Below, piece by piece: positions 1-38,941 of a stretch of 38,941 bases of DNA (position 1 is its first letter; the number at the start of each line of letters is the position of its first letter). The DNA is from Candidatus Latescibacterota bacterium. Its GTDB lineage: Bacteria; Krumholzibacteriota; Krumholzibacteriia; Krumholzibacteriales; Krumholzibacteriaceae. The notes under the pieces are model-generated. The model saw only the letters and a program-made list of their open reading frames with translations. It did not search any database and was not told the origin of the DNA. The stretch spans positions 1-38,941 of the forward strand of contig JAHOYU010000085.1 in NCBI GenBank assembly GCA_019038625.1. Direction: 5' to 3'. Both the position numbers and the translations under genes were made by a program.

Positions 1-54
1 GACGTCACAATCAGCACAAGGCTGTCAAAGACTTTGGGAAAAAGAAAATAGATG

Positions 55-274
55 GGCATTTAAAGAGGGGATGTTCGAATAAGGAATGATTTAGTGAGGA
101 ACATTCGAAGATGAGATGATTGGGTAGAGAATGTTCGAATGGGGAATGTTCGAAAAGGGAACGATTGGGAACAGAATGTAGAGTTGGCAATGTAGTAGCG
201 ATAATGCAGCCATCGATATTGCCGACATTGATAATCCAGACCTCGACAATAAAGACATCAATAATACAGAATAG
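55..274. repeat. Degenerate 15-nt tandem repeat (minisatellite)
   Basis: Nine imperfect 15-nt units run from 55 to 189. Examples are AATGTTCGAATGGGG (130-144), AATGTTCGAAAAGGG (145-159) and AACGATTGGGAACAG (160-174). The shared core is GAATGTTC, or GAACATTC on the other strand. A second 15-nt-periodic set follows at 224-268: GACATTGATAATCCA, GACCTCGACAATAAA, GACATCAATAATACA. The plus frame of that set reads pentapeptide-like DIDNP-DLDNK-DINNT and then stops. I see no convincing gene here on either strand. Stops interrupt the plus frame in the first block, and the open minus frame lacks a ribosome binding site. The stretch lies just downstream of the sigma-54 regulator gene and may be the remnant of a repeat-protein gene. 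Confidence 0.7.
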
Positions 275-300
275 AAGTTGATTCATCCCGGCGATATCTA

Positions 301-1719
301 TTACTTCTTCTTCAACCCATGCCGCTTCATGATCTTCAGAAGACTGGAGTGGTCGGAAAGACCCAGTTCCCGCGCAGTATTGCTGATATGCCATTCGTTC
401 CGCTCAAGTGCAGTGACAAGTATCCTTCGCTCGGCTTCCGCTTTCAATTCCTGGAAAGAGGCCCTTGCCGCACCCCTTCCGGCAGGACCTTCTGCCGGAC
501 TACCGACGGATGCTATCCCGGCATCGCTTGCCGCATGACTTCCGGACAGGCCGCCATGCAACACTTCTGCTGGAATATGCTCGATCTCGATCGAATCACC
601 ATCCGATGCTATCACCATCCGTTCGATGATATTTTTCAGTTCGCGGACATTGTTTCTCTTCCACTCATGATCCATAAGCGATTCAATTACTTCAGGAGCT
701 ACCTTCATCTCTCGCCGCCCGAACCGGGCACAGGTCGACCTGACGAAAAAACCTGTCAGTTCCGGAATGTCGGACAGCCTCTCGCGAAGAGGAGGCACAT
801 TCAAAATGTGCACATTCAAACGAAAATACAGATCCTGCCTGAAACGACCCGCTTCCACTTCGACTTCCAGATCGCGGTTCGTGGCGGTGACCACCTTCGC
901 GTCCACAGCTATCGTCCTTTCGCCGCCTATTCGAGTCACCTGGCGCTGTTCCAGCACACGCAGCAGTTTCGCCTGAGCCGGCATCGGCAGTTCGCCGATC
1001 TCATCCAGGAACAACGTGCCTCCGGCGGCTCTCTCAAAGGCACCTCGATGCACCTTGTTCGCCCCGGTGAACGCTCCCCGTTCGTGCCCGAACAATTCAC
1101 TCTCGATCAGATTCTCGGGAAACGCAGCGCTGTTTACCGCTACAAACGGCTTTTCCCCCCCCACTCCCATATCGTGGATATACTTTGCGACCAGTTCCTT
1201 TCCCGTTCCACTCTCTCCGGTGATAAGCACTGCACTTGGAATGGTGGCCACTTTCTCTATCCGTGAGCGAAGCGAAGCCATCGCCTGACTGGCACCAAAC
1301 ATTGTGGTCCCGGGAGTCTGTTCGTGCCTGAGCTGACTGACTTCTCTTTCGAGTTTCGCGTGCTCCAGCCCCTTCTCGATCTCCCACACCACTCTCTCCA
1401 TCGCTTCGGCCTTGTCTATGAAACTGTAAGCTCCAAGTCTCATCGCCTGGACGCACCTGTCGTAATTTCCAGTTCCGGTATAAACGATCACCGGAATAGT
1501 CATTTCCATCTCCCGCATCTTTCCGAGAACATCGAACCCGGTCACTCCGGGCATCTCGAGATCGAGAATCACACAATCGACCGGCTCCCGCCCCATGATG
1601 TCCAGAGCTTCGCTCCCTCCCGTAGCTGCCATCGTATCGAATCCTCCGAGCCTCTTCAGGTCGTAGGCATACTGCTCCGCCATTGCGGGAATATCATCGA
1701 CCACGAGTACCAGGATCAT
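301..1719 (-). CDS. Sigma-54-dependent response regulator (NtrC family)
   Basis: A 472-residue transcriptional activator of sigma-54 promoters, the output partner of the histidine kinase encoded just upstream. Order of parts: receiver domain with acidic pair D8-D9 and phospho-acceptor D53 in ILDLEMPG; a linker; an AAA+ domain with Walker A GESGTGKE, the sigma-54-contact loop GHERGAFTGA and Walker B GGTLFLDEIGE; a low-complexity Ala/Gly/Ser linker; and a C-terminal Fis-type helix-turn-helix around NTARELGLSDHSSLLKIMKR. The start was set at the ATG at 1719 because it overlaps the kinase stop codon as ATGA and has GGAAAGGAA just before it, which indicates translational coupling. An in-frame upstream start at 1746 would add nine residues ahead of the receiver fold. 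All hallmark residues are present, so the protein should be functional. Its regulon cannot be read from this window. Confidence 0.96.
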   Translation of the reverse strand: MILVLVVDDIPAMAEQYAYDLKRLGGFDTMAATGGSEALDIMGREPVDCVILDLEMPGVTGFDVLGKMREMEMTIPVIVYTGTGNYDRCVQAMRLGAYSFIDKAEAMERVVWEIEKGLEHAKLEREVSQLRHEQTPGTTMFGASQAMASLRSRIEKVATIPSAVLITGESGTGKELVAKYIHDMGVGGEKPFVAVNSAAFPENLIESELFGHERGAFTGANKVHRGAFERAAGGTLFLDEIGELPMPAQAKLLRVLEQRQVTRIGGERTIAVDAKVVTATNRDLEVEVEAGRFRQDLYFRLNVHILNVPPLRERLSDIPELTGFFVRSTCARFGRREMKVAPEVIESLMDHEWKRNNVRELKNIIERMVIASDGDSIEIEHIPAEVLHGGLSGSHAASDAGIASVGSPAEGPAGRGAARASFQELKAEAERRILVTALERNEWHISNTARELGLSDHSSLLKIMKRHGLKKK

Positions 1720-3449
1720 ATTTCCTTTCCTTCCCCGGGCCGGCACCTCGCCGGCATCTCGATGCTGAACACGCTTCCTCTACCTTCCTCGCTGCTGACT
1801 TCTATCGATCCGTCGAGGTCCATTACCAGACGCCTCACTATCGAAAGGCCCAGGCCGGTCCCGAGTTCCCTGGTCGTATAGAAATCCTCGAATACCATAT
1901 CCATCTTCTCCTCGCTTATTCCGCAGCCCGTGTCGCTCACCCGGAGGATTATGGACGGATCGGCTCCATCATCGTCATTTATACCGGTATGTACCGTCAC
2001 TGTTCCACCCTCCGGCCCCAGGCTGCCAATAGCGTTGCCTGCGAGATTCTCCACTATCCTCCGCAGGGAGAGTGGATCGCCATGAACGAACGCCTCGCCG
2101 CATAGATCTTCAACCAGTTCCACGTTGCCTGCGACCCTGTAGTCAGCCAGCACGCGAGTGATAATATCATCGAGGTCCACATCCGTCTTCGCCACGGCTG
2201 GAGAGAGCCGGGCATAGTTGGACGCCAGTTTTTCGAGATAGCCGATACTCGAATCGACCGTTCCGCTTCTCTCTTCAAACACCTCCGGGAGTCTGGCAGG
2301 TTCATTTCCCGCCACTTCTTCGAGATGCCTGAAGACATTTCTTATAGGGGTCAGTCCGTTCTTGATATCATGATTCACCTGCCGGGCAAGTTCGCCCAGA
2401 GTGGCGCGACGTTCGGCGTCCCTGATCCTGACGGCGCTGGAGCGCAGCCGTGCCGTCATCTCACCCAGCACACGAGAAAGCGTCCCTATCTCATCGCCGC
2501 GCCCTACGTCGAACTCAACATCGAGCCTGTCCAGATCCAGTCCGGCTGTCCTGTCGGCAAGATCGATCAGAGGTCTGCTGATCATGGTCGACAGCCAGCT
2601 TACGAGAATCAGAGACAGCATTCCTGTCACGACAAGTATAAGGAGAAACCATTTGTCGATGCCGACCTTCAGATCGTCCAGTTTCGCCATCGAATGACTC
2701 GCCCTGAAAAACGCAGTCCCGGGACCTGAACGTGCCAGGTCTATGAAAGGTATTCCCATCTCCCTGACGATTGCTCCTCCAGAATCCCCTGTCTCTGTAG
2801 TATCTTGCCTGATCGTTTCGCCGGACACGGAAAACACACCCCGGGGGCAGACCAGTCTGACCATCAGATCATCTGCTGTCGCCAGTCGTCCGAGGAATGC
2901 CTCATCCACTTTCACACCACCCACGATCGTAAATTTCTTCCCGCCTATCGACAGGGATTCCATCCTCGTCAACACCATGAATGGCTCGTCGGGCGCTCTC
3001 ACTTCGACGATCGCCATCTGACCTGGCACCACACTCAAAAGCTCTGTCAGGGCCTCGTCGATACGGTCATACTCGTTTCGGAAATGTCCCGAACTGATGA
3101 TACGTCCCGACTGATCCTGTATCTGGAGCATCGAAAGCCCCGACATCTTCATCGCCCTGCCCGCATAATCGAGCAGGTATCTCCTGTCATCGCCCTGCCT
3201 GTCGGTCAATACGCGCCTGAACCTGTTATCGTCGGTCATCCCCTCCCCGAGAGTCTCGATCGACCTGGCGATCGACGCGCCCCGGGAATCGAGGTCTCCC
3301 GCTATGACTTCCATGAGTGATTCGACACGACCGCGATACTGTTCAGTTATTCTTCCTGTCATCTCGCCACGGATCAGCCAGCCCAGGATCACCACAGGCA
3401 CAAGAACGGATATGAGGAATATGAAAAAAAGTCTGGCCCTGAAATTCAT
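1716..3449 (-). CDS. Membrane sensor histidine kinase (NtrB/NtrY-like)
   Basis: A 577-residue inner-membrane sensor kinase. Transmembrane segment 1 is at about residues 6-26 and segment 2 at about 267-290, enclosing an extracytoplasmic sensor region of roughly 240 residues whose fold I do not recognise. A HAMP linker follows at about 291-340. The phospho-acceptor helix LARQVNHDIKNGLTPIRN carries H360. The ATP-binding domain shows an N-box (RRIVENLAGNAIGSL), G1 (VSDTGCGIS) and G2 (GTGLGLSIV). The HDIKN form of the H-box and the sigma-54 partner point to the NtrB/NtrY/AtoS group. The stop overlaps the regulator start by 4 nt, and the gene begins about 50 nt after the upstream binding-protein gene, so the three are probably one transcript. 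Confidence 0.95.
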   Translation of the reverse strand: MNFRARLFFIFLISVLVPVVILGWLIRGEMTGRITEQYRGRVESLMEVIAGDLDSRGASIARSIETLGEGMTDDNRFRRVLTDRQGDDRRYLLDYAGRAMKMSGLSMLQIQDQSGRIISSGHFRNEYDRIDEALTELLSVVPGQMAIVEVRAPDEPFMVLTRMESLSIGGKKFTIVGGVKVDEAFLGRLATADDLMVRLVCPRGVFSVSGETIRQDTTETGDSGGAIVREMGIPFIDLARSGPGTAFFRASHSMAKLDDLKVGIDKWFLLILVVTGMLSLILVSWLSTMISRPLIDLADRTAGLDLDRLDVEFDVGRGDEIGTLSRVLGEMTARLRSSAVRIRDAERRATLGELARQVNHDIKNGLTPIRNVFRHLEEVAGNEPARLPEVFEERSGTVDSSIGYLEKLASNYARLSPAVAKTDVDLDDIITRVLADYRVAGNVELVEDLCGEAFVHGDPLSLRRIVENLAGNAIGSLGPEGGTVTVHTGINDDDGADPSIILRVSDTGCGISEEKMDMVFEDFYTTRELGTGLGLSIVRRLVMDLDGSIEVSSEEGRGSVFSIEMPARCRPGEGKEI

Positions 3450-3501
3450 CTTACTTACATCTCCATCTGTCCCGCCCTTTATCCGGCCGGGATCTTCCCG
3501 T

Positions 3502-5109
3502 TCAATCGACCACCCGGATAATCCCGGAACGGCTGATCTCCAGATTCATCTTTCCCGACCTGAGTATAATGTGCGGCCTGGTCTCCAAAAGAGGCAGGAT
3601 CGCATCTGACAATCCGCTATCGAGGCCTGACAGCCATTTGACATTTCCTATGATCATTCGCGACTGATAGCAGGGGTCCACCGAACTCAAAGGCAGACTG
3701 ATAATATATGCGAAATCGTCACCATTGCCGATACGTCGGTTGAACTCGAGCCTACGAGCTCCTTCCGCCATTATACGCACCTTGCCTTCCAGACCGGGAA
3801 GCGCATCCTCCAGTTCCGGGCCTATCGGCCTGCGGTCGGTCGCCGGCGATATAAGCGCCACCAGCCTCTCGGATAGTTCCCTCGCGGTCTTCTGCCCGGA
3901 CAGATAAACGATCTTCAGGCTCTCTGCAGAACTATCGGCCCCTTTCAATGCCAGAGGTGGCCATTTTACGATTCCAGAGAGATCTCCACATTCTTCAGCC
4001 CGATCCCACCAGTATTCTGCCCTTCTTCCTCTCGAGTCGACGCTTACAGCATCTCTCGCCAGTTTTTCACAGAAATCCATCGATAGACTTCCGCTTACTT
4101 CTCCCCAGCGAAGCCTGTTGACCCGTGAAGTCGAGAGGAGAAGATAGACCGATTCCCAGGGAAGAGGAATATCCGCCAGGCCATCCTGCCTCGATGCATA
4201 ATCGATCACATCCGGATCCTCGGTGAGGATCAGGTCTACACCTCTGTCGAGAAGATCCCGACCGTCATTCGCCTCAGTATGGATGAATCGAATTACGGGG
4301 AGCCCATCGTCACGAATCGGCACAGCGACCAGTTCACCATCTTCAATATCACTTCCGCGCGCAAGTTCCTCCCGGTCCAATATCTCGTTCATAGACGAAA
4401 GCCCGGGCACGAGAAGCATGTAGGGCCCAGTGCCTGCCGGCCACAGGGAACGCTCCGAACGCTTTACGACTGAGAACGGCGGCAGTGCCAGAAATCCCGG
4501 GAACATCCTGCGCGGCTGGCTGAAATGCATCAGGACGGAACGATCACCTGTCGAGGTGACCGAATCGATCATGGCAGTGTCCAGAAAACGCTCCATCGAT
4601 GGTCTCGACCAGGAAGAAGCGATATCTTCCGCTTTCACACGGGACCCATCCACGAAGGTGATCCCGCGTTTCAATTTGAATCTCCATATTTTTCCCCCGT
4701 CCATACTCTTCCACGAAACGGCCAGGACGCCCCGGACTTTCCCGGAACAATCGATGGTTATGAGGGTCTCGTACAGATGGCTGAAGACGATGCGCTCGCT
4801 AAGTGTCCTGTAAAATGGAGCCGCCTTCAGATTCATTGGATCGGGAAGGCCTATCAACACTGTATCAACGGGATTTCTCGTTCGGGGAATGACGACACAA
4901 TCGGAAATATCTTCAGCGACAGGAATGCCACCTTTTCTGCCGGTACATGAAATAGACATGAGGACTATCAGAAAGAATGCGGCCGAAAGATCTTTTGCTG
5001 TAAAAAAAAGATGCCTGAATCTATAAATCTTATCAGAAGAAATGAACACCAGAAATAATGCCCCCTTCTCGCCTGCGTCCCGTCCGAATATCAAAAACCG
5101 GGCCGGCAC
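3502..5109 (-). CDS. ABC-type oligopeptide-like substrate-binding lipoprotein (SBP family 5)
   Basis: A 535-residue periplasmic solute-binding protein of the DppA/OppA type. Family signs are the early LPDPMNLKAAP...VFSHLYETL region, then WRFKLKRGITFVDGSRVKAEDI, the segment that follows the start of lobe 1 in this family. A hydrophobic stretch (AAFFLIVLMSISC) ends in a Cys that could be lipidated, although the lipobox (SIS-C) is weak. The start is uncertain. GTG at 5109 gives the longest frame. GTG at 5049 would put a basic n-region directly before the hydrophobic stretch and has an AAGGGGG about 11 nt upstream. No permease or ATPase genes accompany it. It is instead the first gene of an operon with a sensor kinase and a sigma-54 regulator, which suggests a ligand-sensing rather than an uptake role (inference). 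Confidence 0.88.
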   Translation of the reverse strand: MPARFLIFGRDAGEKGALFLVFISSDKIYRFRHLFFTAKDLSAAFFLIVLMSISCTGRKGGIPVAEDISDCVVIPRTRNPVDTVLIGLPDPMNLKAAPFYRTLSERIVFSHLYETLITIDCSGKVRGVLAVSWKSMDGGKIWRFKLKRGITFVDGSRVKAEDIASSWSRPSMERFLDTAMIDSVTSTGDRSVLMHFSQPRRMFPGFLALPPFSVVKRSERSLWPAGTGPYMLLVPGLSSMNEILDREELARGSDIEDGELVAVPIRDDGLPVIRFIHTEANDGRDLLDRGVDLILTEDPDVIDYASRQDGLADIPLPWESVYLLLSTSRVNRLRWGEVSGSLSMDFCEKLARDAVSVDSRGRRAEYWWDRAEECGDLSGIVKWPPLALKGADSSAESLKIVYLSGQKTARELSERLVALISPATDRRPIGPELEDALPGLEGKVRIMAEGARRLEFNRRIGNGDDFAYIISLPLSSVDPCYQSRMIIGNVKWLSGLDSGLSDAILPLLETRPHIILRSGKMNLEISRSGIIRVVD

Positions 5110-5145
5110 CCTTGTCCACCCACTCGATTGCTGCTCTGCTGCTTC

Positions 5146-5175
5146 ATAATATTAGTATAATGAAATGGGTGTCAA
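5146..5175 (-). promoter_or_regulatory. Sigma-70-type promoter of the binding protein/kinase/regulator operon
   Basis: On the minus strand there is a perfect TTGACA (5175-5170) and TATTAT (5151-5146) with an 18-bp spacer. Transcription would begin near 5139, about 30 nt before the first possible start codon of the binding-protein gene. The seven bases before the -35 box (TAACGGC) are also found before the -35 box of the next promoter at 6452-6480. Confidence 0.65.
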
Positions 5176-5284
5176 GCCGTTACATCATGAGGTGGTAATA
5201 GTAAGGGGCCCCGGTGATGCTGGCAGGTATTTACTGATAAAGGGGGATGCCCTCCAAAAAAAAATGGTCGGACACAACTCGATC

Positions 5285-5325
5285 TTTCAGGATATTCAAA
5301 TTGCCTGAACAGGAATATCCTGAAA
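5285..5325. repeat. Perfect 13-bp inverted repeat downstream of the barrel gene
   Basis: TTTCAGGATATTC (5285-5297) and its exact complement GAATATCCTGAAA (5313-5325) flank a 15-nt loop. It lies 36 nt past the stop of the minus-strand gene at 5361. It may end or stabilise that transcript. The 3' side on the minus strand is not followed directly by a T-run (the nearest is about 20 nt on), so it is not a classical intrinsic terminator. Confidence 0.6.
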
Positions 5326-5360
5326 CCGGAAGAATTATCGTACTGAATTATTCAAGCCGT

Positions 5361-6386
5361 TTACATAAAATAAGGGCCGAATGTAATAATAAAATCCGTA
5401 CCATTCAGGAGGAATCCTTCATCAAGCTCTACTCCTGAAATACTCGAATAATATGATCCATGCCAGTAAAATTCGGCAGTGATCTTCACCCTGTTTTTAA
5501 TATTGAACTCGACTCCCGCGCCCAGATTAAACCCGACTGTATTCAAGCTCGAGTCATCCAAACTATCTGCCTTTATCTCCCCGTCCTCGATCACCATATA
5601 ATTAAAGAACATACCTAAAAGAGCAAATGGCCTCACTTTTTCCCTGGGAAAGGCATATGCCCTTCCGTTCATACTGACCATATGAGTGATCGCTTCCCCC
5701 CAATCTGCTCCCAACCATGTAAACTCATTTGTGGCCCTCGAATAACCTAAATCGACTCCGTACCAATCTTCGGTAAGATCGGTGTATATTCCAAACAGTT
5801 CACCTCTTTTAAAATTCGGGACAAGATAAACAGTCCCCGTTGAATAGTCCCCATAAAACGTCAGTCCATTACAATCACTGCCACCCAGATCATGTATCCC
5901 GAAATGCAGATTCACCGTTCTTTTTGCGGAATTTGTGTTCTTTTTGTCGGAGCTTCCATTCTGTTTATAAAAACCGCTACTGATCTCTCGTTTTTCATCA
6001 AAACTAATGTTTTTAGCAGGCTTGGCAGGCTCGTCGAACTCTATCTTCGGACTGGCTTTCTCTCGATCTGGTTGATCCTGAGGATCCGGCTGATCCTGGG
6101 GAGATGAATCCTTTTGAATGACTGAAGCAGTAATATCATTTCCTTTATCATCAAAGATCTGCTGAATATCTGATAAAGGGAACTGTTTCTGGGTACCATC
6201 CTCTTTATGGACGATCAGGTGATCATCACCTTCAGTATATTCAATCGAGACATTGAGCAATTCCCATCCAGATATACTTATGACTTTGACACCTTCCCAG
6301 ATATCTGCACTGACAGAATCCGGGCAGGAAAAAACAACCGCGATTATCAGGGAAAACAAGACCATAGAATATACTGATTTTTTCAA
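5361..6386 (-). CDS. Exported protein, probably an outer-membrane beta-barrel; function unknown
   Basis: A 341-residue protein I do not recognise by family. The start is a TTG at 6386 giving MKKSVYSM..., because GGAAGG lies 7 nt upstream. A GTG at 6395 would abut that ribosome binding site. A signal peptide runs to about VSA-D. An N-terminal domain (IWEGVKVISISGWELLNVSI...) is followed by an acidic, Pro/Gln-rich linker with QDQPDPQDQPD. The C-terminal ~170 residues alternate polar and hydrophobic positions with many aromatics and end ITFGPYFM, typical of a small outer-membrane barrel of the OmpA/OmpW kind. It has its own strong promoter and is separated by about 250 nt from the sensor operon downstream. 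A porin-like or lipid-binding barrel are both possible. Confidence 0.8.
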   Translation of the reverse strand: MKKSVYSMVLFSLIIAVVFSCPDSVSADIWEGVKVISISGWELLNVSIEYTEGDDHLIVHKEDGTQKQFPLSDIQQIFDDKGNDITASVIQKDSSPQDQPDPQDQPDREKASPKIEFDEPAKPAKNISFDEKREISSGFYKQNGSSDKKNTNSAKRTVNLHFGIHDLGGSDCNGLTFYGDYSTGTVYLVPNFKRGELFGIYTDLTEDWYGVDLGYSRATNEFTWLGADWGEAITHMVSMNGRAYAFPREKVRPFALLGMFFNYMVIEDGEIKADSLDDSSLNTVGFNLGAGVEFNIKNRVKITAEFYWHGSYYSSISGVELDEGFLLNGTDFIITFGPYFM

Positions 6387-6451
6387 ACCTATCACCTTCC
6401 TTGATTAACTGATCCATTTATGTGATTTTACTGTTCTTTCCCAATGGACGG

Positions 6452-6480
6452 ATTGTAATGACCGGCCCTCCAGATGTCAA
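6452..6480 (-). promoter_or_regulatory. Strong sigma-70-type promoter for the barrel gene
   Basis: On the minus strand there is TTGACA (6480-6475), a 17-bp spacer, and TACAAT (6457-6452). The predicted start of transcription is near 6445, giving a leader of about 60 nt to the TTG start at 6386. This is among the best consensus matches in the window. It shares the 13-mer TAACGGCTTGACA with the promoter at 5146-5175. Confidence 0.72.
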
Positions 6481-6627
6481 GCCGTTAGGCTGACTTGCCT
6501 CTTGGCCACTTGACAAAGTCATTATATTTTTATATTTATTATTGAAGTGGAATGGTTCGCGAGAGAGCAAGGATGACATAGTATCTCACCGCCAACTCCG
6601 AAACTATCCACCGACGCTTGCATCGTG

Positions 6628-6636
6628 TGTTATAAT
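6628..6636 (+). promoter_or_regulatory. Extended -10 promoter candidate for the M6 protease gene
   Basis: TGT-TATAAT is a perfect -10 hexamer with the TGn extension, 57 nt before the protease ATG. No good -35 hexamer is present at the usual distance, as is common for extended -10 promoters. A second candidate, TTGACA at 6510-6515 with an AT-rich -10, lies further upstream. The 12-mer GTGTGYTATAAT is shared with the promoter at 38783-38794. Confidence 0.5.
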
Positions 6637-6692
6637 GGTAAGGAATGTTGTCCGTCCCGACAAAAGCCCACCGCATCCGGAGGAGAGAGTAG

Positions 6693-9341
6693 ATGTTCAA
6701 ACACCTTGTTGTTTCAGCTGTTATGTTCAGTATCATTTCAGGCATCCTTCTAGTCCCGACCATTTCGGAGTCGCAGATATACCCCCCGAAAGATGGGAAT
6801 GACTATCCGAAGGCATATTACGAGAGGATCCGCCAGGACAAGACCGCTTTCCAGTTTCAGAAAGCCTGGATACAGAAGGCCGAAAGGGCCTCGAAAAACA
6901 GAAGAGAACTGATCCGTGAATATTACTATAAACTGGAAAAGGCAAGATTATCGGGACTGACTGGCCTTGTGATTTCGGAGAGTCAGAACGACCTTCGCTC
7001 ATTCCTCTCCAGCAGGCCTGTCGAGACAGCCGTGGCAGGAAATACATCGGTACCCATTTTCATGGTCAAATTTACGAACACGGGAGCGGATCCATATCCG
7101 AACTCCAACCTGCAGACCGAACTTTTCGACGGACCCTGGCCCACAGGCACGATGTCGGAATTCTTCTCCGAGATATCCTATGGCAATTTCAACCTGGACG
7201 GCACAGTCTACGACTGGTTCGAGCTGTCCGACTATGACACATTCTACGAGGGCACGGAAAACGGCCTGGGCGGAGACTCGAAGGTCGGCCAGTTGATCCT
7301 CGAGACCCTGAACAACTGGGACGCCTCTGTCAACTTCGCTCAGTATGACAACGACGGCCCGGACGGTATCCCCAACTCGGGTGATGATGACGGCTATGTC
7401 GACTTTGTCTCTTTCGTCCATGCCGAGATCGGCGGAGAGTGCGGGACCACGAATCTCTGGTCTCACCGCTGGGTGGTCACCGGCTGGCCCGAATTCAGCG
7501 CCCCCTATGCCACCAATGACGCGCGCAGCGGCGGCGGCGTGATCAGAATATACGACTATACCATTCAGCCCGCACTGTCCTGCGGCGGATCGATGATAGA
7601 GATAGGCGTGTACTGCCACGAGTTCGGCCACGCCTTCGGATTGCCCGACCTGTACGACACTAACGGCGGCTCGGCGGGAGTAGGCCATTGGGGATTGATG
7701 GGCTCGGGAAGCTGGAACGAACCTGAAAGCCCCGCTCATATGTGCGCCTGGTCGAAAAGTGAACTGGGATGGATCCTGCCTGTAGAGGTAGGTCCGTTCG
7801 CCACGGCGTACGACATCTACAATATCGAATTCAACAATGACGAGGGATACAGGCTGAACGTCATGGAAGAGAACTGGAGACGCCTCACTGACTGTGCTAT
7901 CGGAGGCAGCTACGCAATGCATTGCGGACTGACTTCTGCCGAGGCAACATCGAGAGGATGGCCTGGCGGCGCCGGCTACGGGAACTCCTGGGACGAGCTT
8001 GTATCGAGAGAATTCTCCTATAACGGTTCCGGATCGGTGAATCTCTCCTACGATTTCGTCCACCACTCTGAACCTGGATACGATGAAACTATCGTATCTA
8101 TAGTAGTCAACAGCATTGAATACGAACTTCAAGCATACGATGGGCCAGGCAGCGGCACCGAAAGCATCGACCTGACACCGCACCTCAGCGGCAGCGGCGC
8201 ATCGAGCTACGAAATAAAATTCAGATTTACATCCGATTCGGGCTGGTCGGACGCCGATGGCAGTTACAACACTACCTGTGGCGCCTTCACATTCGATAAT
8301 GTGAGCCTCACGGGAGGCGGCGAGAGTTACTCGGCTGATTTTGAGAGTTACGAAGACGGATGGCATGTCGACAGCAGCAATCCGAGAGAGTTCTTCCTGA
8401 TCGAAAACCGCCAGGCGATGGGATTCGATGCCTATGTCCACGGCAGCGGCCTGGCTATCTGGCATGTCGATAATAATATCTCGGGAAACACCGGCGGCGA
8501 CTCGGACGACCAGCCTCACATGGTAACACTCGAGGAAGCTGACGGGTTGGAGCACCTGATGGACAACACAAATCGCGGCGATGCCGGTGACATCTATCCA
8601 GGATCTTCTTCAAACACTTCTTTCGGCAGCTCGACGACACCGAACAGCTACAATAACAATGGTAACCCGACGAACGTCGAGGTCACTATGATCGGTTTGT
8701 CCGGCAACCCGATGACAGCCACGATGAAGGGGGGCTGGTTCGCGCCGACATTGACATCTGTACTTCCCGATTCGGGATATACAGACGGCGGAGAATTTTC
8801 TATCGATGATATCCTCGGTGGAGGGATCAACTACGGCGCGTCGTTCTATCTCAGTAACGGATCCGACCCGGACATCCCCGCTTCGAGCGTCGAATGGGTC
8901 GGCCACGCAAAGCTCACGGGTACGATCGACCTGGCGGGCGCCTCATCCGGATACTACGATTTCGTCGTAGAAAACCCCGATGGTCAGACAGTCGTCCTTG
9001 CGGGGGCATTCCAGGTGATAGACACGACTGTCACCGACAGTGAGATCCCGGACGTACCAGGGGAGTTCGCTCTGAGCCAGAACGTGCCAAACCCCTTCAA
9101 CCCGATAACGACGATAGCCTTCGATATCGCTTCGGACCAGCAGGTCTCCCTGAAGATCTACGATGTACAGGGAAGACTGATCAGGACTCTGGTAAACGAG
9201 TACATGCCGGCGAGAAGTCACAGCGTACGGTGGGACGGAAAGAACGAACGCGGAACAAACGTCGCATCCGGAGTATATTTCTATCAGCTCCAGGCGGGGT
9301 CTGAATACAGGGCCGTGAAGAAACTCGTTCTGATGCGATAG
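6693..9341 (+). CDS. Secreted M6-family zinc metalloprotease with C-terminal sorting domain
   Basis: An 882-residue secreted peptidase of the immune-inhibitor-A (M6) type. The start ATG has GGAGGAGA upstream. A signal peptide covers about residues 1-27, followed by a charged helical pro-region to about 110. The catalytic domain carries HEFGHAFGLPD, giving zinc ligands H309 and H313, general base E310 and third ligand D319, with a Met-turn at WGLMGSG. The middle region contains FDNVSLTGGGESYSADFESYEDGW, of the kind seen in lectin-like domains of M6 enzymes. An IPT/TIG-like stretch precedes the C-terminal ~85 residues (NVPNPFNPITTIAF...ASGVYFYQL...KKLVLMR), the sorting/FlgD-like domain found in FCB-group secreted proteins. 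It is likely surface-attached or released and degrades extracellular protein. The two minus-strand proteins at 19728 and 22478 carry the same end domain. Confidence 0.95.
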   Translation: MFKHLVVSAVMFSIISGILLVPTISESQIYPPKDGNDYPKAYYERIRQDKTAFQFQKAWIQKAERASKNRRELIREYYYKLEKARLSGLTGLVISESQNDLRSFLSSRPVETAVAGNTSVPIFMVKFTNTGADPYPNSNLQTELFDGPWPTGTMSEFFSEISYGNFNLDGTVYDWFELSDYDTFYEGTENGLGGDSKVGQLILETLNNWDASVNFAQYDNDGPDGIPNSGDDDGYVDFVSFVHAEIGGECGTTNLWSHRWVVTGWPEFSAPYATNDARSGGGVIRIYDYTIQPALSCGGSMIEIGVYCHEFGHAFGLPDLYDTNGGSAGVGHWGLMGSGSWNEPESPAHMCAWSKSELGWILPVEVGPFATAYDIYNIEFNNDEGYRLNVMEENWRRLTDCAIGGSYAMHCGLTSAEATSRGWPGGAGYGNSWDELVSREFSYNGSGSVNLSYDFVHHSEPGYDETIVSIVVNSIEYELQAYDGPGSGTESIDLTPHLSGSGASSYEIKFRFTSDSGWSDADGSYNTTCGAFTFDNVSLTGGGESYSADFESYEDGWHVDSSNPREFFLIENRQAMGFDAYVHGSGLAIWHVDNNISGNTGGDSDDQPHMVTLEEADGLEHLMDNTNRGDAGDIYPGSSSNTSFGSSTTPNSYNNNGNPTNVEVTMIGLSGNPMTATMKGGWFAPTLTSVLPDSGYTDGGEFSIDDILGGGINYGASFYLSNGSDPDIPASSVEWVGHAKLTGTIDLAGASSGYYDFVVENPDGQTVVLAGAFQVIDTTVTDSEIPDVPGEFALSQNVPNPFNPITTIAFDIASDQQVSLKIYDVQGRLIRTLVNEYMPARSHSVRWDGKNERGTNVASGVYFYQLQAGSEYRAVKKLVLMR

Positions 9342-9354
9342 AGACCTGAGAAAG

Positions 9355-9388
9355 AAAAGGGCCAGCCCGCAAGGACTGGCCCTTTTTT
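9355..9388. terminator. Bidirectional intrinsic terminator between convergent genes
   Basis: The arms AAAAGGGCCAG and CTGGCCCTTTT are perfectly complementary around a short loop. A T-run follows on the plus strand and a T/C-rich tract on the minus strand. It sits 14 nt after the protease stop and about 50 nt after the end of the converging metabolic operon, so it can serve both. Confidence 0.88.
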
Positions 9389-9439
9389 CAAACCAGCTCA
9401 GCTGGAAGGCGCAACGCAATCACACTATGACCGCACTCA

Positions 9440-9919
9440 TTACCCCTTCAGCTTGTTCCTCGTGTAGGCCAGCAGCCCACCAGCGTCCCTGATCTCCAGG
9501 ATCTCGGGTGGCAGCTTGGGAAATGTAAAGGCCTTTTCACCGATTGTGATCTGTCCCTTCTCCATTTCCATACTGACCTCGCTCCCGGGCTCGAAGGCAT
9601 CCACCGCTTCGGGACATTCAATCAGGAGCAGACCCTGATTGATCGCCGCGCGATAGAATATCCGGGCATAGCTCTTCGCGACTATCGCCTTTATGCCGAC
9701 CGCCTTCAGCCCCAGAACGGGCTGCTCGCGGGAGGAACCACATCCGAAGTTCTTGCCTGCAAAAAGCATGTCGCCCTCCGCGACATTTCCGGCGAACTCC
9801 GTATCGAGGTCCTCGAGCAGATGCGGCTTGATCTCTTCAGCAGTACTGCATGAATAGGTGTACTTGCCGGGAAAGAGCATATCGGTGTTTATATCGTCAC
9901 CGTATTTCCATACTTTCAT
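9440..9919 (-). CDS. leuD: Isopropylmalate dehydratase-type small subunit (LeuD family)
   Basis: A 159-residue swivel-domain subunit that would pair with the adjacent large subunit to isomerise a 2-hydroxyacid (2-isopropylmalate or a homologue) by dehydration and rehydration. Family motifs: DDINTDMLFPGKY near the start, GKNFGCGSSREQPVLGLK, and ARIFYRAAINQGLLLIE. The start is the ATG at 9919, since GAGGAGG lies 7 nt upstream. The ATG at 9925 would overlap it too closely. The start lies 2 nt beyond the large-subunit stop. The short length fits the archaeal/LeuD2 type. The specificity loop reads YTYS, where the IPM enzymes I recall have YLVY and homoaconitases YLRT, so the substrate is open. It is the last gene of the operon. 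Confidence 0.9.
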   Translation of the reverse strand: MKVWKYGDDINTDMLFPGKYTYSCSTAEEIKPHLLEDLDTEFAGNVAEGDMLFAGKNFGCGSSREQPVLGLKAVGIKAIVAKSYARIFYRAAINQGLLLIECPEAVDAFEPGSEVSMEMEKGQITIGEKAFTFPKLPPEILEIRDAGGLLAYTRNKLKG

Positions 9920-9921
9920 CG

Positions 9922-11184
9922 TCATACCTCCTCGCACGGATCTACGAGCTTTCCACTCAGCGCCGAAGCGGCGACTGTCTCGGGGCTGGCCAGGAAGATC
10001 TCGGCATCCTTGCATCCCATCCGCCCCTTGAAATTCCTGTTCGCGGTACTCAGACACTTCTCCCCCGGAGCCAGGCATCCCTGGTGAGCCCCCAGGCACG
10101 GCCCGCAGCCGGGAGGCAGGATCATTGCCCCGGCTTTTGACAGCGTTGAGATTATCCCCTCCTCCAGCGCGGCCTCGAAGATACTCTTCGAAGCGGGAAG
10201 GACAAGCAGCCTCGTCCCTTCGGCTATCTTCTTTCCATCGAGGAAATCAGCAGCTGCCCTGAGGTCGCCTAATCGACCGTTCGTGCAGGTACCGATGAAG
10301 AACTGATCGAACTCGACGCCCTTCACCTCAGACACAGGCTTGACGTTGTCTACCGTGTGAGGCTGGGCCACAACCGGCACGACACTACCCATATCATAGG
10401 TCAGCTCCTGGATGTACTGCGCATCTTCATCGGCCTCATAAGACTGATAGCTGCCCTTTTCCACACCGATCGATCCGAGATAAGCTTCGGTCTTTTCGTC
10501 TACGGGAAATACCGCTACTTTCGCTCCCATCTCCACACCCATGTTGGCGATAGTGAACCGGTCCTCGATCGAAAGCGACGCAATGTTCCCGTGAAATTCC
10601 ACAGCCTGGTAACTGGCACCGTCCGCGCCAATATCCCCGATAATCGTCAGGACAAGGTCCTTCGCCGAAACAGGCGCCTTCAGTTCACCCGTCAAGGTGA
10701 TCTTTATGGTGTCCGGCACCTTCAGCCAGGTCTCGCCCCTCAGCAGCAGTGCTGCCGCCTCGGTCCGGTCAATGCCTGTGGAGAATACGCCGACAGCGCC
10801 ATACGAACATGTGTGGGAATCGCTGCCTACGATTATCGTCCCCGGCTTGGCAAATCCCTCCTCGAGAAGGACCTGGTGGCAGATGCCCCGGCCCGCATCG
10901 AAGAAATTAGGAATGTCGTAGGTGGCTACAAATTCCCTGATCGACTTGTGATTTGTAGCGGTCTTCTCATTTGTCGCAGGCACGACATGATCCAGTATTA
11001 TCACCGGCATGTCCGGACGGGCGACCCCATACTCCTTCAGGTCATCACCTATCTTGCCCACTATGGCAGCCGTGTTGTCGTGAGTCAGAAGATGTTCAGG
11101 CTTGATCATAACGATCTGGCCCGCAACTACTTCTTCATTACCCGACTTTGCCGCCAGCACCTTTTCTACGAATGTCTTTCCCAT
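9922..11184 (-). CDS. leuC: Isopropylmalate/homoaconitate dehydratase-type large subunit (LeuC family)
   Basis: A 420-residue [4Fe-4S] hydro-lyase large subunit of the compact archaeal/LeuC2 type. It begins MGKTFVEKVLAAKSG. It carries HDNTAAIVGKI, LDHVVPATNEKTATNH, GSDSHTCSYGAVG, and the three cluster cysteines in GTCTNGR and PPGCGPCLGAHQGCL. It ends next to the matching small subunit, the normal arrangement for the heterodimer. A fused paralogue lies immediately upstream. 2-Isopropylmalate, homocitrate/homoaconitate, 2,3-dimethylmalate and citramalate-type acids are all possible substrates. The sequence alone does not decide, and no 2-isopropylmalate or homocitrate synthase gene lies in the window. 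Confidence 0.93.
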   Translation of the reverse strand: MGKTFVEKVLAAKSGNEEVVAGQIVMIKPEHLLTHDNTAAIVGKIGDDLKEYGVARPDMPVIILDHVVPATNEKTATNHKSIREFVATYDIPNFFDAGRGICHQVLLEEGFAKPGTIIVGSDSHTCSYGAVGVFSTGIDRTEAAALLLRGETWLKVPDTIKITLTGELKAPVSAKDLVLTIIGDIGADGASYQAVEFHGNIASLSIEDRFTIANMGVEMGAKVAVFPVDEKTEAYLGSIGVEKGSYQSYEADEDAQYIQELTYDMGSVVPVVAQPHTVDNVKPVSEVKGVEFDQFFIGTCTNGRLGDLRAAADFLDGKKIAEGTRLLVLPASKSIFEAALEEGIISTLSKAGAMILPPGCGPCLGAHQGCLAPGEKCLSTANRNFKGRMGCKDAEIFLASPETVAASALSGKLVDPCEEV

Positions 11185-11222
11185 GATCCGTTCATTACCT
11201 CCGGATTAATAAAGAACCATTC

Positions 11223-13025
11223 CTATTTATGGAGAAGGCCTCCCTTTAGATAGATGTTCATCTGAACTTCGGAAAAACCTCCTTTTACCTCCACGCCTGA
11301 AGGCAGCGCTATCGTCTGCTTTTCCAGATCGACTTCTATCTCCTGGCCGCTCTCCAGCCCTTTCGAGATCAGGTCGGCCGCGACTATCGGAAATCCCTTG
11401 TTGATCGCGTTGCGTTCATAGATGGCGCCGAACGACTCCGCGATCACCATCAGGACACCGAGACTCTTGAAACAGTCGACAGCCTGCTGACGTGACGAAC
11501 CGGCTCCAAAATTCTTTCCGGTCACCACTATATCACCAGGCTCCGCCTTTTTCGCGAAATCTTCCCAACCGCTGAGATTATCGAAGGTATACTGACCCAT
11601 CTCCTTAATATCGGTGATCGTCAGGTACCGGTTGTGATATATCATATCGGTATCGATGTTGTCCTGGCCGATCACCCATACCCTGCCCTTGAACCTGACC
11701 GGTCTCTCGTCCGTCTCGACTTCTTTTTCGGCAGGTGGAGCGGAGGACGAAGCGATCCCCGTCTCAAAGACCACTGGCTGTTCCGGCAGAGCATCGGGCA
11801 GGGCTATTACACCGGCCACAGCAGACGCGGCTACGACTGCGGGAGAGGCAAGATAGACTTCTCCCTTTCCCTGCTTGCCCGCGAAATTTCGATTACCCGT
11901 ACTGACAGTGACTTCTCCAGGTCCATTCTGACCTATCTGTCCCGCTGCACAACCCGCGCAGCCTGCATTACCCAGGAGGACTCCGGCATCCTTGAATATC
12001 TCGATGATCCCTTCATCAAGGCATCTGCGCCAGACCTCATCGGTACTTGGGACGATCTTGAGAATGACACCGGGCGCCACTTTTCTGCCTTTGAGCACAT
12101 CAGCGGCGGCCTTCATATCCTCAAACCTGCCATTGGTGCATGAACCGATAAATGCCGAACCGATCTTCCTGCCGGCCGCCTCTGCAGCGCCGATCACATC
12201 CTCGGGATGACCTGGCCTGGCCATCTGGGGCAGAAGTCCATCGATGTCGATCTCGATCGACTTGTCGTATACCGCATCGGGATCGGCGGTGACAGCCTCG
12301 GTCTTCGTACCACTGGCCTTCGAGGTATAATCGATAACTTCCTGGTTCGGTGGGAAAAGAGCAATTATCCCACCCATCTCAGTCGCCATCGAGGCCATCG
12401 TTATCCTGCCCGCGAGGTCCAGTCGATCGACAGCGTCACCATATACTTCGGCGGCAAAACCGAGCAACCCGTTGGCTCCGAGCTGCTTCAGCATCGCGAG
12501 GACCATATCTTTCGGAACTGCCTGCGGCGAGGGTGTTCCATTCAGGACGATCTTCATGGTCGGCGGCACCTTGAACCAGACCTTGCCATGGGCAAATGCG
12601 TAGGCAATATCTACGTCTCCCATCCCCTGGCCGAATGCCCCGATCGCTCCAAGGATGTTGGCGTGCGAATCGGTCGAAATGAATGTCGACCCCGGTACGG
12701 CAAGCCCCTTGTCGATGGCAATATGAGTACCTATACCAGCGTCTATATCGTAGATGTCTATCGAATGCTCCCGGGCAAAATCACGGCATATCTGCTGGTT
12801 TGTGGCGTATTTCTGGTCCGAGCCGCCGGGATTGCAGTCGAACGTGAAGGCCGTCTTCGTGGCGTCGTCTATACCGAGACCGTTGTCCCTGATATTCTTG
12901 GCCACATTCGCTCCGCCGAAATCACGGGCCACCCTGGCATCTATCGTGATATCGACTATCTCTCCGGGGGACACTTCGCGTCCCGCGTGAGAACCGATTA
13001 TTTTTTCGATTATCGTCTTTCCCAC
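11223..13025 (-). CDS. Single-chain aconitase-superfamily hydratase (large and small domains fused)
   Basis: About 600 residues. Residues 1 to about 415 are a LeuC-like large domain: GKTIIEKIIGSHAGREV, STDSHANILGAIGAFGQGM, and cluster cysteines in GSCTNGR and NAGCAGCAAGQIG. A linker rich in Pro/Glu/Ala follows. The rest is a LeuD-like swivel domain: NIDTDMIYHNRYLTI, GKNFGAGSSRQQAVDC, and SFGAIYERNAINKGFPIV. Comparison with the next gene (MGKTFVEK) suggests the GTG at 13025 as start, with AAAGAAAGG 11 nt upstream. TTG at 13031 and ATG at 13061 are alternatives. Aconitase is the simplest assignment given the dehydrogenase two genes upstream, but homoaconitase-like roles fit too. Fourth-last to last order in the operon: dehydrogenase, HD protein, this gene, large and small subunits. 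Confidence 0.88.
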   Translation of the reverse strand: MGKTIIEKIIGSHAGREVSPGEIVDITIDARVARDFGGANVAKNIRDNGLGIDDATKTAFTFDCNPGGSDQKYATNQQICRDFAREHSIDIYDIDAGIGTHIAIDKGLAVPGSTFISTDSHANILGAIGAFGQGMGDVDIAYAFAHGKVWFKVPPTMKIVLNGTPSPQAVPKDMVLAMLKQLGANGLLGFAAEVYGDAVDRLDLAGRITMASMATEMGGIIALFPPNQEVIDYTSKASGTKTEAVTADPDAVYDKSIEIDIDGLLPQMARPGHPEDVIGAAEAAGRKIGSAFIGSCTNGRFEDMKAAADVLKGRKVAPGVILKIVPSTDEVWRRCLDEGIIEIFKDAGVLLGNAGCAGCAAGQIGQNGPGEVTVSTGNRNFAGKQGKGEVYLASPAVVAASAVAGVIALPDALPEQPVVFETGIASSSAPPAEKEVETDERPVRFKGRVWVIGQDNIDTDMIYHNRYLTITDIKEMGQYTFDNLSGWEDFAKKAEPGDIVVTGKNFGAGSSRQQAVDCFKSLGVLMVIAESFGAIYERNAINKGFPIVAADLISKGLESGQEIEVDLEKQTIALPSGVEVKGGFSEVQMNIYLKGGLLHK

Positions 13026-13101
13026 GATCAACCGTACCTTTCTTTTTATCCGGCCTTTCATGACAGTCTGCCAGAACAAGATTCAGAATACTTTGACAGA
13101 T

Positions 13102-13677
13102 CTACTGGATCAGGTGTCCCTTGCTCAGCATGACCAGTGGATTGAATGTCGCAAAATCAGCCTGGTGGATAAGCACCGTCTCTACGACCTGGGGCCTGCC
13201 GTCGCCTTCCTTGGCGTGGCAGATGATCGTGTTGAGGAGTTCTTCATCCGCCCCGAACTCGGCCGCCAGCAGAGCGCCCGATATCGGGTGTCTCGCACAT
13301 TTTCCGCTATGACTTTTCCGGTAACCGCCCTCTCCGTCCTTCTCGATCTCCATAAGCTTGCCGACATCATGGAGAAGGCCGCCAGCCACGAGACGGTCCA
13401 TGTCTATCTCATACGGCATCCCCGCGTATGCTTCCTTCTGGGCTTTCCCAAGGGCAACCGCGCCATCGGTGACCGCTATCGTATGCTCTATGAAGTTTAC
13501 ACTCTTTGTGTCGGTCAGAAGGGTGAACGGGATCTGTTTGAGTTCGTCGACACTCTTCCAGCCGCCCTTTTCGCACCCTGCGACCCAGATATCGACAACC
13601 TGTTTTCTGAGTGCTTCGGCGCCGATCTTCTCCAGCTGGGCCGAGAAGAGGCCTTCTACGTCCTTTGCGCTGATCAT
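13102..13677 (-). CDS. HD-domain phosphohydrolase
   Basis: A 191-residue soluble protein of the HD superfamily. The metal-binding pattern is present: His in NFIEHTIAVTDG, the HD pair in GGLLHDVGKLMEIE, His in RHPISGALLAAEF and NTIICHAKEG, and a late Asp in IHQADFATF. Such proteins hydrolyse phosphate esters of nucleotides or other metabolites. The start ATG at 13677 has GAGGAG 6 nt upstream. It lies between the dehydrogenase and the fused hydratase in the same direction, 22-76 nt from the possible starts of the next gene, so it is probably co-transcribed. HD proteins are not standard members of TCA or leucine operons. A repair or nucleotide-damage role, or a regulatory role, are guesses only. 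Confidence 0.9.
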   Translation of the reverse strand: MISAKDVEGLFSAQLEKIGAEALRKQVVDIWVAGCEKGGWKSVDELKQIPFTLLTDTKSVNFIEHTIAVTDGAVALGKAQKEAYAGMPYEIDMDRLVAGGLLHDVGKLMEIEKDGEGGYRKSHSGKCARHPISGALLAAEFGADEELLNTIICHAKEGDGRPQVVETVLIHQADFATFNPLVMLSKGHLIQ

Positions 13678-13710
13678 CTCACGCTCCTCGCTCGAAGGTT
13701 ACGATACACA

Positions 13711-13740
13711 GTGGACCACGCGGGAATCCGCGTGATCCAC
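13711..13740. repeat. Strong GC-rich hairpin between the dehydrogenase and HD genes
   Basis: GTGGACCACGCGG (13711-13723) pairs with CCGCGTGATCCAC (13728-13740) in 12 of 13 positions around a GAAT loop. It lies in the 91-nt gap of the operon and is not followed by a T-run on the minus strand. It is more likely an mRNA stabiliser, processing site or attenuator than a full terminator. Confidence 0.7.
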
Positions 13741-13768
13741 TTCGATTACATCCAGCTATCTCGTCAGA

Positions 13769-14953
13769 TCAAAGCTTTTCGATGATCGCATCGGCCATCT
13801 TATCGGTGTCGACCGCACCCTGGTTCAGGGCGTCAGGCCCGCCGCGAAGTTTGAGCATGTCGTACGACCGGGTCTTTCCTTCTTTTACGACCTCGGCGAT
13901 CGCTTTGCGGATCTTCTCCGCCTTTTCTGTCTCACCTATATGGTCAAGCATCATGCAGGCAGACAGGACCATCGCGATCGGGTTGACGATGGAAGGATCA
14001 AGGTGTTCATATTTTGGAGCTGAGCCGTGAGTCGGTTCGAACACTGCGACTTCCTCACCGATGTTGGCGCTGCACGCAAATCCAAGGCCGCCGACCAGTC
14101 CGGCAAACCCGTCGGACACGATGTCACCGAACATGTTGCCGGCTACTATCACACCATAATCTTCGGGATTCTTGGTCAACCACATCATCTGCGCGTCGAT
14201 ATTCGTGTTCCAGACCTCGATGCCGGGATAGTCCTTCTGTATCCTGTACCCGGTCGCCAGCATCATTCCGGAAGTCTCTCTGATGACGTTCGGTTTCTCA
14301 CAGATCGTCACCGATTTATAACCGAATTTCTTTGCGTACTCGAAAGCCCCTCCAACGATACGGTCGCAGGCATTCTGCGTGAAGATACGCGTGGAGACGG
14401 CGAGTTCCGCGGGAGGGACATCAGCAAAATTCTTGAATTTCGGATGCGAATGAAGTGCATCGAGAACATTCTGCGGAGGATTTGTCCACTCTACGCCGCC
14501 ATACAGGCCCTCGGTATTCTGCCTGAAAATAACGGTGTCTACCATCGGTTCCTCGATCGTGTCACCGGGCCCCCTGCGGATAAAGTTCAGCGGATTGTTC
14601 GCGAACGACCTGCAGGGACGTATACAAATATCAAGATTGAATTTCTGTCTCATCGCCACAATGGGGCTGTAGTAAACAAATCCCTTGTCCAGAAGGGACG
14701 GGTCGAGTTCCCTGGCAGCTTCGGCCTTGGGCTTCGAGGTTATCGCCCCGAAGAGACCGATCTTGTGTTCGGCCAGAAGATCAATAGTCCGGTCGGGAAG
14801 CGGATTCCCTTCCTTGCACCAGAATTCCCATCCGATGTCCGCATGAACGTAGTCGGCCTCGAACCCGACCTTGTCCAAAACCCGCAGCGTGGCCGGAAGT
14901 ACGACCTTGCCGATTCCGTCACCGGGCATCGTGACGATGGTTCTCTTGCTCAT
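13769..14953 (-). CDS. Isocitrate/isopropylmalate dehydrogenase family enzyme, isocitrate-type
   Basis: A 394-residue beta-decarboxylating dehydrogenase. It oxidises and decarboxylates a 2R,3S-hydroxy-diacid such as isocitrate. Substrate-site features resemble isocitrate dehydrogenase: SPIVAMRQKFNLDICIRP (compare SLNVALRQELDLYICLRP in E. coli Icd, where the Ser and Arg bind substrate) and VIFRQNTEGLYGGVEW. Metal-binding aspartates lie around NTNIDAQMMWL and GNMFGDIVSD. The cofactor loop HGSAPKYEHLDPSIVNP keeps the Lys-Tyr...Val found in NADP-dependent Icd rather than the Asp-Ile of NAD enzymes. With the hydratases downstream this forms a ready isomerise-then-decarboxylate module. Homoisocitrate is a less likely substrate. 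It is the first gene of the operon, with AGGAG about 10 nt upstream. Confidence 0.9.
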   Translation of the reverse strand: MSKRTIVTMPGDGIGKVVLPATLRVLDKVGFEADYVHADIGWEFWCKEGNPLPDRTIDLLAEHKIGLFGAITSKPKAEAARELDPSLLDKGFVYYSPIVAMRQKFNLDICIRPCRSFANNPLNFIRRGPGDTIEEPMVDTVIFRQNTEGLYGGVEWTNPPQNVLDALHSHPKFKNFADVPPAELAVSTRIFTQNACDRIVGGAFEYAKKFGYKSVTICEKPNVIRETSGMMLATGYRIQKDYPGIEVWNTNIDAQMMWLTKNPEDYGVIVAGNMFGDIVSDGFAGLVGGLGFACSANIGEEVAVFEPTHGSAPKYEHLDPSIVNPIAMVLSACMMLDHIGETEKAEKIRKAIAEVVKEGKTRSYDMLKLRGGPDALNQGAVDTDKMADAIIEKL

Positions 14954-15281
14954 AGCTGCCTAACTCCTTTGTTTTCAGCGCCTTCTGTCGGTCCTGGCCA
15001 AGGCGCCAATGAAAGGGACAAAACCTCGCTACATAAATCAACCTATACACTAAATGGAAGGCGGATGCAAATTTATTGGAAGGTTTTTTTGGGGAAATAT
15101 AAGATTTTTTCATCACACGATTTTCGGGCAGTTATGAAGCAAAAAATGAACGACATCTAGATTATCTGCAACATCTTCACTCCGGTCGGCGTATAAAAGA
15201 TATGAATAAGCAAAAGTAAACGGATGTAACACATATGTAAAAGCTATCGCACCGGGTTTCAAGAAAAGGGAGCAGCAGAAA
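14954..15281. other. Divergent intergenic region, no gene seen
   Basis: This 328-nt AT-rich gap separates the metabolic operon (minus) from the export operon (plus). On the minus strand TTGCAT (15070-15065), a 17-bp spacer and TATAGG (15047-15042) form a weak promoter candidate for the dehydrogenase. On the plus strand TATAAA lies near 15194 without a clear -35. No RNA gene or open frame with a ribosome binding site was found. Confidence 0.5.
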
Positions 15282-16553
15282 ATGGCCTCTAAGAAGAAAA
15301 AGTGGATTCTGATCGTTTCGGCGCTGGTCGTCATTTCCGTCCTTGTCGTTGTCGCTGTCGGCAGAAAGAACGGCGGGGAAAAGCTGAGTGTGGAGACTCA
15401 GGTCACCAGCCTGCACGATCTGGTAGAGACAGTCACAGCCACCGGCAGGATCGAGCCGAGGACACAGGTGAAGATCAGCGCAGATGTCGCGGGCAAGATC
15501 ACTCACCTCGGCATCAAGGAAGGCGACTGGGTCGAAAAAGGTGACTTGCTTGTTCGCCTCGATCAGGAACGATACTCTGCCGCGCTCGAACAGGCCGAGG
15601 CCAGTCTCCGATCGGTAAAGGCCAACGCTAATCTGGCGAAAGAAACCCTGCTTAAGGTAGAAAAAGACTACGAACGCACAAGCAGTCTCGTTGAACAGAA
15701 CCTCGAATCGCGTGCCAGTTACGACCAGGCCTTCACGGCTGTCCAGGTGGAAAAGGCCAGACATCAGTCCATGCAGGAACTGGTCGCACAATCACTCGCG
15801 ACCGTCAAGCAGGCCAGGGACAACCTTTCCAAGACTACGATCTACGCGCCGATGGCGGGTACTATCTCTACTCTCAACAAGGAAGTCGGAGAGATAGCCC
15901 TCGGATCCCAGTTTCAGGAAGATGTCATCATGATCGTCTCCAATCTCTCCGAGATGGAGGCCCTCGTGAACATCGACGAAAACGACATCGTAAATGTCAG
16001 CATGGGTGACAGTTCCTCGATAGAGATCGACGCACTGCCCGACAGGGTCTTCCGCGGTGTCGTACGCGAGATCGCAAGCAGCGCAAATATCAGCAGATCC
16101 GGCACGACAGACCAGAAGACCGAGTTCGAAGTCAAACTTTCGATCATCGACGCCGCAACCCAGCTCAGGCCCGGGATGACGGCCAGCACCGATATAGTAA
16201 TAGAGACCCGCAATAGCACTCTCGCTGTTCCCCTTCAATGTGTCACCGTGAGGACGCCTGAGCAGTTGAAAAGACACATCCCTGTGGCGCCAGGCGATGC
16301 GGTAGCAGACAGCCTGCCTGAAAACGAATATGAAGCCGACAAGGATGGATTTGTAACGGTCGTCTGGGTAGTGAAGGATGGAGTGGCGACTGCCATTCAG
16401 GTCGTGACAGGAATCCAGAGTGAGACACATATCGAGATCCTCTCCGGCATCAGCGAGGGCGACATGATAGTCACAGGCAACTACCGGGCCATCAGCCAGA
16501 CCCTGAAAAACGACCTGGATGTCATAGCAGAAGAGAAAAAGGAAGAGGAGTGA
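15282..16553 (+). CDS. Periplasmic adaptor protein (HlyD/MacA-type membrane fusion protein)
   Basis: A 423-residue adaptor for a tripartite ABC exporter. A basic N-terminus (MASKKKKW) and one transmembrane anchor at about residues 8-26 are followed by a barrel/lipoyl half (VKISADVAGKITHLGIKEGDWVEKGDLLVRLD), a Gln/Glu/Ala-rich coiled-coil hairpin at about 95-185, and the returning lipoyl half (DNLSKTTIYAPMAGTISTLNKEVGE). Then comes the beta-barrel domain with LRPGMTASTDIVIETR, and a membrane-proximal tail ending in KKEEE. The ribosome binding site AAGGGAG precedes the ATG. The gene is 13 nt from the first permease, so it is in the same operon. Substrates of MacA-like systems include peptides, lipids and antibiotics. 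Nothing here fixes which. Confidence 0.94.
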   Translation: MASKKKKWILIVSALVVISVLVVVAVGRKNGGEKLSVETQVTSLHDLVETVTATGRIEPRTQVKISADVAGKITHLGIKEGDWVEKGDLLVRLDQERYSAALEQAEASLRSVKANANLAKETLLKVEKDYERTSSLVEQNLESRASYDQAFTAVQVEKARHQSMQELVAQSLATVKQARDNLSKTTIYAPMAGTISTLNKEVGEIALGSQFQEDVIMIVSNLSEMEALVNIDENDIVNVSMGDSSSIEIDALPDRVFRGVVREIASSANISRSGTTDQKTEFEVKLSIIDAATQLRPGMTASTDIVIETRNSTLAVPLQCVTVRTPEQLKRHIPVAPGDAVADSLPENEYEADKDGFVTVVWVVKDGVATAIQVVTGIQSETHIEILSGISEGDMIVTGNYRAISQTLKNDLDVIAEEKKEEE

Positions 16554-16566
16554 TCCGGGTATATAT

Positions 16567-17805
16567 ATGAAAATCTTCCTCCGCAGCTTAAAGGAATCGT
16601 TTGGCATCGCGGCCAGAGCTCTCAGCGCCAACAGGAGCCGTGCGATCCTCACGACACTCGGCATCGTCATAGGTATCATGGCGGTCGCGACTACGATGAC
16701 AGTATCGACGGGACTTTCCAATAACTGGCAGGAGAGCCTTTCCGTCATAGGATCGGATGTCCTCTACATCTCGAGAATACCATGGATCGTCACCGGTGAT
16801 TTCTTCAGGTACCGCAACAGACCCAGGATCGATTATGAGACATCAGGGCAACTTTCCAGCAGGCTGAAAGACACGAAGGCTATCAGCCCGGGAACGGGTA
16901 CTGCCAGAAATGTGAAATTCCGGTCAGAGGTCCTGGAAAACGTCAATATTATCGGTACGACCGACAGGCAGCTCCTGGTGGCCAATGGTGTCCCCGACGT
17001 CGGAAGGTTCTTCACCCCGAGCGACATCAATAATCGGCGTTTCGTATGCGTCATCGGAAGCGAGATCCGTGACCTTCTCTTCGGGGAAGCGGACCCGCTG
17101 AACAAGGATATCAAGGTGGGCCAATACAAGTTCCGCGTGATCGGAGTCATGGAAAAACTCGGCAGCGGAGGGTTCTTTGGTGGCCCGAATTTCGACAGAA
17201 GAATCTCAATACCGGTCACCAGCTTTATCAAGGCGTACGGAGCAAGAAACAGATCGTTCGAAATAGCGGTAAAGGCCCCGAGCCAGGAACAGATGGAAGA
17301 ATTCAAATTCGAGCTTATAGGTGAGATGCGAAAAATCCGCAAGCTCTCTCCTACCGAAGAAGACGATTTCTCGATCAACTCGATGGACTCCATGATGGAC
17401 GCATACAACAATGTGATGGGAGTGGTGTTCCTTGTCGGATTCATCATTACCGGCTTCTCTCTCTTCGTAGGCGGAATAGGCGTAATGAACATCATGCTCG
17501 TATCTGTCACCGAGCGTACGCGGGAGATAGGAATAAGAAAAGCTATAGGAGCGCGTCGCAGAGTGATCCTCACCGAGTTCCTTCTTGAGTCCTGTTACAT
17601 CTGCCTGACAGGTGGAGTGATCGGCCTCGCCATCTCTTACGGTGTGGCCGCCCTGATAAACAGGTTCCTGATGCCGGCAGCGGTCAATCTGCCGGTGATC
17701 CTTGCGGCGATCCTGGTATCGTTTATTGTAGGTATCGTGTCGGGGCTTATGCCTGCTATGAAGGCTTCGCGCCTCAACCCGATCGAAGCGCTGATGTACG
17801 AGTAA
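16567..17805 (+). CDS. MacB/FtsX-family ABC transporter permease 1
   Basis: A 412-residue permease without its own ATP-binding domain. Transmembrane segment 1 lies at about residues 25-45 (ILTTLGIVIGIMAVATTM). The periplasmic MacB-type domain spans about 50-280. Three C-terminal helices include the family signature VSVTERTREIGIRKAIGARR. The last residues, RLNPIEALMYE, are typical of the family's cytoplasmic end. It follows the adaptor by 13 nt and precedes a second permease of the same architecture, so the two probably form a heterodimer. No ATPase is encoded next to them. In most systems a LolD/MacB-type ATPase gene would be adjacent. Confidence 0.94.
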   Translation: MKIFLRSLKESFGIAARALSANRSRAILTTLGIVIGIMAVATTMTVSTGLSNNWQESLSVIGSDVLYISRIPWIVTGDFFRYRNRPRIDYETSGQLSSRLKDTKAISPGTGTARNVKFRSEVLENVNIIGTTDRQLLVANGVPDVGRFFTPSDINNRRFVCVIGSEIRDLLFGEADPLNKDIKVGQYKFRVIGVMEKLGSGGFFGGPNFDRRISIPVTSFIKAYGARNRSFEIAVKAPSQEQMEEFKFELIGEMRKIRKLSPTEEDDFSINSMDSMMDAYNNVMGVVFLVGFIITGFSLFVGGIGVMNIMLVSVTERTREIGIRKAIGARRRVILTEFLLESCYICLTGGVIGLAISYGVAALINRFLMPAAVNLPVILAAILVSFIVGIVSGLMPAMKASRLNPIEALMYE

Positions 17806-17849
17806 CTCTGGCCCTTCATGGGCCCATGAGTTCGATATGAAAGGCTGAG

Positions 17850-19097
17850 ATGTTTGTTCTCGAAGCTCTAAAAATGGCGATCGCGGCGATCACGACTCAC
17901 AAGATGAGGTCCTTCCTCACGATGGTCGGGATCATCGCAGGAATCTCTTCTATCATAGCGGTGATGACAGGCATCTCTGTGATCCAGACCTCGATCGAGA
18001 GGGAGATCAGCGTTCTCGGCACACAGACGTTCCAGGTACAGAAACAGGCCGCCGGTGGCGCGATCAGCGAAGAAGAAATGAGAAAGATCCGGGCACGCAG
18101 GCCGACAACTGTGGAACACGCCGATGCCATCAGGGAGAATGTAAAAAGCGTCGACCTGGTCGGCGCGGAGATCTGGGGATATAACCACGTCGCATCATAT
18201 AAAGATATAAAGACAAACAACAACCTGATGATCTGCGGGGGAACACCGGAGTACACGACCAACAACACACATTTCGTGCTGAACGGCAGAAATATCAGCC
18301 ACGAGGATGTAAAAATAGGCAGAAGCGTTGTCCTCCTCGGACACGGTGTCGCGGCCGAACTCTTCCCCTGGACCGATCCGTTAAACCAGACGATCAAGAT
18401 CGATAGTAGAAAATTCAAGGTGATAGGCGTTCTCGAGGACAAGAGTTCGGCGGTCGGTGGACGATTCAACCAGTATCTTATCATACCTTCTTCGAGGTTT
18501 GTAAAGAACTACGGTCTTCGCCGGCCGAACGGAGATATCCGATCGGTAAATATCACTGTCCGCGCAAAGACTCCTGAGATGCTTCAGCAGGCTATCGACG
18601 AGGTCAGGATAGTAATGCGAAAGGAACGCGGACTGAAACCCCACGAAGAAGACGACTTTACGATCTTCACCAACGACAGCAATATCAATACATTCAACGA
18701 GATGACGCGCGGCATCAAAATGGGTTCTTTCGTTATCGGAATAGTCGCGCTGATCGTAGCGGGAATCGGCATCATGAACATCATGCTCGTATCGGTCACA
18801 GAGCGCACACGGGAGATCGGTATCAGGAAGGCTCTCGGCGCGAAGAGGAAAAACATCCTGGCCCAGTTCCTCCTTGAGGCGATCATCCTGTGTAATCTGG
18901 GTGGGATTATCGGAGTCATCGTCGGCTTCGGCCTCGGAAACATCATCAGCCTTGTCACCGACTTTTCCGCACACGTTCCCCTTGAGTGGACCTTCATAGG
19001 GCTGGCCTTCTGCACCGGCGTCGGCCTGACCTTTGGATTCTGGCCCGCCTTCAGGGCTTCCAAGCTCGACCCTATCGAAGCGCTGCATTACGAGTAA
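17850..19097 (+). CDS. MacB/FtsX-family ABC transporter permease 2
   Basis: A 415-residue permease and paralogue of the preceding gene: one N-terminal helix (FLTMVGIIAGISSIIAVM), a periplasmic domain to about residue 285, and three C-terminal helices around VSVTERTREIGIRKALGAKRKN, ending RASKLDPIEALHYE. AAAGG lies 5 nt before the ATG. The 44-nt gap to permease 1 supports one operon. The gene is last in the operon. The next gene converges, so the missing ATPase must be encoded elsewhere or the pair must borrow a shared one. Confidence 0.94.
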   Translation: MFVLEALKMAIAAITTHKMRSFLTMVGIIAGISSIIAVMTGISVIQTSIEREISVLGTQTFQVQKQAAGGAISEEEMRKIRARRPTTVEHADAIRENVKSVDLVGAEIWGYNHVASYKDIKTNNNLMICGGTPEYTTNNTHFVLNGRNISHEDVKIGRSVVLLGHGVAAELFPWTDPLNQTIKIDSRKFKVIGVLEDKSSAVGGRFNQYLIIPSSRFVKNYGLRRPNGDIRSVNITVRAKTPEMLQQAIDEVRIVMRKERGLKPHEEDDFTIFTNDSNINTFNEMTRGIKMGSFVIGIVALIVAGIGIMNIMLVSVTERTREIGIRKALGAKRKNILAQFLLEAIILCNLGGIIGVIVGFGLGNIISLVTDFSAHVPLEWTFIGLAFCTGVGLTFGFWPAFRASKLDPIEALHYE

Positions 19098-19120
19098 GAT
19101 TCATTCTACTCAGTATCGAA

Positions 19121-19708
19121 CTAATCTGTCACAGGATGGTGAAATCCCATATCGACAATCCCGGAATCGGTCACATTGTCTGTCCTTGTCGTGAGCAGAT
19201 CCAGGTAAAACAGGCTCGCCTGATCGGCCCCGGTGTCCACGCAGGGACTCGTCACGAGCTGCCCGCTGCCAACATGCGACAGGTAGCAATCCCCGAGAGG
19301 CCCCGCGGTCCAGAGCGGATCGAGGCGGATACTGTTACCTATCCCCTCGTACTCTGCCTGGTCGATACAACAGTTCTGGATGACAGGCACACCACTGCCT
19401 GCCTCGTGTATCTGGGCACTGCCGCTCGTAGTAGTGTTACCCCAGAGAATACAGTTCGTGAGGACAGGAACCTCATCGGTGTATATATAGATTCCACCTC
19501 CAGTGGAGGCATCGTTTCCTGCAAATGTACAATTCGTCACGTTGGGAGAGACTTTGTTGAACATTATCGCGCCACCATACCCGGTCACAGCATCGTTTCC
19601 CGTGAAGAGGCAATTGAAAACATCCACCGACTGGCCGCTCATGGGATAATAGAAATAGATCGCTCCCACACCCTGCAGTTCGACGACCAGGACTCTTGAT
19701 CCCCTCGA
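19121..19708 (-). pseudogene. C-terminal remnant of a right-handed beta-helix surface protein
   Basis: The frame is open from a stop at 19711 to the stop at 19121. It reads as the end of a parallel beta-helix protein: repeated NCLFTGNDA, NCTFAGNDASTGGG, LTNCILWGNTT, then SPCVDTGADQA...LTTRTDNVTDSGIVDMGFHH. This is the usual C-terminal finish of such proteins in this group. No signal peptide, ribosome binding site or plausible start exists. The fold begins in mid-repeat (RVLVVELQG) only 17 nt beyond the stop of the upstream gene. The N-terminal part is therefore missing, probably lost when the present neighbour was rearranged. The GTG at 19669 is the only candidate start for a short product of 182 residues. 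Confidence 0.78.
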
Positions 19709-19727
19709 TTACTTGAAGTAACACATA

Positions 19728-22163
19728 CTAACGAAGCATTATCATCTTTTTCGTCTCCACGAAATCACCCGCAATCAGCCTGTAAAAATATACACCGCTG
19801 GCTACCCTTGCGCCGCGGTCGTCGATTCCGTTCCAGGCCTTTTCGCAGTATCCCGCTTCTTTCACTTCATCCATAAGCACACGGATGAGCCTTCCGGCAG
19901 CATCGTAGACTTTCAGGCTCACCAGTCCGGACTCTTTCAACCCGAACCGGATCGTGGTGACGGGATTGAATGGGTTCGGACAGTTCTGCGCGAGGAAGGC
20001 CGTTTCCGGGACATCCGGCAAATCGTCGCCAGTGATATCGGCCGGGCCAAGAAAGACGTTATCGCTCTCGTTCCCATGGATGTCAATCGCAACTATCCGA
20101 TAATACCAGGTCTCGTTCCACCGCCAGTCGCCGTCGAAAACGGCCCCGGTCTCTGTATAGGCCATAAGGTTGCCTGGGCCAGGAACGAATCCAGGATCGG
20201 AGCCGCGGTAGACCTTGTATCCCGACAGATCTTCTTCGCTATTCAGATCCCAGGAGAGAGTCAGGCCCTCGGGCTGGTAGCCCTGCTCGGCCATCACACC
20301 CAGCGGCGCGGCCGGTGCGAGGTTGTCGACCGAATAACCACTGTCGACGACCGAGTCGTAGTAGACCCAGGCCGTGTCGGTGTGAGCCGTCACCATGTAG
20401 AACTGCCATCCCGTCCCCAGAGCCGTTGAATCATAGAGACTCTCCACTGTCATGGTATAGTTTTCAAAATAATGGGACGTCTGCGTGCCGAGGAGCTCCC
20501 AGGAGTACCCACCAGCATCCGTGCGAAGGATCCTTCGGTCCTCTTCTTTGTCGGGAACAAGCTCGCTCCCATCAAAAAAGACCGTTTCTTCAAACCCATT
20601 ATCTTCAGACACATTTTCCCCGGACGTGTTCCCTATCCCCTCGAGCGCGGCCATGTATTGCGGCAATCTCCTCCATACGGAATAATAAGTGATCGTCATG
20701 TCAGGAGGGGCCTCCAGGAAGGAAGCATCCCACTGGACGTGGATCTTCCCTCCCTGGTCACCCGGGACATCGACGACAGCGGAGATCCGCGGCGCGGGAT
20801 AGATTCCCACGAATCCGTTCGGCCCGATGTAACTGGCATAGATGTTAAGTCCCGTCCTCTCGTCCTCCCAGCAGACGATAGCGCCATCATGATCGGCAAG
20901 TACGATATCGGGAAATCTCTGATTGTAATCCGCAGTACATAGCGGTACTCCACCTGCACTCCATTCTACCGAACCAAGCTGATCTATCTTTTGGGCATAT
21001 ATATCCGGATACAGGCCAGTCCTGAAATCATACCAGGCAACGATCGTGTTACCTTCGGAATCGAGTATAGCTACCTGCTCGAACTGATTCCCTTCCACAC
21101 TGCATATTTCAACCAGTGGCCACAACAGAGAACCAGCTCCGTCCATCCTCAGAGCGTAAACATCGTAATTCCCGCTACTGTAATCGGCCCAGGTGATGAT
21201 CACTCCACCATCACCGTCGTAGGTAAGCTGGACAGCTGTCGGTTGGACCGACCCCGTTGTGAGAGGTATTCCGCTTGCTCCCAGCAGGAATGAGCCCGAT
21301 GAGTTGATATGCTGGATATGTAGATCGCTACTCGTGGTCCATACGATAAACGCCCCCCCAGATCCGTCCGGGGAGATAGCAGGGTCCCACGTCGCCAGAC
21401 TCGATATAAGCACTCCTTCACCTGTCCACAAGGTATCTCCGTCCTCGTCGATACGTTGAGCGTATAATTCGTAGCGCGACCCGCTCCTGTAATCCATCCA
21501 GGTTACTATAGCTCCGTTACTCCCGTCAGTAGTGATAGCCTTTTCGTATATATCTTCGGGGCCCTCGAAGACCACAACAGCTGAATCGCTCCACATCAGG
21601 GTCCCGGAGGGATCGACTCGCTGAGCCATCAATACTCTCGAAGGCCATTCCATGTTCTTCCATACGACGATTGCTCCGTCGGCGCCGTCTTTCGTCAGAA
21701 GAATATCTGAGACTGAAATATCTTTCGTAGATACAGCGATCCCGTTCGCGACCCATTGCGGCGTGCCGGATTCGTCGAGTCTCTGGATGTAGGTGTATCT
21801 TCCCGTCCTGTCGTCCGTCCAGCTGATGTAGGCGCCACCAGTGCCATCACTGCATATCTCTACATCGTCAGCATTGTCGGGACCGGCGTATACCTCTACT
21901 CCATCGGCCACCCACAGAACGCTTCCGTCCGGTCCGATCCTTTGAGCGTAAATGTCTCGTCCTGCCACGGGGACCCTGTCGTCGAGCCAGGCGATGATCG
22001 CACCGCCGTCATCATCTGTCGTGATCTTCGGGTCCTCCTGGTCATCCACAGCGGTACAGACAGGAATCCCATCGTCCCACCATTCTGCCTGGAGCGCTGG
22101 TATTCCGAGACAAAACAGGAATAGAATTGTGAAAAGTAATGTTGATCTGGTGGAATGATTCAT
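19728..22163 (-). CDS. Secreted repeat protein (eight propeller-like repeats, Fn3-like region, sorting domain)
   Basis: An 811-residue exported protein. The ATG at 22163 was chosen because AGGAG lies 7 nt upstream and the signal peptide (STLLFTILFLFCLGIPALQA) follows directly. Eight repeats of about 50 residues then occur, with the pattern DGxGGAxIxWxDxR...DIYAQRI...G...LW...G, likely blades of a beta-propeller. A Fn3-like portion with EDLSGYKVYRGSDPGF follows, and the last ~85 residues are the sorting/FlgD-like domain NCPNPFNPVTTIRF...ASGVYFYRL...KKMIMLR. The function is unknown. Binding of carbohydrate or protein at the cell surface is plausible. The next minus-strand gene upstream is a paralogue with the same repeats. 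Confidence 0.9.
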   Translation of the reverse strand: MNHSTRSTLLFTILFLFCLGIPALQAEWWDDGIPVCTAVDDQEDPKITTDDDGGAIIAWLDDRVPVAGRDIYAQRIGPDGSVLWVADGVEVYAGPDNADDVEICSDGTGGAYISWTDDRTGRYTYIQRLDESGTPQWVANGIAVSTKDISVSDILLTKDGADGAIVVWKNMEWPSRVLMAQRVDPSGTLMWSDSAVVVFEGPEDIYEKAITTDGSNGAIVTWMDYRSGSRYELYAQRIDEDGDTLWTGEGVLISSLATWDPAISPDGSGGAFIVWTTSSDLHIQHINSSGSFLLGASGIPLTTGSVQPTAVQLTYDGDGGVIITWADYSSGNYDVYALRMDGAGSLLWPLVEICSVEGNQFEQVAILDSEGNTIVAWYDFRTGLYPDIYAQKIDQLGSVEWSAGGVPLCTADYNQRFPDIVLADHDGAIVCWEDERTGLNIYASYIGPNGFVGIYPAPRISAVVDVPGDQGGKIHVQWDASFLEAPPDMTITYYSVWRRLPQYMAALEGIGNTSGENVSEDNGFEETVFFDGSELVPDKEEDRRILRTDAGGYSWELLGTQTSHYFENYTMTVESLYDSTALGTGWQFYMVTAHTDTAWVYYDSVVDSGYSVDNLAPAAPLGVMAEQGYQPEGLTLSWDLNSEEDLSGYKVYRGSDPGFVPGPGNLMAYTETGAVFDGDWRWNETWYYRIVAIDIHGNESDNVFLGPADITGDDLPDVPETAFLAQNCPNPFNPVTTIRFGLKESGLVSLKVYDAAGRLIRVLMDEVKEAGYCEKAWNGIDDRGARVASGVYFYRLIAGDFVETKKMIMLR

Positions 22164-22477
22164 GACCCGACTCCTCATTTTACGGACATGCAGACGACCA
22201 GACAACGGGACCTCTCATGCGTTGGTCCCTCAGACACAGATACAAGCTGCCTGATCTTTAAGATGTTATATAAAATCGTAACCGAGGCTGTCGGGCAGGT
22301 TGCATTATCGTTCACGTTTACGAAATGTCCGAAAAGTGAGAGCCGGAAAGCATTTTAGCAGAAATTTGCCTCGTCCGCAATTGAATTCCAGACAATCCAT
22401 AGCGTAGGGGATTGTTCGACATTACCTGCAACATCATCGAGCCGGCTTCACTCCTGATAACAAACCGACCGCGACAT
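22164..22477. other. Intergenic region between the two repeat-protein genes
   Basis: These 314 nt hold no gene that I can support. A small inverted repeat, GGGACC (22207-22212) and GGTCCC (22224-22229), lies about 45 nt upstream of the start at 22163 and would be in its leader. AT-rich hexamers near 22267-22275 could serve as a -10 on the minus strand, but no matching -35 is clear. Confidence 0.45.
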
Positions 22478-24463
22478 TTACCTGAGAAGGATCATTTTCC
22501 TTGTGAGTGTCTCCTTGCCCGCCGAAAGCCTGTAGAAATAGATCCCACTGGAGACCATCTCACCACCGGTGTTCATCCCGTTCCATACGACCTCACCTTC
22601 GCCGGGACCGCGCGTCTCGTCGATGAGCCTCATGATATGCCTTCCCGAGACATCGAAGATGTCGAGTCTGGCCTGCGCCCTGGAGGGAAGATAAAATGAT
22701 ATTCTGGTTACCGGATTGAACGGGTTGGGAACGTTCTGGCCAAGCGTGAGGGCCGCTGAAGGAAGTCCGACAGGTTCCGTTTCGAAGAGAATATGTGTTT
22801 CTTCATCCGGGCCTGTCCCACCCATTACAACCTCGACCCGATATACATAATTTCTCCCGGATTCCGCATCGGTATCTAAAAATGAATATTCCATTTCATC
22901 CATATCCGCGGTTATTATTGCGATCTCCTCGAAAAAAAGACTTCCCGCATCCTGATACTCTGTCACAGACAGTGCACGCAGGATCCTGAAGGAGACGCCG
23001 GGGTCCATTCTGGACATCGTCCACTCGATCCCGACCCCTTCCACTGCCGGGACAGCAATAAACCCGGCCAGAGCAGTCGCTATGTAATCCCCATCAGAAA
23101 GGATCCTCATGGCATATGTATCTAAATCGCCATTACGCGAGTCCTGCCAGGCTATGATAGCCCCACCCGATCCATCTGTCGTCATCACCGGTATGGTCTG
23201 ATTATCTTCCTGAATGCATATCGGCTCGCCGTTCAGCGCCCACCGCATCGATCCCAGCGAATCGACCCTTTGAACGTATAGATCGTTGACTGTCGTGGCG
23301 ATATCTCTCGTGTCCCGCCATGAGATTACCAACCCCCTTTGACCATCGCTCGTCAGACTGAGGTTATAGACCGATGCTCCATAAGTGCAGACGGGAATAC
23401 CATCGAGCCCCCATAGAAGTGTTCCGGTCCGATTGACTCTCTGCACGTAAAGGTCATACCTCGTGGTACCATCAGTACGCCAGCTCTGCCAGGCTATGAT
23501 CGCTCCGCCTATCCCGTCCTCCATTATCAGCGGAAGGGCGTAGTAGGGAGAGTTGTACCCGAGGATCGCTCCCGAGGCGCCGAATCTCATGACCCCGTCC
23601 ACACCGAATCTCTGGATATACGCCCGGTACATCGAATCATACATCACGACGTAGACTCCCCCCACTCCATCTATAGCCGCTTTGGGGCCGTACTGGTCGT
23701 ATGTGCTATCGAATATTCCGATCCCGTCCGCGGTGAATGCTATCGCTCCGTTAGAATACATCCGCTGCCCGTAGATCCTTGTGTCGCCCCTCTGGTCCTG
23801 CCATACGATAAAAGCACCGCTATTATCGTCGGAGACGATATCGACTTCTGTCTGATCGCCCGTCGCCCCGCAGATCGCGACCCCGTCCGCCGTCAGGAGG
23901 CTTGTACCTCCGGAATCGACCCTCTGGGCGTATACATCCAAGGATGTCCCGGACCTCCCATCCTCCCAGGCGACCAGGAACCCTCCGACACTGGCAGAAC
24001 ACATCACGGGTGAAATCTGAAAATCGGCGGCATCGCAGATGACCACTCCATCGACAGTCCAGAGCGGAGCCCCGTCACTGTCGATCCGCTGAGCGTATAT
24101 GTCGAAGTCCATTCCGCCGCGAAAATCCTGCCATACGATATAGGCGCCTCCACTGCCGTCGGGCAATACTTCGGGCCACTCCTGGACATCTGTCGCCCCA
24201 CAGACCAGGACACCGGCCTCGGCCCACAACCGCCTGCCCATCTGGTCGAGACGCTGGGCATAGATGTTCGCTGTACTCCTCCGGTCTCTCCATACGATTA
24301 TCGATCCCCCCATATCATCGGAGCATATCTTGATCTGATCCTGTACGCCTGAAATGGTGCATACAGGAGCACCGTTCTCCGTCCAGCCAGCATCTGCTCC
24401 GGAGGGAATGACAACGATGGCAATAATTATCGACAATAGAAACAAAGCTCTGGCAGTACTCAT
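22478..24463 (-). CDS. Secreted repeat protein (eight propeller-like repeats, sorting domain), paralogue of the neighbour
   Basis: A 661-residue exported protein. The start is the ATG at 24463, with GGAGG 6 nt upstream. Further in-frame upstream codons would precede the signal peptide (ARALFLLSIIIAIVVIPSGADA). Eight repeats of about 50 residues follow the same pattern as in the next gene (for example DGSGGAYIVWQDFRGG...DIYAQRIDSDGAPLWTVDGV). They lead into a Fn3-like stretch and the terminal sorting domain NVPNPFNPVTRISF...SSGIYFYRL...RKMILLR. Compared with the 811-residue paralogue it lacks one of the Fn3-like segments. The tandem arrangement suggests a gene duplication. The ligand is unknown. 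Confidence 0.9.
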   Translation of the reverse strand: MSTARALFLLSIIIAIVVIPSGADAGWTENGAPVCTISGVQDQIKICSDDMGGSIIVWRDRRSTANIYAQRLDQMGRRLWAEAGVLVCGATDVQEWPEVLPDGSGGAYIVWQDFRGGMDFDIYAQRIDSDGAPLWTVDGVVICDAADFQISPVMCSASVGGFLVAWEDGRSGTSLDVYAQRVDSGGTSLLTADGVAICGATGDQTEVDIVSDDNSGAFIVWQDQRGDTRIYGQRMYSNGAIAFTADGIGIFDSTYDQYGPKAAIDGVGGVYVVMYDSMYRAYIQRFGVDGVMRFGASGAILGYNSPYYALPLIMEDGIGGAIIAWQSWRTDGTTRYDLYVQRVNRTGTLLWGLDGIPVCTYGASVYNLSLTSDGQRGLVISWRDTRDIATTVNDLYVQRVDSLGSMRWALNGEPICIQEDNQTIPVMTTDGSGGAIIAWQDSRNGDLDTYAMRILSDGDYIATALAGFIAVPAVEGVGIEWTMSRMDPGVSFRILRALSVTEYQDAGSLFFEEIAIITADMDEMEYSFLDTDAESGRNYVYRVEVVMGGTGPDEETHILFETEPVGLPSAALTLGQNVPNPFNPVTRISFYLPSRAQARLDIFDVSGRHIMRLIDETRGPGEGEVVWNGMNTGGEMVSSGIYFYRLSAGKETLTRKMILLR

Positions 24464-24575
24464 GACGACCCTCCGTATAGCATGGACATGCGAATAACTT
24501 CGGCGATCTCTCGATTTCACTCTGTTCTCTGAGTTCTGATATTGATTTAAACCCGCGTCGATTGTAGCATCCCGG

Positions 24576-26204
24576 CTACTCCTTGACAAGAATATCTATA
24601 TCTCCAAAACTGAAGTGATACCTGCCTGCGAAATCAGGTTCGATATTCTTGAAACGTGAGAGATCGAGACTCCCGCCCCGCTTCAGCAGGTAATAAAGAA
24701 GCTCGCTGTCCCGGTATCCCACCTGCGCTACGTGATAATTTTCGTTTATATATTTACGTATCCCCGCGTCGGCCGGTAACCACTTCTTACTGTACAACAA
24801 TATCCATCTGAAGTTTCTCAGATCTTCGCCTGCCCTGATCTTTTCGAGCTTGTCGGGAAGAAGATTGCCCCTCTTGCCAGCCTCCCAGAGGGTGCCATAA
24901 AGCTGAGTCCTGTATGCCGCATATCTTCTATCCGACGGTGAGGCGTACGATATGAATATCCTGTCATCCTTTTCCCCATGCTCGGCGATGTGTCTTCCTG
25001 CGATATCGCTTCCCAGCGCCAGAATGTCAAAGTGCCCGAAATATTCTTTTTTCAGAAAAGGCGCCGCTGCAAGCACGAATACGGCGAGTGCAATGAGTCG
25101 AAACTTTTTCAGAGCGGGCCTGTCCAGGATGGAGATCGCTTCGGACAGTCCCACAGCCACACCAAACGCCATCATAGGAAGAAATGGGATATGGTAATAA
25201 CTGTGCCTGAAAGCAAAATCGGAAATAAGAACGAAACACAGAATCGCCGAAACGAGAGACCCCGCGAGAAATCTCGATATCATCGACCGCCAGTTCAACA
25301 GACAGGATAAAAGGCCGACAAAGAAAAAACTGAAATAGAGATAAGTATAGTTTTTCCCTATGTGGCCCCAGATGACCGGAATCACGGTTTTCCAGTAGCC
25401 GGGCCTGAACGATTTCGCCAGCAGGAGCCTGTCTGTGGGAAACAGGCTGTCCGAACTCACCAGTGCTGCCTTCGTCATCAGAAGCCACAGGATTATCAGG
25501 GATATGCCGGCAACAAACCAGGCTGACTGTCGGAATATCGTCCTCCTGGTCTCTTTCTCGGATAACCTTTTATATGGGAAGAGAAAGGCGATGGTCATTA
25601 CCGGGAACAGAAAAGTCCCTTTTATCATGGCCACCATCAGGAGACACACTGAAAATCCGACCAGGTCTTTCAGTCGGAAGTCTTCTATCCATTCAAGAAA
25701 ATACCGGAACAGAAGCAGAAGGAAAAAGAGGGCGGGAATATCGGGCTGGATATTCCTTCCAAAAAATATTGATACTGGCATGATCATCATTAAAAATGAA
25801 GCAAGCAGGCCTGTCTCGCTGTTCTTTGTCAGCTTTTCCGCGACCCTCCACGCAAGGAAGATCGTCCCGAGAGAAAAAGCGATCACGACCAGTCTCGCCA
25901 TCCATACGTGAACCCCGAATATCTTCCAGAGGAAATAGTAAATAAACGGCAGGAAAGGAAATTGTGGAAACGATTCCATATATCCCTCCCCCTCTGTCAA
26001 TCCCGAGTAGAGGACCCGCTTGTGCGCAAAATCTCCGTGATCGAGATACCCCTTTGCCACAGAGAGGTAATGGACTTCCTTCATCGAATGAAATCCGATC
26101 GGTGGATAAGAGATATGATACAGTCGAAGATAAAGGCCGGCCGCGAGTATCAGAACAACGATTACAATGGGCAGCCTGCTCTTGTCAAAATCTGTGATTT
26201 TCAT
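24576..26204 (-). CDS. Integral-membrane glycosyltransferase (GT-C fold, GT39/ArnT-like)
   Basis: A 542-residue polytopic inner-membrane protein with about ten hydrophobic helices, beginning LPIVIVVLILAAGLYLRLY. The first periplasmic loop (HISYPPIGFHSMKEVHYLSVAKGYLDHGDF) is where GT-C enzymes hold their catalytic acidic residue, and E and D are available here. Helix-rich segments such as MMIMPVSIFFGRNIQPDIPALFF match the ArnT/PMT-like pattern. A soluble C-terminal part of ~150 residues follows. Such enzymes move sugars from lipid-phosphate donors to lipid or protein acceptors on the periplasmic side. It ends 113 nt before the secreted repeat protein start, so it may be co-transcribed and could glycosylate secreted products (inference). 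Confidence 0.85.
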   Translation of the reverse strand: MKITDFDKSRLPIVIVVLILAAGLYLRLYHISYPPIGFHSMKEVHYLSVAKGYLDHGDFAHKRVLYSGLTEGEGYMESFPQFPFLPFIYYFLWKIFGVHVWMARLVVIAFSLGTIFLAWRVAEKLTKNSETGLLASFLMMIMPVSIFFGRNIQPDIPALFFLLLLFRYFLEWIEDFRLKDLVGFSVCLLMVAMIKGTFLFPVMTIAFLFPYKRLSEKETRRTIFRQSAWFVAGISLIILWLLMTKAALVSSDSLFPTDRLLLAKSFRPGYWKTVIPVIWGHIGKNYTYLYFSFFFVGLLSCLLNWRSMISRFLAGSLVSAILCFVLISDFAFRHSYYHIPFLPMMAFGVAVGLSEAISILDRPALKKFRLIALAVFVLAAAPFLKKEYFGHFDILALGSDIAGRHIAEHGEKDDRIFISYASPSDRRYAAYRTQLYGTLWEAGKRGNLLPDKLEKIRAGEDLRNFRWILLYSKKWLPADAGIRKYINENYHVAQVGYRDSELLYYLLKRGGSLDLSRFKNIEPDFAGRYHFSFGDIDILVKE

Positions 26205-26417
26205 ACGAGTCCCGTGTTGCTATTCCGTTACCAGTGTCGGTCTGAACCTGTCAGTCACCTTCCAGCGTTGGCCTGAATCTATCAGAGACTGACTATTGAG
26301 ACAAGAGTCATCCCGGGTGAGTGCCTTCTTCCCCGTCATGCACGAATATTGCAATTCACAATGTAGCACATATGTCTGACATATTCGTCGGGCTTCAAAA
26401 AAACATGTATGTTGTAC

Positions 26418-26446
26418 TTGACAATTTGTAAGAAATATATTACATT
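26418..26446 (+). promoter_or_regulatory. Promoter with overlapping palindromic operator
   Basis: TTGACA (26418-26423), a 17-bp spacer and TACATT (26441-26446) lie 39 nt before the ATG at 26486. Inside it TGTAA (26427-26431) and TTACA (26440-26444) form an inverted repeat with 8 nt between arms. ATTTG (26424-26428) and CAAAT (26448-26452) add an outer imperfect pair. This placement is right for repression by the XRE regulator encoded second in this operon. Confidence 0.68.
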
Positions 26447-26485
26447 GCAAATAGATTAAGAATAACCTTAACCGGGAGGCACGCT

Positions 26486-26908
26486 ATGAACATGGAACAG
26501 AAGACCGCATGGTTTATTCTGATTCTATTTCCAATCGTATGTATAGGATTTTTTGTTTTGTCCTCATTCTACGGATGGAGGGTCGGTTGCGCGGCTTTTG
26601 GCCTGTTTGGCCTGATCGGTTTGACACCATTCATTTTTCGTCGGCGGATCGATCCCCCCCGGGTAGCGTCGGATGAGCGGGACCGTCAGATCAATCGAAA
26701 AGCCTTTGTGGCCGGGGGACTGGCCTCCTACCTGGGTTTCGTTATCGGACTGATGTGCATCTGGGCTGTAAACATGATCGCTGGCAACAATATGATGACG
26801 ATCGATATCATACCATTGATCGTCTTCTGTGGATGGATGATTTTCTTCGTTGTCAGGTCTGGAGTACTACTCTTTTTATACAGCCGGGGAACTGGTTATG
26901 AGGAATGA
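26486..26908 (+). CDS. Small multi-pass membrane protein paired with an XRE regulator
   Basis: A 140-residue protein with four likely membrane helices (about residues 8-28, 33-52, 75-98 and 106-131). A short cytoplasmic loop, [22 protein letters not shown], includes the DERD..I..KA motif often seen in DUF2178-like small membrane proteins. The ribosome binding site GGGAGG precedes the ATG. It overlaps the downstream regulator gene by 11 nt. Pairs of such a membrane protein and a short XRE regulator are common in bacteria and archaea, but their job is not established. Confidence 0.85.
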
Positions 26909-27131
26909 GAATATCACAAATTCGATACGCAGACTTCGCTTTGACCATGACGAGATGACCCAGCAGAAACTGGCTGACCTGGCGTGTGTCACACGTCAGA
27001 CCATCATCGCGCTGGAGGCTGGCAAATACTCTCCGTCCCTGTCGCTGGCATTTCGCATCGCGAGAGTCTTCAGCCTCAAAGTAGAAGATGTGTTTCAGTA
27101 CTCGGCTGAACAGGGGCCGACTGAACCCTGA
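26898..27131 (+). CDS. Short XRE-type helix-turn-helix regulator
   Basis: A 77-residue DNA-binding protein: almost entirely one HTH domain ([46 protein letters not shown]). The pattern RQTI.ALE.GKY.PSL..A..IA..F is that of the YgzD/YozG-like subfamily of small repressors. The ATG at 26898 was preferred to the longer frame from 26850, since it matches the domain start and overlaps the previous stop, suggesting translational coupling. It probably controls its own promoter at 26418-26446. The converging gene ends 10 nt further on. Confidence 0.92.
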
Positions 27132-27141
27132 TCAGCAGGCT

Positions 27142-28164
27142 CTATTTCCCTTTCAGCCCGTCCCGGATCTGCTTCTTCAGTTCCTTGTCGATCGAGCCCG
27201 GCATCTTCATGTTCTTCATGAACGCGATCTTGCCGGCGTCCTCGAAGTACATCTTCATCCTGAACATCGCCTCGATCATCTCGACCTTTACCTCTTCGCC
27301 ATCCTTCGAGATGACGATCTCGACCGGGTAGGCAGCGGCATGTGAAAGTCCGGGATATTCGAAATCCTTGCGAAATTCGTCCCCTCCGGTGCCGACTATC
27401 TTAAACGATTTCGTATCTATCGACGATCCGGACGTCCCAAGTATGATCACGTCGAAAGCGGGAATATCTACCCGGTACGCAAGTTTCAGCCCCCACTTTT
27501 TACTCTCTTTGCTCATTCCTTTTTCAACACGTGCCGCGACGTCCTCAAGACTGGTCCCCTTCTCGGCCGCTTTCTTCTGGATAAGGCCTTCAAACTTTCC
27601 GCCTGCGACTACCCCCATCGTCTTTCCGATAAAACCTTCGCTACGCATCTGGCCGTACTGGTCGCTGCTCTCCGTACCTTTGACAGAAAGAAGGATCATC
27701 GTCCTGAGCGCCTGAAGATGTGACTCTGACGACTCGCTGTGGCCCGCATCGTCCATCAGTATGGTCCTGTTGATAGAACGGGGATTGACGACCGACACGT
27801 GCGTCCCATTCTCATCCTGAAATACACTGACACGGTCGAGGGCCGCGTATGGACCAGTGTGCCTGTTCGCGTTCATTATACCAGCGGCATATTCCGGATG
27901 ATACAGCACGAGGACTTTGGCCTCGAATGAACAATCCTTCAGTCTGCCCGCATCTACTATGGCGCTCACGGTCCATCCCGCATCTACGGCGCTTTTATCG
28001 ATCGCCGCGGCGATATCATCGACCGTACCTTCAGCGTTCCTTACTACGTATTCGTAGACACCGAACTCATCGCCAGCCGACGAAGCGGACGGTGAAAATA
28101 CCACCGTCATGACCAACATCACGGCAACAACAGCTATGAACCTGACATGATCCATGTTTTTCAT
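27142..28164 (-). CDS. Exported DUF302-domain protein
   Basis: A 340-residue protein with a signal peptide (AVVAVMLVMTVVFSPSASSA). The region after it reads as a DUF302-like domain (VDDIAAAIDKSAVDAGWTV...KVLVLYHPEYAAGIM...). The second half (FDVIILGTSGSSIDTKSFKIVGTGG...) is of unknown fold and is Lys-rich at its end. GGGAG lies 6 nt before the ATG. The gene begins 40 nt after the FadL-type gene's stop, so the two are likely one transcript and may cooperate in the envelope. DUF302 proteins have no agreed biochemical function. One proposal is lipid or small-molecule binding. Confidence 0.82.
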   Translation of the reverse strand: MKNMDHVRFIAVVAVMLVMTVVFSPSASSAGDEFGVYEYVVRNAEGTVDDIAAAIDKSAVDAGWTVSAIVDAGRLKDCSFEAKVLVLYHPEYAAGIMNANRHTGPYAALDRVSVFQDENGTHVSVVNPRSINRTILMDDAGHSESSESHLQALRTMILLSVKGTESSDQYGQMRSEGFIGKTMGVVAGGKFEGLIQKKAAEKGTSLEDVAARVEKGMSKESKKWGLKLAYRVDIPAFDVIILGTSGSSIDTKSFKIVGTGGDEFRKDFEYPGLSHAAAYPVEIVISKDGEEVKVEMIEAMFRMKMYFEDAGKIAFMKNMKMPGSIDKELKKQIRDGLKGK

Positions 28165-28204
28165 TTTCTTCTCCCTGCCTGTAAAATTAACTGCATCCCA
28201 CCTA

Positions 28205-29533
28205 TCAGAACGACAACCCCACTCCGAACTCCCACTGGTCCATCTTCAGCTCTATTGTCTGCTGGCCCGGCTCCTGGAGCGGATGGTCGCCGCTCACGGT
28301 CTTCGAAAGCGCCCGAGTGACTACGAAGCTCAGTTCCCTGTCGATGCCGACCGCCTTACTTATTCCAAAAGTGATATGCTGCTCGATGACTCCAGGAGCA
28401 AGGATATTTAAGAGCAGTTCGGTCTCCGGCACAGGCTGGCTTCCGTATGAATATCCCCCCCGAAGCATCCATCCGGAATTGAGCAGATACCAGGCTCCCA
28501 TCTTGTACACGGTCATATCCTCCCACCCGAACCCGGCCCCCTCGTCTTCACCAAGATCGTAGACGTTGAGATTCGGCCAGAGCGGATTCGCGATGGCCGC
28601 CACACTACTGTAAAATATCTGCTGAACGTCGAAGGCGAGTCCCATTCCCGTAAAGCCGAAGGCCACTCCGGCAGTCCATGTCGCCGGAATATCAAAATCG
28701 CCCTCTTCGGCAAACAGGCCCGAGTACTCTTCGAACTCACTCATCTTTATCTCTGACTGGACGGAAAATCCAAATGACATGAAGTCGAGCCATTCGCCCA
28801 GGTACCCGGCGCGGACACCGTAACCGAACGAATTGCTGTATCCGTTATCAGTCAGTTTCTCCATGTCATCCGAATACCCCATATCACCGAACGCGTTGAG
28901 GCCCTTTGCCTCAAATCTCTGCCAGGCCAGGATCGGTGAGACACCGAACCCGTGCCTCTCGGCAAAGACCATTGAAAAAGTCGGGGCAAGGAACATCTGC
29001 ATCAGATCGATTCCAGCGGGACTGGTCCCGTCGAAAATCCCTCTCGGGTTGAAGACCTCTGCATCGTAATCTGTATTCATCCCGCCGTGACCGTACAGAG
29101 CTATTCCGAAGGTCGCCGTCTCGTCCTCGTTCAACCACCAGTTTGCGGCGATACTCGGTATGAAGAAGACGTTCGAACCGCTTTCATAAGTGCCCGGTGT
29201 CAGACCATAATCGGTCACCTCTGTAGATGGTTCGCCTGTGACAGAAAACTCCCTGTTCGGATTGAAAACGTAGAAACCTATTTCATAACCCGGTCCGGCA
29301 AGCGCCATCGCGCCGGGATTGTTCGCCGCCGCCATCGGACCAAGATAGAGAGCCACCCCCGCGCCTCCGATCGCCTTGTACTTTACACCCTGGCCATGAG
29401 AAAAGTATCCGTTTGTGGCGTATGCAATCTGAGGAACGATTGTGACAGACAGCAGGAAGACAACAGCCATGATCAGCATATTTGCCCGAATCGGCTTCTT
29501 CCATATTGATTCTACTTTAATAAATGGCCACAT
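28205..29533 (-). CDS. Outer-membrane hydrophobic-compound channel (OmpP1/FadL family)
   Basis: A 442-residue outer-membrane barrel. The mature N-terminus, ATNGYFSHGQGVKYKAIGGAGVA, is the FadL/TodX plug signature, followed by AAANNPGAMA. The protein ends MDQWEFGVGLSF with a terminal Phe as expected for outer-membrane insertion. The ATG at 29533 (MWPFIK) was chosen because AAAGGAG lies 5-6 nt upstream. A GTG at 29539 overlaps that site. The signal peptide follows a basic stretch (MLIMAVVFLLSVTIVPQIAYA). Members import long-chain fatty acids or aromatic hydrocarbons. The DUF302 gene downstream is likely co-transcribed. The ribosome binding site lies within a short hairpin. Confidence 0.94.
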   Translation of the reverse strand: MWPFIKVESIWKKPIRANMLIMAVVFLLSVTIVPQIAYATNGYFSHGQGVKYKAIGGAGVALYLGPMAAANNPGAMALAGPGYEIGFYVFNPNREFSVTGEPSTEVTDYGLTPGTYESGSNVFFIPSIAANWWLNEDETATFGIALYGHGGMNTDYDAEVFNPRGIFDGTSPAGIDLMQMFLAPTFSMVFAERHGFGVSPILAWQRFEAKGLNAFGDMGYSDDMEKLTDNGYSNSFGYGVRAGYLGEWLDFMSFGFSVQSEIKMSEFEEYSGLFAEEGDFDIPATWTAGVAFGFTGMGLAFDVQQIFYSSVAAIANPLWPNLNVYDLGEDEGAGFGWEDMTVYKMGAWYLLNSGWMLRGGYSYGSQPVPETELLLNILAPGVIEQHITFGISKAVGIDRELSFVVTRALSKTVSGDHPLQEPGQQTIELKMDQWEFGVGLSF

Positions 29534-29538
29534 ATTCA

Positions 29539-29552
29539 CTCCTTTCGAGGAG
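29539..29552 (-). promoter_or_regulatory. Hairpin covering the ribosome binding site of the FadL-type gene
   Basis: On the minus strand CTCCT, loop CGAA, AGGAG forms a 5-bp stem whose 3' arm is the Shine-Dalgarno of the gene starting at 29533. Such pairing would limit translation unless opened. The stem is short, so the effect may be modest. Confidence 0.45.
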
Positions 29553-29688
29553 GATAATAACCTTTGATCTTTTATCGTAATAATTCAGGTACATTCTGTA
29601 ATCCCACATAGCTCTGTCATCACATCATTTCCGCAAGATTAACACTCTATGTCTGGATTCGCAATAAAATAATAATGGACTTTATCTT

Positions 29689-29706
29689 GTAATCTTTACA
29701 GATTAC
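29689..29706. repeat. Perfect 7-bp inverted repeat in the divergent intergenic region
   Basis: GTAATCT, loop TTAC, AGATTAC. It lies 100 nt before the plus-strand lipoprotein start and about 155 nt before the FadL-type start on the other strand. It could be an operator or a small hairpin. No T-run follows. Confidence 0.5.
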
Positions 29707-29807
29707 CTGATAGTAACTGTCGGCCGGGCATCCATCTTGCATCTTTCCGGGCAGGCAGCTAAATTACAATCAGGCGTTTGGGCGGGTGCTGATAGACATG
29801 TGGTGGA

Positions 29808-31442
29808 ATGATGTATACATTTTCACGGAAGATCTCCCGTATGACTCTCGTTGTGACTTCCCTGTTGGTTTTCCTGTTTGCGGCATGCAATGACGGTAGC
29901 AGTTCGATAACGGCACCTGAGCAGCCCGGCACGCCTCTCCCCACTTCGGTTGATTCGATCGCGCCATCCATCCCGTCAGGAATCACCGCATCCGCTCTGT
30001 CTGATTCACAGATAGAGATCGGCTGGTCTGCAAGCAGTGATAATATCGGTGTCGGTGGATACCGCATTTTCAGAAACGACGAAGAGATAGGCACGACCCT
30101 TCTGCCCGCCTGGCTTGATTCGGGCCTCAGCGCCGATACGCCTTACAACTACAATGTATGCGCCTTCGATACCTCGGGCAATGAAAGCGAACTTTCAGAA
30201 ACAGTGACAGCAACTACGCTGGAAACCGGTGGTGACGGCGAGACATTCCTCGTCGGACCCGGCAGAACATATACGACACTCCAGCAGGTCGTCTCTCAGC
30301 TTGAGCCCGGAGACCTTGTGCTCGTCGACGGCGGCGCAGTCTACCCGGGCGGATTATCATTCGCCCATGCCGGCACGCCTGCGGCACCGATCACGATACG
30401 TGGCGTCCGCTCAGGCGGAGACCGTCCGGTGATCGAGGGAGGCCGGGACGTGGTGGAGTTCAACTGTAACAATTATGTATTCGAAGGATTCGAGATCAGA
30501 AATGCCGAATTCCGCGGCCTCTACCATCACGCCGACAATATCACGATCCGTGACTGCGTAGTTCACGGATGCCCTCACGGGATCCTCGGCGCGGACGGCG
30601 GCTCGGGCGACCTACTGATCGAGTACTGCGAGGTCTACGGATGCGGCGAGGGCGATGGGCGACATCAGCTCTACATTTCTACAAACGAGAACGACTATCC
30701 CGGTTCGGTATTCAGGATACGGTTCTGCTACATCCATGACGGGACTGGCGGTAACAATTTAAAGAGCCGTGCCGAGAGAAACGAAATCTACTACAACTGG
30801 TTTGAAAACCCCTACTACCACAACCTTGAGCTTATCGGCCCCGATCCTGCCGGCGGAGTCGCCGAGGACACAGCTCGCGAGGACAGCGACGTGGTCGGTA
30901 ACGTGATCATCGCGCGGCGATTCAGCAGAAATGTACGCATCGGCGGAGACGGATGCGGACAGTCGTTCGGACGTTACAGATTCGCCAACAACACCTTCAT
31001 CCATCGCTGCCCCACACCCGCATCACATATATTCGCCCACTTCGACGTGGAGAGTGTCGAGATGCACAACAACGTATTCCATATCACCTCACGCTCTGTC
31101 TTTGACGACAGCGAGGCCAGCTGGGTATACAGCCGCAGGGTGAGCGGTTCGAGCAACTGGGTCTATTCGAGCGCGGGCTATCCCGGCGAATGGACAGCGA
31201 CGATCACCGGCACCGACCCCGGATTTGTCGATATGGCTGGAAATGATTTCATGCCTGCTGCTGGATCGATCCTGATCGGCGGAGGAACGTATTCGATGGC
31301 GAGCCCCGAAGGTTCACCTTTCATAGACCCTCTCATCATACCTCAGTTCCATCCTCCTGTAGGGCTTCTGATCCCGGTCGGCACCGCGGAGGCCCGGCCG
31401 GCCAGCGGCGTAGTCGATATAGGAGCATTTGAGGTGCGGTAG
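29808..31442 (+). CDS. Lipoprotein with Fn3 domain and right-handed beta-helix (pectate-lyase-like fold)
   Basis: A 544-residue surface lipoprotein. The lipobox LFAAC is canonical, with Cys at about residue 27. A linker rich in Ser/Pro leads to a Fn3 domain at about 52-140 (SIPSGITASALSDSQIEIGWSAS...GGYRIFRND...DTSGNES). It is followed by a parallel beta-helix (about 145-480) beginning with the typical opener GRTYTTLQQVVSQLEPGDLVLVDGG, then repeated coils such as YVFEGFEIRNAEFRGLYHHADNITIRDCVVHG. It ends SGVVDIGAFEVR. This layout is common in polysaccharide lyases and other carbohydrate-active surface proteins, but no catalytic residues can be assigned. Two adjacent ATGs (29808, 29811) are possible starts. 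Confidence 0.9.
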   Translation: MMYTFSRKISRMTLVVTSLLVFLFAACNDGSSSITAPEQPGTPLPTSVDSIAPSIPSGITASALSDSQIEIGWSASSDNIGVGGYRIFRNDEEIGTTLLPAWLDSGLSADTPYNYNVCAFDTSGNESELSETVTATTLETGGDGETFLVGPGRTYTTLQQVVSQLEPGDLVLVDGGAVYPGGLSFAHAGTPAAPITIRGVRSGGDRPVIEGGRDVVEFNCNNYVFEGFEIRNAEFRGLYHHADNITIRDCVVHGCPHGILGADGGSGDLLIEYCEVYGCGEGDGRHQLYISTNENDYPGSVFRIRFCYIHDGTGGNNLKSRAERNEIYYNWFENPYYHNLELIGPDPAGGVAEDTAREDSDVVGNVIIARRFSRNVRIGGDGCGQSFGRYRFANNTFIHRCPTPASHIFAHFDVESVEMHNNVFHITSRSVFDDSEASWVYSRRVSGSSNWVYSSAGYPGEWTATITGTDPGFVDMAGNDFMPAAGSILIGGGTYSMASPEGSPFIDPLIIPQFHPPVGLLIPVGTAEARPASGVVDIGAFEVR

Positions 31443-31506
31443 CAATACCATCGTGCGTTGTCCGGAACCAGTGGATCGCCAATAGCAGTACATTAGCACC
31501 TGCCTG

Positions 31507-32760
31507 CTACTTACCCACCCGCATCGGCTGCCGCCTGGCGTAGGTCAGCGAGCGCCAGACCCATTCGACGGGACCGAACCTGAAATATCTCAACCAGACC
31601 GGCGAGACGACCAGCTGCAGGATCCATACGGCGATAACAATCAGGATCTGGTATTTCCTCTCGACACTGCCGTACAGTCCGAAGCCATGCCCGTAGAATA
31701 TGGTCGTACATATCAGGGTCTGTGCGAGGTAGTTTGTCAGGGCCATCCTTCCCACGGCAGCGAGCCTTGATGTGACACCCTTCATAAATCCCAAACGACA
31801 GATCAGCATGATTATGCCGATATAAGCGCTCGACACGAAAAAGCTGCCCCATAAATTAAACTGCGAACCTAAAAAGAACGAATATTCCATCGCCCATCCC
31901 GCCGCGAAATTTCTGTACATCCCGAAAATGACAAGCGGAAGGCCGATCCCGAATCCCATCGCGATCATCCAGGTGTAGAACTTTGCCGATCTCCTGCCGG
32001 TGACTATCCCCCATTTGAAGAAGGCCATGCCGATCAGCATCATGCCACCTATCCGCCAGCTTGTATGGATCATAAAGTAAGCAGTCTCAAAGAAAATCGA
32101 ATCCTCTACCCTGTACCTCATCTGCCCGAAGAACCCTGCCCTGTAATGTGTCAGTTTCTCCGCTATCTGTTCGACATTCGGCTTCCAGGTCGCCAGAGTC
32201 TGCTGAATCGATGCTTCGGGCCAATACTGCATTGTACTACCGAAAAAGATATAGAGAGCCGAAGCGACAGCAAAGAGAACGATACCTGTTGCTAAAAGTT
32301 TTCCCGGAGACACCTTCCTGAAGAGCCATGCAATAAGAGCACATAGCGCGTATGGAACCAGAATGTCGCCCGACCAGAAAATATGGGCGTGGATCAGGCC
32401 GATGATGAGAAGCCAGAATGTTCGTCTGTAGTGGATCCCTGCCGAACCGCGACCCTTCGCCTCGATCTTGCTGGTCATCAGCACTATCCCGGCTCCGAAC
32501 AGCATTGAAAATATCGTAACAAACTTCAGGTTGGCAAAGACGTTACTGAACATCCAGACCAATCTGTTCAATCCATTGAGGTCTCCATACGCCGTTGGAT
32601 TGAGATAGGCAGCGCCGATCATGGAAAAATACTGAATGTTCATTAGCAGGATACCAAGAAGGGCAAAGCCGCGCAGAGTATCTATCTGAGATATGCGTTC
32701 AGATGGCGCGACAGGGAGAACGACCTTCGAAGATGTTTTTGTTGAGTCTCCATTATTCAT
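31507..32760 (-). CDS. DUF418 (YeiB-like) polytopic membrane protein
   Basis: A 417-residue inner-membrane protein with about ten helices. The N-terminal signature ERISQIDTLRGFALLGILLMNI and the following KFVTIFSMLFGAGIVLM mark the DUF418/YeiB group, related to the acyltransferase-3-like and HGSNAT-like membrane proteins. The C-terminal DUF418 region includes GRMALTNYLAQTLICT and ends in the usual GPVEWVWRSLTY. The ATG at 32760 was chosen over the longer frame, because GGAGAG lies upstream and the extension is not family-like. Its function is unproven. A transport or acyl-transfer role has been suggested for relatives. It converges with the lipoprotein gene and diverges from the patatin gene. 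Confidence 0.92.
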   Translation of the reverse strand: MNNGDSTKTSSKVVLPVAPSERISQIDTLRGFALLGILLMNIQYFSMIGAAYLNPTAYGDLNGLNRLVWMFSNVFANLKFVTIFSMLFGAGIVLMTSKIEAKGRGSAGIHYRRTFWLLIIGLIHAHIFWSGDILVPYALCALIAWLFRKVSPGKLLATGIVLFAVASALYIFFGSTMQYWPEASIQQTLATWKPNVEQIAEKLTHYRAGFFGQMRYRVEDSIFFETAYFMIHTSWRIGGMMLIGMAFFKWGIVTGRRSAKFYTWMIAMGFGIGLPLVIFGMYRNFAAGWAMEYSFFLGSQFNLWGSFFVSSAYIGIIMLICRLGFMKGVTSRLAAVGRMALTNYLAQTLICTTIFYGHGFGLYGSVERKYQILIVIAVWILQLVVSPVWLRYFRFGPVEWVWRSLTYARRQPMRVGK

Positions 32761-32890
32761 ACGCTCTGACTCTCCTTCCCTGCATGTTTCTGATAATGGG
32801 CAGGGTACCACAGGCGGGGAGACCACAAAAAGCCATTTGAAGAATAATTATAGATACTGATTTACTCCTCCGTGCGCATTTGCGAACTAA

Positions 32891-33040
32891 GTGCAAGGAA
32901 ATTTACCTCCAACGCTGGAGGTAAAAAATCTTGCAGTTGTTTCGCTATAAGTCTGAGTGCTGATGCATTTGCGAACAAAACTCTATGATGGAAAGATCAC
33001 GCCGACATTATGTTAACCACCAGACAGGTCACTAATGCGC
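32891..33040 (+). ncRNA. Copy 1 of a ~150-bp repeated element with two stem-loops
   Basis: Aligned by hand with 38537-38685 it shows about 17 differences in about 150 positions. Stem I is 10 bp here: TTTACCTCCA (32902-32911), loop ACGC, TGGAGGTAAA (32916-32925). Stem II is AGTTGTTTCGC (32935-32945) with GCGAACAAAACT (32971-32982), about 10 pairs with small bulges. The 28 bases at 32935-32962 and 20 more at 32964-32983 are identical in the other copy, as is the ACATTATGTTAACCACCAGA block. A 12-mer GCATTTGCGAAC of stem II also occurs once more just outside, at 32876-32887. Whether it acts as RNA or DNA is not known. I use ncRNA as the nearest type. It lies 160 nt before the patatin start. Confidence 0.6.
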
Positions 33041-33119
33041 ATGACAGAATGAGCTGTGAAACTGGCAGTGGGAGGGAAATACCGGCTGCTCATACTTCTC
33101 GCCGGAAACGCCCACTTCG

Positions 33120-33148
33120 TTGACAATTCTCGGAATTTGACCTACTGT
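33120..33148 (+). promoter_or_regulatory. Weak promoter candidate for the patatin gene
   Basis: A perfect TTGACA (33120-33125) is followed after 17 bp by TACTGT, which matches only three of six -10 positions. A 12-bp palindrome CGATTCGAATCG (33160-33171) lies between it and the ribosome binding site and could be an operator. Confidence 0.35.
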
Positions 33149-33200
33149 ATCTGCTTATACGATTCGAATCGATATGAACACCATCCAAAAAGGAGTACTG

Positions 33201-35627
33201 ATGCTGGAAAGGATATTCAGATTCAGAATATTCAACGTCAGGATGAACAATACCTGGACATTCAACCCCAGAATATTCAGTGCCCGAATTTTCAAATCCT
33301 GGACATTCAACGCCAGGCCATGTAGTGCCAGACTCAGCGCCCGGATATTCACCGCCATAATATTTTCCGTTGCGATACTTTTCATGCCGGTGGTGGGAAA
33401 GTCGATAGCGCCACAGAATTCGACGACTTCCGAAGACAGCACATCGCTCTTGGAAGAAAGTCCCGATACGACAGAGTCTGGAAACAAAACAAAAGGACTT
33501 TCCTCGCCTGGAAAGGGAAAGCGCCCAGTCATCGGACTGGTCCTCAGTGGAGGAAGCGCAAAGGGACTGGCACACATCGGCGTCCTTAAGGTCCTCGAGG
33601 AAGAGGGGATCCAGGTCGATCTGGTGGCTGGCAACAGCATGGGCTCGCTCATGGGAGCCCTGTACGCGCTCGGCTATACGCCTGCCATGCTGGAAGACAT
33701 CGCTTTGAATACAGACTGGATCGAACTGCTGGGTAACAAGTTCGACCGAAAGCATGTCTCAATTGAAAAAAAAGAACGGATGGAGCGTTACGCATTCGAC
33801 CTCATCCTCGACGGTTACAAAGTCAGGCCATTGTCAGGACTCCTGTCCGGCCGTAAGGTCCACCGGCTGCTCACCAGATTGACGTGGCCGGCCAATTTCC
33901 TTGACGATTTCAGTCAGATGCCGAGACCGTTCCGCTGTATCGCGACTGACATCACCACGGGCGAGGGCGTGATCCTCGACAGCGGCTCTCTCGCCGACGC
34001 GATGAGGGCAAGCATGGCGATCCCGGGAGTATTCGCTCCCATCGAGATCGACGGAAAAATGCTGGTCGACGGAATGCTTGTCAGGAATTTTCCAACCCAG
34101 GACGCGCTGGATATGGGAGCTGATATCCTCATAGGCTCCGATGTCGGGTCCGATCCACTCGATCTGGACAAGATCAATTCGCTCCTCGACATCCTCAATC
34201 AATCCGTCGTTCTGGGCGACATGGTGAACAGGCAGAGTCAGCTCGATCTCTGCGATCTACTTGTCCTTCCCGATTTAAAGGATATCGGTTCTTTCTCCTT
34301 CAATAATGCTGATGAGATAATCCTGCGCGGCGAACAGGCTGCACGCGAAAAGATCGTTGAGATCAGGAAACTCGCTGAATATCTTTCCGCATGGGAGACC
34401 GAACCTATCCACGCGGAAATCGACCTTGAACGACCGATGCCGGTCTGCGGAATCAGGATCGACAGTAAAGACGAACTGAACACCGATTCCTTCCTGGGTC
34501 TCATCGGGATCGATCCGCCCTGCGATGTCACCATAGATCAGCTCGAATCCGCTATCGACATCCTTTACGGATCGGGCTCGTACTCCATGATCCAATACAG
34601 TTTCGAAAAGGAATCGGACTGCAGGACACTCGTTTTCCAGATCGACAGGGACGACAAGGACTATGTCTATACGGGACTGAGATACGACACGACATGGAGG
34701 ACCTCCATCCTCTTCAATCTTTCGTTGAAAGAATTTATGAGCGGGCACTCCGACCTTGAGGTCGATATCCTCCTCGGTCGACGTATGAGGCTGGGCACTC
34801 AATACAAACTCAGGGCAGGGACAAAGAACCGGACCGGGATCAGGGGCGACTTCGAATATCTCTCCGACTGGCTGGACGTTTACGATGGAGATTATCTCTC
34901 CGCCCGCCTGGACGTCAGGAATATCCGCGCCGGCCTTTATGCCGAATATGCTTTCTCAAGATATATATTCTGGGACTTTGGGCTGTTGAGTGAGTGGACA
35001 CAGGCCAACCCTCAGGTAGCTCCGCGCGGATTTGAAAAAGAGTGGACGAGGCTTAATTTCCTCGTGATGAATATCTGGTTCGATAACCTCGACAGGGCCT
35101 GGTTCCCCACGAAGGGCCTCCAGTTGAGACTGAGGGGAGAGTACGGAGACTTCGAGGAAGTTAACACCGACATGTTCAACCGGGTCGCGGGAAGGATGCT
35201 GTTCCGCCTGCCTCTTCATCGGAGCGTGAGCGTCGGAGCAAGACTCCTGTACGGATCGTCCGACGGTGAGAACATTCCATCACATTACAGGTTTTTCCTC
35301 GGAGGACTCAATTCGCCCTTTATGTTCCAGGACAGGCGCGAGATCAATTTCTATGGTTACCGCCATCAGGAACTGTCCGGGGAACACGCCTTTATCGCCG
35401 GGCTCGACCTGCAGTTCAAGCTCAATTCCATGACCTATCTCCTTCTGCATGGCAATGTGGGAAATGCGGTCGATGAATGGGAGAACCTCTTCAAGGAGGA
35501 GGGCATGGTATACGGGGCGGGAATCACTGTCGGAGTCGCTGCGCCGCTTGGCCCGGTCGAGATCACAATGGCCAATAGCAGAAGACATGATTTCCTTGTC
35601 TTCTTCGGAGCGGGGTACAGGTTCTGA
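33201..35627 (+). CDS. Patatin-like phospholipase fused to an outer-membrane barrel (PlpD/type Vd-like)
   Basis: An 808-residue protein. The ATG at 33201 has AAGGAG 5 nt upstream and is preferred to 33174. Residues 1 to about 50 are unusual pentapeptide repeats (RIFSA, RIFKS, WTFNA) encoded by a 15-nt minisatellite. They are followed by a hydrophobic segment (IFTAIIFSVAILFMPVVG). The patatin domain spans about 115-390: oxyanion motif LSGGSAKG, nucleophile Ser in GNSMGSLMG, and catalytic Asp in LVDGMLVRNFP. A POTRA-like region (DSFLGLIGIDPPCDVTIDQLESAIDILYGSG...) precedes a C-terminal 16-strand-type barrel ending FFGAGYRF with terminal Phe. Family members release or display a phospholipase A at the surface. 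A ceramidase-family lipoprotein follows. Confidence 0.93.
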   Translation: MLERIFRFRIFNVRMNNTWTFNPRIFSARIFKSWTFNARPCSARLSARIFTAIIFSVAILFMPVVGKSIAPQNSTTSEDSTSLLEESPDTTESGNKTKGLSSPGKGKRPVIGLVLSGGSAKGLAHIGVLKVLEEEGIQVDLVAGNSMGSLMGALYALGYTPAMLEDIALNTDWIELLGNKFDRKHVSIEKKERMERYAFDLILDGYKVRPLSGLLSGRKVHRLLTRLTWPANFLDDFSQMPRPFRCIATDITTGEGVILDSGSLADAMRASMAIPGVFAPIEIDGKMLVDGMLVRNFPTQDALDMGADILIGSDVGSDPLDLDKINSLLDILNQSVVLGDMVNRQSQLDLCDLLVLPDLKDIGSFSFNNADEIILRGEQAAREKIVEIRKLAEYLSAWETEPIHAEIDLERPMPVCGIRIDSKDELNTDSFLGLIGIDPPCDVTIDQLESAIDILYGSGSYSMIQYSFEKESDCRTLVFQIDRDDKDYVYTGLRYDTTWRTSILFNLSLKEFMSGHSDLEVDILLGRRMRLGTQYKLRAGTKNRTGIRGDFEYLSDWLDVYDGDYLSARLDVRNIRAGLYAEYAFSRYIFWDFGLLSEWTQANPQVAPRGFEKEWTRLNFLVMNIWFDNLDRAWFPTKGLQLRLRGEYGDFEEVNTDMFNRVAGRMLFRLPLHRSVSVGARLLYGSSDGENIPSHYRFFLGGLNSPFMFQDRREINFYGYRHQELSGEHAFIAGLDLQFKLNSMTYLLLHGNVGNAVDEWENLFKEEGMVYGAGITVGVAAPLGPVEITMANSRRHDFLVFFGAGYRF
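33210..33356 (+). repeat. 15-nt tandem repeat inside the patatin gene
   Basis: Units AGGATATTCAGATTC, AGAATATTCAACGTC, AGGATGAACAATACC, TGGACATTCAACCCC, AGAATATTCAGTGCC, CGAATTTTCAAATCC, TGGACATTCAACGCC and AGGCCATGTAGTGCC run without a break from 33210 to 33329. A 12-nt unit and one more 15-nt unit follow. The core is GAAYATTC. The codon frame gives R-I-F-x-x pentapeptides. The unit length and core match the repeat at 55-189, in a different reading frame. Confidence 0.8.
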
Positions 35628-35739
35628 GAATCCGATCGAATACAGGGATACGCCAGGGTCCCCTGCCCTCCGGAATCCGGAAAAGGGATAAATACATTGA
35701 CCTAGGTGTCGCCGTTTTTTGCGGAAGGATGAGAAATTG

Positions 35740-37875
35740 ATGACCCGACAGTCCAGAACCGCCATCTTGATCCTGATTATTTTTGTTCTTAGCGGATGCG
35801 CCGGGATATCAGGCAGGCTGCCCGCTCCTCTCGCTCCAGAACCGACCGGAGAGTTCCTTGCAGGAGCATCGAGAGTCGATATTACGCCTATGCCGGGATA
35901 TCCGATGGGAGGTTACGCCGTGGCGGGTTACATATCGCGTGGGGTCTGGATGAGGCTTCATGCCCGGGCCGTCTGCTTCGAGGATCCTGACGGGAGATGC
36001 CTGGCGATGGTATCGACGGACCTATGGGCGATGCCCGCGGGGCTCGCCGACCGTGTCGCGGAGCTTGTATCCTGCGAATTCGGGATAGGGCGGCTGGCCA
36101 GAGAACAGATCATACTCGCCGCGACTCACACTCACAACGGTCCTGGAAATTACTCCTCCAGCAAGCTTTATAACCAGATGGCCTCGCCCGAGGGCGGCTT
36201 CGATCGCGATCTGTTCGATTTCCTTGCCTATCGTATCGCTGTATCGATAGCCGCGGCTTGGGAGAAACGCGGGCCGGCGATGCTGAAATATGCCGAGGCT
36301 CCCGTTCCGGGTGTGGCCAGAAACAGAAGTATCGGACCCTTCCTTGCCAACGGTGAGGACGCCCTCGCCCTGATCGAGGAGAACAGGGACCTGCCGATCC
36401 GAAGGACGCCGTACCCCGTCGGAGGCGACGACGCCTACCGTGCGCTCGACCAGACCATGAGAGTCATCCGGGTCGAAAGCGTTGGATCCAGCCTGTCTCC
36501 CCTTGCTGTCCTGGTCTTCTACGCTGTCCATCCCACTGTCATGAACACGCCCACGGAAGTATACAACAGCGATATCTTCGGAATAGCCTCTGCAAAGGTG
36601 GAGCGATCGCTTGAGAAGGCGGCGGGATCTTCTGTGCGACCGGTCGTAGCGATCTTCAACGGTCCCGAAGGCGATATCGCGGCAAACTGGACCCGAAGAG
36701 ATCGGGAAGATGCTATCGAAGTAGGTTCGATACTAGCCAGCGGAATCATGAACCTTGTCGACGATCCCGGAGAAGAGATGACCGGAGAGATCGACTTCAA
36801 CTTCGGACACACAAAGCTGTCCGACCTGGCTGGCCCCCTTTCTGGAGCTTCGACCCTGTGCGGCGCCGAGGCTGACTGGGCATTCTTCCGTGACGCAGGA
36901 TTCTACGAGGGAATGACCCAGCTTGACCCCGAAAAACAGATCAAGGGGCAGGGAGTAAAACGTCATCCCCTCGAGGACGACGTCAAATCGAATACACTCA
37001 AGACTATGTACCCATGGATCGTCGAGACTGTTCTCGATCCACCCGAGTCTGTCCCCCTCGGTGTCTACCGGATCGGCCCTGTCGTCATTGGCACATTGCC
37101 CGGTGAGTTCACGACGATACTGGGGCGGCGCATCAGAAGAGGCATCAGCAGCGAACTTCCCGATGCGAAACATGTGCTTCTCGTCGGCATGGCAAACGAG
37201 TATCTCTCTTATTTCACAACGGAAGAAGAGTACGCTCACCAGCACTACGAGGGCGCTTCGATGATGTATGGCCCGAAGGCGGGAACGCGGATAGGCGATG
37301 AACTCGCTTCCCTCGCTGCGGGTCTGGGTAAGACGGTGCTTCGCAAGAATAAGATAAAATACAGCTATTCAACGGGATCGGGAAAAAAGTTTGGAGTCAA
37401 GCAGTTCGATCTTATATCTCACCAGGATAGACTGAAGGCTCATCACTACAACCTCGCCACCGTCCTGATGGACCCGGAAACCTGCATGCCGGTAACGGAC
37501 AATCCCAGGTTCGTTTGGATCGACGATAACCCCGGGTGGGACGGCGATCACCAGACACAACCTGCAGTGATGCCGGCCGCGGCGATCGAGACAAAAACTG
37601 AATCCGGCTGGTCGCCCCTCTATATCGACGGTATCCCTGAAAACGATGACGGAACGGATTTCGTGACGGCGATCGTGGCCTCTCTTCTGGGAAAGACAAG
37701 ATGGACCACGATCTGGATGGTACCCGATCAGATGGAGAATGATCCTGTCCTCAGGGCAGCGGAATACCGGTTCGTAATAAGAGGAACCAGCGGAGTATTC
37801 AGGTCGCCTCCCTTCACGCTGGACTCTGCCCGCTCACACGACGGTTTGACGGGAGTCGTTCGCGGACCTGAGTAA
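35740..37875 (+). CDS. Neutral/alkaline ceramidase-family lipoprotein lacking the usual nucleophile
   Basis: A 711-residue lipoprotein (lipobox VLSGC). The ATG at 35740 is preferred; the longer frame starts with TTG. The ceramidase-type N-terminal domain begins FLAGASRVDITPMPGYPMGGY. It has the zinc motif AATHTHNGPGNYSS and a later His in VFYAVHPTVMNTPT. In true ceramidases the nucleophilic Ser lies in GDxSPN. The corresponding segment here is EGDIAANW, with Ala in its place. A middle insertion and the immunoglobulin-like C-terminal domain (about 560-711) follow. The fold and metal site seem intact, so a different hydrolytic or binding role is likely. The patatin-barrel gene lies 112 nt upstream in the same direction, which suggests lipid-related work at the envelope (inference). 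Confidence 0.88.
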   Translation: MTRQSRTAILILIIFVLSGCAGISGRLPAPLAPEPTGEFLAGASRVDITPMPGYPMGGYAVAGYISRGVWMRLHARAVCFEDPDGRCLAMVSTDLWAMPAGLADRVAELVSCEFGIGRLAREQIILAATHTHNGPGNYSSSKLYNQMASPEGGFDRDLFDFLAYRIAVSIAAAWEKRGPAMLKYAEAPVPGVARNRSIGPFLANGEDALALIEENRDLPIRRTPYPVGGDDAYRALDQTMRVIRVESVGSSLSPLAVLVFYAVHPTVMNTPTEVYNSDIFGIASAKVERSLEKAAGSSVRPVVAIFNGPEGDIAANWTRRDREDAIEVGSILASGIMNLVDDPGEEMTGEIDFNFGHTKLSDLAGPLSGASTLCGAEADWAFFRDAGFYEGMTQLDPEKQIKGQGVKRHPLEDDVKSNTLKTMYPWIVETVLDPPESVPLGVYRIGPVVIGTLPGEFTTILGRRIRRGISSELPDAKHVLLVGMANEYLSYFTTEEEYAHQHYEGASMMYGPKAGTRIGDELASLAAGLGKTVLRKNKIKYSYSTGSGKKFGVKQFDLISHQDRLKAHHYNLATVLMDPETCMPVTDNPRFVWIDDNPGWDGDHQTQPAVMPAAAIETKTESGWSPLYIDGIPENDDGTDFVTAIVASLLGKTRWTTIWMVPDQMENDPVLRAAEYRFVIRGTSGVFRSPPFTLDSARSHDGLTGVVRGPE

Positions 37876-38524
37876 CAGTACACTGATTTCTCGCTATTTC
37901 TTCAAAATCCTGAAACAAATGCCAGGCTCAAGCGTATCTCTGGCAAACGAGATCGGCCCACTGGTCCTGATGCTCCAACCTGGTTCGGCAGACAACATGC
38001 TTATCAGGATAGGTAGCAGTAACGTATCAGGAGCCCTGGAATTCATAGAGGGTACCTGGGAAGATCTCTTCCCCGGACATCCGTTCGAGTACAGCTTTCT
38101 CGATGATGACCTCAGCGGCGGGTATACGAACATCAAGCAGAGTGGCAGACTTCTCGACGCGTTTGCCGTCCTCGCGATCGTCATAGCCTCTCTCGGTCTT
38201 TTCGGCCTCGCTTCCTTTACTGCCGAACAGCGCACCAAAGAGATAGGGATAAGGAAAGTCCTCGGATCCTCAACGAGCGGCATCGTCGTACTGCTCACCA
38301 GGGAATTTACAAAGTGCCTGGTGATCTCGACTGTCATCGCATGCCCTGCGGGATATATGATAATGAGACACTGGCTGAAAGATTTCGCCTACCGCGTGAA
38401 CATGGATGTGTGGATGTTCGCCGTCCCTGTCCTCGCAACAGCAATCATCTCGGTGATCGCTGTCAGCTACCAGTCGATCAGAGCAGCTACCTCCGACCCG
38501 GTTGATTCGTTGATGTATGAGTAG
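37850..38524 (+). pseudogene. C-terminal fragment of a large FtsX/MacB-type ABC permease
   Basis: The frame is open from the stop at 37847-37849; the first ATG is at 37919 (201 residues). It reads as the last quarter of an ~800-residue permease: LMLQPGSADNMLIRIGSSNVSGALEFIEGTWEDLFPGHPFEYSFLDDD, then membrane helices with ASFTAEQRTKEIGIRKVLGSS, and the end SDPVDSLMYE. The open frame starts within the ceramidase gene end and has no ribosome binding site. The first permease half is missing, so this is a truncated remnant. It is different in type from the permeases at 16567-19097. Copy 2 of the repeated element begins 13 nt after its stop. Confidence 0.8.
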
Positions 38525-38536
38525 TGTGAGTGGAAT

Positions 38537-38685
38537 GTGTAAGGAAATCTATCACCAACGGTGGTGATAAAAACTCTTGCAGTTGTTTCGCTATAAGTCT
38601 GAGTGCTGCTGCATTTGCGAACAAAACTCGATAATGGAGAGATCACAACGACATTATGTTAACCACCAGAAGGTCGCTTATGCGC
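38537..38685 (+). ncRNA. Copy 2 of the ~150-bp repeated element with two stem-loops
   Basis: Same orientation as copy 1. Stem I is TATCACCA (38550-38557) with TGGTGATA (38562-38569), loop ACGG. Compared with copy 1 two pairs changed on both sides: C-G to T-A and T-A to A-T. This keeps the stem intact. Stem II is AGTTGTTTCGC (38581-38591) with GCGAACAAAACT (38617-38628), identical to copy 1. The element lies 144 nt before the start of the next exported protein and upstream of that gene's promoter. Confidence 0.6.
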
Positions 38686-38782
38686 GTTTGACAAATCAAC
38701 CATCAGCAGTTATTTTTATTGTAAGGAGAGACCTTTACACTTTTACAAAATACCCCGCCAACAGGATCCGTTCTTTGATCAG

Positions 38783-38794
38783 GTGTGCTATAAT
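38783..38794 (+). promoter_or_regulatory. Extended -10 promoter candidate for the last gene
   Basis: GTGTGC-TATAAT has a perfect -10 hexamer with the TGn extension, 35 nt before the start codon at 38830. It resembles the element before the M6 protease gene (6625-6636), with 11 of 12 identical bases. Confidence 0.5.
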
Positions 38795-38829
38795 CAATAG
38801 TATAACCTGCAGATGAAGGAGGAGTCGTT

Positions 38830-38941
38830 ATGCGTGTTTGTAGTCGTACAATCGCGGGCACACTCATTCTCGCTCTCATCCTGATTATCGGGCACCCACT
38901 TGCTGCCCGGGAATCATCAGAAATCATGTCAAAAACTGAAG
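38830..38941 (+). CDS. Exported protein, 5' end only (cut by the window edge)
   Basis: The ATG at 38830 has AAGGAGGAG about 6 nt upstream. The 37 visible residues begin MRVCSRTIAGTLILALILII and continue GHPLAARESSEIMSKTE. This is a typical signal peptide with probable cleavage after PLAA. The mature protein starts with polar residues, but too little is visible to name a family. The frame is still open at the last base of the window. Confidence 0.82.
   Translation, partial: MRVCSRTIAGTLILALILIIGHPLAARESSEIMSKTE

Follow-up and report, generated by a model that had tools for sequence, protein, structure and literature searches.

What kind of element is the sequence of about 150 bp that occurs twice in the window (the whole stretch of 38,941 nucleotides analysed here), and by what means has it spread? 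A first-pass annotation of the DNA had described it as present in two copies with a covarying stem, and had considered a structured RNA, a regulatory DNA hairpin and a small mobile element. Alignment of the two intervals that it gave (32891-33040, here W1, and 38537-38685, W2) reproduced its count, with 17 mismatch or gap columns of 150, and a DNA search of the genome itself returned the pair at 89% identity (E=2e-49), so that the similarity is not a matter of chance. The two exactly compensatory changes that had been reported, C-G to T-A and T-A to A-T, are present in the apical stem, whose arms are TTACCTCCA/TGGAGGTAA in W1 and CTATCACCA/TGGTGATAA in W2; its outermost pair also differs, T-A against C-A, and is uncompensated, and the 3' stretch CTTGCAGTTGTTTCGCTATAAGTCTGAGTGCTG is unchanged between the copies. 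Both copies do lie in the same orientation, with the next plus-strand ORFs starting ~134 bp (at 33174) and ~145 bp (at 38830) further on. The element had been placed correctly and its extent drawn slightly short, since W1 has TGCGCATTTGCGAAC at its 5' end and the same sequence, reversed, as TGCGCATTA at the other (Table 1). Part of this end, GCATTTGCGAAC, recurs as a direct repeat inside W1 at 32965-32976. W2 has the 3' end and no recognisable 5' end, and begins 12 bp past the stop codon of a permease-like ORF. Behind W1, the N-terminal part of the ORF consists of degenerate repeats (ATTCAAC.CCAGAATATTCA..., window 33205-33340); the start may be wrong, or a low-complexity region may precede the signal peptide.

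Table 1. Coordinates of the element copies, their parts and an HNH-family gene end in the window.
Feature	Position	Strand	Basis
HNH-family gene copy, C-terminal end at the contig edge, not joined to W1 or W2	1..89	+	
W1, intergenic repeat copy, 5' and 3' ends both present	32873..33041	+	alignment with W2, C90 and G001:C139
W1 5' end TGCGCATTTGCGAAC, inverted at the W1 3' end	32873..32887	+	
W1 hairpin, lower stem TGCAAG/CTTGCA enclosing the 22-bp type-K palindrome	32892..32935	+	fold z, covariation
W1 type-K palindrome TTACCTCCAACGCTGGAGGTAA, of the kind common to HNH genes	32903..32924	.	
W1 ATTATGTTAACC, same letters as the XerD half of dif in Sulfurimonas	33007..33018	+	sequence identity
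W1 3' end AATGCGCA, inverted copy of the 5' end	33034..33041	-	
W2, second intergenic copy	38537..38686	+	alignment
W2 type-K palindrome CTATCACCAACGGTGGTGATAA	38549..38570	.	
W2 ATTATGTTAACC motif	38653..38664	+	

The element is not confined to two copies. The DNA search of the assembly added two further loci, and a palindrome pattern together with a covariance model built from 16 copies brought the total in this genome (G000) to ~11 (contig C85 twice, C3, C35, C44, C72 twice, C90, C104, C179 and C243). A search of 193 genomes, mostly fragmented MAGs, found copies in the same genus and family. The congener G001 has five loci, and further ones lie in G005, G010, G014 and G017; the palindrome pattern read backwards, used as a control, had zero matches in every genome searched with it. 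Among 84,980 species genomes, an exact longer pattern matched Krumholzibacteriota MAGs only, and we accordingly take the host to belong to Candidatus Krumholzibacteriia. No viral contig was matched by any of three patterns, and a phage origin was rejected. W1 and W2 thus belong to a dispersed, apparently undescribed family of DNA palindromes found, as far as we searched, only in Krumholzibacteriia.

Full copies (W1, C90 and G001:C139) are 155-170 bp long, carry inverted repeats of the TGCGCATTT type at their ends, contain ATTATGTTAAC, and have ATTATGTTAAYC ~25 bp before the 3' end; many shorter copies are without these ends. The core is a palindrome of 22-24 bp, which we call type K (about TTTACCNNCRNCGNYGNNGGTAAA), set on a lower stem such as GTGCAAG/CTTGCAC. 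Over the 16 copies, 89% of the cells of the apical helix are paired, both sides have changed in four of its ten pairs, and the whole structure exceeds slid controls in pairing and in covariation score, which upholds on many more copies the earlier claim that base pairing is conserved. Compensated changes account for most of the difference between K and another palindrome, type S (about TTCACTCCCNNNNNNGGGAGTGAA), which a search of 146 genomes located in eight, all of them from the same two families. The two types stand together, ~85 bp apart, in G014, and in G003 and G010 type S is directly followed by AYATTATGTTAAC. Integron attC boxes follow GTTRRRY/RYYYAAC; they do not fit the palindrome, and identity with attC was rejected. 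Three copies (C104, L178 1816-2042; C243, L089 1826-2058; G001:C155, L093 2965-3195) also have in common an extra ~175 bp upstream of the palindrome, at 75-81% identity, and a longer sub-family of the element therefore exists.

Some copies of the palindrome lie in frame within the genes of one multi-copy HNH-nuclease family, in the linker between domains, either in the same form as the intergenic copies or as the compensated variant CACTCCC..GGGAGTG. With arms of at least 9 bp and always in the same frame, it was present in 26 of the 31 HNH genes of the two families with readable linkers, where it encodes peptides such as KFTADVGGKK and FTPGAGSEK. It is imperfect in four genes (G010 C63, G017 C71, G022 C294 and G020 C1) and was not found in the linker of G024 C185. 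HNH-family genes are the only clear coding hosts, at one or two linker sites; in G015, three identical palindromes of a variant specific to that genome (centre GGTACC) occupy two linkers of one gene. Outside the two families, an HNH gene of G042 carries AGTCCCGCGGCGGGACT followed by GATATTATGTTAACTA, and in G075, from yet another family, a third perfect palindrome, ACTGATCCCGGGATCAGT, occurs in the HNH linker and again upstream of where the gene probably starts (L249, 1729 and 2915), which suggests that the link between HNH genes and palindromes is wider than two families. Other HNH homologues of G042, G044 and G047 had no palindrome.

The HNH domain of the palindrome-bearing protein matched above the cut-off, and its match to DUF222 was sub-threshold (21.8 bits against a cut-off of 24.4). 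Similarity to the HNH domains of IscB and Cas9 is only distant, and a plasmid origin of the protein was rejected, the only matches being weak ones to the HNH domain in Deinococcus. Like the first contig edge of the window, contig ends of many relatives fall in this gene family, which is therefore a major cause of assembly breaks; the short HNH ORFs of G008, considered as breaks at the palindrome, proved to be contig ends. Several G008 copies (L126, L143, L314) have a second hairpin, AGGCGGTTATGC-GCGAA-GCATAACCGCCT, in the sequence coding for the HNH domain. Three G005 contigs (C101, C6 and C214; L100, L102 and L095) have a common GC-rich repeat behind the palindrome; at C101 this repeat comes after an HNH gene's N-terminal half, an arrangement that recombination at the palindrome, or an assembly error, could have produced.

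We compared the HNH-gene palindromes with versions in which the peptide was fixed and synonymous codons were drawn at random. Of 180 positions, 166 were paired where 85 were expected, and the palindrome as a mere by-product of the peptide was rejected. Imperfect pairs were G-T six times and A-C six times in the intergenic copies, and G-T zero times and A-C five times on the HNH coding strands; this lack of a G-U excess over A-C argues against selection for an RNA hairpin. With pairing far above what the peptide demands and no G-U bias, we conclude that the palindrome is kept as DNA.

A structured RNA, or a cis-regulatory RNA hairpin acting on neighbouring genes, consequently appears improbable, even though the stem covaries and the W1 hairpin, with fold z of -4.0 on the plus strand and -4.2 on the minus strand, surpasses every one of 200 shuffles on either strand. 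The fold of W2 is barely above that of its shuffles (z -1.4), Rfam had no match for the element, copies lie within reading frames, and position and strand relative to genes are inconstant: intergenic copies occupy convergent, tandem and divergent gene spaces with mixed neighbours. The element is thus most likely not an RNA, and among the options first offered it is the mobile or palindromic repeat that is favoured, with the addition of the in-frame HNH copies, which that annotation had not seen. A role specific to the downstream genes for exported proteins likewise finds no support, given the varying orientation of neighbours and the history of the W2 site. There, G001:C89 matches the promoter and gene behind the element at 85% identity, from 2 bp past the element onwards, and what G001 has in place of the element is a degraded match to its 3' end (GTTAACCACAGGGAAGGGCGCAAATACGC; 0.1-0.3% of shuffles were as good), so that the gene evidently does not need an intact copy. 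This remnant also led us to reject G001:C89 as a clean empty site. Tandem GCGGCATCGTGTCG-like repeats lie between remnant and promoter (L176 2105-2230). At another pair of orthologous sites, C243 of G000 and C102 of G001, the element is kept in both genomes.

Genomes tend to use their own palindrome variant in both HNH genes and intergenic sites. Examples are TTTACCGTCAACGTTGAC(G/A)GTAAA in G017, CACTCCCAACGTTGGGAGTG in G007 and, within G000, the odd variant GCCGCATGCGGC common to the HNH gene of C44 and intergenic C3; as an exception, the type-K palindromes of G014 have no match in the sole HNH gene of that genome that could be fully read. Only 12 of 40,320 relabellings matched intergenic to HNH palindromes as well as the true assignment, and in family f1 palindromes outside HNH genes occurred in 8 of 11 HNH-positive against 0 of 9 HNH-negative genomes, both tests being confounded by ancestry, as G008, G014 and G017 are one genus and most HNH-negative genomes another. 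The HNH-negative genomes of f1 had neither K nor S. G005 was left out of the genomes with non-HNH palindromes because its C6 and C214 copies, both at contig ends, could be linked to HNH genes. No HNH sequence was found within 800 bp of ~30 non-HNH copies, and we therefore rejected the idea that intergenic copies are relics of decayed HNH genes.

The best reading of these results, in our judgement, is an HNH-linked palindromic repeat of the REP or RPE kind: W1 and W2 are intergenic copies of a Krumholzibacteriia palindrome family linked to multi-copy HNH genes (DUF222-like part plus HNH), and the palindrome would be the site of this system and be spread by repair. We put its probability at roughly 0.45. 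The palindrome would serve as its dyad DNA site, to be nicked or cut by the HNH protein, probably acting as a dimer, or by a partner; and repair from another copy would spread and homogenise the current variant of the genome between HNH genes and intergenic sites. What the sequences show is the lineage-restricted family, its in-frame copies, the palindromy of the DNA, the genome-specific variants and the co-occurrence with HNH genes; recognition and cutting by the HNH protein or a partner, and spread by repair, are what we infer. Such a repeat would work like a REP or a Rickettsia palindromic element, an HNH enzyme replacing the HuH (RAYT) transposase. The long flanking parts, namely the TGCGCATTT ends and the XerD-like motif, are unexplained by HNH cutting. 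That the system is an HNH-based counterpart of the REPtron, in which nuclease genes carry their own recognition site in frame and seed or homogenise satellite copies across the genome by cutting and repair, is a more speculative proposal that we consider rather unlikely.

The main rival to HNH cutting, itself somewhat improbable, is that some conventional transposase, as yet unknown, moves the repeat as a non-autonomous MITE- or RPE-like element, with HNH linkers merely tolerant of in-frame insertion and HNH gene duplication carrying the palindrome along. The inverted ends of full copies, the mostly intergenic positions with mixed neighbours and the precedent of in-frame insertion by RPEs (PMC10969869) would all suit it. 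However, no target-site duplication, which the first-pass annotation had proposed to look for, was visible at W1, C90 or G001:C139, where no clean empty site was available for comparison, and a pattern search of the draft genomes G000, G001 and G005 found no autonomous transposon with paired element ends around a transposase. It would also have to accommodate the restriction of coding hosts to HNH genes and the constant use of one frame where two are open.

The ends point to another possibility, that ATTATGTTAACC and the TGCGCATTT ends are dif-derived half-sites and that folded palindromic DNA is integrated or excised by the host XerC/XerD. The element motif ATTATGTTAAC is identical, in sequence, to the published XerD halves of dif, which are ACATTATGTTAACC in Sulfurimonas and ATATTATGTTAATC in Sulfurovum (PMC2731167); ATTATGTTAACC also adjoins palindromes in G003, G010 and G042, and in the subset of sequence searched, 10 of 15 distinct contexts of ATTATGTTAA were in or beside elements or HNH palindromes. 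Against this exploitation of Xer, which we hold to be unlikely, many copies are without the motif, no element contains a complete 28-bp dif (XerC arm, 6 bp, XerD arm), viral contigs had no match, and a search by GC skew for the host dif gave nothing convincing in ~0.8 Mb of G007. Least probable of all is that a RAYT (TnpA-REP) transposase has spread the palindromes as a REP/BIME family. The palindromes are short and dispersed, two types are paired in G014 and three Y1_Tnp matches occur in G008, but Y1_Tnp (PF01797) was not found in G000, G001, G003, G005, G007, G010 or G014, all of them palindrome carriers. Since most carriers thus lack a detectable Y1/RAYT transposase, this is not a classical REP system and RAYT was excluded as the general driver; the idea is largely refuted and would need a RAYT missed in the unassembled 4% of G000.

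Where dispersed bacterial palindromes have a cognate enzyme, the best-studied cases involve HuH transposases. Were the HNH-linked reading true, it would introduce a new pairing, that of an in-frame palindrome in multi-copy HNH nuclease genes with matching intergenic copies, and would suggest for multi-copy HNH/DUF222-like genes of unknown role a function that can be tested. Symmetry of the DNA here constrains a protein-coding segment across large divergence, and the in-frame palindromes hint that palindromic repeats may be spread or maintained by a means not recognised so far.

Among known systems, MITEs are alike in their size of 155-170 bp, inverted ends and lack of an internal gene, and differ in that the palindrome family has no visible target duplication or parent transposon. 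Elements that exploit Xer have in common with it a retained half-site, ATTATGTTAAC, and TGCGCAT-type ends, whereas the palindrome family has dispersed positions and neither a complete 28-bp dif nor cargo or phage. In Mycobacterium tuberculosis, REP13E12/HNH/DUF222 genes form known repeats (PMC10589994); they are likewise multi-copy and combine an HNH domain with a DUF222-like N-terminal part, the DUF222 match here being below the cut-off. Our searches of the open-licence literature turned up no account of palindromes within genes of this kind. Rickettsia palindromic elements, from another phylum and with no sequence relation claimed, are palindromes of up to ~150 bp that occur between genes and also in frame within coding sequence, but they insert into many unrelated genes, where we found only HNH genes as clear coding hosts. 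REP/BIME sequences and their RAYT (the REPtron) resemble the family in their short, dispersed, mostly intergenic palindromes, genome-specific variants and candidate cognate enzyme family; here the Y1 HuH transposase is absent from most carriers, the candidate enzyme is an HNH protein and the gene of that enzyme itself contains the palindrome. By analogy, its closest parallels in the way it works may be REP/REPtron systems (PMC8266576) and the Rickettsia palindromic elements (PMC10969869).
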